From Sphingomonas sp. (GTDB taxonomy: Bacteria > Pseudomonadota > Alphaproteobacteria > Sphingomonadales > Sphingomonadaceae), in assembly GCA_017304655.1 (NCBI GenBank), contig JAFKLY010000002.1:248001-312000 (forward strand): a stretch of 64,000 bases of DNA, written 5' to 3'. Every line of letters begins with the position of its first letter. Positions within the stretch are counted from its first letter, which is position 1. The position numbers and the translations under genes were made by a program. The notes under the pieces are model-generated. The model searched no databases. It saw nothing but the letters and a program-made list of their open reading frames with translations, and had not been told where the DNA came from. Of this stretch, positions 1 to 64,000 are shown piece after piece.

Positions 1-129
1 GCGGAAGCCCGCCACCCGATGCCCGGCCGGCAAGGCGCGTTGCGCCCAGCCGCGCTCCAGCCCGATCAGCAGGCCGGCCGCCATGGCGGCGATGAGCCCG
101 GTGAACGGCTGGGTGAGGGTGATGTCCAT
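1..129 (-). CDS. MgtC/SapB family membrane protein, N-terminal part
   Basis: Only the first 43 codons are inside the window; the gene runs off the left edge. The start ATG is at 129, 4 bases beyond the stop of the dsrE-like gene, so it is probably the last visible member of the coaBC-dut-moeB-dsrE cluster. The peptide opens with a hydrophobic helix containing GLLIGLERGWAQR, which resembles the conserved start of MgtC/SapB and DUF4010 inner-membrane proteins. Members of this family are linked to magnesium stress or to unknown transport roles. With only the N-terminus visible, the subfamily cannot be decided. Confidence 0.7.
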   Translation of the reverse strand, partial: MDITLTQPFTGLIAAMAAGLLIGLERGWAQRALPAGHRVAGFR

Positions 130-133
130 GATG

Positions 134-508
134 TCAGAGCGAGAGCAGCCGGATGTCCGGCCCCGCCGCGGCGAGGAAGGCGACCGGGCCGGTGAGGGCG
201 ATCCGCGAATCGAGATCGCGCGCGTCCATGCCGGCCATGGCGAGGCCGCTCTGGCAGAGGCTGATCGTCACGCCATCGTCCAGCGCCGCATCGAGCAGAT
301 CGGCAAGCGTTGGTTCCCCGGCGGCTTGCCAGGCGGCATCCTGCGGCGCGCGGATCGGCGGGCGAAGCAGGGCGGCAGCTTCCCCCTGCAGGAAGATGCG
401 TGCCGCGCTGCCCAGCGCCACTTCCGCCCGTGCCAGCGCGAGCGCGGCGCGCAGCCGGGTCGGATCGGGGCTGACGAGGACGAGGGCGAGAGGCGGGCGG
501 GCGCTCAT
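134..508 (-). CDS. DsrE/DsrF-like small protein
   Basis: A 124-residue protein whose ATG overlaps the moeB stop (ATGA), so the two are translationally coupled. It has the alternating beta-alpha pattern of DsrE-fold proteins: a first strand LALVLVSPDP, a helix rich in Ala, a strand ARIFLQGEAAALL, and a late ISLCQSGLAMAG segment carrying the only cysteine at the place where DsrE-family proteins often keep a persulfide cysteine. DsrE-like proteins carry sulfur in relays or are of unknown function. Its coupling to an E1-like MoeB/ThiF protein supports a role in sulfur transfer, but this is inference. Confidence 0.62.
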   Translation of the reverse strand: MSARPPLALVLVSPDPTRLRAALALARAEVALGSAARIFLQGEAAALLRPPIRAPQDAAWQAAGEPTLADLLDAALDDGVTISLCQSGLAMAGMDARDLDSRIALTGPVAFLAAAGPDIRLLSL

Positions 509-1263
509 GCCTGCGCGAGCATGGACTGGCAGGCCGGGTCTGCCGGAATCTGCATCTCGCGCAAGCGGCGGGACAGCAGATCGAACACGATGAGCTTGCC
601 GGTGGCCGGGGTGCCGAAGGGGACGAGCGCGCGGATCGTCTCCAGCGCCGCCATGCTGCCGATGATGCCGGTGAGCGCGCCGACGATCCCTTCCTCCGCG
701 CAGGTGCGGGCCGGGTCGGTCGTCGTCTCGCCCACAAGGCAGCGATAGCAGGGCTGGCCCGGCTCCCAGCCGCGCCACACGCCGATCTGCCCCTCGAACT
801 GGCCGACCGCCGCGCTGACCAGCGGGATGCGCAGGCGCGTCGCCGCGTCCGACACGGCCAGGCGCGTCTCGAAATTGTCGCAGCCATCGAGAATGATGTC
901 CGCCTCGCGCAGCAGGGTCGCGGCATTGTCCGCGTCGATGCGCGCGTTGATCGGGATGATGTGGCAATCCGGGTTGATCCGGCGCGCGGCCGCCTGCGCG
1001 GCCTCGGCCTTGGGCTTGCCGATATCCTCCGTGCCGAACAGGATCTGGCGCTGGAGATTGGAGAGGGAGACGGTGTCCGGATCGATCACCCGCAGCGTGC
1101 CGATGCCCGCTGCGGCCAGATAAGCGATGGCCGGGCAGCCGATGCCGCCCGCGCCGATGATCGCGACATGCGCCGCGCGCAGCCGGGCCTGCCCCGCGCC
1201 GCCAATCTCGCGCAGCACGATATGGCGGGCATAGCGCTCCAGCTGATCGTCGCTGAAATCCAT
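505..1263 (-). CDS. moeB: MoeB/ThiF/HesA-family adenylyltransferase
   Basis: A 252-residue E1-like enzyme that adenylates the C-terminal glycine of a ubiquitin-like sulfur carrier (MoaD or ThiS). Visible features: GAGGIGCPA nucleotide loop near residue 40, the DPDTVSLSNLQRQ segment, and the TCAEEGIVGALTGIIGS motif before the C-terminus. The zinc site is odd: the first pair is present (CYRC, near residue 177), but the expected second CxxC appears only as ACQSM near the end, so one of four ligands is missing. I chose ATG 1263 (MDFSDDQLERYARH) because family homology begins there. Whether the partner is MoaD or ThiS cannot be told; neither is nearby. Confidence 0.85.
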   Translation of the reverse strand: MDFSDDQLERYARHIVLREIGGAGQARLRAAHVAIIGAGGIGCPAIAYLAAAGIGTLRVIDPDTVSLSNLQRQILFGTEDIGKPKAEAAQAAARRINPDCHIIPINARIDADNAATLLREADIILDGCDNFETRLAVSDAATRLRIPLVSAAVGQFEGQIGVWRGWEPGQPCYRCLVGETTTDPARTCAEEGIVGALTGIIGSMAALETIRALVPFGTPATGKLIVFDLLSRRLREMQIPADPACQSMLAQA

Positions 1264-1337
1264 CAGGGCACCTGCTGGCCATGCGGGGGCGAGCAAGGCC
1301 GTATCCAGACCCTGGCCGCACTGCTCATGCGCCCTGG

Positions 1338-1357
1338 GCTCCTGCTTTCGCAGGAGC
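1338..1357. repeat. Short palindrome between moeB and dut
   Basis: A perfect 8-base inverted repeat, GCTCCTGC and GCAGGAGC, around a TTTC loop, in the 135-base gap between dut and moeB. No T-run follows on either strand, so it is a weak terminator candidate. It looks like half of a dispersed palindromic repeat. Confidence 0.4.
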
Positions 1358-1398
1358 ACGGGCTGGGCCAGGAGCCGATGGCGGAGGCCCGCATCGGG

Positions 1399-1857
1399 CT
1401 ACGCCACGCGCACGCCGGTCGAGCCGAAGCCGCCGGCGCCGCGCACCGTCTCGTCCAGTTCGTCCACCTCGATCATCCGGCCGGTCTGCACCGGGGCGAG
1501 GATGAGCTGGGCGATGCGGTCGCCGCGCCTGATCTCGAACGGCTCGCTGCCGAGGTTGATCATGATGCACTTGAGCTCGCCGCGATAATCGCTGTCGATG
1601 GTGCCGGGCGTGTTGGGCAGGGTGATGCCATGCTTGAGCGCGAGGCCCGAGCGCGGGCGCACCTGCACTTCATAGCCATCCGGGATGGCGAGGGCGAGGC
1701 CGGTGGCGACGGGATGGCGCCCCATGCTGGGCAGCGTCACATCCTCGGCGGAGACCACGTCCATGCCCGCCGCGCCGGCCGTGGCATAAGCGGGCAGGGG
1801 CAGGCCCTCGCCATGGGGCAGGCGCTTCACGCGCACGTCAACGGCCGGCAAGCTCAT
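1399..1857 (-). CDS. dut: dUTP diphosphatase
   Basis: A 152-residue trimeric dUTPase that hydrolyses dUTP to dUMP and pyrophosphate, keeping uracil out of DNA and feeding dTMP synthesis. All five family motifs are visible: [42 protein letters not shown] and the C-terminal GAGGFGSTG phosphate-binding loop. Length is normal. The ATG at 1857 gives MSLPAVDV; a TTG six bases upstream is possible but less likely. The start lies inside the end of coaBC (20-base overlap), a very common coaBC-dut arrangement, so the pair is probably co-translated. Confidence 0.96.
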
Positions 1858-3094
1858 CGGCAATCCTTTCGATCAGCCGCGCGGCGACGGCCTGTTTGGG
1901 CATTTCGGGCCAATCCTCGACCCCGGCGGCGGTGACGAGGTGGACGGTGTTGCGCGCGCCGCCCATCACATCACCGGACACGTCATTGGCGACGATCCAG
2001 TCGGCGCCCTTGCGGCTGCGCTTGGCGATGGCGTGATCGACGACCGTCTCGGTCTCGGCGGCAAAGCCGATGAGCAGGCCGGGGCGCTGCGCGCTGTGGC
2101 CGAGCGTGGCGAGAATGTCCGGATTTTCCGCAAGCGCCAGCGGGGCGGGCTGGCCCGATCCGTCCTTCTTGATCTTCTGTTCCGCTTCGTCCGCCACGCG
2201 CCAGTCCGCCACGGCGGCGACCATGATCGCGACGTCGGCAGGCAGCGCGCTCTCGACGGCGGCCAGCATCTCGCGCGCCGTCTCCACGTCGATGCGGGTC
2301 ACGCCCGGCGGGGTCGGCAGGGCGACCGGCCCGGCAACGAGCGTCACGCGCGCGCCGGCCTGCGCGGCGGCGGCGGCGATCGCAAAGCCCTGCTGGCCCG
2401 AGGAGCGATTGGCGATGTAGCGCACCGGGTCGATCGGCTCGTGCGTCGGCCCCGCCGTCACCAGCACATGGCGCCCGAGCAGGTTGCGCTGCGAGAGGTC
2501 GGGCGCGTTGATCGTGCGCGTCGTGTCGGTGAGCAGGGGCTGCGGCGCCACCGTGGCGTCCGCCAGCAGCCGCTCGATCTCGGCGGCGATCTCGGCCGGC
2601 TCGGGCAGGCGCCCCTTGCCCCACTCGTTGCAGGCCATGGCCCCCACGGCCGGCTCCATGAGGTGAATGCCATCCTCCCGCAATTGCGCGAGGTTCCGCT
2701 GCGTCGCCTTGTGGTGCCACATGCGCACGTTCATCGCGGGCACGGCGAGCACCGGCTTGTCGGTCGCGAGCAGGATAGTGGTGGCGAGATCGTCCGCGAT
2801 GCCGCCCGCCATCTTGGCGAGGATATTGGCCGTGGCGGGCGCGACGACGATCAGGTCGGCTTCCCGGCTGAGCTGGATATGCCCGATCTCGCGCTCCTCC
2901 TTGAGGTCGAACATGTCGCCATAGACATGATCCTCGGTGAGCACGCCGAGCGAGAGGGGCGTGACGAACTGCTTCGCGCTCTCGGTGAGCACGGCGCGCA
3001 CCGCAATCCCCTTGCGCTTGAGCAGGCGGACCAGCTCCAGCGCCTTGTACGCGGCAATCCCGCCGGAGACGATGAGGAGGATGCGTTGGGTCAT
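1838..3094 (-). CDS. coaBC: Bifunctional phosphopantothenoylcysteine decarboxylase / phosphopantothenate-cysteine ligase
   Basis: A 418-residue two-domain cytoplasmic enzyme making 4'-phosphopantetheine for coenzyme A. The N-terminal flavoprotein (CoaC) half shows the [14 protein letters not shown] start, the PAMNVRMW substrate motif near residue 120 and the catalytic-loop cysteine in [13 protein letters not shown]. The C-terminal CoaB half begins near residue 208 with [16 protein letters not shown] and contains RSSGQQGF and the [11 protein letters not shown] lysine loop. It uses CTP to couple cysteine to phosphopantothenate. ATG 3094 is the only sensible start. It heads the minus-strand cluster and is divergent from the lipoprotein gene at 3158. 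Confidence 0.97.
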
Positions 3095-3157
3095 TCCGCT
3101 TGCGCAATAGCGTTTCTTCCCGCCAGAACCAAGCTGATCGGAGGAGGGTAAATTGCG

Positions 3158-3799
3158 ATGAGTCTCCGTTCACTTGCCATCTTGGCTCTGCCGCTTGCTC
3201 TTTACGGTTGCCAGCCGCCGCCGCCGACGGTCTTTGCAGTTCTGGAGGACGGAAATCTTGTGTTTCATATCCGGGACGACGGTCTTTTCCTTGGGCGGAT
3301 TTTTGGCTGGGACGACCAGCGTTACCCCATCGATCGATTTTGGCTGACGCATGGACGCCGCACGCTGGTCAGCCTCAGACCCGGCACTGGGGAGGAGTCA
3401 GGATGTGCCAGACGGAAGACCTTCCCCTTGCGGCTTGGCGAGAAACGATGTGGCTTTGACTGGAACGGCGGAAGGAGTGACCTAAATCCCGGCGTAATCT
3501 ATGCAATACGATTGCGCGCGCGGGACGAACCGAACCGCTTCTGTATGGAGGATGGCGGAACTGCGGAAGCCTGCCGCTTCGATCATTGGTGGTCAGACGG
3601 CATCGTCGGTGCGTTCGTCGTCAAGAAGAACGGCCGCATCGTCAATCTGCGGTCCAGCGAATTTCCGGACGAGTGCGGCGCAGAAGACACCGATAAGAGC
3701 GCCGTTGAGGAGGAGTGGGCCGAGCATTGCCTGGCCGAGCTGCAACGGGAAGGAATAGAGAAAGAGCGCCGGGCCACCGATAACAGCGCCGGTCAATAG
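3158..3799 (+). CDS. Hypothetical exported lipoprotein
   Basis: A 213-residue protein that I do not recognise. The first residues form a lipoprotein signal: MSLRSLAILALPLALYGC, with a lipobox-like LYGC placing the lipidated cysteine at residue 18, followed by a proline stretch. The rest is soluble, rich in Trp, Asp and Arg, and has three or more further cysteines that could form disulfides. The last 68 codons are antisense to the end of the membrane protein gene at 3593-4090. GC at third positions stays high in this frame until the last ten codons, which argues it is a real gene with perhaps an unstable 3' end. Confidence 0.62.
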   Translation: MSLRSLAILALPLALYGCQPPPPTVFAVLEDGNLVFHIRDDGLFLGRIFGWDDQRYPIDRFWLTHGRRTLVSLRPGTGEESGCARRKTFPLRLGEKRCGFDWNGGRSDLNPGVIYAIRLRARDEPNRFCMEDGGTAEACRFDHWWSDGIVGAFVVKKNGRIVNLRSSEFPDECGAEDTDKSAVEEEWAEHCLAELQREGIEKERRATDNSAGQ

Positions 3800-4090
3800 C
3801 CACACCGGCCAATCATGGCGAGGTTTTAGGTGGTGGACCAATCGGTCGGCAATTTCGGACGAGGCCACTGCCACAGGCCATACCGCGAGCATGGCAAAAA
3901 TGCTGATGGGGATGGCCAGAAAGAGCATTACCGGAACGAACAAAAGCATCTTCATGGGCTCAGGCCAGTAAAATGCACCGAAATAGATGCCCGTGCTGAA
4001 CGCATAGCAGGCGAGCAATGATGTGATGACTGCCGCGACCAGCGCTGGATTTGTGAAGGAAGAAAAGCGGGTCGGCTTGACGTAGCCCAT
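3593..4090 (-). CDS. Small hypothetical membrane protein downstream of ubiB
   Basis: A 165-residue protein starting 5 bases after the ubiB stop, with an ATG at 4090 (MGYVKPTRFSS). I do not recognise a family. Four hydrophobic stretches are clear: around residues 12-30, 38-65, 86-105 and 110-132, with short loops and a charged C-terminal tail that ends in several Asp. The position right behind ubiB suggests it is read in the same transcript. Its 3' end overlaps the lipoprotein gene at 3158-3799 in antisense by 207 bases. The membrane pattern continues through the overlap, so I regard both genes as probable. Confidence 0.6.
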   Translation of the reverse strand: MGYVKPTRFSSFTNPALVAAVITSLLACYAFSTGIYFGAFYWPEPMKMLLFVPVMLFLAIPISIFAMLAVWPVAVASSEIADRLVHHLKPRHDWPVWLLTGAVIGGPALFLYSFPLQLGQAMLGPLLLNGALIGVFCAALVRKFAGPQIDDAAVLLDDERTDDAV

Positions 4091-4095
4091 CCAGC

Positions 4096-5634
4096 TCAGC
4101 CTATCATCCACATCGCCGCCGCGCCGGCCGCTGCCGCGATCGCTGCCACGCCGGCATAGCGCCAGAACCAGCCACCCTTGACCTGCACCAGCTTCATCTC
4201 GGGCAGCGGGGGCGGGGGCGGGGCGCCGCCGGCGGGGGGGAATTGCTCTTCCAGCCGGCGGACGAGGCCGGGCAGGCGCTTGAGCGTATCGACGCCTTCG
4301 AGCAGCGCGTCGGCGAGCTTCGCCTCGGGGCCAAGCTCGTCGCGCAGCCAGCTCTTCACATAGGGGCCGGAGACGTCCCACATGTTGATCGTGGGATCGA
4401 GCATGGTCGCCACGCCCTCGACCATGACCATGGTCTTTTGCAGCAGCAGCAGGTGCGGCTGGGTCTGCATGTCGAAATCGCGGGTGATGGCGAAGAGGCC
4501 GTCGAGCATCTGGCCGACGGAGAGCTCGCTGACCGGCTTGCCGCGCATCGGCTCGCCGACCGCGCGCAGGGCGGTGGCGAACTCGGCGACATTATGGTGG
4601 GCAGGCACATATTGCGCCTCGAAATGGATCTCGGCCACGCGCTGGTAATTGCCGGTGATGAGGCCGTAGAGAATCTCCGCGAGCCACAGGCGCGCGCGCC
4701 GGTCGATCCGCCCCATGATGCCGAAGTCGATGGCGGCGATGGTCCCGTCCGGCAGCACGAACAGATTGCCCTGGTGCATGTCGGCATGGAAGAAGCCGTC
4801 CGCGATCGCCTGGCGCAGGAAGGTGTTGACCAGCCGCGCGGCGATATCGCGCAGATCATGGCCGGCGGCGATCAGCGCGGCGCGATCGCTGATCTTGATG
4901 CCGTCGATCCATTCGAGCGTCATCACCCGGCCATTGGTGCGGTCCCAGTCGATGGCGGGAATCTTGTAGCCGGGCACGGCGGCCATGGCCTCGGCCAGTT
5001 CGGAGGCGGAGGCCGCCTCGCGCCGCAGATCCAGCTCGCGCGCGGTCCAGCGCTTCAAATTGGCGATGACGAGGCGCGGGCGCAGGCGGGAGGCTTCCCC
5101 GCCCAGCTGCTCCAGATGCGCGGCGGCCCATTCATAAGTCTCGATATCGCGGGTGAAGCGCTCGCGAATGCCGGGGCGCAGCACCTTGACCGCGACGGTG
5201 CGCCCATCGGTGGTCACGGCCTTGTGCACCTGCGCGATGGAGGCGGCGCCAACGGCCTGCTCGTCTACGCTGGCGTACAGCTCTTCCAGCGGCCGGCCGA
5301 AGCTGGATTCGATTTCTGCGCGGATCGACGCGAAGGGGACGGGCGGCAGCGCGTCCTGCAGGGTCAGCAGGTTGTTGGCGGCCTCCTCGCCGACCAGATC
5401 GGGCCGGGTCGCCAGCGATTGCCCCAGCTTGATCGCGGCCGGGCCGATGGCCTGAAACGCCTCTGCGTAGCGCGGCTCCCTGGGCACCCAGGCGCCGAAA
5501 CGCGCGAGCCTGGCGAGGCGGCGCACCGGCGGTGGCGTGTTGCGATCCCGCTCGATGCCGCGCAGCGCGCCATGGCGTGCAAGCGTGCGCCCCCAGCTGA
5601 GCAGGCGCCAGAGATGCGTGGCGTGGGACGTCAT
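4096..5634 (-). CDS. ubiB: Ubiquinone biosynthesis protein UbiB (ABC1/ADCK-type atypical kinase)
   Basis: A 512-residue membrane-anchored atypical kinase/ATPase required for ubiquinone synthesis; its exact chemistry is debated. Family marks: the KxGQ signature in IKLGQSLATRPDLV near residue 70, the Ala-rich nucleotide loop in VGAASIAQVHKA, VAVKVLRPG, the catalytic-loop equivalent HADMHQGNLF and the DFG in AIDFGIMGR. A proline-rich linker (GGAPPPPPLPE) leads into a single hydrophobic C-terminal anchor from about residue 490. Start ATG 5634. It follows ubiE by 51 bases on the same strand, which fits a shared role in quinone synthesis. Confidence 0.95.
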   Translation of the reverse strand: MTSHATHLWRLLSWGRTLARHGALRGIERDRNTPPPVRRLARLARFGAWVPREPRYAEAFQAIGPAAIKLGQSLATRPDLVGEEAANNLLTLQDALPPVPFASIRAEIESSFGRPLEELYASVDEQAVGAASIAQVHKAVTTDGRTVAVKVLRPGIRERFTRDIETYEWAAAHLEQLGGEASRLRPRLVIANLKRWTARELDLRREAASASELAEAMAAVPGYKIPAIDWDRTNGRVMTLEWIDGIKISDRAALIAAGHDLRDIAARLVNTFLRQAIADGFFHADMHQGNLFVLPDGTIAAIDFGIMGRIDRRARLWLAEILYGLITGNYQRVAEIHFEAQYVPAHHNVAEFATALRAVGEPMRGKPVSELSVGQMLDGLFAITRDFDMQTQPHLLLLQKTMVMVEGVATMLDPTINMWDVSGPYVKSWLRDELGPEAKLADALLEGVDTLKRLPGLVRRLEEQFPPAGGAPPPPPLPEMKLVQVKGGWFWRYAGVAAIAAAAGAAAMWMIG

Positions 5635-5685
5635 GCGACTCGTCTCACCCTCTCTTCAGAAGAGAAGCCATGGTGCGCCGCGCGC

Positions 5686-6432
5686 TCATGCCTTCCAGCC
5701 CGAATGGATCGCGACGAGGCCGCCCATGATCGGCTCGGCCTTCACCTGCGTGAAGCCGGCCTCCTCGATCATGCGGGCGAAGCGCGGCATGTCCGGGAAG
5801 CGGCGGATCGATTCGATGAGGTAGCGGTAGCTCTCCTCATCCTTGGCGAGCAGCTTGCCGATCTTGGGCAGGAGCTTGTGCGAATAGCTGTCGTAGACAT
5901 CGCCGAAGCCCGGCCAGGTGGTCGTCGAGAATTCCAGGCAGAAGAAGCGGCCGCCAAATTTGAGCACGCGATGCGCCTCGCGCAGGGCGGCGGGAATGTC
6001 GGTCACGTTGCGGATGCCGAAAGCGATGGTGTACGCATCGAACTGCCGGTCGTCGAAATCCAGCCGCTCGGCATTCTGGGGCCGCCAGGTCAGCCCGTCG
6101 ATCCCGCGCTTGCGCGCGCGCTCCATGCCCACGGCGAGCATGTCCTCATTGATGTCCGACACGGTGACGGCCGCGCCCCTGGCCGCCATGCGGAAGGCGA
6201 TGTCGCCGGTGCCGCCCGCCATGTCCAGGATCGTCTCGCCCGCGCGCGGCTTCACCCGGCGCACGAACTGGTCCTTCCACAGCCGGTGCATGCCGCCGGA
6301 CATGGCATCGTTCATGATGTCGTAGTTCCGGGCGACACTGGAAAAGACGCCGCCGACGAGCTTCGTCTTGTCCTCGCGCGCGACCTCGCGATAGCCGAAG
6401 GAAACGGTGTCGCTGGATGCTGGCTCACTCAT
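5686..6432 (-). CDS. ubiE: Ubiquinone/menaquinone biosynthesis C-methyltransferase
   Basis: A 248-residue SAM-dependent methyltransferase that methylates the demethoxyquinol ring (and demethylmenaquinol where present). Visible marks: the N-terminal YDIMNDAMSGGMHRLWKD signature, the SAM-binding motif I as ILDMAGGTGDIAFRM near residue 67, the motif around YTIAFGIRNVTDI, and the conserved YRYLIESIRRFP near the C-terminus. Length is that of the family. ATG 6432 gives a normal N-terminus. It is the first gene of the ubiE-ubiB pair. Confidence 0.96.
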   Translation of the reverse strand: MSEPASSDTVSFGYREVAREDKTKLVGGVFSSVARNYDIMNDAMSGGMHRLWKDQFVRRVKPRAGETILDMAGGTGDIAFRMAARGAAVTVSDINEDMLAVGMERARKRGIDGLTWRPQNAERLDFDDRQFDAYTIAFGIRNVTDIPAALREAHRVLKFGGRFFCLEFSTTTWPGFGDVYDSYSHKLLPKIGKLLAKDEESYRYLIESIRRFPDMPRFARMIEEAGFTQVKAEPIMGGLVAIHSGWKA

Positions 6433-6512
6433 GGCGCGGGCTCTAGCGAGTCAGGCCGCACCATTCCAGAGAAAGCGACAGGTCCCGAGAAAGCGAGCGC
6501 CCATCCGTCCGC

Positions 6513-7031
6513 TCAGGCCGGCACGATATTGGGCGGCCCCATATGGGCGAGGAAATCCGGCTTGCCGATCTGGATGCCCTGCGCCCGCAGGATGGCGTAG
6601 GCCGTCGTCGCGTGGAAGAAGAAGTTGGGCAGCATGAACCGCGTCACATAGTCCAGACCCTCGAAGCGATAGCCACGGCCATTGGGGAATTTGAGGACGA
6701 CCTCGCGCGTCTCGGCGCCGTCCAGCTGCGCGGGCGTGATGCTCTGGATGAAGGCGATGGTCTTGTCGCACCGCGCCTGAAGCTCCGCGAAACTCGCCTC
6801 GGTATCGGGCATGGCCGGGCTCTCGATGCCGGCGAGGCGAGCGACGCCGTTCTTCGCGCTGTCCGACGCCATCTGATATTGCGCCGTGAGCGGGCGCATG
6901 TCCTCGATCAGCCGCGCCTCGACCAGACTGGCCTCGGCGGCCTTCGCGTCGGCCTTGTCCAGCCAGGCGCGCATGTCGGCGAGGGTGTTGACGAGCAGGG
7001 GGACGGTGATCGCGTGGATAGACACGGGCAT
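6513..7031 (-). CDS. DUF1993 family protein
   Basis: A 172-residue cytoplasmic protein resembling the DUF1993 family, which has a DinB-like helical-bundle look. The N-terminus MPVSIHAITVPLLVNTLADM and the stretch LRFxxxDYVTRFxLPNFFFHATTAYAIL-like region near residues 120-145 are typical; the His and Phe cluster NFFFH is in the place expected for this family. No function is known. I chose ATG 7031 because upstream codons in frame are low-complexity and unlike the family. It is divergent from the str operon; the shared gap contains the rpsL promoter. Confidence 0.8.
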   Translation of the reverse strand: MPVSIHAITVPLLVNTLADMRAWLDKADAKAAEASLVEARLIEDMRPLTAQYQMASDSAKNGVARLAGIESPAMPDTEASFAELQARCDKTIAFIQSITPAQLDGAETREVVLKFPNGRGYRFEGLDYVTRFMLPNFFFHATTAYAILRAQGIQIGKPDFLAHMGPPNIVPA

Positions 7032-7169
7032 GGGGCGCAGCTCCTGTTGCAGACAGGCGAGGATGTGCGCGCGATCGGCAGAAATGGCAAGGTTGCATTT
7101 TGCAACGAAGATGGTTGCGCGCGAAGCGGCATCCGCGCCGGGCTGCGTCCGGCAGTCCACGCCCTGCGC

Positions 7170-7414
7170 TTGACCCGCCGGGTACCTCTCTGTATAGGCC
7201 CGCCTGCCTCGCGGCCCGCAACCTGTGCTTTTCCAAGGATTCGGTCGCTCGTCCGTCTGGGGTAATACAGAGCTGAACATTGCCTATGCTCTTGCGGGGC
7301 CAGGGGGTCGTCACGACCGCCGGGGCCCTTGTCGTTTAGGGTTTCCCGAGGCGGCGCAGGGGCGGAAAGCACAGTAACCGCCGGGTTTTCCGGCAGCGAA
7401 AGGTGAAGGGCTTC
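7170..7414 (+). promoter_or_regulatory. str operon promoter and leader
   Basis: TTGACC at 7170-7175 and TATAGG at 7193-7198 are separated by 17 bases, a near-ideal sigma-70 promoter. It leaves a leader of about 210 nucleotides before rpsL. The leader contains a hairpin with the perfect arms GGTCG and CGACC (7306-7318) inside a weaker GGGCC/GGCCC pair. The 383-base gap from 7032 to 7414 holds no gene that I can support. A GAAGGG ribosome site sits just before rpsL. Confidence 0.65.
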
Positions 7415-7786
7415 ATGCCAACAATCAACCAGCTGGTCCGCAAGGGCCGCGAGCCGCAGAAGGCCAAGAGCAAGGTCCCTGCGATGGAGCAGAACCCGCA
7501 GAAGCGCGGCGTCTGCACCCGTGTCTACACCGTGACCCCGAAGAAGCCGAACTCGGCTCTCCGCAAGGTCTGCAAGGTGCGCCTCACCAACAGCCGTGAG
7601 GTCATCAGCTACATTCCGGGCGAAGGCCACAACCTCCAGGAGCACAGCGTCGTGCTGATCCGTGGCGGCCGTGTGCGCGACCTTCCCGGCGTGCGCTATC
7701 ACGTTCTTCGCGGCGTTCTGGATACCCAGGGCGTCAAGGATCGCAAGCAGAGCCGTTCCAAGTACGGCGCGAAGCGTCCGAAGTAA
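7415..7786 (+). CDS. rpsL: 30S ribosomal protein S12
   Basis: A 123-residue protein of the decoding centre, first gene of the str operon. The sequence is canonical: [12 protein letters not shown] at the start, [15 protein letters not shown] in the middle and [11 protein letters not shown] at the end. The lysine in PKKPNSA that is changed in streptomycin-resistant mutants is wild type, as is the lysine-containing [13 protein letters not shown] region, so no rpsL-based resistance is indicated. The start at 7415 matches the family; an in-frame ATG four codons earlier is not needed and lies on the ribosome site. Confidence 0.98.
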
Positions 7787-7804
7787 GAAGGGGAGAACAG
7801 AGAT

Positions 7805-8275
7805 ATGTCACGTCGTCGTCGCCCCGAAAAGCGCATCATCCTGCCCGATCCCAAATATGGCGATCAGGTGCTGTCCAAGTTCATGAACAACATCATGCTG
7901 GATGGTAAGAAGGCTGTTGCCGAATCGATCGTCTATGGTGCCCTCGAAACCGTCGAGACCCGCGCCAAGAAGGATCCCATCCAGCTCTTCCACGATGCGC
8001 TGAACAATGTGAAGCCGGGCATCGAGGTCCGCAGCCGCCGCGTCGGCGGTGCGACCTACCAGGTGCCGGTGGAAGTCCGTCCCGAGCGCGCCCAGGCGCT
8101 GGCCATTCGCTGGCTCATCAATGCGGCGCGCAGCCGCAGCGAGACCACGATGGCGGCCCGCCTCTCCGGCGAACTGCTGGACGCAGCGAACAACCGCGGC
8201 AATGCCGTGAAGAAGCGCGAAGACACGCACCGCATGGCGGAAGCGAACCGCGCCTTCTCGCATTACCGCTGGTAA
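7805..8275 (+). CDS. rpsG: 30S ribosomal protein S7
   Basis: A 156-residue primary 16S rRNA-binding protein that organises the 3' major domain of the 30S subunit. It starts [17 protein letters not shown] and carries the family signature [21 protein letters not shown]-like region and [16 protein letters not shown]. It has the normal length and ends HYRW. It lies 18 bases after rpsL and is followed by an 97-base gap to fusA that contains a modest GC-rich hairpin. In other bacteria S7 represses its own operon; no clear binding site can be pointed out here. Confidence 0.98.
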
Positions 8276-8372
8276 TCACCATATTGGATGCCGGGGCCGA
8301 CAGGATCGCGCCCCGGCTTCCACATCCTGAAACTCGCCAACCCGCCGCGCTTGCGGCAACGGAGTGAACACC

Positions 8373-10466
<2,094 letters not shown>

Positions 10467-10586
10467 CGACACACGTCGGACGGCATCTTCGGGCTGGATT
10501 TCTCAAAATTTGCTGCTATGGGGGCGCCTTCGCGAGGCTTACCCGAGCGGTTGAACCCAAGCTATTTGGACGAAAAGAGGTAGGAA

Positions 10587-11777
<1,191 letters not shown>

Positions 11778-11788
11778 TATAGGCAGCG

Positions 11789-11830
11789 AGCCGCTCGGGT
11801 CGGGTGATTCGGGCGGCTTACTGTTTTCTA
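11789..11830 (+). terminator. Candidate terminator after tuf
   Basis: Arms AGCCGCTCG (11789-11797) and CGGGCGGCT (11810-11818) pair with one G-U wobble, and TACTGTTTTCT follows. It would separate the str operon from the S10 operon, at least in part. Confidence 0.5.
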
Positions 11831-11842
11831 CCGCTTCGCGCG

Positions 11843-11870
11843 GGTCCTGAGTGCCGACCGGCACCGGACC
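11843..11870 (+). promoter_or_regulatory. S10 operon leader hairpin
   Basis: GGTCC-tga-GTGCC-gacc-GGCAC-c-GGACC forms a two-step stem, followed 15 bases on by a T-rich run (GGTTTTGTTTTGG, 11884-11896). It lies 50 bases before rpsJ, where S10-operon control acts in other bacteria. I could not find a convincing promoter in this gap. Confidence 0.4.
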
Positions 11871-11920
11871 ATCAGGGTGGGGCGGTTTTGTTTTGGCTCT
11901 TTCGCATCGGTTAAGTGGAC

Positions 11921-12232
11921 ATGGAAACGCAGAATATCCGTATTCGTCTGAAGGCATTCGACCATCGCGTGCTCGACCAGGCGACCGGCGACATCGCCGA
12001 CACCGCTCGTCGTACGGGTGCTCTTATTCGCGGTCCCATTCCGCTTCCGACGCGTATCGAGAAGTTCACGGTCAACCGTGGGCCTCACATCGACAAGAAG
12101 AGCCGTGAGCAGTTCGAGGTTCGCACCTACAAGCGTATGCTTGATATCGTGCAGCCGACGCCGCAGACCGTCGACGCTCTCATGAAGCTCGATCTGGCCG
12201 CTGGCGTGAACGTCGAGATCAAGCTGGCTTGA
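11921..12232 (+). CDS. rpsJ: 30S ribosomal protein S10
   Basis: A 103-residue protein of the 30S head that doubles as NusE, the NusB partner in antitermination; nusB is also in this window (51907). The sequence [19 protein letters not shown] through RTYKRMLDI and the end VNVEIKLA is canonical. An in-frame GTG at 11915 is possible, but ATG 11921 gives the usual start. It is the first S10-operon gene and, unusually, is followed by a 307-base gap before rplC. Confidence 0.98.
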
Positions 12233-12241
12233 TCCTTCGGT

Positions 12242-12484
12242 GCCCCGGTGAAAGCCGGGGCCGCTCGCCTTTCAGGCGATTGCCCTTCAGGGCACGAGAT
12301 GGCGGCCTGAGGCCGGCATCGCGACAAAACGGATACCGCCGGGCATCCTGACCTTCGGGTCGCCCGGGCTGCGTCCTCCGTCGCTTCCTCCCGCTCGTCG
12401 GGTCAGGCAAGCATCCAGCCCGGACGGGGGAACGTATCGACACATGGGTTGGCCGCTTGGGCTCTCGGGCCTCAGGCGGTTTTT
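12242..12484 (+). promoter_or_regulatory. Row of hairpins with a terminator-like end between rpsJ and rplC
   Basis: The 307-base gap between rpsJ and rplC has no gene that I can support. It holds consecutive small hairpins: GCCCCGG/CCGGGGC (12242-12261), CGCCT/AGGCG with a TTC loop (12266-12278), TGCCC/GGGCA (12281-12294), GGCC/GGCC (12304-12314), then a compound stem CCGGGC...GACC-TTCG-GGTC-GCCCGG (12339-12367) with a UUCG tetraloop. The last stem, CCGCTTGGG with CCTCAGGCGG partners (12453-12479), is followed by five T, like an attenuator, 56 bases before rplC. Function is inference. Confidence 0.5.
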
Positions 12485-12539
12485 CGTTGGATAAGCCCCT
12501 GCCTTGAAAAAGCATGGGCCTCTATTGGAGGATTTGATC

Positions 12540-13301
12540 ATGCGTACCGGCGTGATCGCGAAAAAAGTGGGCATGACCCGCCTGTTCCAGGATGACGGAC
12601 GCCACGTGCCCGTCACCGTCCTGGCGCTCGAAGGCAATCAGGTCATTGCTCGTCGCGAAATGGATCGTGACGGCTATGTAGCCGTTCAGCTTGGCGCTGG
12701 CGTTGCCAAGGCGAAGAATGTCGCCAAGCCGCAGCGCGAGCATTTCGCCAAGGCCGAAGTGGAGCCCAAGGCGCAAGTCGTCGAGTTCCGCGTGTCCGAG
12801 GATGCCCTGCTTGATGTTGGCGCGGAAATCGCCGCCGATCATTTCATTGCGGGTCAGCTCGTCGACGTGACCGGTCACACGCAGGGCAAGGGCTTTGCCG
12901 GTGCCATGAAGCGCTGGGGCTTCGGCGGTATGCGCGCCACGCACGGCGTGTCGATCAGCCACCGTGCCCACGGCTCGACCGGTAACCGTCAGGATCCGGG
13001 TCGCGTGTTCAAGAACAAGAAGATGGCCGGCCACATGGGCGACCGTCAGCGCACCCAGCAGAATCTCGAGATCGTCCGCACGGACGTCGAGCGCGGCCTC
13101 CTCTTCGTCAAGGGCAGCGTCCCTGGCTCGAAGGGCACCTGGCTGCTCGTCAAGGATGCCGTGAAGGTGTCCCGTCCGGCTGATGCGCCGTATCCGGCCA
13201 GCATCAAGTCGGCCGCCAACAGCAACATTGCCGATGCTCCGGCCGAGACGCCCGCCGAGGACGTCGCGGCGCCTGAGGCGACCGAAGGCCAGGAGGGCTA
13301 A
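12540..13301 (+). CDS. rplC: 50S ribosomal protein L3
   Basis: A 253-residue early-assembly 23S rRNA-binding protein reaching toward the peptidyl transferase centre. It begins [16 protein letters not shown] and includes the family loop [15 protein letters not shown] and [18 protein letters not shown]. It is about 40 residues longer than the E. coli protein because of an acidic, Ala/Glu/Pro-rich tail (from about residue 225), likely disordered. A GGAGG site 7 bases before ATG 12540 decides the start over an in-frame ATG upstream. Confidence 0.97.
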
Positions 13302-13304
13302 GTC

Positions 13305-13931
13305 ATGAAGGTCAAGGTTCTCACCCTCGACGGCGGCAAGTCGTCCGGCGACGTCGATCTGAACGACGACGTGTTCGGCCTCGAGCCGCGCGCCGACATT
13401 CTGCACCGCGTCGTCACCTGGCAGCTCGAGAAGCGTCGCGCGCCGGCATCGGCCACCCGCGAGCGCTCGGACGTTGCCCGCACCGGCAAGAAGTTCGGTC
13501 GCCAGAAGGGCGGCGGTACGGCTCGTCACGGCGATCGCCGCGCCCCGATCTTCATCGGCGGTGGTAAGGCGCACGGTCAGCGTGCCCGCACCTTCGGTCA
13601 CGATCTCAACAAGAAGGTTCGCGCCCTCGGCCTGAAAATGGCCCTCTCGGCCAAGGCCAAGAGCGGCGCGATCACCGTCCTCGACAATCTCGATGTCAAG
13701 GAAGGCAAGACCAAGGAGCTGGTGGCTCATCTCGCCAAGCTCAATCTCGGCAAGGCGCTGTTCATCGACGGCGAGGCGATCAACGTCTCGTTCGCCCGTG
13801 CCTCGTCGAACATCGTCGGCGTGGATGTGCTCCCGGCCATCGGCGCCAATGTTTACGACATCCTGCGTGCGGACAGCCTCGTGCTCACCCGCGCCGCGGT
13901 TGAAAAGCTGGAGGCGCGCTTCAATGGCTAA
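13305..13931 (+). CDS. rplD: 50S ribosomal protein L4
   Basis: A 208-residue 23S rRNA-binding protein lining the exit tunnel, and in gammaproteobacteria the repressor of the S10 operon. The extended loop is visible as [22 protein letters not shown], followed by [13 protein letters not shown]. Length is normal. It starts 3 bases after rplC stops, and its stop overlaps the rplW start by 8 bases, so translation of the two is linked. If L4 also regulates here, the hairpin row before rplC is the natural place to look. Confidence 0.97.
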
Positions 13932-14238
13932 GAAGCAGGTAGCAGCGGTGGCGACGCGTCATTACGACGTGATCCTCGCCCCGCACATCACCGAGAAGGC
14001 GACGCTGGTCTCCGAACACAACGCGGTTGTGTTCAAGGTCGCGGGCGATGCCTCCAAGCCGGAGATCAAGGCCGCGGTCGAGGCGCTGTTCGGCGTCAAC
14101 GTCAAGTCGGTCAACACGATCGTCCAGAAGGGCAAGACCAAGCGCTGGAAGGGCAAGCCCTATACGCGCTCGGACGTGAAGAAGGCTATCGTGACCCTGG
14201 CCGAAGGCCAGTCGATCGACGTCACCACGGGCATTTGA
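13924..14238 (+). CDS. rplW: 50S ribosomal protein L23
   Basis: A 104-residue 23S rRNA-binding protein at the tunnel exit, docking site for trigger factor and SRP. It starts [20 protein letters not shown] and shows the family pattern [30 protein letters not shown] and [20 protein letters not shown]. The ATG at 13924 lies inside the rplD end, which is usual in this operon. The N-terminus has about 8 residues more than the E. coli protein. Confidence 0.96.
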
Positions 14239-14252
14239 GGGCGGACTGAACA

Positions 14253-15089
14253 ATGGCACTCAAGCATTATAACCCGACGAGCCCGGCCCAGCGCGGCCTG
14301 ATCCTCGTCGATCGCTCCGCGCTCCACAAGGGCAAGCCCGTCAAGGCGCTGACCGAAGGCAAGCGCAAGACCGGCGGCCGCAACAACAAGGGCCATGTGA
14401 CCTCGCGCGGCATCGCCGGTGGTCACAAGCAGCGCTATCGCATCATCGACTTCAAGCGTCGCAAGTGGGACGTGGAAGCGACGGTCGAGCGTCTGGAATA
14501 TGACCCCAACCGCTCCGCCTTCATTGCGCTCGTGACCTACACGGACGGCGAGCAGGCCTATATCATCGCGCCGCAGCGTCTTGCCGCGGGCGACAAGGTG
14601 ATCGCCGGCAAGAAGACCGACGTGAAGCCGGGCAACGCGATGGAACTGGGTCAGATGCCGGTCGGCACGATCATCCACAACATCGAGATGAAGCCGGGCA
14701 AGGGCGCGCAGATCGCCCGTTCGGCCGGCACCTACGCACAGCTCGTCGGTCGCGACCGCGGCATGGTGATCGTGCGTCTGGGCTCGGGCGAGCAGCGCTA
14801 CATCCGCTCGGACTGCATGGCGACTGTCGGTGCGGTGTCCAACCCGGACAACGCGAACCAGAACCTCGCCAAGGCCGGCCGCAACCGCTGGCTGGGCCGG
14901 CGCCCGCTGACGCGCGGCGTCGCCAAGAACCCGGTCGACCACCCGCATGGCGGTGGTGAAGGCCGGACCTCGGGCGGCCGTCATCCGGTTACCCCGTGGG
15001 GCAAGCCGACCAAGGGTGCCCGCACCCGTCACAACAAGTCGACCGACAAGATGATCATCCGGTCGCGTCACGCCAAGAAGAAGAGGTAA
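14253..15089 (+). CDS. rplB: 50S ribosomal protein L2
   Basis: A 278-residue primary 23S rRNA-binding protein needed for subunit association and peptidyl transfer. It starts [17 protein letters not shown] and contains the conserved [19 protein letters not shown] region and the C-terminal [19 protein letters not shown] loop with its essential histidine. Length and ending (SRHAKKKR) are typical. It sits between rplW (15-base gap) and rpsS (3-base gap). Confidence 0.98.
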
Positions 15090-15092
15090 GCG

Positions 15093-15371
15093 ATGGCTCG
15101 CTCCGTCTGGAAAGGTCCCTTCGTGGACCTGCATCTGCTCAAGAAGGCAGAGACCGCGCAGGAGAATTCTGGCCGTGGCGGTCCGATCAAGACCTGGTCG
15201 CGTCGCTCCACCATTCTTCCGCAGTTCGTTGGCCTGACGTTCAACGTCTACAACGGCAAGAAGTTCGTCCCCGTCTCGATCAACGAGGACATGGTCGGCA
15301 TGAAGCTGGGTGAGTTTGCGCCGACGCGCTACTTCCCCGGTCACGCCGCTGACAAGAAGGGCAAGCGCTAA
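15093..15371 (+). CDS. rpsS: 30S ribosomal protein S19
   Basis: A 92-residue protein of the 30S head that contacts S13 and the P-site t[21 protein letters not shown] opens the protein and the signature [17 protein letters not shown] and [20 protein letters not shown] closes it. Its stop codon shares a base with the rplV start (TAATG), so translation is probably coupled. Confidence 0.98.
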
Positions 15372-15751
15372 TGGGCAAGGCAAAGGCTCCCCGCCGCGTC
15401 GCCGGCAATGAGGCGCTCGCCGTCGGCACGCAGATCCGCGGTTCGGCCCAGAAGCTGAACCTGGTCGCGGCGCTCATCCGTGGCCGCAAGGTCGAGGATG
15501 CGCTCAATGTGCTCGCTTTCTCCAAGCGCGCCATGGCCGTGGACGTCCGCAAGGTGCTCGCCAGCGCGATCGCCAATGCGGAGAACAACCACAATCTCGA
15601 CGTCGACGCGCTCGTCGTCGCCGAGGCGTCGGTTGGCAAGTCGTTCACGATGAAGCGCTTCCACGCGCGCGGTCGCGGCAAGTCGACCCGCATCCTGAAG
15701 CCGTTCAGCCGCGTGCGCATCGTCGTTCGCGAGCAGACTGAGGAGGCCTGA
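15371..15751 (+). CDS. rplV: 50S ribosomal protein L22
   Basis: A 126-residue protein with an extended loop reaching into the exit tunnel, near the macrolide site. Canonical parts include [38 protein letters not shown] and the loop [21 protein letters not shown]. It is somewhat longer at the N-terminus than the E. coli protein, as in other alphaproteobacteria. The start overlaps the rpsS stop by one base. Confidence 0.97.
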
Positions 15752-15754
15752 TCC

Positions 15755-16450
15755 ATGGGTCACAAGAGCAATCCGATCGGTCTGCGCCTGCAGATCAACC
15801 GCACCTGGGACAGCCGCTGGTATGCGGAAGGCCAGGATTATGGTCGCCTGCTGCTTGAGGATCTCAAGATCCGCAAGTTCGTGATGAAGGCGCTGCCGCA
15901 GGCCGCGATCTCCAAGGTGGTCATCGAGCGTCCGGCCAAGCTGTGCCGCGTCTCGATCTACGCTGCCCGTCCCGGTGTCATCATCGGCAAGAAGGGTGCG
16001 GATATCGAGAAGCTGCGCAAGAAGCTCGGCGAGATGACCTCCAGCGACGTGAGCCTGAACATCGTCGAGATCCGCAAGCCGGAAATCGACTCCAAGCTCG
16101 TCGCGCAGGGCGTCGCCGATCAGCTCGAGCGCCGCATCGCCTTCCGTCGCGCCATGAAGCGCGCGGTGCAGTCCGCGCTGCGTCTGGGTGCCGAGGGCAT
16201 CAAGATCACCTGCGGCGGCCGTCTGGGTGGCGCGGAAATCGCGCGTACCGAGTGGTATCGCGAAGGCCGCGTTCCGCTGCACACGCTGCGCGCGAATGTC
16301 GATTATGCCGAGGCCGAGGCGCACACCGCCTATGGCGTCTGCGGTATCAAGGTCTGGATCTTCAAGGGCGAGATTCTCGGCCACGATCCGCTCGCGACCG
16401 ACCGGCTCATGCTGGAGGCTCAGACCTCCGGCGTGCGTCCGGCGCGCTGA
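15755..16450 (+). CDS. rpsC: 30S ribosomal protein S3
   Basis: A 231-residue protein at the mRNA entry tunnel, part of the ribosomal helicase. It starts [22 protein letters not shown], has the KH-domain GxxG as [15 protein letters not shown], and the C-terminal domain pattern [20 protein letters not shown] and [13 protein letters not shown]. Length is normal. It lies 3 bases after rplV and 24 before rplP. Confidence 0.98.
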
Positions 16451-16474
16451 GAATTGAGAGCAAGGTAGAGCATC

Positions 16475-16906
16475 ATGCTGCAACCGAAGAAAACCAAGTT
16501 CCGCAAGACCTTCAAGGGTCGCATCAAGGGCGATGCCAAGGGCGGAACCGATCTCAACTTCGGCTCCTATGGCCTCAAGGCCATGGAGCCCGAGCGGGTC
16601 ACCGCGCGCCAGATCGAGGCGGCTCGCCGCGCGATCACGCGTCACATCCGTCGTCAGGGTCGTCTCTGGATCCGCGTCTTCCCGGACGTGCCGGTCTCCA
16701 AGAAGCCGGCCGAAGTTCGTCAGGGCAAGGGCAAGGGTTCGGTCGAATATTGGGCGGCCCGCGTGAAGCCCGGCCGCATCCTGTTCGAGCTGGACGGCGT
16801 GCCCGGCCCGCTCGCCGCAGAGGCTTTCTCGCGCGCTGCGATGAAGCTGCCGATCAAGACCAAGGTGGTGGCGCGTCTCGGCGACACCTCGCATCTGGGA
16901 GCGTGA
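16475..16906 (+). CDS. rplP: 50S ribosomal protein L16
   Basis: A 143-residue protein that helps position the A-site tRNA. It starts [19 protein letters not shown] and has the conserved [24 protein letters not shown] and [23 protein letters not shown]-like regions. It also keeps the arginine in GRILFEL. The stop is 5 bases before rpmC. Confidence 0.98.
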
Positions 16907-16911
16907 GCGAC

Positions 16912-17118
16912 ATGACCAAGATCGCTGACTTCAACGCCAAGACCGACGACGAGCTGTCGACGCAGCTTGGCGAGCTCAAGCGCGAGCAGTTCAACCTGCG
17001 CTTCCAGGCTGCGACCAACCAGCTCGAGAAGCCGAGCCGCATGCGCGAAGTGCGCCGCGACATCGCCCGTATCAAGACCTTGCAGACCCAGCGCGCCAGC
17101 GCTGCGGCTGCGAAGTAA
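16912..17118 (+). CDS. rpmC: 50S ribosomal protein L29
   Basis: A 68-residue helical protein at the tunnel exit, next to L23. The family pattern is visible: [20 protein letters not shown], followed by [21 protein letters not shown]. The ATG at 16912 follows the rplP stop closely. The short Ala-rich tail is common in alphaproteobacteria. Confidence 0.96.
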
Positions 17119-17132
17119 GGAAGGAACGTACC

Positions 17133-17396
17133 ATGCCCAAGCGCGTGCTGACGGGAACGGTGGTTTCCGACAAGGGTGACAAGACGGTGGTCGTGAAGGT
17201 GGAGCGCAAGGTCAAGCATGCGCTCTACGGCAAGATCATCCGCCGCTCGAAGAAGTACCACGCCCATGACGAGGCCAATGCCTATCATGAAGGCGAGACG
17301 GTTCGCATCGAGGAGACCGCTCCGATCTCCAAGCTGAAGACCTGGAAGGTCATCGAGCGTGTCGACACGCACAAGTCGCCCGAAACGGCGGCCTGA
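17133..17396 (+). CDS. rpsQ: 30S ribosomal protein S17
   Basis: An 87-residue primary 16S rRNA-binding protein with an OB fold. [32 protein letters not shown] and [17 protein letters not shown]-like elements (here [21 protein letters not shown]) are present. It is the last S10-operon gene. A 77-base gap to rplN has no terminator, so the spc operon may be read through from here. Confidence 0.97.
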
Positions 17397-17473
17397 GCGG
17401 ACCTGGCAAGAGATTAACGGAACTACCGGGCCAGAACTGGACCCGGCAAGCCAATTGAGAAGGAACCGGATCG

Positions 17474-17842
17474 ATGATCCAGATGCAATCCAATCTTGAT
17501 GTCGCTGACAACAGCGGCGCCAAGCGCGTCCAGTGCATCAAGGTGCTCGGCGGCTCGAAGCGTCGCTTTGCCAGCGTTGGCGACATCATCGTCGTCTCCG
17601 TGAAGGACGCCGCGCCCCGTGGTCGCGTCAAGAAGGGTGACGTTCACCGCGCCGTGATCGTGCGCACCGCCAAGGACGTGCGTCGTCCCGACGGCAGCGT
17701 GATCCGCTTCGATGGCAACGCCGCCGTGCTGGTCAACAAGAATGCGGAGCCGATCGGCACCCGTATCTTTGGCCCCGTGGTCCGCGAGCTGCGCGCGAAG
17801 AACTTCATGAAGATCATTTCGCTCGCGCCGGAGGTGCTGTGA
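17474..17842 (+). CDS. rplN: 50S ribosomal protein L14
   Basis: A 122-residue protein at the subunit interface, contacting 16S rRNA, and the target of the silencing factor RsfS. It starts [33 protein letters not shown] and ends [12 protein letters not shown], both canonical. Length is exactly that of the family. It opens the spc series; its stop overlaps the rplX start (TGATG). Confidence 0.98.
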
Positions 17843-18153
17843 TGAGCGCTGCCCGTATCAAGAAGGGTGACACGGTCGTCGTGCTCGCCGGCAAGGACAA
17901 GGGTCGCACCGGCACGGTCGCCCAGGTTCTGCCGAAGGAAGACAAGGTGATCGTCGAGGGCGTCAACGTCCACGCGCGTCACCGCAAGCCCGACCAGGCG
18001 AACCCGCAGGGCGGCATCGAGCGCAAGGCTGCGCCGCTGCACGTCTCCAACGTTGCGATTGCCACCAAGGACGGCACGGCCACGCGCGTGCGCTTCGAGG
18101 AGCGTGACGGCAAGAAGGTCCGCGTCGCCGTGAAGACCGGGGAGGTCATCTAA
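17842..18153 (+). CDS. rplX: 50S ribosomal protein L24
   Basis: A 103-residue assembly-initiating 23S rRNA-binding protein with a KOW motif: [19 protein letters not shown]. The middle region [19 protein letters not shown] is typical. ATG 17842 overlaps the rplN stop, and its own stop overlaps the rplE start (TAATG), so three genes are linked by start-stop overlaps. Confidence 0.97.
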
Positions 18154-18728
18154 TGGCTGACAAGTATATCCCGCGCTCCAAGAAGCTCTATGACGAGACC
18201 ATCGCCAAGGCGATGACCGAGAAGTTCGGTTACAAGAACGTCATGGAAGTGCCCAAGATCGAGAAGATCGTTCTCAACATGGGCGTCGGCGAAGCGACCC
18301 AGGACAAGAAGAAGGTCACGCAGGCCGCCGAGGAAATGGAGCTGATCGCCGGTCAGAAGCCGGTGATCACCAAGGCCAAGAAGTCGATCGCGCAGTTCAA
18401 GCTGCGTGAAGGCATGCCGATCGGCGCGAAGGTGACCCTGCGTCGCGAGCGCATGTACGAGTTCCTCGATCGCCTCGTGACGATCGCGATGCCCCGCATC
18501 CGCGACTTCCGTGGCCTCAACCCCAAGTCTTTCGACGGTCGCGGCAACTATGCCTTCGGCCTCAAGGAGCAGCTGATCTTCCCTGAGATCAGCTACGACA
18601 AGGTCGACAAGATCCGGGGTATGGACATCATCGTGACCACCACGGCCAAGACGGACGATGAAGCGCGCGAACTGCTGCGCCTCTTCGGTTTCCCGTTCCC
18701 CGCCGAGGCGGAAAAAGAGGCCGCCTGA
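18153..18728 (+). CDS. rplE: 50S ribosomal protein L5
   Basis: A 191-residue 5S rRNA-binding protein that contacts the P-site tRNA. Conserved regions: [40 protein letters not shown] and [18 protein letters not shown]. It is about ten residues longer than in E. coli at each end, as in other alphaproteobacteria. A 41-base gap leads to rpsN. Confidence 0.98.
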
Positions 18729-18769
18729 TCGTGGCCGGACGCAATTTTTAAGGAAGAGAGCTTAAGTCC

Positions 18770-19075
18770 ATGGCGAAACTGAGTTCGATCAACAAGAACG
18801 AGCGCCGCAAGAAGCTGGTGAAGAAATACGCCGGCAAGTATGCGAAGCTCAAGGCGATCGCGAATGACAAGTCCCTCGACGATACCGAGCGACTGATTGC
18901 GCGCCTCAAGCTGGCGGAAATCCCCCGCAACGGCAACCCGACCCGCGTGCGTAACCGCTGCGAGCTGACGGGTCGTCCGCGCGCTTATTATCGCAAGTTC
19001 CGGCTTTGCCGTGTCCAGCTTCGCGATCTGGCCAACAAGGGCCTGATCCCGGGCGTCACCAAGTCGAGCTGGTAA
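18770..19075 (+). CDS. rpsN: 30S ribosomal protein S14
   Basis: A 101-residue long form of S14 that lacks the zinc-binding CxxC pairs (only RCELTGR and RLCRV cysteines remain), that is, the C-minus type usual in proteobacteria. The end [11 protein letters not shown] is canonical. It helps build the 30S head with S3 and S10. An AAGGAAGAGAGC ribosome region precedes ATG 18770. Confidence 0.97.
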
Positions 19076-19087
19076 GGAATCAAAGCG

Positions 19088-19483
19088 ATGGCATTGACCG
19101 ATCCTCTGGGTGATCTGCTCACCCGCATCCGCAACGGACAGCGCGCCCGCAAGGACAGCGTTGTGTCTCCGGCCAGCAAGCTGCGTGCCCGCGTTCTCGA
19201 CGTGCTGCAGCGTGAAGGCTACATCCGTGGCTATTCGGAAGAAGCGCTGGGCGACCATCCGGGCCTGCGCATCGAACTGAAATATTTCGAGGGCGAGCCG
19301 GCGATCAAGCATGTCGCCCGCGTCTCGAAGCCGGGCCGCCGCGTCTATTCGGGCTCCAAGGAGCTGCCGATCGTGCGTAATGGCCTGGGTATCACCATCG
19401 TCTCGACGCCTCGCGGCGTGCTCTCGGATACCGAAGCGCGCGCCCAGAACGTCGGCGGCGAAGTGCTGGCGGAGGTGTTCTGA
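19088..19483 (+). CDS. rpsH: 30S ribosomal protein S8
   Basis: A 131-residue primary 16S rRNA-binding protein and, in E. coli, the repressor of the spc operon. It starts [22 protein letters not shown] and has the family signature [26 protein letters not shown] at the end. Its stop overlaps the rplF start (TGATG). An S8 operator is not obvious near rplE by eye. Confidence 0.97.
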
Positions 19484-20016
19484 TGAGCCGCATTGGCAAA
19501 AAGCCGGTCACGATCCCCTCGGGTGTGACCGCGACCATCGAGGGCGGCCAGCTCTCCGTGAAAGGCCCGAAGGGCACGCTCGCGCTGCAGATGCGTGACG
19601 AGATCAGCTATGAGCTGCAGGACGGCGCCATCTCGGTACAGCCGGCCAACGCCACCAAGGCGGCTCGCGCGTTCTGGGGCATGCAGCGCACTCTGGTGCA
19701 GAACCTGATCACCGGCGTGACCGAGGGCTTCTCCAAGAAGCTGCTCATCACCGGCGTGGGCTATCGTGCCAACGCGCAAGGCAAGACGCTCAAGCTGCAG
19801 CTCGGCTACAGCCATGATGTCGATTTCCCGGTGCCCGAGGGCATCGAGATCAAGACCCCGGACAACACGACGGTCGAGATCAGTGGTATCGACAAGCAGA
19901 AGGTGGGGCAGGTCGCCGCCGAAATCCGCCGCTGGCGCAAGCCCGAGCCCTACAAGGGCAAGGGTATCAAGTACGACGGCGAGTTTATCTTCCGCAAAGA
20001 AGGCAAGAAGAAGTAA
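19483..20016 (+). CDS. rplF: 50S ribosomal protein L6
   Basis: A 177-residue protein of the sarcin-ricin region, two repeated domains. It starts [15 protein letters not shown]; the second domain carries [21 protein letters not shown] and the C-terminal [23 protein letters not shown]. Length is exactly that of the family. It is translationally coupled to rpsH. Confidence 0.98.
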
Positions 20017-20019
20017 GCC

Positions 20020-20373
20020 ATGGCGAAACTCTCTCTCTTCGATCGGCGCGCTCGCCGCGTCCGCACCGCCATCAAGGCTCGCGCCAATGGCAAGCCGCGT
20101 CTCAGCGTGCACCGTTCCGGCCGGCACATCTATGCCCAGATCATCGACGATGCGGCCGGCAAGACCGTTGCCGCTGCCTCGACCCTGGACAAGGACGTGC
20201 GTGGTTCCACCGGCGCGACCGCTGCGGCGGCTGCCGATGTCGGCAAGCGCGTCGCCGCTGCGGCGACCAAGGCCGGCGTCACTCAGGTCGTGTTCGACCG
20301 TGGTGGCTTCCTCTTTCATGGCCGCGTGAAGGCGCTGGCCGATGCCGCCCGTGAGGGCGGACTGGAGTTCTGA
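20020..20373 (+). CDS. rplR: 50S ribosomal protein L18
   Basis: A 117-residue 5S rRNA-binding protein. The basic N-terminus [35 protein letters not shown] and the end [26 protein letters not shown] are canonical. It follows rplF by 3 bases and precedes rpsE by 2. Confidence 0.98.
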
Positions 20374-20375
20374 GC

Positions 20376-21089
20376 ATGGCAGACGAAACCGAAATCCAGA
20401 CCGCTGCTGTCGCCGTCGAGGCCGAAGCTCCCGCAGCCGAGGGCGAAGCCCGTCGCGGCCGTGGTGGCCGTGGCCGGGGCGGCGAGCGCGGTGAGCGTGG
20501 CGGCCGTGGCCGTCGCGACGACCGTCGCGGCCGTGGTGGTGACGAGGAAGGCGGCGAGGAATTCGTCGAGAAGCTCGTCCATATCAACCGCGTTTCCAAG
20601 ACGGTGAAGGGCGGCAAGCGCTTCGGCTTCGCAGCGCTCGTCGTCGTGGGCGATGGCAAGGGCCGTGCCGGCTTCGGCCATGGCAAGGCACGCGAAGTGC
20701 CCGAGGCGATCAGCAAGGCGACCGCGGCGGCCAAGAAGGTCATGATCCGCGTTCCGCTGAAGGAAGGCCGCACCCTGCATCATGATGGCCTCGGTCATTT
20801 CGGTGCCGGCAAGGTGACCCTGCGTTCGGCTCCGGCCGGTACGGGCATCATCGCCGGCGGCCCGATGCGCGCCGTCTTCGAGAGCCTGGGCGTGGCGGAC
20901 GTGGTGACCAAGTCGGTCGGTACGTCGAACCCCTACAACATGATCCGGGCGACGTTCGCGGCTCTCAAGGAGCAGACCAGCCCCAAGTCGGTGGCGCAGC
21001 GTCGTGGCAAGAAGGTCGCTGACCTGCTTCGTCGTGGTGGCGCCTCGGCCGAGGCCGCCGCGGCTGACGCCGAAGCGATTGCGGAGTAA
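20376..21089 (+). CDS. rpsE: 30S ribosomal protein S5 with Arg/Gly-rich N-terminal extension
   Basis: A 237-residue S5, against about 166 in E. coli. The core is canonical: [41 protein letters not shown], the C-terminal domain [19 protein letters not shown] and the spectinomycin-loop region around [12 protein letters not shown]. Before the core lies an extension of about 60 residues: an Ala/Glu-rich part and then a run dominated by Arg, Gly and Asp with many RGG, GRG and RGR units (residues 26-55). A C-terminal Ala/Glu tail is also long. The extension is likely disordered and may touch mRNA or rRNA; this is inference. Confidence 0.97.
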
Positions 21090-21094
21090 CTGAC

Positions 21095-21274
21095 ATGGCG
21101 AAGATCAAGCTGAAGCAGATCGGTTCGCCGATCCGCCGCCCCGAGGCCCAGAAGAAGATTCTGATCGGTCTCGGCCTGGGCAAAATGCACCGCGTCGTCG
21201 AGCTGGAAGACACCGCCGAAGTGCGCGGTGCCGTCCGCAAGCTGCCGCATCTGGTGCAGGTGGTCGAGGGCTGA
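21095..21274 (+). CDS. rpmD: 50S ribosomal protein L30
   Basis: A 59-residue protein with the family pattern [37 protein letters not shown] and [18 protein letters not shown] 21095 lies 5 bases after rpsE stops. It is the last gene before a strong intrinsic terminator that interrupts the spc operon. Confidence 0.97.
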
Positions 21275-21299
21275 AGCCCTCAACCCTGACGAATTTCCG

Positions 21300-21331
21300 C
21301 GAAAGAGGGGGCAACCCCTCTTTCGTTTTTT
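21300..21331 (+). terminator. Perfect intrinsic terminator inside the spc operon
   Basis: CGAAAGAGGGG (21300-21310), a four-base GCAA loop, and CCCCTCTTTCG (21315-21325) form an 11-base perfect stem, followed directly by six T. It lies 25 bases after rpmD and 77 before rplO. By form it is the best terminator in the window, yet it lies within what is normally one transcript. Confidence 0.85.
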
Positions 21332-21408
21332 GAGTAACGGCGCTATCGGCGCCACCCTGTTGCCCCATTTGCGGGGCTGCGCGACAAAAGCGAAAGCGAG
21401 TGCACGAC

Positions 21409-21891
21409 ATGAAACTGAACGAACTCAAGGACAATGCAGGCGCCCGCAAGGGCCGGATGCGCGTGGGCCGTGGTATCGGCTCCGGCAAGGGCAAGACCGC
21501 CGGTCGCGGCCAGAAGGGCGCCAAGGCGCGCTCGGGCGTCAGCATCAACGGCTTCGAGGGCGGCCAGATGCCGCTCCACATGCGTCTGCCGAAGCGCGGC
21601 TTCAACAACATCTTCGCCAAGGATTATGCCGAGGTGAACCTGGGCATGGTGCAGAAGGCGATCGACGCCGGCAAGCTGGATGCCAAGGCCGTGATCGACC
21701 AGGCTGCGCTGCGTGCGGCCGGCATTTCGCGCGGTGGCAAGAATGGCGTGCGCCTGCTCGCCAAGGGCGAGCTGACGGCCAAAGTCAGCTTCGCTGTCGC
21801 CGGCGCCTCCAAGGCAGCTGTTGCGGCGGTCGAGAAGGCCGGCGGCAAGGTCGAGCTGCTCGTGAAGGCTGCTGCGGCCGACGCCGAATAA
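21409..21891 (+). CDS. rplO: 50S ribosomal protein L15
   Basis: A 160-residue late-assembly protein of the large subunit. It starts [22 protein letters not shown] and has the glycine-rich [20 protein letters not shown] and the [17 protein letters not shown] signature. ATG 21409 fits the family; an in-frame GTG at 21400 is less likely. It lies downstream of the terminator at 21300, so it may need its own promoter or readthrough. Confidence 0.97.
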
Positions 21892-22082
21892 TCCAGAGCC
21901 GGCCAGGCCAATCGCATGATTGCCAGCTTGCATAACCGACCCCTCCTGCCGATATGGGCGGGCGGGGTCGCTTGCATGATGCGTATGCGGCGGCCCATCT
22001 GATATTCGACATCGTCCCGCCCGGCGGCTAAGGATCACGATCCCCGCTCGGGCTTTCATCAAATTCGGGATTGCAAGCGACC

Positions 22083-23450
<1,368 letters not shown>

Positions 23451-23513
23451 GGGCGCAGGCATTGACCGGCCGGGCGCGCCACGAGGCGGCCTGGCATCTG
23501 ACGGGGGAGCGAC

Positions 23514-24161
23514 ATGAACATCATCCTGCTGGGACCGCCCGGCGCCGGCAAGGGCACGCAGGCGCAGACCCTGGTCGCGGAGCGCGGCATGGTCCAGCTC
23601 TCGACCGGCGACATGCTGCGCGCCGCCGTGAAGGCGGGCACGCCCATCGGCCTCAAGGCGAAGGCCGTGATGGAAGCGGGCGAGCTGGTCTCCGACGAGA
23701 TCGTCTCCGGCATCATCGGTGAAGCGCTCGATGCGCTCGCGGCCGATACGGGCGTGATTTTCGACGGCTATCCACGCACCGCGCCGCAGGCGCACAGCCT
23801 CGACACGCTGCTGGCCGACCGTGGCCGCCAGCTCGATCATGTCATCGAGCTGGAAGTCGACGAGGACGCGCTGGTCGACCGGATCACCGGCCGCTTCACC
23901 TGCGCGAGCTGCGGTGAGGGCTATCACGATCGCTACAAGCAGCCCAAGGTCGCCGGAACGTGCGACAAGTGCGGCGGCACCGAGTTCAAGCGTCGTCCTG
24001 ACGACAATGAAGAGACGGTGCGCACCCGCATGGCCGAATATCGCGCCAAGACCGCGCCGATCCTGCCGATCTACGAGGCGCGCGGCATCGTGAGCCGGGT
24101 CGACGGCATGGCGGACATCGCCGTGGTGTCGAAGGCGGTCGCGGCGATTCTCGACGCCTGA
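23514..24161 (+). CDS. adk: Adenylate kinase
   Basis: A 215-residue enzyme that interconverts 2 ADP with ATP and AMP. The P-loop GPPGAGKGTQAQTL, the AMP-binding LSTGDMLRAAV and the DGYPRT motif are present. The LID domain is the zinc form, with four cysteines in CASCGEGYH and CDKCGG. Length is normal. It is the last spc gene here; in related genomes rpsM follows, but here two polysaccharide genes intervene. Confidence 0.97.
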   Translation: MNIILLGPPGAGKGTQAQTLVAERGMVQLSTGDMLRAAVKAGTPIGLKAKAVMEAGELVSDEIVSGIIGEALDALAADTGVIFDGYPRTAPQAHSLDTLLADRGRQLDHVIELEVDEDALVDRITGRFTCASCGEGYHDRYKQPKVAGTCDKCGGTEFKRRPDDNEETVRTRMAEYRAKTAPILPIYEARGIVSRVDGMADIAVVSKAVAAILDA

Positions 24162-24168
24162 TCCGGCC

Positions 24169-24200
24169 TGCCTCTCTTCCGCCCGGCGGGAGAGAGGGCA
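24169..24200 (+). terminator. Candidate hairpin terminator after adk
   Basis: TGCCTCTCTTCCGCC and GGCGGGAGAGAGGGCA form a long stem with one wobble and one bulge, a few bases after the adk stop. There is no T-run after it, so it may act as an mRNA end-stabiliser or weak terminator. The rest of the gap to 24403 holds nothing that I recognise. Confidence 0.4.
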
Positions 24201-24403
24201 CCGATCCTCCGCTGCCGTCAGCCCCCTATGCCTTGTTAACCCCGGGATGCTATGCCGCCCGGGCATGGCCAACAGCAGCGCATCGTCCGAAATCCGATTG
24301 AACGTGCCGGAAGCCCTGCGCTGCAGTTGCACGCGGCGGGGCGTGGCGCGACTTTGTGCAGCGCGACGGGCCATCGGATGAAGGGCGAGCACGAAGCGAC
24401 GTC

Positions 24404-25690
24404 ATGACGATAGCATCGGACACCACTATCGCGACCATGTCGATGAAGAGCGCGCGCCGCGAAGGAACGGCGCGAGCGTCGGACGCTGCTGGCTCGCTGC
24501 TGCTTGTCCTGCCGCTGGTGGTTCATCAGCAGGACGGACGCATCTTCATCGAAAACCAGGCCGGCAATGGCCTTGGTCAGTGGCTCCGCCATTTCGAGCG
24601 CATGACGCTGGCCGTGCCGCTGCAAGAGGGGCCACCACCCTCGGGGAGCGTGGCAATCGACAGCCTCGGTCTTGGCGAGCGGCTCGCCATCGAACTGTTG
24701 CCGGAAGCCTGGACCGCGCTCCGCTTCCTGCGCTGCTATCCGGCCGTTCGGCGCCGCCTCGGGCAACTGATCGACGCGCATGACTATCTGCAATTCGCCA
24801 TCGGCGGTGCCTGGGGCGACTGGTCGGCTATCGGCGCACTGATCGCCGCGCGGCGCGGGCGCAAGGCCTCGGTCTGGACAGACCGGGTGGAATCGCAAGT
24901 GATGCGGATTGACGCGCGCCGCTTCAAAGGCGTCCGGCGGATGCAGCGTCTCTTCAATGCCTGGCTCGCGCATCATCTGGAACGGCGCGTGATCCGGCGC
25001 ACGACGCTGGGGCTTTTCCATGGCAAGGATTGCTACACCGCCTATCAGGCGTTCAGCCCGAACCCGTTTCTGGTGCACGACATTCATCTCAAGCCGTCGG
25101 ATCGCATCCCTGAGGAACGGTTGGCGAGCAAGATCGCGACCGCGTCGGAAGGGCCGCTCGATCTCATCTATGTCGGCCGGCTGCACCCTGACAAAGGCGT
25201 GATGGACTGGATCGAGACGCTGCGCATGGTCGGCGAGGCGGGCGTGCCGTTCCGGGCGCGCTGGTTCGGCGCCGGGCCGCAGCAGGATGAGGCCCGCGCC
25301 CGGGTGGAAGCGCTGGGCCTCGCGGACCGTGTGACGTTCCCCGGGCTGATTGTCGATCGGCCGCAATTGCTCGACCATCTGCGGGCGGCCCACGTCATGC
25401 TCTTCTGTCACCTGACGCCGGAATCGCCGCGCAATCTCATCGAGGCGCTGGTCTCCGGAACGCCGATCGTCGGTTATGGCTCGGCCTATTCGGAGGATCT
25501 GGTCTCCGCACATGGCGGGGGAGTGCTGACGGCGATGGACCCGCGCCTGCTCGCGGACGAAGTGATCCGCCTGGCAAAGGACCGGACCGCTTTGGCTGAT
25601 CTCATCGGGCGGGCCGCGCAGGACGGACAACATATGAATGACGAGGCCGTCTTCGCGCACCGCAGCGAATTGATGATCCGCCACAGCTAA
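24404..25690 (+). CDS. Glycosyltransferase, GT4-like
   Basis: A 428-residue GT-B fold enzyme. The C-terminal half is clear: LIYVGRLHPDKGVMDWIETL, then RVTFPGLI, and the donor-binding PESPRNLIEALVSGTPIVGYGS with the E-x7-E-like acidic pair. The N-terminal half is poorly conserved and includes HGKDCYTAYQAFSPNPFLVHD. It likely adds a sugar to a lipid-linked saccharide in the cytoplasm. It lies tail-to-tail with a Wzx-like flippase gene. The start is unsure: ATG 24404 is chosen, but GTG 24356 and ATG 24437 are possible, and none has a strong ribosome site. Confidence 0.8.
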   Translation: MTIASDTTIATMSMKSARREGTARASDAAGSLLLVLPLVVHQQDGRIFIENQAGNGLGQWLRHFERMTLAVPLQEGPPPSGSVAIDSLGLGERLAIELLPEAWTALRFLRCYPAVRRRLGQLIDAHDYLQFAIGGAWGDWSAIGALIAARRGRKASVWTDRVESQVMRIDARRFKGVRRMQRLFNAWLAHHLERRVIRRTTLGLFHGKDCYTAYQAFSPNPFLVHDIHLKPSDRIPEERLASKIATASEGPLDLIYVGRLHPDKGVMDWIETLRMVGEAGVPFRARWFGAGPQQDEARARVEALGLADRVTFPGLIVDRPQLLDHLRAAHVMLFCHLTPESPRNLIEALVSGTPIVGYGSAYSEDLVSAHGGGVLTAMDPRLLADEVIRLAKDRTALADLIGRAAQDGQHMNDEAVFAHRSELMIRHS

Positions 25691-25735
25691 GCAAAAGCGC
25701 CCGCTCCGTCGCGGAGGAGGGTTCAGCCTCGGCTT

Positions 25736-27232
25736 CTATTGGCGTGCGCGCCGCCGTGCGAAGCCTTGCAGGATGCTGCTCACTTCCCGCTCGGGGCCGT
25801 CCGGCCGCCCGGCGAGATGCCAGATGGCGGCGTGGCTCATGACATAGAGCGCGCCGCCGAGCGCGATGCTCGTCAGGAGCGCTGCGAGATGCGACATCGC
25901 TTCGAATGCTGCGAGTTCCTTGAAGGCAAGCAGGCCAAGGGTCATGGCGCCCAGCGCGGCGATCGACCGGGAGGAGCCCGCCAGCTGATCGCGCACCGGA
26001 ACATGGGCAACGTCCCGCGCGAGTGTCAGGAACAGACCGACACCGACCAGCATGGACAGGGTGCGCGCTGCCAGCACGCCCTCGATGCCGAACATCAGCA
26101 GCCCGATGATGATCGCGGGGGTACGACAGGCAAAGGTCAGGACATCGCGGCGGAACAGCGCGCGCGTCTGGCCCATCGCCATAGCCAGCGGCCGCACCGG
26201 AATGATCAGATTCTCGAAGGCCAGCGCAACGGCGATCACCTGAATGATCGGAATGATCGGCGCCCATTTCCCGCCGAGAAAGCCGAGGACGAAATCGTCC
26301 GCCACGAGCGCGAGCCCGACGCCGGCCGGAGCGCAGATGGCGAACATGAGCGACTGGATGCGCTTGAAGCCCGAAATGAGCCGTTGGGGATCGTCCTTCA
26401 CCAGCGTGAGCCCGGGGAAGAGGAGGTGGATCATCGATCCGCCGATCTCCCGACTGGGCAGGGCTGCCTTGTCGTCGCCATAGCTGTAATAGCCGACGGC
26501 GCGCTGGCCGAGCAGGGCGCCGATCAGCAGCGTGTCGATTCGCAGATTGATGGTGTTGAGCATCGAACTGAGCGTCACCCAGACCGAAAAGGACCAGATG
26601 TCCCGCACCCGCCGCGTCGAGAGGCGTGGCCTGTAGGGGGCGTACAGGTACGTGATGATGACGCTGAGCAGCTGGAGAACGGTGATCGGGATGACAATCG
26701 CCCAATAGCTCCGGTAGAAATAGGCAATCGGGATCGCGACCAGAAACGAGGTAATGCGGCTCGCTGCTTCCATCACGAAGGCCGGCTTGAACGAGAGATG
26801 CTTCTGCATCAGCGGCCAGCGCGCGCTGTAAAAGCCGGAGATCAGCGCGTTCAACGCCATCAGCAGCAGGATGGGGATGAGGCGCGTATCGTTGTAAATG
26901 GCCGCTGCCGGCCAGGTAATGATCAGCAGCACCACGCACAGCATCACACCGCGTGCGAGGCCGAGCGTGAACGCGCTGTGGAAATGGTCGTCCTCCAGAT
27001 TGTCGGTCTGGATCAGCGCCTCGGCAATCGGCAGCTGTGTCAGCGCGACGATCACGGCGTTGAGGCCGGTCGCCAGTGCCACCAGGCCGAAATCCTCCGG
27101 CATGAGCAGCCGCGCCAGGATGATCGAGGACGCGAAGGTCAGGAGATTGACGATGATCCGGGCTGCGGCAAACCAGGCAAAGCCCTTGATCAGTCTGTTC
27201 TTCACCGATGTCGTCGGTGCGGCTGCGTCCAT
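25736..27232 (-). CDS. Lipopolysaccharide/exopolysaccharide flippase, Wzx/MOP superfamily
   Basis: A 498-residue polytopic membrane protein with about 12 to 14 hydrophobic helices. The N-terminus NRLIKGFAWFAAARIIVNLLTF and the motif LARLLMPEDFGLVALATG are typical of polysaccharide transport (RfbX/WzxC-like) proteins, as is VGYYSYGDDKAALPSREIG near residue 245. It probably moves lipid-linked saccharide units across the inner membrane. ATG 27232 is preferred to the TTG at 27238. It is convergent with the glycosyltransferase (45-base gap) and divergent from rpsM, so it breaks the usual adk-rpsM order. Confidence 0.88.
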   Translation of the reverse strand: MDAAAPTTSVKNRLIKGFAWFAAARIIVNLLTFASSIILARLLMPEDFGLVALATGLNAVIVALTQLPIAEALIQTDNLEDDHFHSAFTLGLARGVMLCVVLLIITWPAAAIYNDTRLIPILLLMALNALISGFYSARWPLMQKHLSFKPAFVMEAASRITSFLVAIPIAYFYRSYWAIVIPITVLQLLSVIITYLYAPYRPRLSTRRVRDIWSFSVWVTLSSMLNTINLRIDTLLIGALLGQRAVGYYSYGDDKAALPSREIGGSMIHLLFPGLTLVKDDPQRLISGFKRIQSLMFAICAPAGVGLALVADDFVLGFLGGKWAPIIPIIQVIAVALAFENLIIPVRPLAMAMGQTRALFRRDVLTFACRTPAIIIGLLMFGIEGVLAARTLSMLVGVGLFLTLARDVAHVPVRDQLAGSSRSIAALGAMTLGLLAFKELAAFEAMSHLAALLTSIALGGALYVMSHAAIWHLAGRPDGPEREVSSILQGFARRRARQ

Positions 27233-27393
27233 CGTCAAAGCGTCTTTCGGCTGGAGCTTCTGTCAAGCAAGGTACAGGCGGCCTTTACCAGCAAAAAAGT
27301 CAGCTATTCGTTACGATCGCGGGGGTCATAGAGGGGTTGCAGGGCTTTTCCTACAGATTATATGTCGTGCCCCGGGCGGGTGCGTGCCGGCCA

Positions 27394-27553
27394 TTGACAG
27401 TTCGGCCGACTCACGCTAACGCCCGCCGATCCCGAGACGCTTGGTCAAACGGCAGCGCGTGCAGGCGCCCGCCGTCCTTTTTGCGTCCTGGGTGGTAACG
27501 CGACGAGATAGGGCGTCCGCCACAGCGCCCTGTGGAGCAGGAGAACTTACGAT
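27394..27553 (+). promoter_or_regulatory. Candidate alpha-operon promoter and leader
   Basis: TTGACA at 27394-27399 and TAACGC at 27417-27422, spaced by 17 bases, precede rpsM. They would give a leader of about 125 nucleotides, with a GGAGCAGGAG ribosome region at its end. The 321-base gap between the flippase start and rpsM (27233-27553) has no gene that I can support. The -10 box is not ideal. Confidence 0.45.
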
Positions 27554-27922
27554 ATGGCACGTATTGCGGGCGTTAACATCCCGACCAACAAGCGCGTAAT
27601 CATCGCGCTCACTTATATCCATGGCATTGGCGCCAAGACTGCGGTCGACATCGCCGACAAGCTGGGCATCGACCACAGCCGCCGCGTTCAGGACCTGAGC
27701 GATGCGGAAGTGCTGCAGATCCGCGAGACGATCGACGCCAGCCACACCGTCGAGGGCGACCTGCGTCGCGAGACCGCGATGAACATCAAGCGGCTCATGG
27801 ACCTGGCCTGCTATCGCGGCCTGCGTCATCGCAAGGGCCTCCCGGTCCGCGGTCAGCGCACGCACACCAATGCGCGCACCCGCAAGGGCAAGGCCAAGCC
27901 GATCGCCGGCAAGAAGAAGTAA
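27554..27922 (+). CDS. rpsM: 30S ribosomal protein S13
   Basis: A 122-residue protein of the 30S head that bridges to the 50S subunit and contacts P-site tRNA. It starts [26 protein letters not shown] and has the C-terminal signature [25 protein letters not shown]. Length is normal. It is first in the alpha operon and, here, has no ribosomal gene directly upstream on its strand. Confidence 0.98.
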
Positions 27923-28004
27923 GCGCTTCTTCTCCAGCAGGGGCTGGATGCCGCAATGGCGCCGCCCCGGTTAGCACCAGCAGTTTCGAGTAGGATATAC
28001 GTAG

Positions 28005-28394
28005 ATGGCACGGGAACCCCAGCGGCTTCGCAGGCGCGAGCGCAAGAACATCTCGGCCGGCGTCGCACATGTGAACGCCAGCTTCAACAACACCATGGTC
28101 ACCATCACCGACGCCCAGGGCAATGCGATCAGCTGGTCCTCGGCCGGCATGATGGGCTTCAAGGGCTCGCGCAAGTCGACCCCTTATGCGGCGCAGGTCT
28201 GCGCCGAGGACGCTGGCCGCAAGGCTGCCGAGCACGGCGTCCGCACCCTTGAGGTGGAAGTGAAGGGTCCCGGATCAGGCCGTGAGTCGGCGCTGCGCGC
28301 GCTGCAGGCGGTGGGCTTCACCATCACCTCGATCCGCGACGTGACGCCGATCCCGCACAATGGCGTTCGTCCGAGCAAGCGCCGCCGCGTCTGA
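28005..28394 (+). CDS. rpsK: 30S ribosomal protein S11
   Basis: A 129-residue protein of the 30S platform. Canonical parts: [56 protein letters not shown] and the end [23 protein letters not shown]. It follows rpsM by 82 bases and precedes rpoA by 124; the latter gap shows no clear terminator. Confidence 0.98.
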
Positions 28395-28518
28395 CGGGAC
28401 CGAAGGGCCGGGGCGGGTCCCACGAAACCGCCCCACCGTCCGTTCGTTTTGTATGGTTTGAAACCGGACACGCTGCTCATCTCTTCCGGCTTTCAAGCCC
28501 AACTCCCAGGGGAAATAC

Positions 28519-29583
28519 ATGACTGTCAACATCAAGAACTGGCAGGAATTGAAGAAGCCCAACGGCCTGGAGATCAAGGCCAGTGGCGACCCGAAGCGTC
28601 GCGCGACCTTCGTCGCCGAACCGCTTGAGCGCGGCTTTGGCCTCACGCTGGGCAATGCCCTGCGCCGCGTGCTGCTCTCCTCGCTGCAGGGAGCCGCTGT
28701 CACGGCAATCAAGATCGAGAACGTCCTGCACGAGTTCTCCAGCCTCGCCGGCGTGCGCGAGGATGTGACCGACATCGTGCTCAACGTGAAGCAGATTGCG
28801 CTCAAGATGGAAGGCGACGGTCCGCGTCGTCTCCAGCTCAGCGCCACTGGCCCGACCGAAGTGAAGGCCGGCGACATCGCGGTGACCGGCGATATCGCCG
28901 TCATGAACCCCGATCTGGTGATCTGCCATCTGGACGAAGGCGCCAGCTTCAACATGGAGCTGACGGTGGACAGCGGCAAGGGCTATGTCCCCGCCGTGAA
29001 CAACCGCCCGGCCGACGCGCCGATCGGCCTCATCCCGGTCGATGCGCTCTATTCGCCCGTGCGTCAGGTCGCCTACAAGGTCGAGAACGCCCGTATCGGC
29101 CAGGAGCTGGACTATGACCGCCTCAACCTGACGGTCGAGACGGACGGCACTGTGAGCCCCGAGGACGCCGTGGCTTATGCCGCGCGCATCCTGCAGGACC
29201 AGCTGCAGCTCTTCGTCCACTTCGAGGATGCGCTGCCGAGCGCCATGCCGTCGAGCGGCGCCGGTGCCGGCGCTTCGTCCGAGGAAGGCGAAGGCGACAC
29301 CAACCAGATCAACCGCTACCTGCTCAAGAAGGTGGACGAGCTGGAGCTGTCGGTCCGTTCGGCGAACTGCCTCAAGAACGACAACATCATCTACATTGGC
29401 GACCTCGTTCAGAAGACCGAGGCCGAGATGCTCCGCACGCCGAACTTCGGCCGCAAGTCGCTCAACGAGATCAAGGAAGTCCTGAGCTCGATGGGCCTGC
29501 GCCTCGGCATGGATATCCCCGGCTGGCCGCCGGAGAATATCGAGGAGATCGCCAAGAAGCTCGAGCAGGAACTGCTGGGCTAA
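28519..29583 (+). CDS. rpoA: DNA-directed RNA polymerase subunit alpha
   Basis: A 354-residue subunit that nucleates polymerase assembly and contacts promoters and activators. The N-terminal domain shows [29 protein letters not shown] flexible acidic, Gly/Ser linker near residues 245-265 leads to the C-terminal domain [23 protein letters not shown] with the UP-element-binding arginine, and [14 protein letters not shown]. It is about 25 residues longer than the E. coli protein, largely at the C-terminal end. A GGGGAAA site lies just before ATG 28519. Confidence 0.98.
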
Positions 29584-29594
29584 GGAATCGCGCT

Positions 29595-29662
29595 GTGCGG
29601 GTCGGGTTCTTCCCGGCCCGCGCGTCGCAAAAGGGGTCTTGGCAGTGCCCCGCTTCACTGCC
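29595..29662 (+). promoter_or_regulatory. Two hairpins in the rpoA-rplQ gap
   Basis: A 12-base stem (29595-29606 with 29612-29623, two G-U wobbles, five-base loop TTCTT) is followed by a perfect GGCAGTG/CACTGCC hairpin (29641-29662). No T-run follows, so they look like RNA control or stability elements rather than terminators. They sit 50 to 117 bases before rplQ. Confidence 0.4.
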
Positions 29663-29711
29663 TGGTACGGGGTTCCGTCAGACGGCCCCATAACGAACGA
29701 AGGAAACGACT

Positions 29712-30137
29712 ATGCGTCATAAACATGGCGGCCGTAAGCTGCAGCGCACCTCGGGCCATCGCGCTGCCCTGTTCCGCAACATGGCGGCGGCGCTCATCAA
29801 GCATGAGCAGATCATGACCACGCTGCCCAAGGCCAAGGAACTGCGCCCCTATGTCGAGAAGCTGATCACGCTGGCCAAGCGTGGCGGCCTTTCCAACCGT
29901 CGTCTGGCGCATGCCCGCCTGCTCGACGATGCGCAGCTCACCAAGCTGTTCGAGGTGCTCGCCGCGCGCTATGCGGACCGCAACGGCGGCTACACCCGCA
30001 TCATCAAGGCCGGCATCCGCGCGTCCGACGCGGTGCAGATGGCGATCATCGAATTCGTCGACCGCGACGTGAGCGCCAAGGGCCAGGATAGCGGCCCGGT
30101 GCAGACCGCGGACGAGGACGAGCTGGAAGCCGCCTGA
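29712..30137 (+). CDS. rplQ: 50S ribosomal protein L17
   Basis: A 141-residue 23S rRNA-binding protein near the tunnel exit. It starts [24 protein letters not shown] and carries [27 protein letters not shown] and [28 protein letters not shown]. The acidic C-terminal tail is somewhat long, as in relatives. It is the last alpha-operon gene and is followed by a clear terminator. Confidence 0.97.
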
Positions 30138-30167
30138 GGCGACTGACTCCATCCAGGGATTTTGAGG

Positions 30168-30200
30168 AACCCCGCTGGCGCTGCCGGCGGGGTTTCTTCT
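30168..30200 (+). terminator. Alpha operon terminator
   Basis: AACCCCGC (30168-30175) pairs with GCGGGGTT (30187-30194), with an inner GGC/GCC pair, followed by TCTTCTT. It lies 30 bases after rplQ. Confidence 0.8.
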
Positions 30201-30296
30201 TGTGCCTGCCATGCGCGCGAGCCGGGCTTGGCGCTTGAAAAGTCACGGCGCGGGAATAGGTTGGCGGCAGACCAGACCCAGAAAGAGTTCCCGTTC

Positions 30297-32507
30297 ATGT
30301 CGCGTTCGCGTCTCCCCCAGTCTCTCCTCGCCTCCGTTTCCACCGCGCTGCTCGGGGCAGGGACGCTCGCGCCAGCCGCAGCGGCGGACAATGCCATTTC
30401 CACGGCCAGCGCCGTTGCTGACAAGGGAGCCAAGCCCATGATGCCCAGCTATCCAGCAACCCGTCGTCTGGATCTGGTCGAGACGCAGTTCGGCGTGCCG
30501 GTGGCCGATCCCTATCGCTGGCTGGAAGCGGACGTGCGATCCGACAAGGACGTGCAGGCCTGGGTCGAGGCGGAGAATGCGACGACGAAGCACTATCTCC
30601 AGACCCTGCCGGGCCGCGACATCCTGCGCGCGCGCATGGCGCAACTCTATGATTACGAGCGCTACGGAACGCCGCGAAAGGCAGGCACGCGCTATTTCTA
30701 CACGCGCAACAGCGGCCTGCAGAACCAGTCGCCGCTCTATGTGCGCGATGGCCTGACCGGCGACCAGCGGCTGCTGCTCGATCCCAACAGCTTTGCGGAG
30801 GATGGCGCGACGGCGCTGGCCGAATGGCTGCCGTCCGAGGATGGGCGCTATCTGCTCTATTCGGTGCAGGATGGCGGGACCGACTGGCGCATCCTGCGCG
30901 TGGTCGACGTCGACAGCGGCAAGACGCTCGACGACCGGATCGAGTGGGTCAAATATTCCGACCTCTCCTGGAGCCATGACGGCAGTGGCTTCTATTATTC
31001 GCGCTTCGCCCCGCCGGCCGATGGCAGCAAGTTCCAGTCCATCGTCGAGAACCAGCAGATCTGGTTCCACAAGATCGGCACGCCGCAATCGGCCGACCGG
31101 CGGATCTACGCGACGCCCGACCGACCGAAGCTGGGCCACACCGCCGAAGTGACCGACGACGGGCGCTGGCTGCTCATCACATCGAGCCAGGGAACGGACG
31201 AGCGCTACGAGCTGACGCTCATCTCGCTCGAGAAGGCCAAGGCGCGGCCGGTGCGGCTGGTGAAGGGGCTGGACTATGAGTGGCAGCTGATCGGCAATGT
31301 CGGCGACACGCTCTATTTCCGCACCAATGCCGGCGCGCCGCGTGGCCGGCTGGTGACGCTCGAGGCCCGCCGCCCCAGCCTGCCGCCCAAGGAGATCGTC
31401 GCCGAGCGCCAGCAGACGCTTGTCGGCGCCTCGATGATCGGCAGCCGCATCGTGCTTGCCTATCTCTCCGACGCGCGGACGGTGGCGGAGCTGGTCGATC
31501 TCAAGGGCGTGGACAAGGGGGATGTGCCGCTGCCCGGCATCGGCACGGCGGCCGGCTTTGGCGGCAAGGGCGGCGATCCGGAAACCTTCTTCTCCTTCTC
31601 CTCCTTCACGGCGCCGCCGGTCGTCTATCGTTTCAATGTCGAGACGGGTGAGACCAGCGTGTTCGCGCAGGCCCGGCTGGCGTTCGACCCGGCCAATTAT
31701 GTGACGGAACAGGTCTTCTATCCCTCGAAGGATGGCACGCAGATCCCGATGTTCATCGTGCGACGCAAGGACGTCGCGGCGGCGGGCAAGCCGGCGCCGA
31801 CGCTGCTGTATGGCTATGGCGGGTTCAACGTCTCGCAGACGCCGGGCTTCTCGCCCACGCGCCTGGCCTGGGTGGAGCAGGGCGGCGTGCTCGCCATCGC
31901 CAATCTTCGCGGCGGCGGCGAATATGGCAAGGCCTGGCATGATGCCGGCCGCCTCTCCAACAAGCAGAATGTGTTCGACGATTTCATTGCCGCCGGCGAG
32001 TATCTGAAGGCGCAAGGCTATACCGGGCCGGATCAGCTTGCGATCGAAGGGCGCTCGAATGGCGGCCTGCTGGTCGGCGCGGTGGTCAATCAGCGGCCGG
32101 ACCTGTTTGCCGCCGCGCTGCCGGGCGTGGGCGTGATGGACATGCTGCGCTTCGACCGGTTCACGGCGGGGCGCTACTGGGTGGATGATTATGGTCACCC
32201 CGACCAGGAGCCGGATTTCCGTAACCTGCTCTCCTACTCGCCTTATCACAACATCCGCGAGGGGCAGGCCTATCCGGCAATCCTGGTGACGACGGCCGAT
32301 ACCGACGACCGGGTGGTGCCCGGCCACAGTTTCAAATATACTGCTGCGATCCAGCATGCCGACCTCGGCCCCAAGCCGCGGCTCATCCGCATCGAGACGC
32401 GCGCGGGCCATGGCTCGGGCAAGCCGACCGACAAGATCATCGACGAGTTTGCCGACATGTACAGCTTCATCGCGCAGTGGACCGGGCTCAAGGTGTCGGC
32501 AAAATGA
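30297..32507 (+). CDS. Exported prolyl oligopeptidase family serine peptidase (S9A)
   Basis: A 736-residue peptidase. A signal peptide is visible (MSRSRLPQSLLASVST, cleaved probably after TLAPAAA), so it acts in the periplasm. A seven-bladed propeller region (about residues 110-450) precedes the hydrolase domain, where the triad can be read: Ser in GRSNGGLLVG, Asp in TADTDDRVVPGHSF and His in ETRAGHGSGKPT. It cuts short proline-containing peptides. Start ATG 30297 gives the signal peptide; earlier in-frame codons do not. Its stop overlaps the next gene (ATGA), which suggests coupling. Confidence 0.93.
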   Translation: MSRSRLPQSLLASVSTALLGAGTLAPAAAADNAISTASAVADKGAKPMMPSYPATRRLDLVETQFGVPVADPYRWLEADVRSDKDVQAWVEAENATTKHYLQTLPGRDILRARMAQLYDYERYGTPRKAGTRYFYTRNSGLQNQSPLYVRDGLTGDQRLLLDPNSFAEDGATALAEWLPSEDGRYLLYSVQDGGTDWRILRVVDVDSGKTLDDRIEWVKYSDLSWSHDGSGFYYSRFAPPADGSKFQSIVENQQIWFHKIGTPQSADRRIYATPDRPKLGHTAEVTDDGRWLLITSSQGTDERYELTLISLEKAKARPVRLVKGLDYEWQLIGNVGDTLYFRTNAGAPRGRLVTLEARRPSLPPKEIVAERQQTLVGASMIGSRIVLAYLSDARTVAELVDLKGVDKGDVPLPGIGTAAGFGGKGGDPETFFSFSSFTAPPVVYRFNVETGETSVFAQARLAFDPANYVTEQVFYPSKDGTQIPMFIVRRKDVAAAGKPAPTLLYGYGGFNVSQTPGFSPTRLAWVEQGGVLAIANLRGGGEYGKAWHDAGRLSNKQNVFDDFIAAGEYLKAQGYTGPDQLAIEGRSNGGLLVGAVVNQRPDLFAAALPGVGVMDMLRFDRFTAGRYWVDDYGHPDQEPDFRNLLSYSPYHNIREGQAYPAILVTTADTDDRVVPGHSFKYTAAIQHADLGPKPRLIRIETRAGHGSGKPTDKIIDEFADMYSFIAQWTGLKVSAK

Positions 32508-33022
32508 TCGGCCGGATGCTGATGTTCGCCGCAATGGGGCTGGCCCTCGCAGCGCCGGCCCGTGCCGAAGTGAAGGAAGCGAGCGAGAGCGGCTTCACCG
32601 TCAGCCATGTGCAGGTGGTGAAGGCTCGACCCGATGCTGTGTGGGCTGCGCTGGTCCAGCCCGCGCGCTGGTGGTCCGGTGCGCATAGCTGGTCCGGCAA
32701 GGCAGCGCATTTGTCGCTCGATCCGCACGTGGGTGGCTGTTTCTGCGAGCGCTGGCCGGGCGGCGAGGCCGAGCATGCCCGCGTGATCTTCGCCAGTCCC
32801 GGCAAGCTGCTGCGCCTGCGCGGCGCGCTCGGTCCGCTGCAGGGCGAGGCACTGACCGGGACGCTCAGCTTCACGCTGAAGCCGGAAGGCGAGGGCACGC
32901 GGATCAGCGTGGACTATGTCGTCGGCGGCCATGCCCGCTTCCCGCTCAAGACTGTGGCGCCCGCCGTCGACGGCGTGATCGGCGAGCAGGCGGCGAGCCT
33001 CGCGAAACTGGTCGGCGGTTAA
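32504..33022 (+). CDS. Exported SRPBCC-domain protein
   Basis: A 172-residue protein with a cleavable signal (MIGRMLMFAAMGLALAAPARA) followed by a START-like SRPBCC fold: the first helix-loop pattern ARPDAVWAALVQPARWWSGAHSWSG, then a strand pattern ending in ISVDYVVGGHARFPL. Such folds bind hydrophobic ligands; no catalytic site is evident. It is overlapped by the stop of the prolyl oligopeptidase gene, so both proteins probably work in the same compartment, but no joint function is known to me. Confidence 0.72.
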   Translation: MIGRMLMFAAMGLALAAPARAEVKEASESGFTVSHVQVVKARPDAVWAALVQPARWWSGAHSWSGKAAHLSLDPHVGGCFCERWPGGEAEHARVIFASPGKLLRLRGALGPLQGEALTGTLSFTLKPEGEGTRISVDYVVGGHARFPLKTVAPAVDGVIGEQAASLAKLVGG

Positions 33023-33054
33023 GCGCGCGCGGACAACACGGCTGCGCCGCGCCT

Positions 33055-33651
33055 TCAGTCCAGCAGGGTGAAGCTTGTAAAGGCGCCCTTGGCGGTCGCG
33101 GTGAGCAGCACGGGCTTGCTGCTGTTGTTCTTCCAGTACCAGCCGTGCCGCCCGTCGAAGCCGGCCCGGAAAGTGCCGCCAGCATTCGCGGCGCTGCCCT
33201 TCTCATAGCTGGTGTAATCGCCCTCGGCCGCGCCGGGGCGATCGCCATGGAACTCATAGTCGAGCTTCTCGCCATCCGTGGTCCAGCGCCAGACCATCGT
33301 GCCGCCCGCCTTCATCATGGCCTTGGCTTCCCGGCCTTCAAAGGGGCGCAGCACCAGCCGGATTTCGGTCGATCCGTCCGGCAGGACGGTCGTGGTCGGC
33401 GCGCCCGGCTGCGCGTTCGCGCCGGGTTGCGTTTCGGCGGCAACCGTCCGGCCGGCTGCCGCCTGCTTGGTCAGGCCCATGGGGGTGAGGCCGAGCGCGT
33501 TGCCGATACCGGTCGGGTCGATGCCATATTCTGCCGGCAGCACCGCGGTAATGAGCAGGACGACCGCGCCGGCGGCCGCGAGCAGCGTGGCGCGGTTGAG
33601 TTGCCGTACCGTGGGCAGGTCGGTCGCGGGCGGTATGGCGGGGTCTGTCAA
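33055..33651 (-). CDS. Membrane-anchored protein linked to HupE/UreJ
   Basis: A 198-residue protein with one N-terminal transmembrane anchor (ATLLAAAGAVVLLITAVLP, residues 22-40) and a periplasmic domain ending in GWYWKNNSSKPVLLTATAKG. I know this type only as an uncharacterised membrane anchor protein often placed beside HupE/UreJ genes. The start appears to be TTG at 33651, with an AGGA site about 8 bases upstream; no ATG fits. It starts 4 bases after the HupE stop, so the two form an operon. Confidence 0.62.
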   Translation of the reverse strand: MTDPAIPPATDLPTVRQLNRATLLAAAGAVVLLITAVLPAEYGIDPTGIGNALGLTPMGLTKQAAAGRTVAAETQPGANAQPGAPTTTVLPDGSTEIRLVLRPFEGREAKAMMKAGGTMVWRWTTDGEKLDYEFHGDRPGAAEGDYTSYEKGSAANAGGTFRAGFDGRHGWYWKNNSSKPVLLTATAKGAFTSFTLLD

Positions 33652-33655
33652 GCGA

Positions 33656-34360
33656 TCATCCTTCCACGAAATAGCCGGTCATCTGGAGACCGAAGAGGAC
33701 GAACCCCGCCATCATCAGCAGGCCATTGGCGGCGAAGGCATGGCGCGCGAAGCTGGCGGTGCGGCGCCAATAGCCCATGGCGATCAGGATCACGGCGAGC
33801 GCGAGAAACTGGCCGATCTCGACGCCGACGTTGAAAGCGATGAGATTGGGCAGCAGGCCGTCAGGGGACAGGGCGAAGTCCTGCAGCTTGGTGGCGAGGC
33901 CAAGGCCATGGACCAGGCCGAAGAGAAGGACGGCGACTCGCGCGTCCGGCTGGAGGCCGAACCAGCGCTGCCAGGCGCCGAGATTATCCAGCGCCTTGTA
34001 GACGATCGACAGGCCAATGGCGGCATCGACGAGATGGGCGCTGACATGCGTGCCGAGCAGGACGCCCGCGATCAGGGTGGTGCTGTGGCCAAGCGCGAAC
34101 AGCGTCACATAGGTCGCCACCTGCCGCAGGCGGTACAGGTAGAAGATGACGCCGAAAAGGAAGAGCAGGTGATCGTAGCCGGTCACCATATGCTTGGCGC
34201 CCAGATACAGGAACGGGCCGATCTGCGGGCCGGACACGGTCTCGATGAAGCCCTTGTCGCCCGGCGCGACACCATGGGCGAGGGCGGCGCCATGCAGCAG
34301 CATGGCAAGGCATAGCCCGGTGAAGACCGCAGCGGCGGGCCTTATGGTCGCTCTCCTCAT
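33656..34360 (-). CDS. HupE/UreJ family membrane protein
   Basis: A 234-residue inner-membrane protein with a signal-like start and about six more transmembrane helices. Conserved histidine-bearing motifs are visible: GYDHLLFLFGVIFYLYR, FALGHSTTLI and FGLVHGLGLA, which match the HupE/UreJ type-2 group. HupE and UreJ proteins are associated with nickel or cobalt handling, but many members have unknown substrates. ATG 34360 has an AGAGG site; the 44 codons in frame before it are not needed. It is divergent from the TonB-dependent receptor gene, which raises the chance of a linked metal or ligand uptake function. Confidence 0.82.
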   Translation of the reverse strand: MRRATIRPAAAVFTGLCLAMLLHGAALAHGVAPGDKGFIETVSGPQIGPFLYLGAKHMVTGYDHLLFLFGVIFYLYRLRQVATYVTLFALGHSTTLIAGVLLGTHVSAHLVDAAIGLSIVYKALDNLGAWQRWFGLQPDARVAVLLFGLVHGLGLATKLQDFALSPDGLLPNLIAFNVGVEIGQFLALAVILIAMGYWRRTASFARHAFAANGLLMMAGFVLFGLQMTGYFVEG

Positions 34361-34592
34361 TTGCCTCTGGTGCGGGACAGACGGGGCTTTGGCAAGAGGC
34401 AGCGCAAGCTGGGCAGATACGGCCCGGTGGGAAAGCGGGCGCGCACCGTTGCGCGCCCAGCCCTGTGTGCCGGCGTTGCAACAGTTCGGCACGGCTGGTC
34501 CATGCGTGCAAAAAAGTAGATTGCAACCTAATTGATTTCAGTGGATACCTATCACCCTACACAAGATCAAAAATTGACTGGGAGAGAGAGCC

Positions 34593-37508
34593 ATGAAACG
34601 ACCCGTCATCGGGCTGCGCCAGCATAGTTGTTTCCTTGCCATCGCCATGGGCCTTGCCGCACTTGCGCCGGCCCACGCCCAATCGAGTGCATCCGCCGGT
34701 GAGGCCGCCAGCGACGAGGATCAGGCGATCGTCGTTACCGGCTCGCGCATCGCGTCGGGGTTCGATCGGCCGACGCCGGTCTCCGTCATGGGCGCCGAGC
34801 GGCTGGAAGCGCGCGGCGCCACCAATCTGGGCGATGCGCTCAACGAGCTGCCTGCGTTCCGTGCCACCAATACGCCGGCCTCCACCGGCCTCGGCGCGGC
34901 GGGCGGCTATGTCGGTGGTCGTATCCTCGACTTGCGCGGTCTCGGCGCGGTGCGCACGCTGACCCTGGTCGATGGCAAGCGTTTCGTTCCCTCGACGACG
35001 CAGGCGACGGTCGACACCAACATGATCCCGTCGGTCCTGCTGCAGCGGGCCGAAGTCGTCACCGGCGGCGCCTCCGCCGTCTATGGTTCGGACGCTGTCT
35101 CGGGCGTGGTGAATCTGCTGATCGACAAGAAGTTCACTGGCTACAAGGTCAACGGCCAGATCGGCTTCTCGCAATATGGCGACAATTTCACGCGTCAGTT
35201 CGGCGTTGCCGGCGGCTGGGACATCGGCTCCAACTTCCACCTGGTCCTCGGCGGCGAATATGAGAATGCCGAGGGTGTGGAAGCTTGCCCGACACGGGAC
35301 TGGTGCGCCAATGGCTATATCAACATCAGCCGCAATCCCGGCGTGACGAGCATTCCCGCCAACAACATCATTTCCGGCGTCTATCCCTGGACGGCGCCCT
35401 ACAACGGCATCACCACCCCGCCGAGCTCGGCCTATACCGGTCGCCTCGTGCCCACCATGCGCGCGATCGACGGCATTGCGTTCCGTCCCGACGGCACGCC
35501 GTACCGCGCCACGCAGGGCACGCTCGCCAACAATCTGTATCAGGTGGGTGGCACCAATGACGGTGCTGGCGAGAACATCTATTTTGACTTCCCAATCGTT
35601 TCGCCGACGAAGCGCTGGAATGCCATGGGCTATGCCACCTGGGAAGCGACCCCGGCGCTGACGCTTGAGCTGGGTGTCAACTTCGGCCATGGCGAGGGCC
35701 GGCACCGCGCGGTACCCTATCGCAATACCGCGATCACCATCCAGGCCACCAATCCGTTCATCCCGCGCTCGGCTGATCCGACGCTGGATATCCCGACCAT
35801 CCTCGCTGCCAACGGCCTCACCAGCTTCACGCTCGGCAAGGGCTTCCGCGATATCGGCGCGGGCGATCTCAAGGTGCGTAACGAGATGTTCCGCATCGTC
35901 GGTTCCGCGAACTACGACATCGGCAACGGCTGGAAGGCGGATCTCTATTACCAATATGGCCGCAACGACTTCCGCAGCGACATTACCGGCGGCACCATCA
36001 CCTCGCGCATCCTCAAGGCGCTCGATGCCGTTGCCGGACCGGGCGGTCAGCCGGTCTGCCGGGTGAATGCGGATGCGAGCACGACCAATGACGATCCGGC
36101 CTGCGTCGCGCTCAATCCCTTCGGCTCCGGCCAGGGTTCCACCTTTGCGGCGGCCAAGGCCTATGTGAAGGCCAATGCCTGGCAGACCAACGTCACGACC
36201 GAACATGTCGTGGCAGCCAATGTCACCGGCCCGCTCGTCGAGCTGCCTGCCGGCAAGCTGGGCGTCGCGGTGGGTGGCGAATATCGCAGCGATCAGGTGT
36301 CGGGCGACGCCGATGCGCTGTCCAAGTCGCTCCAGTTCTTCACCGGCAACGGCTCGGCCATCTCCGGCAAGATCGAGGTGGCGGAAGTCTACGGCGAGGC
36401 GGAAGTGCCGCTGCTCGCAGACATGACCGCCTTTCAGGAGTTGAGCCTCAACGGCGCGATCCGCCGCACGCATTACAAGCGCTCGAGTGCGCTCGTGGCC
36501 AGCAGCACGGTGGATGTCACCACCTGGAAGGTCGGCGGCGTCTGGGCGCCGATCGACGCGATCCGCTTCCGCGTGACCCGCTCGCGTGACATTCGCGCGC
36601 CCAACGTCTCGGAGCTGTTCGGCCCGGTCGGCAGCTCGTCGGGCATCCTCAACGATCCCGCGCGCGGCGGCCAGCAGACGGTGGTGCCGATCACGACCGG
36701 CTCCAACCCCAATCTGCGCCCCGAGAAGGCGGATACCTTCACGGTTGGCGTGGTGCTGCAGCCGACCGGCGGCGTCCTTGGCCGCTTCCGTGCCTCGGTC
36801 GATTATTATGACATCAAGATCAAGGATGCGATCAGCACGCTTGGCCAGCAGAACATCGTGACACGCTGCTCGCAGGGCGATGCGCTGAGCTGCTCGCTGG
36901 TCACGCGCGACAGCCAGGGCATCATCACCAATGTCCGCGACACCGTGCAGAACGTGAACCAGCTCATCGCCAAGGGCTTTGACTTCGAGCTGTCCTATCG
37001 TCAGCCGATCGGCACGGACAATGCGCTCAACCTGACGGTGCTCGCCAGCCATGTGAAGGATCTGATCACGGTCGACGCCGTCGGTCCGGTCGAGCGCGCG
37101 GGGCAGACCGGCCTGCGTGGCGGCACGCCTCCGGGCATTCCGGACTGGACGGTGGACGCCACTGCCAATCTGGAGCTGGGCCAGCTCTTCGCCTTCTCCA
37201 CCCACGTCCGCTGGATCAACAAGGGCTTCTACAACGCCGCCTTCATCGGTGCGGAGCAGCCCGGCTATGCGGTCACGCTGGCCAACAGCTCCAGCACCAA
37301 CGCCATGCCCGGCCGGACCTATGTGGACATTCTCGGCACGGTCAAGGTGCCGGTGAGCGACAAGGCGAAGCTGAACGTCTATTTCGGCATCGACAATCTG
37401 TTCAACATCGATCCGCCCAACTTCCCCGGCGCGAACGGCAGCGGCAACAACGTGCTCTTCAACCCCGTGGGCCGCATGTACAAGGCCGGCATCCGGGCGA
37501 CTTTCTGA
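34593..37508 (+). CDS. TonB-dependent receptor
   Basis: A 971-residue outer-membrane receptor with signal peptide (cut likely after APAHA near residue 30). The plug starts with the TonB-box-like DQAIVVTGSRI and carries GARTNLGDALNELP-like and VVTGGASAVYGSDAVSGVVNLL motifs; the barrel ends with the expected terminal aromatic in KAGIRATF. The subtype resembles the large sphingomonad receptors with unknown ligands; I cannot name a substrate. An AT-rich 5' region and a GGGAGAGAGAG ribosome site precede it. A MarR regulator gene lies 177 bases downstream and may control it. Confidence 0.93.
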   Translation: MKRPVIGLRQHSCFLAIAMGLAALAPAHAQSSASAGEAASDEDQAIVVTGSRIASGFDRPTPVSVMGAERLEARGATNLGDALNELPAFRATNTPASTGLGAAGGYVGGRILDLRGLGAVRTLTLVDGKRFVPSTTQATVDTNMIPSVLLQRAEVVTGGASAVYGSDAVSGVVNLLIDKKFTGYKVNGQIGFSQYGDNFTRQFGVAGGWDIGSNFHLVLGGEYENAEGVEACPTRDWCANGYINISRNPGVTSIPANNIISGVYPWTAPYNGITTPPSSAYTGRLVPTMRAIDGIAFRPDGTPYRATQGTLANNLYQVGGTNDGAGENIYFDFPIVSPTKRWNAMGYATWEATPALTLELGVNFGHGEGRHRAVPYRNTAITIQATNPFIPRSADPTLDIPTILAANGLTSFTLGKGFRDIGAGDLKVRNEMFRIVGSANYDIGNGWKADLYYQYGRNDFRSDITGGTITSRILKALDAVAGPGGQPVCRVNADASTTNDDPACVALNPFGSGQGSTFAAAKAYVKANAWQTNVTTEHVVAANVTGPLVELPAGKLGVAVGGEYRSDQVSGDADALSKSLQFFTGNGSAISGKIEVAEVYGEAEVPLLADMTAFQELSLNGAIRRTHYKRSSALVASSTVDVTTWKVGGVWAPIDAIRFRVTRSRDIRAPNVSELFGPVGSSSGILNDPARGGQQTVVPITTGSNPNLRPEKADTFTVGVVLQPTGGVLGRFRASVDYYDIKIKDAISTLGQQNIVTRCSQGDALSCSLVTRDSQGIITNVRDTVQNVNQLIAKGFDFELSYRQPIGTDNALNLTVLASHVKDLITVDAVGPVERAGQTGLRGGTPPGIPDWTVDATANLELGQLFAFSTHVRWINKGFYNAAFIGAEQPGYAVTLANSSSTNAMPGRTYVDILGTVKVPVSDKAKLNVYFGIDNLFNIDPPNFPGANGSGNNVLFNPVGRMYKAGIRATF

Positions 37509-37685
37509 GGCTTCCCCCCGTGACTGCGCCGGTCCCTTCCTGGACTGGCGCAGTCATTTCCTCGGGAGCGTTGACGGCATGATGTTGACGAGTGCCCCCC
37601 AATCGCGCGAGGCTGATGGCGCGTGAAGGATCGGTGGAGCGACCCGACCTGCGGCACATCGGCTGGGCAGGAAAGGCTTGGTATC

Positions 37686-38237
37686 ATGGACAGGAAAGCA
37701 CCGGCGAAAAAGGGCCGGGGCGAGGCGCGCTTCGGTGGCTTCTCCATCGAGCGGGCAACCAAGCATCTGCGCAATTTCTATGGCGGCGCGCAGCCCGATG
37801 CGCGGGACGAAATCTTCTTTCGCACCACCCGCGCGCTGGTCGTTGCAGCGCGGCGGTGGCGTAAGCTCACCAATGATCGGGTGCGCAATGTGGGCCAGAG
37901 CATGGCGCGCTGGGAGACACTCTATCTGATGGCCTGTTCCGACGATGCCCTGAGCCAGGGGGAGCTGGCAAAGGTGGTCGGCGTGGAAGGATCGACCATG
38001 GTCCAGATGCTCAACTCCCTGGAGCGCGAGGGACTGATCGAGCGCCAGCAGAGCCAGCAGGACCGTCGCGTGACGCATAATCGCATCACCGCGAAAGGCG
38101 AGCAGGCAACGCGCGACATCATGGCGATCACCAATGAGCTGCGCGCCGAGCTGCTGCGCGACATCGATCCCGAGAAGTTGCGCATTGCGCTGGAAGTGCT
38201 GGAGGACCTGCACGGCCGGCTCGACGACATGTGCTGA
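37686..38237 (+). CDS. MarR family transcriptional regulator
   Basis: A 183-residue winged-helix protein. The DNA-binding core is clear: SQGELAKVVGVEGSTMVQMLNSLEREGLIERQQSQQDRRVTHNRI, with the wing DRR motif. The N-terminal extension of about 30 basic residues (KAPAKKGRGEARF) is longer than usual. ATG 37686 has an AGGAAAGG site at the proper distance, which favours it over an in-frame GTG at 37623. It lies downstream of the TonB receptor gene on the same strand. Its ligand is unknown. Confidence 0.88.
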   Translation: MDRKAPAKKGRGEARFGGFSIERATKHLRNFYGGAQPDARDEIFFRTTRALVVAARRWRKLTNDRVRNVGQSMARWETLYLMACSDDALSQGELAKVVGVEGSTMVQMLNSLEREGLIERQQSQQDRRVTHNRITAKGEQATRDIMAITNELRAELLRDIDPEKLRIALEVLEDLHGRLDDMC

Positions 38238-38345
38238 CCGGCCCGCGAACGGCCTGCCCTTCATTCAGCCGCCGCTAATCGGCGAGTCGCTAGACCGCCA
38301 TGCTGTCGGCAGATGGCCCGACGCCCGAATGAAGGGACAAGGAAC

Positions 38346-38909
38346 ATGCGGTTGGGGACGACGAGGCTGACGGGCGGTTTGGCCGCTGCGGCATTGCTGG
38401 TCGTGTCGGTGAGCCCGGCGAGCGCGCACGGCTATGATGGTCGCTGGGGACGCCGCCACAATGACGGGATCGACGCCGGGGCGGTGTTCGGCATCCTGCT
38501 GGGTGTCGGCGTTATCGCCGCGATCGCCTCCGCCAATGGGAAGAAGAAGGACGAGGAACGCCGCGCCGATACGCCGCGCTATGGCGAGCGGGACGGTGAG
38601 TATCGCGCGGATGACGGGCGGTACGCCGATGGCGATTATGACGATGGCCGTGGCTCGGCTGGCCTTTCGAGCGAGGATCGGGCGGTCGACGCCTGTGCGC
38701 TCGCGGCGCGGGACGAGGCGGCGCGCGGCGGCGGTTTTGCCGATATCCGCCGTATCACCGGCGTCACGCCACGCGGCAACGGCTATGACGTGACCGGAAC
38801 GATCGACCAGCGCTCCAGTTACAGCGCGCGCGACGGCCGGGAACGCAGCTTCACATGCGCGTTCGACAATGGCCGGGTGAGCGACGTGCGGTTCGGCACG
38901 ACTGCCTGA
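38346..38909 (+). CDS. Hypothetical exported protein with glycine-type membrane segment
   Basis: A 187-residue protein that I do not recognise. It has a signal peptide (LTGGLAAAALLVVSVSPASA), a short Arg/Asp stretch, a second hydrophobic segment (AGAVFGILLGVGVIAAIASA, residues 44-63), then a long acidic Asp/Arg/Tyr-rich region and a C-terminal domain with cysteines in VDACALAARDEAAR and SFTCAFDNGRVSDVRF. Proteins of this build are common in sphingomonads and are probably periplasmic. It lies before guaA with a 66-base gap and no obvious functional link. Confidence 0.68.
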   Translation: MRLGTTRLTGGLAAAALLVVSVSPASAHGYDGRWGRRHNDGIDAGAVFGILLGVGVIAAIASANGKKKDEERRADTPRYGERDGEYRADDGRYADGDYDDGRGSAGLSSEDRAVDACALAARDEAARGGGFADIRRITGVTPRGNGYDVTGTIDQRSSYSARDGRERSFTCAFDNGRVSDVRFGTTA

Positions 38910-38975
38910 CACAAGCATGACGCCAACGGGTGCGGGAGGCTGGACAGTCTCCCGCGCGCGCATTATCGGCCAACC

Positions 38976-40550
38976 ATGTCAGCGCATCATCATCCCGATT
39001 CCATCCTGATCGTCGATTTCGGCAGCCAGGTTACCCAGCTCATTGCCCGCCGCGTGCGCGAAGCGGGTGTCTATAGCGAAATCGCGCCCTTTACGCAGGC
39101 GGAGGCCGCTTTCAAGCGGATGAAGCCGAAGGGCATCATCCTCTCCGGCTCGCCGGCCGGCGTGCCCGAGGAAGGCAGCCCGCGCGCGCCGCAGGCGCTG
39201 TTCGACAGCGGCCTGCCGATTCTGGGCATCTGCTATGGCCAGCAAGTGATGAGCCATCAGCTCGGCGGCACGGTCGAGGCCGGCAGCAATGGCGAGTGGG
39301 ATGGCGAATTCGGCCGGGCCTTCCTGACTGTCACCGAGGAATGCGTGCTGTTCGACGGGCTGTGGAAGGTCGGCGAGCGCCATCAGGTGTGGATGAGCCA
39401 TGGCGACAAGGTGACGCAGTTTGCGCCCGGCTTCCGCATCGTCGCGACCTCGGACGGCGCGCCCTTCGCGGTCATCGCCAATGACGAGAAGCGCTATTAC
39501 GGCACCCAGTTCCACCCCGAGGTGGCGCACACGCCGGACGGTGGCCGCCTCATCGCCAATTTCGTGCGCCACGTCTGCGGTTGCGCGGGCGACTGGACCA
39601 TGGCCGAGTTCCGCGCGACCAAGATCAAGGAAATCCGCGAGCAGGTCGGCGACAAGCGCGTGATCTGCGGTCTCTCCGGCGGCGTCGACAGCGCGGTCGC
39701 GGCCGTGCTGATCCACGAGGCGATTGGCGACCAGCTCACCTGCGTCTTCGTCGACCATGGCCTGATGCGGCTGGGCGAGGCCGAGCAGGTCGTCAGCCTG
39801 TTCCGCGGCGCCTATAATATTCCGCTGGTTCATGTCGACGCGAGCGACAAGTTCCTTGCGGGCCTCGCCGGCGTCACGGACCCCGAGGCCAAGCGCAAGT
39901 TCATCGGCGGCGCCTTCATCGATCTGTTCGAGGCGGAAGCCAAGAAGGTCGGCGGCGCCGATTTCCTGGCGCAGGGCACGCTTTATCCGGACGTGATCGA
40001 GAGCGTCAGCTTCACCGGCGGTCCTTCTGTGACGATCAAGAGCCACCATAATGTCGGTGGTCTGCCTGAGCGCATGAACATGAAGCTGGTCGAGCCGCTG
40101 CGCGAGCTCTTCAAGGATGAAGTGCGCGAACTGGGCCGCGAGCTGGGCTTGCCGGAGATTTTCGTCGGCCGCCATCCCTTCCCCGGACCGGGCCTCGCCA
40201 TCCGCATCCCCGGCGAAGTGACCCGCGAGCGCTGCGATATCCTGCGCAAGGCGGACGCCGTCTATCTGGAGGAAATCCGCAATGCCGGCCTCTACGATGC
40301 GATCTGGCAGGCCTTCGCCGTGCTGCTGCCCGTCCGCACGGTCGGCGTGATGGGTGACTATCGCACCTATGACAATGTGCTGGCCCTGCGCGCTGTGACC
40401 TCCACGGACGGCATGACGGCGGACATCTATCCCTTCGACGCGCAGTTCCTCAGCCGCGTCGCGACCCGGATCATCAACGAGGTGAAGGGCATCAACCGGG
40501 TGGTTTACGACTATACGTCCAAGCCGCCCGGCACGATCGAGTGGGAGTAA
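38976..40550 (+). CDS. guaA: GMP synthase (glutamine-hydrolysing)
   Basis: A 524-residue enzyme turning XMP into GMP. The amidotransferase domain has the catalytic Cys in GICYGQQVM and His/Glu in QFHPEV. The synthetase domain has the PP-loop [27 protein letters not shown] and the dimerisation end [15 protein letters not shown]. Length is typical. ATG 38976 follows a weak ribosome region. A hairpin overlapping its stop may end the transcript. Confidence 0.98.
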
Positions 40551-40590
40551 AGCCGACACAGCAAGCGTCCGGGGGACGTTTGCCGGCTTT
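40549..40590 (+). terminator. Long hairpin at the guaA end
   Basis: AAAGCCG (40549-40555) pairs with CGGCTTT (40584-40590), enclosing GCAAGCGTCC/GGACGTTTGC with one wobble and a GGG loop. The base of the stem includes the stop codon of guaA. CTTT follows the inner arm; the T-run is weak. Part of it recurs at 41680. Confidence 0.5.
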
Positions 40591-40698
40591 ACTCGGCGGC
40601 GCAAGGCGCCGGCGTGGCTCGCGTGCGTTTGGACGCTGGCGGGCTATTCCCGCCGCGATCGGCCTCCCAAGGCAAGGCGGCCCGGCCAGCCGGCCGCA

Positions 40699-41442
40699 TC
40701 ATTCGCGCTCGAAGGTGATGACCAGCACATCGCGATAGGCCGGCAGGGCCGGGTCGATCGCGTGAATTTCCGTCACGCCGTGCAGGATGCGGTGATCGTC
40801 GAGCAGCACGGCGTCGCCGGGGTCGCTCAGGAGGAAGCTGCCGAGCCTCGTTCCATCCGGCGCGCCGATCATGGTCATGCCATCACGGACATTCCGCCGG
40901 CACAGCAACATGACGAACACCCAATCGACGCCGTCGCGGTGAAGGCCCTCGGGCGTCGGGCGGCCGACGTGATCGGGCGTGGTCTCGATCCGGAACTGAT
41001 GGAATTCGATGCCCCAGCGCGGGGCAGGCGTCGCGGTATCGGCTGCCGAGAAGATCGCGGCACACAGCGCGAGCAGCGCGCGCGTGACGGGATGGTCCTC
41101 CGCCTCGACCAGCACCGGATCGAACCAGCGCTGCACGTCACCGTTGAGCGGATTATAGTCGCGGCTCTGGAAATGCGGCTGATGCGGCTTGCGCGTCAGC
41201 TGTCCATCGGCGTGCGAGAAGGCGGCATAGCGCCGCCGACGATAGCGTCCGCCGTCCGCCATGTAGCGATCCTGGCCCAGATCGTTCCACAGCGCACCGA
41301 AGCTCTTCCAACGCGCATCGGCCTCGTCATCCAGCAGCGACTTCAGCGCCGCCGCGTCAAGGCGCACGAAGCCATGCGCGCGCAGGCCTTCGACAATCAT
41401 ATCCGGCGTCTTCAACGACGGCGGAGCCGTGGAATCGGTCAA
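40699..41442 (-). CDS. 2OG-Fe(II) dioxygenase, isoleucine-dioxygenase-like family
   Basis: A 247-residue protein matching the 2OG-Fe_Oxy_2 group, which includes bacterial L-isoleucine and other free amino-acid hydroxylases. The iron ligands can be read as the HxD in LHRDGVDWVF (near residue 168) and a distal His in DDHRILHGVTEI, with the 2-oxoglutarate Arg in YRDVLVITF near the end. The substrate cannot be called. It is read on the minus strand behind a broken carboxymuconolactone-decarboxylase-like gene, facing guaA tail-to-tail. The two flanks carry a similar 37-base motif. Confidence 0.85.
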   Translation of the reverse strand: MTDSTAPPSLKTPDMIVEGLRAHGFVRLDAAALKSLLDDEADARWKSFGALWNDLGQDRYMADGGRYRRRRYAAFSHADGQLTRKPHQPHFQSRDYNPLNGDVQRWFDPVLVEAEDHPVTRALLALCAAIFSAADTATPAPRWGIEFHQFRIETTPDHVGRPTPEGLHRDGVDWVFVMLLCRRNVRDGMTMIGAPDGTRLGSFLLSDPGDAVLLDDHRILHGVTEIHAIDPALPAYRDVLVITFERE

Positions 41443-41480
41443 GCACGTCCTCCTGCAACAGGGGCAGCAGGTCCGCCAGG

Positions 41481-41705
41481 TCAGGCGGCGGCGGAAGGGG
41501 CTACCCGGACGGAACGGCGGAAGCCGATCGCCAGACGGCTATAGGCATTCATCAGGCCGATCGCGAGCGTGATATCCACGACGTCCCTCGCGCTGAACAC
41601 CGGACGGGCCGCCTCAAGCGCATCATCCGCTCCATGCGTCTCGGCAACCTTCATCATGGCTGCCGGCCAGCCAAGCGCTGCAAGAGCTGCGAGAAGGTTT
41701 CCGGC
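41481..41705 (-). pseudogene. Remnant of an AhpD-like carboxymuconolactone decarboxylase family gene
   Basis: About 62 to 74 codons are left of a C-terminal part: KVAETHGADDALEAARPVFS and DVVDITLAIGLMNAYSRLAI are typical of the end of small AhpD-like family proteins. Upstream of about 41705 the frame stays open but changes to unrelated Arg/Ser-rich sequence that is antisense to the YdjM-type gene, so the N-terminal domain with the catalytic cysteines is missing. No start codon with a good ribosome site fits. The break coincides with a 37-base motif also found after guaA. A short expressed peptide is not excluded. Confidence 0.65.
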
Positions 41706-41799
41706 CTTTACTCGGCTCCGGCTGGAGCGGCAGTGCGCAAGAGCATCGGGTCGATCGCGCCCATTGTCCCGACGTGCGGTCACAGGCCATAAGGGCGCC

Positions 41800-42318
41800 A
41801 TGCCGACCATCTTCAGCCACGCCCTGATCCCGCTCGCAGCCGGCGCGGCGCTCGGGCGTCGGCGCGTGGCGCCGGCGATTGCCCTGGCTGGAGCAGCGCT
41901 GGCCGTGCTGCCTGATCTCGACGTCATCGGCTTCCGCCTGGGGATCGGCTACGAGAGCCAGTGGGGGCATCGCGGTTTCACCCATTCGCTCGTCTTCGCC
42001 GCACTGGTGGCCGGGATGTTCGCGCTGTTCTGGCGGCGGGCGCGCAGCCCGGACGCGGCGCTGTTCCTGTTCGCCAGCATGGCGCTGCATCCGCTGCTGG
42101 ACATGCTGACCGACGGCGGTCAGGGCGTCATGCTGCTCTGGCCGTTCGATACGACGCGCTGGTTCCTGCCATGGCAGCCGATCCGGGTGTCGCCCATTGG
42201 CGGGCGTTTCTTCACCACGCGGGGGCTGGAGACGGTCTGGTCCGAGCTGCTGCTGATCTGGCTACCCGCTCTGGTCTTGCTGTGGTTGGCGCAACGGCAC
42301 CGGCGCGCGCGGCGCTGA
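41800..42318 (+). CDS. YdjM-like metal-dependent membrane hydrolase
   Basis: A 172-residue inner-membrane protein of the LexA-regulated YdjM group. Metal-binding motifs are visible: SHALIPLAAG at the start, VLPDLDVIGF, the HRGFTHSLVFAAL signature and ALHPLLDMLTDGG. Four hydrophobic helices alternate with these. Activity is not known in detail. ATG 41800 has an AAGGG site and gives the family start MPTIFSHA. The gene is divergent from the remnant above. Confidence 0.87.
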   Translation: MPTIFSHALIPLAAGAALGRRRVAPAIALAGAALAVLPDLDVIGFRLGIGYESQWGHRGFTHSLVFAALVAGMFALFWRRARSPDAALFLFASMALHPLLDMLTDGGQGVMLLWPFDTTRWFLPWQPIRVSPIGGRFFTTRGLETVWSELLLIWLPALVLLWLAQRHRRARR

Positions 42319-42340
42319 CGCCTATCGTCTGACGGTGTGG

Positions 42341-42380
42341 CCGGAAAAGAAAGAAGCCCGCCTCCTGCGAGGCGGGCTTC
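42341..42380 (-). terminator. sciP terminator
   Basis: GAAGCCCGCCT (42353-42363) and AGGCGGGCTTC (42370-42380) form a perfect 11-base stem. On the minus strand it is followed by TTTCTTTTCC, so it ends the sciP transcript; on the plus strand it may stop readthrough from the hydrolase gene. Confidence 0.8.
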
Positions 42381-42429
42381 ATTCGCGGTCGGGACGGGTC
42401 GTGGGCACCCGTCGCGGCGAACCGTTTGT

Positions 42430-42729
42430 TCAGTAGCGCTGCTGACGCTCGTACAGCGTCTTGTAGTGCTGAATGCGCGTGACCCGCAGACCCGGCATAC
42501 CGGACCGGTCGACGGCGCGCTGCCAGCCCGCGAATTCTTCCAGCGTCAGCGAATATCGCGCGCAGGCTTCATCCACGGTCAGCAATCCACCGTTCACGGC
42601 CGCCACAACTTCCGCCTTGCGACGGACGACCCAGCGGGTCGTGGTCGGCGATGGAAGCGACTCAAGCGTCAGGGGCTCCCCAAGGGGGCCGACAACTTGA
42701 GCGGGGCGAATCTTCTGGTTCTCGATCAT
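42430..42729 (-). CDS. sciP: SciP, inhibitor of the cell-cycle regulator CtrA
   Basis: A 99-residue DUF1153 helix-turn-helix protein. The core TTRWVVRRKAEVVAAVNGGLLTVDEACARYSLTLEEF followed by WQRAVDRSGMPGLRVTRIQHY is very close to the Caulobacter protein that binds CtrA and blocks its promoters in G1. The start ATG 42729 has a GAGGA site. CtrA itself is not in the window. It is a single gene with a clear terminator downstream. Confidence 0.93.
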   Translation of the reverse strand: MIENQKIRPAQVVGPLGEPLTLESLPSPTTTRWVVRRKAEVVAAVNGGLLTVDEACARYSLTLEEFAGWQRAVDRSGMPGLRVTRIQHYKTLYERQQRY

Positions 42730-42809
42730 TTTTGTCCTCGTTCACCGATGGGGGTCGGTCTGCACGTTCCTCGTTCGGATGGTGTTGACATCAAAGATTT
42801 TCTCCCCGC

Positions 42810-43130
42810 CTAACCCACAGGGTAAATCGCATCTTCACCTTCAGTTCCCACCGACAATCTTGCCGCGACCATTGCGTTGAACGGACCCGCCGCCCGCCGC
42901 AAAGCGGACGGATGACTGCCGCGCGCCGCGAAAATCAGGGTCAGCCGATCCGGTTCGTCGTTGAGCTCGACCGGCAGGTCGGCTTCGCGCACGATCCGGG
43001 CCGTCGGTGCCGTCGCCTGGCGCGTCGCGTGCATCGCGAGCAGCAGGCGCAGATCCGGAATCCGGGTCCCACGACCGCCTGCCAGGTTCAGGGGCAGACC
43101 CTGATCATCGGGGTTGGCACTCATGTCCAT
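42810..43130 (-). CDS. Small hypothetical protein
   Basis: A 106-residue soluble protein that I do not recognise, with a length and codon use compatible with a real gene. It has an Arg/Leu-rich helix pattern (IPDLRLLLAMHATRQA) and a LTLIFAARGSHPSALRRAAGPFNAMV region. No cysteines, no signal peptide and no membrane segment. The ATG at 43130 or 43124 may be used. It is divergent from mnmA and upstream of sciP on the same strand. The gap to mnmA holds a GGCTTG/CAAGCC hairpin (43191-43207). Confidence 0.5.
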   Translation of the reverse strand: MDMSANPDDQGLPLNLAGGRGTRIPDLRLLLAMHATRQATAPTARIVREADLPVELNDEPDRLTLIFAARGSHPSALRRAAGPFNAMVAARLSVGTEGEDAIYPVG

Positions 43131-43284
43131 CGGCGGGGGAGTAACAGGTAAAGGATAAGCCCGCGTAAAGGCGACGGTGACGCATTGTTAGGCTTGGTTA
43201 TCAAGCCGTGGGCGCGGTGGCCCCCTGCCGTTACGGCAAGTGCGGAACTGGCCGAGCGGGCTGCTTGCCCCTATATGCGCGCGC

Positions 43285-44394
43285 ATGGACGATCTTTTTC
43301 AGCTCGGCGCGTCTCTCTCCGGCAAGCGTATCGTTGTCGCCATGTCCGGCGGCGTGGATTCGAGCGTCGTTGCGGCGCTTGCCGCGCGCTCGGGCGCCGA
43401 GACCATCGGCGTCACGTTGCAGCTTTACGATCATGGCGCTGCAGTCGGGCGCACGGGCAGTTGCTGCGCCGGGCAGGACATTCGCGATGCGCGGGCCGTG
43501 GCCGATCGACTCGGCATTGCGCATTATGTCTTTGACTATGAAAGCCGCTTTCGCGACTCGGTGATCGAACGCTTCGCCGATGAATATCTCGCCGGCCGCA
43601 CGCCGATCCCCTGCGTCCGCTGCAACATGGGCGTGAAGTTCACGGATCTGTTCGCGCTGGCGCGGGATCTGGGCGCGGATTGTCTCGCGACCGGCCATTA
43701 TGTGCGGCGCATGCTGGGGCGGGACGGGCAGGCAGAGCTGCATCGCGCGGTCGATCCGGCACGCGACCAGAGCTATTTTCTCTTCGCGACCACGCAGGCG
43801 CAGCTCGATTATCTGCGCTTTCCGCTTGGCGGCATGGAAAAGCCGGCGGTGCGGGCGATCGCCGCCGAACTCGGGCTGGGCGTCGCGCTGAAGCCGGACA
43901 GTCAGGACATCTGCTTCGTGCCGGACGGCGATTACGCCAAGGTCGTGCGCAAGGTGCGCCCGGATGCCGACGATGGCGGCGAGATCGTCCATGTCGATGG
44001 CCGCGTGCTCGGTCCGCACAAGGGGCTCATCCACTATACGGTGGGCCAGCGCCGGGGGCTGGAAGTCGGCGGGCAGGCCGAACCGCTCTATGTCGTGCGG
44101 CTGGAAGCGGCGGCGCGGCGCGTGATCGTCGGCCCCAAGGCGGCGCTGGCGGTGCGGGCGGCGGCGCTGGAGGAGATCAACTGGTTGGGCGGCGACTTCT
44201 CCGGGCCGGTGCAGGCCAAGGTCCGCTCCATGGCGCGTCCGGTGCCGGCACGGCTGGACGGCGCGCGGCTGGTCTTCGATCAGCCCGAATATGGCGTCGC
44301 GCCTGGGCAGGCGGCGGTGCTCTATGCCGGCGATCGGGTGCTGGGCGGCGGCTGGATCGCGCAGACCGAGAGCGCCGAGTTGACCGCGGCCTGA
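43285..44394 (+). CDS. mnmA: tRNA-specific 2-thiouridylase
   Basis: A 369-residue enzyme that makes 2-thiouridine at U34 of Lys, Glu and Gln tRNAs. The PP-loop [16 protein letters not shown], the catalytic cysteines in [11 protein letters not shown] and [12 protein letters not shown], and the [17 protein letters not shown] segment are present. ATG 43285 (MDDLFQLG) matches the family; the ORF could be read 15 codons longer but those are not conserved. It ends 20 bases before the converging TetR gene. Confidence 0.97.
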
Positions 44395-44414
44395 TCTGCG
44401 CTAAGGCGGCGGGC

Positions 44415-45008
44415 TCAGTCGCCCAGCGCCGCGCGGGCGAAAGCGAGGAGCTGGTCGAAGCTTGCCAGATCGCCCAGCGATCCGCCTGGCGCGGGCAGGC
44501 GCGGGGGCGGTCCAAGCGCTGCGCCGGCAATGAAGCGCAGCCGCGCGCGCAGCGTATGCGCATCGAGCTGCGGCAGATGCGGCGTGAGGGCGCGTTGCAC
44601 CGCATCGCTGGTCGCGACCATCGCGGCCATCACCTCGTCGCGCAGCTCGGCTGATCCGTGCGCGGCAATCTCGTCGAGGACGATCAGCGCGCGTCCCTCC
44701 GGATTGAACGCCGCCGGGCGCAGCAGCGGCCGCAACCAGGCGCCCAGCACTGTATCCGGCGATTCGCCAGCCGCAGGCAGGCCGGCCCAGTCGGCTACCA
44801 TGGGAGCGAGATTGCGCTGCGCGAGCTCCGTGAGCAGCCCGACGATGCCGCCGAAATGATAGGTCACCAGCGTGCCGTTGAGGCCGGATACAGCGCCCAC
44901 CCGGCGGACGGTGAGCGCATGCACGCCTTGCGCGATCAAAATGCGCTCGGCTGCCTGGAGCAGCCGCGTGCGGGTTTCGTCCGACCGTGATGCCTCGACA
45001 CTCGCCAT
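44415..45008 (-). CDS. TetR family transcriptional regulator
   Basis: A 197-residue protein. The DNA-binding N-terminus is typical: ETRTRLLQAAERILIAQGVHALTVRRVGAVSGLNGTLVTYHFGG, with the second helix pair of the HTH. The ligand domain is Ala/Leu/Pro-rich and not assignable. It is divergent from a CmcJ-like oxygenase gene, 134 bases away, with AT-rich palindromes between them, which is the standard layout for a TetR repressor and its target. Confidence 0.9.
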   Translation of the reverse strand: MASVEASRSDETRTRLLQAAERILIAQGVHALTVRRVGAVSGLNGTLVTYHFGGIVGLLTELAQRNLAPMVADWAGLPAAGESPDTVLGAWLRPLLRPAAFNPEGRALIVLDEIAAHGSAELRDEVMAAMVATSDAVQRALTPHLPQLDAHTLRARLRFIAGAALGPPPRLPAPGGSLGDLASFDQLLAFARAALGD

Positions 45009-45068
45009 GGGTGGGGGATGCGGCGGGGGCGCCCTTGATGCAAATGTAAAAATCGTGCCTTGCCGAAT

Positions 45069-45093
45069 TTTATACGTTTGTATAAATCAAACG
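45069..45093. promoter_or_regulatory. Nested palindromes, candidate TetR operator
   Basis: TTTATAC-GTTT-GTATAAA (45069-45086) is a perfect 7-base inverted repeat, and it overlaps a second perfect one, CGTTTG-TATAAAT-CAAACG (45075-45093). Both are AT-rich in a GC-rich genome and lie between the divergent TetR and CmcJ-like genes, 61 bases from one start and about 50 from the other. Confidence 0.7.
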
Positions 45094-45142
45094 AAAGCGC
45101 GAGGCGGACACGACCTCGCCAGGCAGGAAAGTGGATGCGATC

Positions 45143-46057
45143 ATGGCGACTCTGGTGCGGCAGTGGGACGAGATCGAGGATGGTGCGCGGGAAGCGCCGG
45201 CGCTGATCCGCTATCTGGGCGATGGCGATTATGTGACGCGGCGCTATGTGAGCCAGGGCGCGGAGATCAACACCGGGGACTATGTCGATCACAAGGTCAT
45301 CGTGCGCGATGCCATGCCGATCCGCGATCACTTCACGCTCGACACCCACGGCTTCCGCATCGGCAAGCATCGCTCTGCCGTGACCGATTTTGACGACAAG
45401 GACATGGTCAACCGGCTCTACAATGCCGAGGTGGAAGAGGCGGTGAAGGCGATGACGGGCGCCAGCTTCGTCGTCGCGCAGGGCTGGATGATCCGCACCA
45501 GCGCCGATCTTACTGCCCGTGCGACCGCGAAGGTGGAGAATTACCAGCATGTCGGCGGCATTCAGCCCCCGGCGGGCGAAGCGCATATCGACTATAATCC
45601 CCGCACCGGCGAGATGGTCGGCGCGCGTGGCTATCGCCAGCGCCGCCCGGATGGGCCGGGCTTCAAGCGGCACATCTGCTTCTCCTTCTGGCGCACTTTC
45701 TCGCCCGGCCCCCAGGACTGGCCCTTGGCGGTGATGGACGGTCGCTCGATCGTGGGCGACGAACTGGCCAGCAACACGCTCTTCGTGGTCGACGACTTCC
45801 CGACAGGGGACGCGCTGACCGCGCCTGTCGAGGGCGAGGACCAGATGATCGCCGCCAGCATCTTCCGCTACCGCCCCGAACATCGCTGGTGGTATTTCTC
45901 CAATATGGCGGCGGACGACGTGCTGCTGTTCAAATTCTACGACAGCGATCATGATGTGACGTGGCGCTGCCCGCACACGGCCTTCCATGACACCAGCCTG
46001 CCGGACACGCAGACTCGCTCCAGCATCGAGGTGCGCTGCACGGCCTATTTCGAATAG
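45143..46057 (+). CDS. CmcJ/NvfI-like oxidoreductase, TetR-associated
   Basis: A 304-residue cytoplasmic protein like the CmcJ family, annotated as hydroxylases or methyltransferases and now linked to 2OG-dependent oxygenases in fungal and bacterial pathways. Typical segments: RNAMPIRDHFTLDTHGFRI-like region (residues 60-80), EAHIDYNPRTGEM, SFWRTFSPGPQDWPLAVMDG, and YRPEHRWWYFSNMAADDVLLFKFYDSD. The HxD and distal His of an iron site may be HID and the PHTAFHDT histidine. The substrate is unknown. The ATG at 45143 is chosen; a GTG at 45131 is nearer to the AGGA site. Confidence 0.78.
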   Translation: MATLVRQWDEIEDGAREAPALIRYLGDGDYVTRRYVSQGAEINTGDYVDHKVIVRDAMPIRDHFTLDTHGFRIGKHRSAVTDFDDKDMVNRLYNAEVEEAVKAMTGASFVVAQGWMIRTSADLTARATAKVENYQHVGGIQPPAGEAHIDYNPRTGEMVGARGYRQRRPDGPGFKRHICFSFWRTFSPGPQDWPLAVMDGRSIVGDELASNTLFVVDDFPTGDALTAPVEGEDQMIAASIFRYRPEHRWWYFSNMAADDVLLFKFYDSDHDVTWRCPHTAFHDTSLPDTQTRSSIEVRCTAYFE

Positions 46058-46132
46058 AGCCGACGCGCACGCACGCAGACGCGACGGGGCCGAGAATGGA
46101 CCCGCCGCGCCGGTCCAACAGCCCCGGTGCGC

Positions 46133-46165
46133 CGGAAGTTCACGACACGGGGGCATGAACTTCCG
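46133..46165. terminator. Perfect inverted repeat after the CmcJ-like gene
   Basis: CGGAAGTTCA (46133-46142) and TGAACTTCCG (46156-46165) pair perfectly around a 13-base loop, then TTTCCC. It may end the CmcJ-like transcript. The 413-base gap from 46058 to 46470 has no other feature that I can support. Confidence 0.45.
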
Positions 46166-46470
46166 TTTCCCTGACCGTTCGCGGGCCGCTGGTGTGGGCG
46201 GCACCAAAGCCTGTCCCGTGAAGCCAGTGCTGCCGGGTTCGTGAAAAGCTGCATTGAGAAAGAGCCGCGTGTCACCCGATCTGTCGCCTCTCGACGAGAG
46301 CGGGCGTCCGATCAGTCTGGCATGGCGGGCGGGGTGTAGGACAGGGAAAAGGAGCGTGTGCGTCGGACGGGGACGGGATGGGCGAGGGTCCGCTTTCCGA
46401 CCGTGCCTTTCCTCGGTGCGACGTCTGGATTGGGGTGGGGAGCGGCCATTCCGAACCTTCGCTCAGCTCT

Positions 46471-47082
46471 TTAGCTGGGAGCACATGGCCGAAGCTTCTC
46501 CAAGCCAACATCTGCGCTAAACAGCGACGGTATAAGAGCACGCCGGACGCCGAAACGGCCAGTTTGCACCATCAGGATCAGGCAGTCGCGGCCGGGGTAA
46601 CGGTATGTATCCAGTTGCGCATAGAGATCGTGCGTCACTGACACCCTAAGTTCACGCGAGGCTGGGTCAATTTTCACGATTGCGCGAGGACCTGATCTGC
46701 CGGACGTCATGTCAACGATCGGAGCAAGGACAGCCTTCTCCGAAGGCGTTACGCCAACAAACGCGATCACTTCATACACATATCGGCCAACCCACGAACC
46801 GATGAAAAGCGCGAAGAGTGGCAGAACAAACATTGCCACGACGCCGCGCCATCCCTGCCGCTCCAAACGGGGGGTGATCCGAAGTACGCCATATAGTCCG
46901 CTGCCTGCGCCAAGAGCACTGGTAGTGATCGCATACGGCAGCGGTACGCGCTCAACGAGCCCGTCGGCGTTAATTGTGATGAGGGCGCCCAGAATGACGA
47001 TGATGCTGATTAAGAGCCATTTCGAGCGATCGAAGGGCTTTGGGGGTGGCTCGCCTTCAGCCTGAGCTTCCAATTTCGTCAT
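46471..47082 (-). CDS. Hypothetical membrane protein
   Basis: A 203-residue protein that I do not recognise. Three hydrophobic helices lie at about residues 22-42, 51-68 and 80-115, the last one long or double, and a soluble C-terminal domain follows with RAIVKIDPASRELRVSVTH and two cysteines. GC content is visibly lower than in its neighbours, which may hint at transfer. ATG 47082 (MTKLEAQAEG) has no strong ribosome site; another ATG 14 codons upstream is possible. No neighbour suggests a role. Confidence 0.58.
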   Translation of the reverse strand: MTKLEAQAEGEPPPKPFDRSKWLLISIIVILGALITINADGLVERVPLPYAITTSALGAGSGLYGVLRITPRLERQGWRGVVAMFVLPLFALFIGSWVGRYVYEVIAFVGVTPSEKAVLAPIVDMTSGRSGPRAIVKIDPASRELRVSVTHDLYAQLDTYRYPGRDCLILMVQTGRFGVRRALIPSLFSADVGLEKLRPCAPS

Positions 47083-47191
47083 CTGCCGTGAATTGTGGGC
47101 GGATTTAAAATCGTCAACGTCCAATTGGTCGTCGCATCCCGACAGCCCGCATTCGAGAGCAGACTCCCCCGTTTGTCAGCGTCTCGCCCCT

Positions 47192-48139
47192 TCACCGTCC
47201 GAAGCGCGCCTTCAGCCAGTCGTCCACCACCCTGGTCGCCGGATAATCGGGCAGGCCGAGCTTGCGGTTGATGTCCATATGGCCTTGCAGGCCGGTGCCG
47301 GGGAAGTCGGCAATCTGGACAGCCGTGCCGCCCTTGCGCAGCGCGGCGGCGAGTCCCTTCGCTTGCTCGATGCCGTCGCGGCGCTGGACGTGCAGGATCA
47401 GGAAAGCCGGCGCATTGGGCGCGTCCGCCTGTAGGGTGGGCGAGAGCGCGCGCTGGCGGGCGGGGTCGGTGCCGAAGGTCTGCTCGTAGGTCTCGCCCAT
47501 CAGGCGCGCGCCGATCGCCATCTGCTTGGGCACGTCATAGGCGGCGCCATCGATGGGGACGACACCGGCGAGGTCGCTCTCGCGCAGACCCACGGCGGCG
47601 AGATAGCGCGGATCGGTGCCGACCAGCGCGACGAGATGCGCCCCGGCGCTGTGGCCCATGATGACGACACGGCGCGGATCGATATTGAGGTCGCGTGCCT
47701 GCGCGATCACATAAGCGATCGCCGTCGCGACATCGCTGGCCTGATCCTCGACCGTCCCGTCCGGCACCAGCCGGTAATTGATCGAGGCGACAGCATAGCC
47801 CTGCGCGATGAAATGCGCGACCTTGGCCTTGCCGGTGCCGTTGACCCGGTCGCCGCGTTTCCAGCCGCCGCCGTGCACGAAGAGGATGAGCGGCGCGGGG
47901 GCAGCGGTCTTCGTCTGCGGCGCCCAGAAGGAGAGCGTCTGCATCAGCCCCTTGCCATAGGCCATCTCGCGCCCGCCGGTCGCCTGATCCTCGGCGATCT
48001 GCTTGGCGAAGCGCTCTGCCATCCGCTCGCGCATGCGCTCGCGAAAGCCGCCCTGCGCGGAGACAGCGCTCCCCAGCAGGCCGATCAGCGCTGCGGCGAC
48101 GATCATGCGCGGGGCGATATGGCGGGGCAGGACGGTCAT
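47192..48139 (-). CDS. Exported alpha/beta hydrolase, esterase/lipase type
   Basis: A 315-residue enzyme with an N-terminal signal (IAPRMIVAAALIGLLGSAVSA). It shows the HGGGWKRGD oxyanion loop, the nucleophile elbow IMGHSAGAHLVAL, a probable Asp in HVQRRDGIEQA and the final His in LQGHMDINRKLG. This is the BD-FAE/carboxylesterase type, cleaving ester bonds in the periplasm; the substrate is unknown. The ATG at 48139 has a GGAGA site. It is divergent from purA. Confidence 0.88.
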   Translation of the reverse strand: MTVLPRHIAPRMIVAAALIGLLGSAVSAQGGFRERMRERMAERFAKQIAEDQATGGREMAYGKGLMQTLSFWAPQTKTAAPAPLILFVHGGGWKRGDRVNGTGKAKVAHFIAQGYAVASINYRLVPDGTVEDQASDVATAIAYVIAQARDLNIDPRRVVIMGHSAGAHLVALVGTDPRYLAAVGLRESDLAGVVPIDGAAYDVPKQMAIGARLMGETYEQTFGTDPARQRALSPTLQADAPNAPAFLILHVQRRDGIEQAKGLAAALRKGGTAVQIADFPGTGLQGHMDINRKLGLPDYPATRVVDDWLKARFGR

Positions 48140-48312
48140 GGCAGGTCTCCAACGATGCTCCGCTCGCGGAAATACGCGCCCGCCAGCGCAGCGGGAAGGC
48201 GGCTTAGGGTTACAAATTGTATCGCCCCGCCCAGGGTGCAGGTTGACTCGGGCGCATGGCCGGGGCTAGGGCGCCGCCGGACCGGGCGCGGGGCGCCCGA
48301 CAGATCCAGTCC

Positions 48313-48360
48313 GCTCGCCGAGTCCTGTCGAAGGGCGAGCCGGATCCGCCCGGCAGGCGG
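48313..48360 (+). repeat. Two hairpins in the purA leader
   Basis: GCTCGCC/GGCGAGC (48313-48319 and 48334-48340) enclose GAGTCCTGTCGAAG, and CCGCC/GGCGG follows (48346-48360). The core TCGAAGG-like sequence resembles a dispersed intergenic sphingomonad repeat. It ends 12 bases before purA. Confidence 0.4.
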
Positions 48361-48372
48361 AGACGTGTATCC

Positions 48373-49662
48373 ATGGCAAATGTAACCGTGATCGGCGCCC
48401 AGTGGGGCGATGAGGGCAAGGGCAAGATCGTCGACTGGCTCGCCAGCCGGGCCGATTGCGTCGTGCGCTTTCAGGGCGGCCACAATGCCGGGCACACGCT
48501 CGTTGTGGGCGAGAAGGTCTATAAGATCAGCCTCGTGCCCTCGGGCATCGTCACCGGCACGCTCTCCATCATCGGCAATGGCGTGGTGCTCGATCCCTGG
48601 GCGCTGAAGGCCGAGATCGAGAAGCTGGAGGGGCAGGGCGTCACCGTCGATCGCTCCAACTTCGCCGTGGCGGACAACTGCCCGCTCATCCTCCCTTTCC
48701 ACCGCGATCTCGATGGACTGCGCGAGACGGCGGCGGGCAAGGGCAAGATCGGCACCACCGGCCGCGGCATCGGCCCGGCCTATGAGGACAAGGTCGGCCG
48801 CCGCGCGATCCGCGTGTGCGACCTGGCCCATCTCGACGATCTCGACGCCCAGCTCGACCGGCTCTGTGCGCATCATGACGCGCTGCGTGCCGGCTTCAAA
48901 GAGCCGCCGATCGACCGTGCGAAGCTGATCGCCGATCTGCGCGAGATTGCGCCGTTCGTGCTGCAATTTGCCGAGCCGGTGTGGAAGCGCCTGCGCGACG
49001 TGCGCAAGGCCGGCAAGCGCATCCTCTTCGAGGGCGCGCAGGGCGTGCTGCTCGATGTCGACCATGGCACCTACCCGTTCGTGACCAGCTCCAACACGGT
49101 GAGCGGCACGGTCGCCGCCGGCTCCGGCATGGGCCCGAATGCGGCGGGCTTCGTGCTCGGCATCGTCAAGGCCTACACCACGCGCGTCGGCTCCGGCCCG
49201 TTCCCCAGCGAGCTGACCGACGAGACCGGCGAGCGGCTGGGCCAGCGCGGCCATGAATTCGGCACGGTCACGGCGCGCAAGCGGCGCTGCGGCTGGTTCG
49301 ACGCGGTGCTGGTGCGCCAGACCTGCGCGCTCTCCGGCGTGACCGGCATCGCGCTCACCAAGATCGACGTGCTGGACGGCTTCGAGACGATCAAGATCTG
49401 CACCGGCTATCGCCTCAATGGGGAGATCATTGACTATCTGCCGGCCCATGCTGGCGATCAGGCGAAAATCGAGCCGGTTTATGAGGAAATGGAGGGCTGG
49501 GAAGGCACCACGGTCGGCGCGCGCAGCTGGGCCGATCTGCCGGCGCAGGCGATCAAATATATCCGCCGCATCGAAGAACTGATCGAGTGCCCGGTGGCGA
49601 GCGTGTCGACCTCACCCGAGCGCGACGACACGATCCTGGTCCGCGATCCGTTCGAGGATTGA
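48373..49662 (+). CDS. purA: Adenylosuccinate synthetase
   Basis: A 429-residue GTP-dependent enzyme that joins IMP and aspartate, the first step to AMP. Motifs: [17 protein letters not shown] at the start, [12 protein letters not shown], the IMP-binding [14 protein letters not shown], and LTKIDVLDG for guanine recognition. ATG 48373 has the family start [10 protein letters not shown]. The codons before it in frame belong to the repeat-like leader. Confidence 0.98.
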
Positions 49663-49714
49663 GGGGGTTGCGATGGAGGGGGCTGGCCCCCTCCACGCTT
49701 GGTTTGCTCCAGGA

Positions 49715-49795
49715 TCAGCGGAAGAAGAAGATCCAGAGCAGCAGAATCACCGGAAGCGGAATGCCGATCAGCCAGAGTAAGGCCGCTTTGCCCAT
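49715..49795 (-). CDS. 26-residue membrane microprotein
   Basis: A very short gene, start ATG 49795, stop TGA 49715-49717, with an AGGAGAG ribosome site 7 bases upstream. After MGKAALL the peptide is one hydrophobic helix with a central Pro pair (WLIGIPLPVILLLW) and ends in three Phe and an Arg. It would be a single-pass inner-membrane peptide. I know no function; similar small membrane peptides are frequent in alphaproteobacteria. It lies on the minus strand between purA and hisG, opposite to both. The strong ribosome site is the main support. Confidence 0.62.
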   Translation of the reverse strand: MGKAALLWLIGIPLPVILLLWIFFFR

Positions 49796-49898
49796 GTGGG
49801 TCTCTCCTGTTTGTTTGAGAGAAGAACGTTCCGGCACGCCGCTTCGTTCCCACGGGCACATTGCCCTTTTCCGCCAATCCCCTTAAAGCGCGCCGATC

Positions 49899-50561
49899 AT
49901 GAGCCGGCCGATCATCTTTGCCATTCCCAAGGGACGCGTCCTGGACGAGGCGCTGCCGCTGCTGCGCCGTGCGGGCATCGAGCCGGAGGCGGAGTTCTTC
50001 AAGAGCAGCAGCCGGGCGCTGCGCTTTGCGACCAATGTCGAGGGGCTGTCGATCATCCGCGTGCGCGCGTTCGACGTCGCGACGTTCGTCGCGCATGGCG
50101 CGGCGCAGATCGGCATCGTCGGGTCGGACGTGATTGCCGAGTTCGGCTATTCGGAGCTGTATGCGCCGGTCGATCTCGATATCGGCCATTGCCGCCTGTC
50201 GGTCGCCGAGCCGAAGGACGCGCAGCCCGAGGAACTGAGCCAGGCGAGCCATGTGCGCGTCGCCACCAAATATCCGCACCTCACGCGCGCTTATTATGAG
50301 GCGCAGGGCATTCAGGCGGAATGCGTGAAGCTGAATGGCGCGATGGAACTGGCGCCCTCGCTCGGCCTGTCCCGCCGCATCGTCGATCTCGTCTCATCGG
50401 GCGCGACGCTCAAGGCCAACGGGCTGGTCGAGACAGCGACGATCATGGACATTTCCGCGCGGCTGGTCGTCAATCGCGCGGCGATGAAGATGCGCGCGGC
50501 CGAGCTGGTGCCGATGGTCGAGCGCTTCCGCGCCGCCGTGGAGGCGAGCCGTGCCGCTTAG
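49899..50561 (+). CDS. hisG: ATP phosphoribosyltransferase, short form
   Basis: A 220-residue catalytic subunit of the first histidine step, joining ATP and PRPP. The length marks it as the short HisG type, which lacks the C-terminal regulatory domain and needs HisZ. Visible: [20 protein letters not shown] at the start, [18 protein letters not shown], and the PRPP-binding [17 protein letters not shown] 49899. Its end overlaps the hisD start. No hisZ is in the window, so that subunit must be elsewhere. Confidence 0.95.
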
Positions 50562-51840
50562 GCTGGATGCGCGCGATGCCGGTTTTGCAGCGGCGTTTGA
50601 CGCGCTGGTCAATGGCCGGCGCGAGGCGGACGCGGACGTTGCGCAGGTCGTGCGGGATGTCATCCGCAAGGTGCGGGACGAAGGCGATGCCGCGCTTGCC
50701 GAACTGACCGCGCGCTTCGACCGGTTCGATCTGGACGCGCAGGGCTGGGCGATCACGCCCGATCAATGCGCGCAGGCTTATGCCGCCATCGACGACAGGC
50801 TGCGCGAGGCGCTGGAACTCGCGGCTGCGCGCATCGCGGCCTATCATGAGAAGCAGAAGCCGGCCGACAGCGGCTGGACCGACGAAGCCGGCGTGCGCCT
50901 GGGCGCGCGGTGGAGCGCGGTGGACGCGGCGGGAATCTACGTGCCGGGTGGTCTGGCGGCTTATCCCAGCTCGCTGCTGATGAATGCCATTCCGGCCAAG
51001 GTGGCGGGCGTCCAGCGCATCGTCATGATGTCGCCCACGCCGGGCGGACAGCTCAATCCGGCCGTGCTGGCAGCGGCGCACATTGCCGGCGTGACCGAGA
51101 TCTGGCGCGTCGGCGGGGCACAGGCCGTTGCCGCGCTGGCTTATGGCACCGGCCGGGTCGCGCCGGTTGACGTGATCGTGGGTCCAGGCAATGCCTGGGT
51201 CGCCGAAGCCAAGCGGCAGGTCTATGGCGTGGTCGGCATCGACATGGTCGCCGGCCCGAGCGAGATCGTGGTCGTCGCGGACGGCAAGAACAATCCCGAA
51301 TGGATCGCGGCCGATCTGCTGAGCCAGGCCGAGCATGACGCGACGAGCCAGTCGATCCTGTTCACCGACGATGCCGCCTTTGCCGATGCGGTCGCGGCGG
51401 CGGTGGAGCGCCAGCTCGATGTGCTCTCCACTGGAGCCCGTGCTCGCGTGAGCTGGACCAACAATGGCGCGATCATCCTTGTCGCCGATCTGGAGAGCGC
51501 CATGCCGCTGGTCGACCGGCTGGCGCCTGAGCATCTGGAACTGGCGGTGGACGAGCCGCAGCCCCTGTTCGACAAGGTGCGTCACGCCGGCTCGGTGTTC
51601 ATGGGCCGGATGACGCCTGAGGCGATCGGCGATTATGTCGCGGGCCCCAACCATGTGCTGCCCACGGGGCGGCGCGCCCGATTCTCCTCGGGCCTCTCTG
51701 TGCTCGATTTCATGAAGCGCACCAGCTTCCTTCAACTCGATGCTGCGGCGCTCGGCGCCATCGGCCCGGCCGCGCTCGCCCTGGCGGAAGCGGAAGGGCT
51801 GCCGGCCCATGCGGCCAGCGTCTCGGTGCGGTTGCCCTAG
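50551..51840 (+). CDS. hisD: Histidinol dehydrogenase
   Basis: A 429-residue zinc enzyme that oxidises histidinol to histidine in two NAD-dependent steps. Family regions: [67 protein letters not shown] (zinc ligand region), LAPEHLEL and [17 protein letters not shown]. The start is GTG 50551, with a GGAG site at 50540-50543, and overlaps hisG by 11 bases; no ATG gives a full N-terminus. Confidence 0.97.
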
Positions 51841-51906
51841 CCGCCGCGCACCAGCATCGTTCGGCCTTCGACAAGCGCGCGCCGACCGGATAAAGATGGA
51901 TCAATC

Positions 51907-52362
51907 ATGACTGCCACACGCTCCAAGACCCGCTCCGCCGCGCGCCTCGCCGCCGTCCAGGCTCTGTATCAGAAGGACATGGAAGGCACGCCGCTGCCGC
52001 TGCTGCTGCACGAGTTCCACCAGCACCGCCTTGGCGCGACCATCGAGGACGTGACCTATCACCCCGCCGAGGTCGCTTTCTTCGACGATGTGGTGAAGGG
52101 CGTGGATGCGCGCCGTGAGGAAATCGACGAGCTTATCGCGACGCGGCTGGCCAAGGGCTGGTCGCTCGAACGGCTCGACAAGCCGATGCGCCAGATCCTG
52201 CGCGCCGGCACCTATGAGCTGCTCGCCCGGATCGACGTGCCGACGGGCAGCGTTATCAGCGAATATGTCGACGTCGCCCATGCCTTCTACGACAAGAAGG
52301 AAGCCGGCTTCGTGAACGGCCTGCTCGACGCCATCGCCAAGGTCGCGCGACCCGCCTCATGA
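51907..52362 (+). CDS. nusB: Transcription antitermination factor NusB
   Basis: A 151-residue all-helical protein that with S10 binds BoxA RNA in rRNA transcripts. It opens MTATRSKTRSAARLAAVQALYQKDM and shows KGWSLERLDKPMRQILRAGTYELL, then SVISEYVDVAHAFYDKKEAGFVNGLLDAIAK. Length is normal. Its stop overlaps the thiL start by 4 bases (ATGA), a typical pairing. Confidence 0.96.
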   Translation: MTATRSKTRSAARLAAVQALYQKDMEGTPLPLLLHEFHQHRLGATIEDVTYHPAEVAFFDDVVKGVDARREEIDELIATRLAKGWSLERLDKPMRQILRAGTYELLARIDVPTGSVISEYVDVAHAFYDKKEAGFVNGLLDAIAKVARPAS

Positions 52363-53279
52363 GCGGCGAGGCGGATCTTCTCCGCCGCCTGCGCGCCATG
52401 GCCCAAGCCCCTGCGGCCCGGGGCCTCGCCGATGACGTGGCTTTATTGCCCACGCTTGGCCAGCAACTCATCCTGACGACGGACACGCTGGCGGAAGGCG
52501 TGCACTATCGCGCCGATGACCCGCCCGAGACGGTCGGCTGGAAGCTGGCGGCGGTCAACCTCTCCGATCTGGCGGCCAAGGGCGCAGCGCCCGTGGCTTG
52601 CCTGCTCAACTATGCGCTGTCGGGCGACGCCGGCTGGGACGAGGCGTTTCTGGATGGGATGGCCCGCGCGCTGCGCAGCTTCGGTATGCCGCTCATTGGC
52701 GGCGATACGGTTGCGCTACCGGCCGGCGCGCCGCGCATGCTCTCGCTCACGGCGCTTGGCGAAGTGCCGGAGGGGCAGCGCGTGCCCAGCCGGGCGGGCG
52801 CCCGTCCGGGCGATCGACTCTTTGTCTCCGGCCCGGTGGGCGATGCGGGCGCCGGGCTGGCGCTGCTGATGGACGGCGCGACCGAGCCGCCCGAGCTGAT
52901 CCGCGCCTATCGCGTGCCGATGCCGCACCTGACGCTCGGCCAGTCCCTCGCGCCGGGCGCGCATGCCATGATGGACGTGTCCGACGGGCTGCTGATCGAT
53001 GCCGCGCGCATGGCGGAGGCCAGCGACTGCGCGATCGAGATCGACCATGTGCCGCTGTCGGAGGCGTATGCGGCGCTGCGCGGCGAGAGCGTCGAGGCGC
53101 GGCTGGCGGCGGCGACGGCCGGTGACGATTATGTGCTGCTGGCTGCCCTCGCGCCGCAGCAGGAGCCGATCCGCGGCCTCATCGAAGTGGGGCGCTGCAA
53201 GGAGGGTGAGGGTCTGTCGCTGCGGCTCAATGGCCGATCCGTCCCGCTGCCCGCACGGCTGGGTTATGAGCATGGCTGA
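52359..53279 (+). CDS. thiL: Thiamine-monophosphate kinase
   Basis: A 306-residue ATP-grasp-like dimer of the AIR synthase fold that phosphorylates thiamine phosphate to thiamine diphosphate. Motifs: GLADDVALLP, TTDTLAEGVHY, KLAAVNLSDLAAKGA, IGGDTVALP, VSGPVGDAGAGLALL and MDVSDGLLIDAARMAE, then TAGDDYVLL. It is translationally coupled to nusB. The gap to hppA (231 bases) holds only the hppA promoter candidate below; a minus-strand frame there was rejected. Confidence 0.95.
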   Translation: MSGEADLLRRLRAMAQAPAARGLADDVALLPTLGQQLILTTDTLAEGVHYRADDPPETVGWKLAAVNLSDLAAKGAAPVACLLNYALSGDAGWDEAFLDGMARALRSFGMPLIGGDTVALPAGAPRMLSLTALGEVPEGQRVPSRAGARPGDRLFVSGPVGDAGAGLALLMDGATEPPELIRAYRVPMPHLTLGQSLAPGAHAMMDVSDGLLIDAARMAEASDCAIEIDHVPLSEAYAALRGESVEARLAAATAGDDYVLLAALAPQQEPIRGLIEVGRCKEGEGLSLRLNGRSVPLPARLGYEHG

Positions 53280-53510
53280 AAAGCAGCCCTGAATCGCCGT
53301 CGTTCTGGCCGGGGCTCAGATCCACCGCGCTTCCCTGGCTGTCGATCCGCAGGCCTTTGCACCGGTTGCCGATCGCCGCCGGGCAAGCCATCTGGCGCCG
53401 TCCCTTAATCCGCTTGACGCGGCCATTGCGCTCTATAGGCTCCGCCTCCGAAGAAAAGCCGTAAAGGGCGATTGAACGCCCTGGCGCCATCGCAGGGGAG
53501 TTTGCTGAAC

Positions 53511-55634
53511 ATGACTTCGGTCCTGATTGCCATAGGCTGCGGCCTATTGGCCGTGATCTACGGGTTCGTCACAAGCCGCCAAGTATTGAGCGCGTCGCCG
53601 GGCGATGCGAAGATGCAGGAAATCGCGGGCGCCATCCAGGAAGGCGCGAAGGCCTATCTGGGCCGGCAGTACACGACTATCGCCATTGTCGGCGCGATCG
53701 TCGCGATCCTCATCTGGGTCTTTCTCGACAAGATGGGTGGTCCGCTCTCGACCGTCGCGTTCCTGATCGGCGCGGTGCTCTCGGGCGTGGCCGGCTATGT
53801 CGGCATGAACATCTCGGTGCGTGCCAATGTGCGCACGGCAGAGGCGGCGCGCGGATCGCTGCAAGGCGGCCTGACGCTGGCCTTCCGCTCCGGTGCGGTC
53901 ACCGGCATGCTGGTGGCGGGCCTCGGCCTGCTCTCCATCGCCGGGCTGTTCTGGTATCTGACCAGCGTCTCCGGCCTCGCGCCCAATGACCGGCAGATCA
54001 TCGCAGCGCTCACTGCGCTGGCCTTTGGTGCCTCGCTCATCTCGATCTTCGCGCGTCTGGGCGGCGGCATCTTCACCAAGGCAGCGGATGTGGGCGCCGA
54101 CCTCGTCGGCAAGGTGGAAGCGGGTATCCCCGAGGACGATCCGCGCAACCCGGCTGTGATTGCGGACAATGTGGGCGACAATGTCGGCGACTGCGCCGGC
54201 ATGGCGGCTGACCTGTTCGAGACCTATGTCGTGACGCTCGGCCTCACCATGGTCTCCATCGCCCTGCTGGTGAAGGCCTCCTCGGCCGAACTGATGGCGC
54301 TCATGTCGCTGCCGCTCGTCGTCGGCGGCATCTGTATCATCACTTCGATCATCGGCACCTATTTTGTCCGCCTTGGCAGCTCGAACAACATCATGGGCGC
54401 GCTCTACAAGGGCTTCTGGACCACGGCGGCGCTCTCGGTTGCCGGCATCTGGTATGTGACCTGGCGCGTGCTGGGCGACATGAACGCCGTGATCGGCGCG
54501 GATCTGGATGGCAGCGGCGGCTACACCGGCTGGGCGCTGTTCTACTGCATGATGATCGGCCTTGCTGTCACTGGCGCGCTGGTGTGGATCACCGAATATT
54601 ATACCGGCACCAACTACCGCCCGGTGAAGTCCATCGCGCAGGCAAGCGTCACCGGTCATGGCACCAATGTCATTCAGGGCCTCGCCATCAGCCTGGAATC
54701 GACGGCGCTGCCGACGCTCGTGATCGTCGTTGCGGTGATCGCGACGTTCCAGATTGCCGGCATCATCGGCGTCGCCTTCGCCGCGACGTCGCTTCTGGCT
54801 TTGGCCGGCATGGTCGTCGCGCTTGATGCTTATGGCCCGGTGACCGACAATGCCGGCGGCATTGCCGAGATGGCCGGCCTGCCGGACGATGTGCGCACGC
54901 GCACGGACGCGCTGGACGCCGTGGGCAACACCACCAAGGCCGTGACCAAGGGCTATGCCATCGGCTCGGCGGCACTCGCCGCGCTGGTGCTGTTCGGTGC
55001 CTATACGACCGACCTCAAGGAGTATTTCCCGAGCGTCACGGTCGATTTCTCGCTGAACAACCCTTATGTCATCGTTGGCTTGCTGCTGGGTGCGTTGCTG
55101 CCCTATCTGTTCGGCGCGTTCGGCATGACTGCCGTGGGCCGCGCAGCGGGCTCCGTGGTGGAGGATGTGCGCGAGCAGTTCCGCACCAACAGCGGCATCA
55201 TGGAAGGCACGTCCAAGCCCGACTATGCCCGCACCGTCGACATCGTGACCAAGGCGGCGATCAAGGAAATGATCATTCCCTCGCTGTTGCCGGTGCTGAC
55301 GCCGATCGTCGTCTATTTCGTCATCACCGCGGTGGCGGGTCAGGCCGAGGGCTTCGCGGCGCTGGGCGCGCTGCTGCTCGGCGTGATCGTCTCCGGCCTG
55401 TTCGTCGCCATCTCGATGACCTCGGGCGGCGGCGCCTGGGACAATGCCAAGAAGTACATCGAGGACGGCCATCATGGCGGCAAAGGCTCAGATGCCCACA
55501 AGGCGGCTGTGACCGGTGATACAGTCGGCGATCCCTACAAGGATACCGCCGGTCCTGCCGTCAATCCGATGATCAAGATCACCAATATCGTGGCGCTGCT
55601 GTTGCTCGCCGCATTGGCGCACGGGGCGATGTAA
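53511..55634 (+). CDS. hppA: K+-independent membrane proton-pumping pyrophosphatase
   Basis: A 707-residue integral-membrane enzyme that pumps protons at the cost of pyrophosphate. About 16 helices; PPi-site acidic motifs [55 protein letters not shown] and [18 protein letters not shown] are intact. The residue after GNTT is Lys ([10 protein letters not shown]), the mark of the K+-independent class; K+-dependent enzymes have Ala. ATG 53511 follows a GGGGAG site; the upstream TTG is not needed. It is monocistronic with a strong terminator. A TTGACG with a TATAGG-like box lies near 53414-53439, but with short spacing. Confidence 0.96.
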
Positions 55635-55670
55635 GAGATCCCGGCGTCCATCCCGGAAACGGGAGAGGAG

Positions 55671-55710
55671 AGAGCCCGTCCGGACGACCTGTCCGGGCGG
55701 GCTCTTGCTT
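55671..55710 (+). terminator. hppA terminator
   Basis: AGAGCCCGTCCGGAC (55671-55685) pairs with GTCCGGGCGGGCTCT (55691-55705) through one G-U wobble around a five-base loop, followed by TGCTTTGG. The 15-base stem is the longest in the window. Confidence 0.75.
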
Positions 55711-55809
55711 TGGCGGAAAGAAATTTTCCGAGAAGTTCATGTAATCAATTCTCAAAAGTCTTTTGTTTTTCTCTTTTCGTCGTCAAGAAGGCGAAAACGG
55801 GGGAAGAAG

Positions 55810-57816
55810 ATGAGAATAGTACGTGGTCGATGCGCGTCCGTTACATGCGCATCGTTGGCCGGACTTGCGGCTTTGGCGATGACCCAGACTGCGGGTGCCC
55901 AGACGGCCCCGGCGTCCCCTGTTGCCGGTGCCCCGGCGGGATCGGCGCCTGCCGCTAGCATCCCGCCCAAGATTCCGACCGCGGCCTTCGCTGCCATTCC
56001 CTCGATGAGCGGCTTCAAGCTCTCCCCGGACGGCAAGCGCGTGCTGGTGCGCGGGGAAGTGGACGGGCGGCCGCGCCTCGCCGTGGTCGATCTCATGGGC
56101 AAGGCGGAGCCCATCGTCATGTCGGTGCCGCTCAAGCATGAGCTGTCGAGCTATCGCTGGGCTGGCGACGGGCGGGTCCTCATCAGCCTCGCCAGGACGA
56201 TTCCGTGGGGAGAAGACGAGGCGCAGGCCACGCGGCTGCTCTCCTATGACCTGACGACGCGCAAGGACACCTTCATCGGGCGCAAATCGCAGGGGCTGGA
56301 AGGCGACGACATTCTCTATGTCGATCCCGAAGGCGGCTGGATTCTGCTCTCCATCCAGAAGACGATCTATGACTATCCGTCCGTCTTCCGCTTCGATCTC
56401 GCGACCGGCGAAGGGCAGGAGGTCACGCCCCAGCGTGAGGGCATCTACGAATGGTATGCCGACAATAAAGGCGTCGTACGCATGGGGGTCGGCTTTTACG
56501 GTCAGAACTATCATGTCGTCTACCGGCGGACGGCCGAAGAGAAATTCCGGCTGATCGCCCGGCCCAAGCTGAGTGACGAGGGTGCGTTGTTCGACATGGT
56601 GCGGATCTACCAGGATTCGGATGAGGGCTATGTGCTCTCGAACGAGGAGACCGGGCGTTACGCGCTCTACAAGTTCAATCTCGCGACGCGCGAGCGGGGC
56701 GAGAAGGTGTTCGATCACCCGGTCAACGATATCGAGGATTTCGATACGACGCCGGACGGCAAGCAACTGCTCTACGCGACCTATACGGACGATCGCGCGC
56801 GCATCCATTATTTCGACGAGACCTATGCCAAGCTGCAGGCCGAGGTGGATGCGGCGCTCAAGGGGCGGGAGAACTGGATGACGTCCCGCAGCCGGGATCT
56901 CGGCATGATCCTGGTGTGGACCGGCGCCAGCAATGACCCTGGCCGCTATTACCTGTTCCAGCCAAATGCCAGCATCATGTCGCGCTTCGTCATCTCGCAG
57001 CCTGGCCTGAAGCCGGCCGAACTGGCGACGAGCAGCGCGATTACGTACACAGCGCGCGACGGGACGGAGATTCACGGGGTTCTGACGCTGCCGAAGGGGC
57101 GCACGGCCAAGGGCTTGCCCCTCGTTATCCTGCCCCATGGCGGCCCTTTCGGCGTCCGGGATGTGCTGGGCTTCGATACGGAAGTGCAGTTCCTCGCCAA
57201 CCGCGGCTACGCCGTCCTGCAGCCGAATTTTCGCGGCTCCGGTGGTTATGGCAAGGCCTTCTCCGACAAGGGCTTCGGCCAGTGGGGGCGGGCAATGCAG
57301 GATGATCTGGACGACGGCATGGACTGGCTGGCCAAGGCCGGCACGATCGACCCCAAGCGCGTCTGCATCGTGGGCTCCTCTTATGGCGGCTATGCGGCCC
57401 TGTGGGGCGCGATCCGCAATCCCGAGCGCTATCGGTGCGCGGCCAGCTTTGCCGGCGTCTCCGACCTCCGCAAGCAGCTGGGCTACCAGCTCGATTTCTT
57501 CATTTCGCGCAAATATCAGAAGAACTGGCGGGACAAGGTACGCGGGGCCGCTGACTTTGACCTTGCGAGCGTTTCACCAGTCCAGCAGGCGGCCCGGTTG
57601 CAAGTGCCTGTGCTCATCGCCCATGGCGAGGAGGATACGACCGTGCCGTTCAAGCAATCGAAGTGGATGGTCGACGCGCTGACCAGGGCAGGCAAGCCGT
57701 TCGAGTTCCATGCCTATCCAGGTGAAGGCCATGGGTTCGACAAGTCGGAAAATCTGGCCGATTGGCTGAACCGGCTGGAAGCCTTCCTCACCCGCTACAA
57801 TCCGGTTGCACCGTGA
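55810..57816 (+). CDS. Exported S9 family peptidase (dipeptidyl/acyl-peptidase-like)
   Basis: A 668-residue enzyme with a signal peptide (residues about 1-30, AALAMTQTAGAQ) and a proline/alanine linker. A propeller region (WD-like blades, residues 50-400) precedes the hydrolase domain: HGGPFGVRD, the nucleophile in IVGSSYGGYAAL, Asp in HGEEDTTVPF and His in GEGHGFDKSEN. It is a different S9 subtype (S9C-like) from the prolyl oligopeptidase at 30297. ATG 55810 has a GGGGAAG site and gives the signal peptide; the longer frame upstream is unlikely. Confidence 0.92.
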   Translation: MRIVRGRCASVTCASLAGLAALAMTQTAGAQTAPASPVAGAPAGSAPAASIPPKIPTAAFAAIPSMSGFKLSPDGKRVLVRGEVDGRPRLAVVDLMGKAEPIVMSVPLKHELSSYRWAGDGRVLISLARTIPWGEDEAQATRLLSYDLTTRKDTFIGRKSQGLEGDDILYVDPEGGWILLSIQKTIYDYPSVFRFDLATGEGQEVTPQREGIYEWYADNKGVVRMGVGFYGQNYHVVYRRTAEEKFRLIARPKLSDEGALFDMVRIYQDSDEGYVLSNEETGRYALYKFNLATRERGEKVFDHPVNDIEDFDTTPDGKQLLYATYTDDRARIHYFDETYAKLQAEVDAALKGRENWMTSRSRDLGMILVWTGASNDPGRYYLFQPNASIMSRFVISQPGLKPAELATSSAITYTARDGTEIHGVLTLPKGRTAKGLPLVILPHGGPFGVRDVLGFDTEVQFLANRGYAVLQPNFRGSGGYGKAFSDKGFGQWGRAMQDDLDDGMDWLAKAGTIDPKRVCIVGSSYGGYAALWGAIRNPERYRCAASFAGVSDLRKQLGYQLDFFISRKYQKNWRDKVRGAADFDLASVSPVQQAARLQVPVLIAHGEEDTTVPFKQSKWMVDALTRAGKPFEFHAYPGEGHGFDKSENLADWLNRLEAFLTRYNPVAP

Positions 57817-57909
57817 CCGAATGCCGGTCGCGATATATGACAACTGTATAAAAGCCGGCTCTGAAGTAGTCCCGTTATGGGGCAACACGCGCCAAAACGT
57901 GTATTTTCA

Positions 57910-57947
57910 GAGATAAAGCGAATTGGACATAACGAATGTTATATCTC
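57910..57947. promoter_or_regulatory. Nested inverted repeats upstream of the PEP-CTERM gene
   Basis: GAGATA (57910-57915) and TATCTC (57942-57947) flank ATAAC-GAAT-GTTAT (57929-57942). This AT-rich patch lies about 100 bases before the gene at 58046 in a 229-base gap with no other recognised feature. It may be a regulator site. Confidence 0.35.
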
Positions 57948-58045
57948 CCAAGTTAGTTAATCTTCCGGTAAGAAAAGTCTGCCGGGCAGGTTTTTGTCCA
58001 AGGGGGGGCGTGTGGCTCCCGACTGAACGGCGTGGGAGACGTTTC

Positions 58046-58825
58046 ATGAAACTTTCGAAGATCCTGCCGGCTGCAGTGGTCATGGGCATGGCTGCCCTGG
58101 CTTCGCAGCCCGCCAACGCGGCTTATACCTTCACGGGTACGGCAAACTATTACTCGGTGACGTCGTCCGCCAATGGCGATTTCAAGTCGACCTATTCCGG
58201 CCCCTATGGCGTTTACAGCGACCTGGTGAAGACGACCCTCGGCGCCGATGGTCTGCCGGTCTTCAACAGCGCGTCCAGCGCGCCGGATCTGGTGAACCTC
58301 ACCACCGGTGGTCAGCTCGCCTGGTGGACGCCGGGCACCAACAATCCGTCCGGCTCGGACAACACCATGGTCGTCACGCAGACCGGCACCAATGTCGCGT
58401 TCACGCTGCCGTTCAGCGACAACAGCTTCTTCGCTCCGAACGGCAACGGCGGCAGCGACAGCAGCGCGTTCCTGACGGCGATCTTCACCGGTACGCTGAC
58501 GCTTGATGCTGCCAGCACCGTGACCTTCTCGCTGGGTGCGGACGACGATGCGTTCCTGTTCGTCGATGGCGTTTCGCTGCTTCAGCTCGGCGGCATTCAC
58601 GAGCCCACCCCGGTTTCGGTGACGTCCAGCGTCCTCGGTGCCGGCGCGCACACCGTGAAGCTGTTCTATGCCGACCGTAACAAGTCGCAGGCTGCGCTGA
58701 ACTTCAACATCACGGCCGTGACCAACGCCGTTCCTGAGCCCGCCACCTGGGCGATGATGATGGGCGGTCTCGCGCTGGTCGGCCTGTCGATGCGTCGTCG
58801 CAAGACGACGGTCAGCTTCGCCTGA
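58046..58825 (+). CDS. PEP-CTERM sorting domain protein with PA14-like region
   Basis: A 259-residue exported protein. Signal peptide at residues 1-25 (VVMGMAALASQPANA). The middle part is Ser/Thr/Asn-rich; residues about 150-225 resemble a PA14/fibro-slime-like beta domain (FSLGADDDAFLFVDGVSLLQLGG and VLGAGAHTVKLFYADRN). The C-terminus is a standard sorting signal: VPEPATWAMMMGGLALVGLSMRRRK. Such proteins are processed by an exosortase and are often exported with exopolysaccharide. No exosortase gene is in the window. A GTGGGAGAC site precedes ATG 58046. Confidence 0.85.
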   Translation: MKLSKILPAAVVMGMAALASQPANAAYTFTGTANYYSVTSSANGDFKSTYSGPYGVYSDLVKTTLGADGLPVFNSASSAPDLVNLTTGGQLAWWTPGTNNPSGSDNTMVVTQTGTNVAFTLPFSDNSFFAPNGNGGSDSSAFLTAIFTGTLTLDAASTVTFSLGADDDAFLFVDGVSLLQLGGIHEPTPVSVTSSVLGAGAHTVKLFYADRNKSQAALNFNITAVTNAVPEPATWAMMMGGLALVGLSMRRRKTTVSFA

Positions 58826-58851
58826 TCATCCGATTGATCGGATAAGGGGAG

Positions 58852-58880
58852 CCCGCTCCGACGATGGTCGGGGCGGGTTT
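58852..58880 (+). terminator. Terminator after the PEP-CTERM gene
   Basis: CCCGCTCCGAC (58852-58862) and GTCGGGGCGGG (58867-58877) pair, with one G-U, around a GATG loop and are followed by TTTCG. It lies 26 bases past the stop. Confidence 0.7.
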
Positions 58881-58993
58881 CGCCGTTCTTGGAGGGTAGG
58901 CGAAACGAACGCGCAAGCGACTGCCGCACGAGGTGGAAACGCGGCGGCGCCATTCGGTAGCCCTTCGGCGCGAGCAGGGCTATAGGCCCGGTC

Positions 58994-60136
58994 ATGACGA
59001 TGGCTGCCGATCCCTTTGTCGCCCAGCTCGATGCGCTCGATCGGCGATCGCGGCGACGGCGGCTGATGCCACGCGCCGGCCGTGACTTCGCCTCCAACGA
59101 CTATCTTGGTTTTGCGCATGATCCGGTCATAGCGCAGGCGGTTGCGGATGCCGTGGCGCAGGGTGTGCCGGTCGGGTCCGGCGGTTCCCGGCTTTTGCGC
59201 GGCAATGCGCCTGAACATGAATCTCTGGAAGTACGGGCGGCGGCAACGTTCGGCAGCGAAGCGGCGCTGTTCCTCGCCAACGGCTTCGTCGCGAACATGG
59301 CCATATTGGCGGCGCTGCCGGGACCGGAGGATCTGATCGTTGCCGATGCGCTGATCCATGCAAGCGCGCATGACGGGATGAAGCTCTGCCGGGCACGATC
59401 GGTGCTGGCCGCGCACAATGATCCTCAGGCGTTCGCGGATGCCATTGCCGGCTGGCGGGCGGCGGGCGGCACCGGGCGTGCATGGATTGTGGCCGAGACG
59501 CTGTATTCGATGGATGGCGACATCGCGCCCGTTGCGGCGCTGGCCGAGGTGGCGGCCAGGCATGAGGCAATGCTGGTGCTGGATGAGGCGCATGCCACTG
59601 CGGTGCATGGCCCAGCGGGGCGCGGTCTGGGTGCCGCGCTGGAAGGGCAGCCGCATGTCATCGCCCTGCATACCTGCGGTAAGGGACTGGGGGTCGAGGG
59701 GGCGCTGGTGACGGCCGCGCGGCCGGTCATCGATCTGCTGGTCAATCGCGGGCGGGGCTTTGTCTTCTCCACGGCACCTTCGCCGCTCATGGCGGTCGCG
59801 GTGGAAGCCGCGCTGGAGCGTATGGCGGGCGCGGACGCGGAACGGTCTGCGCTGGCTGGCCTCATCGATCATGCTGCGCAGCATCTGTGCGCGCCGCTCG
59901 GCCTGCCGGCCCCGACCAGCCAGATCCTGCCGGTGATCCTGGGTGACGATGCGCGGACGATGCGGATTGCCGGCGCGCTGCAGGATTCCGGGTTCGATGT
60001 ACGCGGCATCCGTCCGCCGACCGTGCCGCGCGGCACGGCGCGGCTGCGCATCTCGCTGACCCTCAATGTCGACGCGTCGATCGTCTCGGCACTGGGCGAG
60101 GCGCTGCGCACGGCGCTGGCGGAGGCGCGCGCATGA
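58994..60136 (+). CDS. bioF: 8-amino-7-oxononanoate synthase
   Basis: A 380-residue PLP enzyme joining pimeloyl thioester and alanine in biotin synthesis. Visible: FASNDYLGFAHDP, GSGGSRLLRGN, AEHE-like NAPEHESLE, the cofactor region VVDEAHA-like MLVLDEAHATAVHG, and the PLP lysine in HTCGKGLGVEGALV. The C-terminal FDVRGIRPPTVPRGTARLRIS is typical. ATG 58994 is used. Its end overlaps the bioD start by 4 bases, so the two are co-translated. Confidence 0.95.
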   Translation: MTMAADPFVAQLDALDRRSRRRRLMPRAGRDFASNDYLGFAHDPVIAQAVADAVAQGVPVGSGGSRLLRGNAPEHESLEVRAAATFGSEAALFLANGFVANMAILAALPGPEDLIVADALIHASAHDGMKLCRARSVLAAHNDPQAFADAIAGWRAAGGTGRAWIVAETLYSMDGDIAPVAALAEVAARHEAMLVLDEAHATAVHGPAGRGLGAALEGQPHVIALHTCGKGLGVEGALVTAARPVIDLLVNRGRGFVFSTAPSPLMAVAVEAALERMAGADAERSALAGLIDHAAQHLCAPLGLPAPTSQILPVILGDDARTMRIAGALQDSGFDVRGIRPPTVPRGTARLRISLTLNVDASIVSALGEALRTALAEARA

Positions 60137-60771
60137 GCGGCGTGCTGATCGTCTCCGGCACGGACACCGGCATTGGCAAGACGGTGGCGGCCGCCGGGCT
60201 GGCAGCGGCGCTGGGCGCCCATTACTGGAAGCCGATCCAGGCCGGCACGGCGGATGGCACGGACAGTGCGGACGCGCAGCGGCTTGGCGTGCCGACCGCA
60301 CATGTGCTGCCGGAAGCCTATCGTCTGGCGCTGCCGGCTTCGCCGCATCTCGCGGCGGAGCGGGAGAGCGTGATGCTTGATCCCGCCCGGCTGGCCCTGC
60401 CGTCGCAGCGGCCGCTGATCGTGGAGGGCGCCGGTGGCCTCATGGTGCCGATCCGACGCGAGCCGCCCTGGCTGATGATCGATCAGTTCGCGCAGTGGCG
60501 CGCGCCAGTGCTGCTGGTCGCGCGCACCGGGCTGGGCACGATCAACCATAGCCTGCTCAGCATCGAGGCGTTGCGGTCGCGGGGTGTCACGGTGGCGGGC
60601 CTGCTGTTCGTGGGGGAGGCGCACACCGATAATGAGGCGATCGTCCCGCTGCTCGGTGGGGTGCGTAGCTTGGGGCGGCTGCCGGTGCTGGATCCGCTGG
60701 ACGCGGCGGGACTGGCCGATGCCATGGCGCAGCATGTCGATCTCGAAGGGCTGCGGGCGGTGTTGGGATGA
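60133..60771 (+). CDS. bioD: Dethiobiotin synthetase
   Basis: A 212-residue ATP-dependent carboxylase that closes the ureido ring of dethiobiotin. It starts MSGVLIVSGTDTGIGKTVAAAGL, with the P-loop GTDTGIGKT, then YWKPIQAGT, EAYRLALPASPHLAAERE and VEGAGGLMVP. Length is normal. It is coupled to bioF and followed, after a 127-base gap with a palindromic repeat, by bioA. Confidence 0.95.
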   Translation: MSGVLIVSGTDTGIGKTVAAAGLAAALGAHYWKPIQAGTADGTDSADAQRLGVPTAHVLPEAYRLALPASPHLAAERESVMLDPARLALPSQRPLIVEGAGGLMVPIRREPPWLMIDQFAQWRAPVLLVARTGLGTINHSLLSIEALRSRGVTVAGLLFVGEAHTDNEAIVPLLGGVRSLGRLPVLDPLDAAGLADAMAQHVDLEGLRAVLG

Positions 60772-60790
60772 TCTCCGCTGTTTGCTCGGT

Positions 60791-60879
60791 CGTCATTTCT
60801 GCGCAGGCGGGAATCCAGATTGCGACCCTGCGTGTCAACTCGACCTTGGAACTGGATTCCCGCGTACGCGGGAATGACG
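60791..60879. repeat. Palindromic repeat element between bioD and bioA
   Basis: Two 28-base arms (60791-60818 and 60852-60879) form an imperfect inverted repeat, differing at a few positions near the centre of each arm. Each arm is itself a palindrome around GCGGGAATCC / GGATTCCCGC. The 33-base middle is unrelated. This is a dispersed repeat type seen in several proteobacteria. The right arm ends 20 bases before the bioA ATG. Confidence 0.7.
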
Positions 60880-60898
60880 AAGTTTGCTGGTGGAACAA

Positions 60899-62158
60899 AT
60901 GACTTCCCCTGTCTGGCATCCTTTCACGCAGCATGGGCTTGGCGAGCCGATCCCGCAGATCGTTTCTGCCTCCGGCGCATGGCTGACCGGCGCGGATGGC
61001 ACGCGCCTGTTCGATGGCATTTCGAGCTGGTGGGTCATCACCCATGGCCATTGCGAGCCGCGCATTGCGGCGGCGATAGCAGCGCAAGCGGGCACGCTCG
61101 ATCAGATGATCTTCGCCGGCTACACGCATCCGCAGGCAGAGATGGTAGCGCAAGCGCTCGTCGAGATGACGCCGCCGGGGCTGGATCATGTGTTCTTCTC
61201 GGACAGTGGCTCCACCGCCGTCGAGGTCGCGCTCAAGATGGCGCTGGGGCATTGGCATAACCGCGGCGAGGCGCGCCATCGCATCCTGGTGCTGGAGCAC
61301 AGCTATCATGGCGATACGATCGGCACGATGTCGGTCGGTGCGCGCGGCGTGTTCAATCGCGCTTATGAGCCGCTGCTGTTCGCGGTCGATACCGTGCCTT
61401 TTCCGGAGCCGGGGCGCGAGCAGGCGACGCTCGATGCGCTTGAGCGCCTGTGCCGCGCGCCGGAGAAGCCCGCCGCGTTCATTGTCGAACCGCTCGTGCT
61501 GGGCGCGGGCGGGATGCTGGTCTATCCGGCCGCGATCCTGCGCGACATGCGTGAAATTTGTGCGCAGCATGATGTGCTGTTCATCGCCGATGAAGTGATG
61601 ACCGGCTGGGGCCGCACGGGCACGATGCTGGCCTGCGAGCAGGCGCATGTGGTGCCGGACATCCTCTGCCTCGCCAAGGGGCTGACCGGGGGCGCCGTGC
61701 CGCTGGCGGCGACGCTGGCCAGTGCAGCAATTTTCGAGTCGCACCGCAGCAAAGACCGCTCGCGCATGTTCTTCCATTCGTCGAGCTTCACCGCGAACCC
61801 GCTGTGCTGCGCGGCTGCCAATGCCAATATCGCGATCTGGCGGGAGGAGGATGTGCCGGCCCGCGTCGCGGCGCTGGGCGCGGCGCTGGATGATGGGCTG
61901 GCGACGCTCGCGGGGCACAGGGCGCTGCGCAACGCCCGGCGGATCGGCGCCATCGCCGCGATCGACCTGCATGTGCCAGACGCGGGCTATCTTTCGGATG
62001 TCGCGCCGACTCTGCGGGCGCTCGCGCTTGCCGATGGGCTCTTGCTCCGGCCGCTCGGCAACACCATTTACCTCATGCCGCCCTATTGCGCGACCTGTGC
62101 GGAGATCATGCGCGTCTTCGCGACAATCGGGAATGCGATCGAGACAGTTGGGCGCTGA
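60899..62158 (+). CDS. bioA: Adenosylmethionine-8-amino-7-oxononanoate aminotransferase
   Basis: A 419-residue PLP transaminase using SAM as amino donor to make 7,8-diaminononanoate. Visible: [67 protein letters not shown] and the PLP lysine in [13 protein letters not shown] 60899 has a GGTGGA site; a TTG at 60884 is possible. It lies downstream of bioF-bioD with the palindromic repeat between, so it may be in the same transcript. Confidence 0.95.
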
Positions 62159-62249
62159 CCGGCCCAGTCTGACACGGTCGGCGGCTCTATCGCTTTTCAA
62201 TTGCCGCTTTTGCCGCTATGGGGCGCCATTCGCGAAAAACTGGAAGATT

Positions 62250-62498
62250 ATGGCCAAGGAAGAACTCCTCGAAATGCGCGGGCAGGTGGTGGAACTGCTC
62301 CCCAATGCAATGTTCCGCGTCCGCCTCGAAAATGATCATGAAATTCTCGGGCATACCGCCGGCAAGATGCGCAAGAATCGCATCCGCGTGCTCGTCGGTG
62401 ACGAAGTGCTCGTCGAGCTGACCCCGTACGATCTGACCAAGGGGCGCATCACCTATCGTTACATGCCCGGTCGCGGCGGCCCCGGCCCGCAGGGCTGA
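62250..62498 (+). CDS. infA: Translation initiation factor IF-1
   Basis: An 82-residue OB-fold protein that binds the 30S A site with IF2 and IF3. It runs [52 protein letters not shown] and ends in [12 protein letters not shown]. The end is about ten residues longer than in E. coli, as in other alphaproteobacteria. A GGAAG site precedes ATG 62250. Confidence 0.97.
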
Positions 62499-62525
62499 TC
62501 GGCGGCGCGGTGGCCAGCACGCGGT

Positions 62526-62569
62526 GCGATCCCCAGCCGCCGCGCGATCCCCAGCCTCTGTGCGATCTC
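62526..62569 (+). repeat. Tandem 18-base repeat before maf
   Basis: GCGATCCCCAGCC occurs at 62526-62538 and 62544-62556, with a partial third copy GCGATCTC at 62562-62569, period 18 bases. It ends at the maf ATG and replaces any recognisable ribosome site. Confidence 0.5.
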
Positions 62570-63142
62570 ATGTCTCTCATTCTCGCTTCAGCTTCTCCGC
62601 GCCGGCTCGATCTGCTGGCCCAGATCGGTGTGACTCCCGATGCGGTGGACCCTGCCCATATTGACGAGACGCCTCGCAAGGGCGAATTGCCGGCACCTTA
62701 TGCTGCGCGCATGGCGGCCGAGAAGGGCGCAGCCGTGGCCGCGCGTCATCCCGGCGCGCTGGTGCTGAGCGGCGACACGGTGGTCGCGTGCGGGCGGCGC
62801 ATCCTGCCCAAGGCGGAAGATGAAGCGACAGCGCGGCAATGCCTCAATTTGCTCTCCGGCCGGCGCCATCGCGTGCTGAGCGCGGTCACGCTGATCGACG
62901 CCGCCGGACAGGCGCGGCACAAGCTGTCCACCAGCATCGTCACCTTCAAGCCGTTGCACCCGCGTGAGATCGACGCTTATGTCGCTGGCGGCGAGTGGCA
63001 CGGCAAGGCCGGCGGCTATGCCATTCAGGGCAGCGCGGCGGGGCTCATCCGGGCGCTGGCCGGCAGCCCCTCCGGCGTGATCGGCCTGCCGCTCTACGAG
63101 ACGCGAACCTTGCTGCAATCGGCGGGCTATCCCTGTGACTGA
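62570..63142 (+). CDS. maf: Maf family nucleoside triphosphate pyrophosphatase
   Basis: A 190-residue house-cleaning enzyme that hydrolyses non-canonical or excess NTPs; family members act on dTTP, UTP or m7GTP, and I cannot assign which. Motifs: LASASPRRLDLL at the start, SGDTVVACGRRILPKAED (the catalytic Asp), and GKAGGYAIQGSAAGLI. ATG 62570 (MSLILAS) matches the family, although a longer frame from a GTG at 62510 would read the tandem repeat. It lies between infA and an RNase E/G-like gene. Confidence 0.93.
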   Translation: MSLILASASPRRLDLLAQIGVTPDAVDPAHIDETPRKGELPAPYAARMAAEKGAAVAARHPGALVLSGDTVVACGRRILPKAEDEATARQCLNLLSGRRHRVLSAVTLIDAAGQARHKLSTSIVTFKPLHPREIDAYVAGGEWHGKAGGYAIQGSAAGLIRALAGSPSGVIGLPLYETRTLLQSAGYPCD

Positions 63143-64000
63143 CGCCCCAACCGGCCCGCACTGGCTCTATGAGGAGGGTATTGGCGAGGCGCGCGCCGTG
63201 CTCGTGCAGGGCGGCCGCATCGTCGAGGCGCAAATCGAGCGGGACGACAAGCGCGCCCGCACCGGCGGCGTGCACAATGGCCGGCTGGTCCGCACGCTCA
63301 TCCAGCGCAAGCGCGGCATTGCCCGGCTCGACAGCGGCGAACTGGTGCTGATCGAACCCATCCCGCCCAAGGTGGCAGAGGGCGCGGTCGTGCGTGTCGA
63401 GATCCTGCGCGAGGCGATCGGCGAGCCGGGCTTGGATGAGGCGCGCGAGAAGCTGGCCAAGGGTCGCATCGCCGCGCCGGGCACGCAGGCCGGACCGGGG
63501 CCGAGCCTGTATCAGCGCCTGCAAGGGCTGGGCTTGCCGATCGTGCCATGCCCGGCGCATGAGGCGGACCGGTTCGAGGCGGGCGGCTGGAGCGAACTGC
63601 TCGCCGAGGCGATGACTGGCGAAGTGGGCGCGGAGGACGCAGCGCTGCGCATCTTCCCCACGCCCGCGATGGTGCTGATCGACGTGGACGGTAGCCTGCC
63701 GCCGGCGCAGCTTGGACCCAAGGGCGCAAAGCTCGCCGCGCAGGCGATCCGGCGCATGGGGCTGGCCGGCTCCATCGGCATCGACCTGCCGACCATGAAC
63801 AACAAGGACGAGCGGCTGGTGGCGGCGGCGCAGATCGACAAATATCTGCCGCAACCGTTCGAGCGCACTGCGGTCAACGGCTTCGGCTTCGTCCAGATCA
63901 TCCGCAAGCGCGAGCGCCCCTCGCTCATGGAGTTGCTGCGCGCCGATCCGGTCCGCGCGGCCGCGATGGCGGCGCTGCGTACGGCCGAGCGGCACGAGGG
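63135..64000 (+). CDS. Ribonuclease E/G family protein, partial
   Basis: An open frame starting with GTG 63135, overlapping the maf stop by 8 bases, and running past the right edge (288 codons seen). The N-terminus WLYEEGIGEARAVLVQGGRIVEA and AARIFP-like ALRIFPTPAMVLIDVDGS, LPTMNNKDERLVAAAQID and FERTAVNGFGFVQIIRKRERPSL match the RNase E/G-like ribonucleases that follow maf in alphaproteobacteria. It is shorter in its N-terminal S1-like part than full RNase E, so it is the short type. The substrate is unknown; the active-site region DVDG is visible. Confidence 0.85.
   Translation, partial: MTDAPTGPHWLYEEGIGEARAVLVQGGRIVEAQIERDDKRARTGGVHNGRLVRTLIQRKRGIARLDSGELVLIEPIPPKVAEGAVVRVEILREAIGEPGLDEAREKLAKGRIAAPGTQAGPGPSLYQRLQGLGLPIVPCPAHEADRFEAGGWSELLAEAMTGEVGAEDAALRIFPTPAMVLIDVDGSLPPAQLGPKGAKLAAQAIRRMGLAGSIGIDLPTMNNKDERLVAAAQIDKYLPQPFERTAVNGFGFVQIIRKRERPSLMELLRADPVRAAAMAALRTAERHE

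Follow-up and report, generated by a model that had tools for sequence, protein, structure and literature searches.

The S10-spc-alpha block is one of the most strongly conserved bacterial gene orders, and within it the spc and alpha ribosomal operons are normally neighbours (secY-adk, then rpsM-rpsK-rpoA-rplQ). In the stretch of DNA analyzed here, hereafter the window (64,000 nucleotides, part of contig C10 of a 3.58-Mb genome designated G000, which matching loci of relatives such as Sphingobium xanthum NL9 (G117) and Sphingobium sp. BIN35 place in Sphingobium), a glycosyltransferase gene and a flippase gene lie between adk and rpsM, raising the questions of when this junction was opened, how the alpha operon is transcribed, and which polysaccharide the two genes might serve. 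Comparisons were made within Sphingobium, within the family Sphingomonadaceae and with other families of the order. The reading which we favor, with a probability of about 0.72, is that of a replaceable polysaccharide cassette at a pre-existing transcription boundary between adk and rpsM, probably serving exopolysaccharide (EPS) machinery encoded on contig C7 of the same genome.

Genes between adk and rpsM

Open reading frames, sequence and Pfam searches agreed in placing a GT4-type glycosyltransferase (GT) gene and a Wzx-type flippase gene in convergent orientation between the adk stop codon and the rpsM start codon (Table 1), as described in the first-pass annotation of this DNA. Their orientation shows that the two genes are not a single operon. 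The flippase gave a full-length match to Polysacc_synt_3 (E 2.9e-66; 224 bits versus a cut-off of 23; profile positions 1–293 of 293) and a second match to Polysacc_synt (E 2e-29). The GT matched Glyco_trans_1_4 (E 1.4e-15) and Glycos_transf_1 (E 9e-15), the two matches scoring 58.2 and 55 bits versus cut-offs of 27 and 26.4 and lying in the C-terminal half only, the donor-binding domain, and contains TPESPRNLIEALVSG, which by eye has EX6E spacing, the canonical GT4 motif being EX7E. No NCBIfam equivalog scored above its cut-off for either protein. That both are real genes is shown by their homologs in other species. They were the sole genes of the interval by ORF list and Pfam; neither encodes an integrase or a transposase, as would be expected of a mobile element or genomic island with integration machinery of its own.

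Table 1. Features at the spc-alpha junction (positions in the window).
Feature	Position	Strand	Basis and remarks
adk	23514–24161	+	Final gene of S10-spc block, left border; Pfam ADK, E 6e-52
G+C-rich hairpin directly 3' of adk	24171–24197	+	Candidate spc transcript end; no T-run
GT4-type glycosyltransferase	ORF 24356–25690, likely start ATG 24404	+	Pfam; ORF opens at GTG 24356, codon usage favors ATG 24404
Wzx-type MOP flippase	ORF 25736–27238, ATG at 27232	-	Pfam
Alpha operon promoter, TTGACA-17-TAACGC	27394–27422	+	Conserved across genomes
Leader part 1, hairpin(s) then T-run, attenuator-like	27424–27493	+	Consensus fold and pair counts
Leader part 2, helix that covaries and has an internal loop, then Shine-Dalgarno	27500–27544	+	Alignment covariation
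rpsM	27554–27922	+	Opens alpha operon, right border; single Ribosomal_S13 match of the genome, E 1.2e-31
rpsK	28005–28394		ORF list
rpoA	28519–29583		ORF list

Age and width of the interval

Both adk and rpsM were located in 16 genomes from the order's other families, in 115 genomes of other Sphingomonadaceae genera and in 91 Sphingobium genomes. All 16 genomes of other families had the two genes on the same strand with a gap of 115–267 bp. Among the other Sphingomonadaceae genera, 94 of 115 had them no more than 8 kb apart on one strand, with a gap of 144–5624 bp (median 992 bp; above 600 bp in 58 of the 94), while in the remainder they were distant on one contig (11 genomes) or on different contigs (10 genomes). 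Only 18 of the 91 Sphingobium genomes kept the genes within 8 kb of each other on a single strand (gap 1463–5187 bp), and a compact gap was found in none of the 91. In a further 28 the genes shared a contig but lay on opposite strands (30–48 kb apart in 22 of these genomes), in 13 they were on the same strand but distant, and in 32 they were on different contigs, which is uninformative. As the gap is variable across Sphingomonadaceae, its opening within the family long predates the GT and Wzx pair, and the earlier proposal that the cassette itself split the operons was not borne out. Judged from gene order, the adk-rpsM gap is a recurrent insertion site of Sphingomonadaceae, old and repeatedly refilled.

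With respect to the pair itself, GT homologs (E ≤ 1e-30) were present in 9 of 94 Sphingobium genomes and flippase homologs (E ≤ 1e-60) in 12 of 94, many of them placed elsewhere in the genome. Ancestral order would place the same pair here in nearly all relatives, the outcome that the first-pass annotation named as refuting its view; this was looked for and not found. The exact pair is not ancestral, which agrees with the earlier suggestion that polysaccharide genes entered here. Within the genus, a GT4 of this family together with a flippase occurred in the interval only in the window and in genome G201, which differs in having an extra gene between the two and a flippase match of 27%. Such rarity would be expected had a single recent acquisition of GT and Wzx split an intact spc-alpha block in this lineage, with rpsM gaining a promoter thereafter. 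We regard this as very unlikely, however, because the gap measured 1.5–5.2 kb in all 18 order-keeping Sphingobium genomes, varied across the family and was open in sister clades as well.

Contents and phylogeny of the interval

Pfam analysis of fetched intervals demonstrated that throughout Sphingomonadaceae adk is followed by an SRPBCC-type gene and often then by glutamate dehydrogenase, with an acyltransferase, a DUF1275 protein, a DUF3419 protein or a response regulator in some Sphingobium intervals. In the clade of the window the contents were glycosyltransferases, GT61, Wzx and, in G180, UDP-galactopyranose mutase (Glf), mostly arranged so that glycosyltransferases lie towards adk and either a flippase or GT61 lies towards rpsM. 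This clade of 10 genomes (support 100/99) was defined by a tree of 54 rows built from secY, adk, rpsM, rpsK and rpoA, several rows being partly filled. Its sister group comprised 7 order-keeping genomes, G193, which likewise keeps the order, and 26 genomes whose adk and rpsM had ceased to be neighbours. Most Sphingobium genomes outside the window's clade have lost the adk-rpsM neighbourhood, often via inversion, and the relocated genomes mostly retained, behind adk, the SRPBCC gene, the acyltransferase or both. The separation of the operons by rearrangement, offered earlier as an alternative to insertion, was thus seen in other Sphingobium lineages but not in the genome of the window, which kept the ancestral order. 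On the branching pattern of this tree, insertion and rearrangement both occurred, on different branches of one open junction.

In G021, the first-branching relocated Sphingobium (L051, 3559–6708), the DUF3419 gene, a companion and the acyltransferase stay at the rpsM side, unlike most other relocated genomes, in which the acyltransferase stays beside adk. This layout hints at more than one rearrangement breakpoint, although a single ancestral event may still lie behind all relocated Sphingobium.

The contents of the interval changed faster than its flanks, since secY was 91–95% identical to that of the nearest relatives, the flippases found at the same place in G200, G203 and G213 were only 52–53% identical to that of the window, and in G213 and G200 the GT homolog sits at other loci. 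GT homologs in four other genomes of the clade were 64–69% identical. We infer from this disparity that cassettes were replaced by recombination between conserved flanks. The flippases of G000, G200, G203 and G213 share place and orientation, and the more alike flippases (74% identical to each other) belong to G203 and G213, which are sister genomes in the tree, as would be seen if the clade had inherited GT and flippase vertically as a fast-evolving pair whose differences arose from divergence and loss. This explanation appears unlikely. Although G200 groups with G117 and G180 near G000 (weak support), the flippases of G203 and G213 resemble that of G000 at least as much as the G200 flippase does; GT61 takes the flippase position in G177/G178, G117 and G180; the interval flippase of G191/G201 is just 22–27% identical; and the displaced GT homologs of G213 and G200 also argue against simple descent.

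The mixed contents family-wide, together with the convergent orientation of GT and Wzx, could also suggest passengers with no common role, retained near a highly expressed locus since the site tolerates insertions. We consider this quite unlikely, as adk and rpsM were close together on one strand with polysaccharide-type genes inside in 10 of 10 genomes of the window's clade, versus a GT in the interval of one genome (G221) in the neighbouring clade of 7, and as the distant homologs of the GT lie within EPS operons. The replaceable cassette that we favor would have the junction become a site of repeated gene gain, loss and exchange in Sphingomonadaceae, and later a rearrangement breakpoint in most Sphingobium, the site being occupied in the window's clade by a small, fast-changing polysaccharide cassette. 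A junction repeatedly opened, refilled and then used as a breakpoint constitutes a natural experiment on operon cohesion.

Promoter and proposed transcript boundary upstream of rpsM

The promoter assigned to rpsM by the first-pass annotation was sited (Table 1) and found to be conserved across genomes. A TTGAC-N17-20-TA motif within 260 bp upstream of rpsM was present in every one of 101 records (from 98 genomes, of which three were represented twice), compared with 2.6 expected from mononucleotide shuffles. It was present in other families with a gap of 115 bp as well, some of which carry a perfect TATAAT. As compact genomes also have the promoter, it is an ancestral feature that the cassette did not bring, contrary to what had been proposed, and the same result refutes promoter gain after a recent split. 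An independent alpha-operon promoter therefore existed before the junction opened. A sigma-70 consensus scan of the interval reported no site, and misses this promoter because its -10 element is poor. Interval ORFs end upstream of the promoter, except that two reach into it marginally, by 4 and 26 bp.

The hairpin directly behind adk had a folding energy of -26.5 kcal/mol (z -1.64), weakly better than shuffles; it was not reported by a terminator scan, whose matches in the interval were at chance level. We infer that the spc transcript terminates after adk, the hairpin being a candidate for its end. According to the mechanism proposed here, the spc transcript would stop after adk, and rpsM-rpsK-rpoA-rplQ would be transcribed from an old promoter of their own; insertions falling between adk and this promoter would leave ribosomal expression intact. 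Insertions would be tolerated because the alpha operon need not rely on read-through from adk.

A structured leader before rpsM

The alpha operon transcript of Sphingomonadaceae is predicted to carry a long structured leader. For its first part, a consensus fold and pair counts were obtained from 40 Sphingobium, and a T-run hairpin was present in 71 of 89 Sphingomonadaceae rpsM leaders versus 42 of 445 shuffled sequences. The second part, adjoining the Shine-Dalgarno sequence, follows the pattern GC-nnnGAG-AURGGG...CCCYGU-GGA-GC. In a 65-row alignment, 95.9% of the cells of this helix were paired and 70 cells were changed on both sides versus 16 when shuffled, with a covariation score of 0.368 versus 0.158 shuffled (0/500) and at most 0.137 when slid. 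The motif was found in 87 of 89 Sphingomonadaceae leaders and in none of 12 outgroup records (9 genomes); going by these sequences, the leader is absent from the other sampled families of the order. Under strict filters, the leader model gave one match in the window, one in the whole genome and, among 142 genomes of the class, matches in just 2, each from Sphingomonadaceae. The rpsM leader, conserved, covarying and placed right before a ribosomal protein gene, is a candidate new ribosomal leader.

Searching the window against Rfam at gathering cut-offs gave no match. Alpha_RBS (RF00140) was rejected as an identity for the rpsM leader, with 26.2 bits versus a cut-off of 38, and relatives L047, L055 and L060 scored 25.6–30.1. 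One outgroup genome (L110, 8942–9033) scored 40.7 bits, above cut-off, without having the Sphingomonadaceae helix, so that the likeness to Alpha_RBS probably arises at least partly from rpsM start codons. The Alpha_RBS leader has been described as having a narrow distribution, in Gammaproteobacteria. As in the E. coli alpha operon leader, the structure reported here lies just before rpsM and places a helix near the ribosome binding site; the E. coli leader (RF00140) is bound by S4, however, and rpsD, which encodes S4, is not among the genes of the alpha operon here. A published list of new ribosomal leaders contains none before rpsM in Alphaproteobacteria (PMC7247131), and a non-exhaustive literature search found nothing on such a leader. 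We lean, by a modest degree, towards an undescribed cis-acting RNA leader (27424–27553), consisting of the T-run hairpin and, at the ribosome binding site, a helix whose GAGAU and GUGGAGC strands are invariant, which controls the alpha operon of Sphingomonadaceae. A ribosomal protein of the alpha operon may be its ligand, making it a candidate regulator of this operon in bacteria with rpsD elsewhere. By rendering the alpha operon independent of spc, promoter and leader together may have allowed the junction to open throughout the family.

Polysaccharide machinery elsewhere in the genome

The genome encodes two PF02397 initiating transferases, on contigs C7 and C9, and one PF13440 flippase, the Wzx of the interval. 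The C7 locus (C7:78000–112000; L162, L163) holds a WcaJ-like initiating transferase, Wzy_C, Wza-, Wzz- and tyrosine-kinase-like proteins, Ugd (UDP-glucose dehydrogenase) and rml-type genes, the last named by eye, and its scanned genes included no recognizable flippase or repeat-unit glycosyltransferase. The parts of a complete Wzy-dependent EPS cluster are thus not gathered at one locus: GT and Wzx lie in the window and the others on C7. Homologs of the GT, 45–47% identical, were found within Rhodobacterales EPS operons, those of a Paracoccus (L156) and of another member of the order (L155) being accompanied by counterparts of C7 genes (identities of 40% for Wzy_C, 41% for the initiating transferase and 28% for the kinase). 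Because no flippase or repeat-unit glycosyltransferase was recognized among the scanned C7 genes and the GT homologs sit in EPS operons, GT and flippase are likeliest to serve the C7 polysaccharide, and are probably used with its machinery. The GT4 would probably add one sugar to the lipid-linked repeat unit, which Wzx would then probably carry across the inner membrane for the Wzy-type machinery of C7.

The GT and Wzx pair is a new case of two known kinds, insertion at an operon boundary and scattered polysaccharide genes. Polysaccharide pathways with scattered genes are known from Sphingomonadaceae. In the sanxan pathway of Sphingomonas sanxanigenens NX02 the polysaccharide genes are likewise scattered, with GT, flippase, polymerase and precursor genes at separate chromosomal places and not in one cluster (PMC5399355). 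The text of that paper contains neither 'ribosomal' nor 'adenylate kinase' and describes no adk-rpsM site, whereas in the window's clade a single, defined junction has been used again and again for varying polysaccharide genes. The promonan cluster of Sphingomonas sp. LM7 (PMC11340318) has similar parts (initiating transferase, GTs, Wzx, Wzy, Wzz, Wza and kinase) but forms one complete cluster, while here flippase and GT stand apart from the rest. Published insertions into ribosomal operons also involve small gene sets between conserved operons, with the new order lost in some descendants; that study concerned tusDCB, bfd-bfr and nrdHEF insertions in Gammaproteobacteria and Bacilli, whereas in the present case an entire alphaproteobacterial family has had its spc-alpha junction hit repeatedly and with different cargo. 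A literature search, which was not exhaustive, found nothing on the adk-rpsM junction in sphingomonads. The family-wide insertion hot spot and the rpsM leader are the points worth following, and as a practical rule, stray polysaccharide genes of sphingomonads should be sought between adk and rpsM.

Beside the wzy-like gene of C7, a 574-aa protein without a Pfam family is encoded (L162:15762–17483). Among glycan genes near the C9 initiating transferase lies a gene for a 439-aa polytopic protein without a convincing Pfam family (L165:4166–5482). The latter may be another, divergent flippase missed by Pfam, so that the interval Wzx may not be the sole flippase of the genome. Deletion of wzx in Sphingomonas sp. 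LM7 gave no EPS phenotype (PMC11340318), which makes such redundancy plausible.
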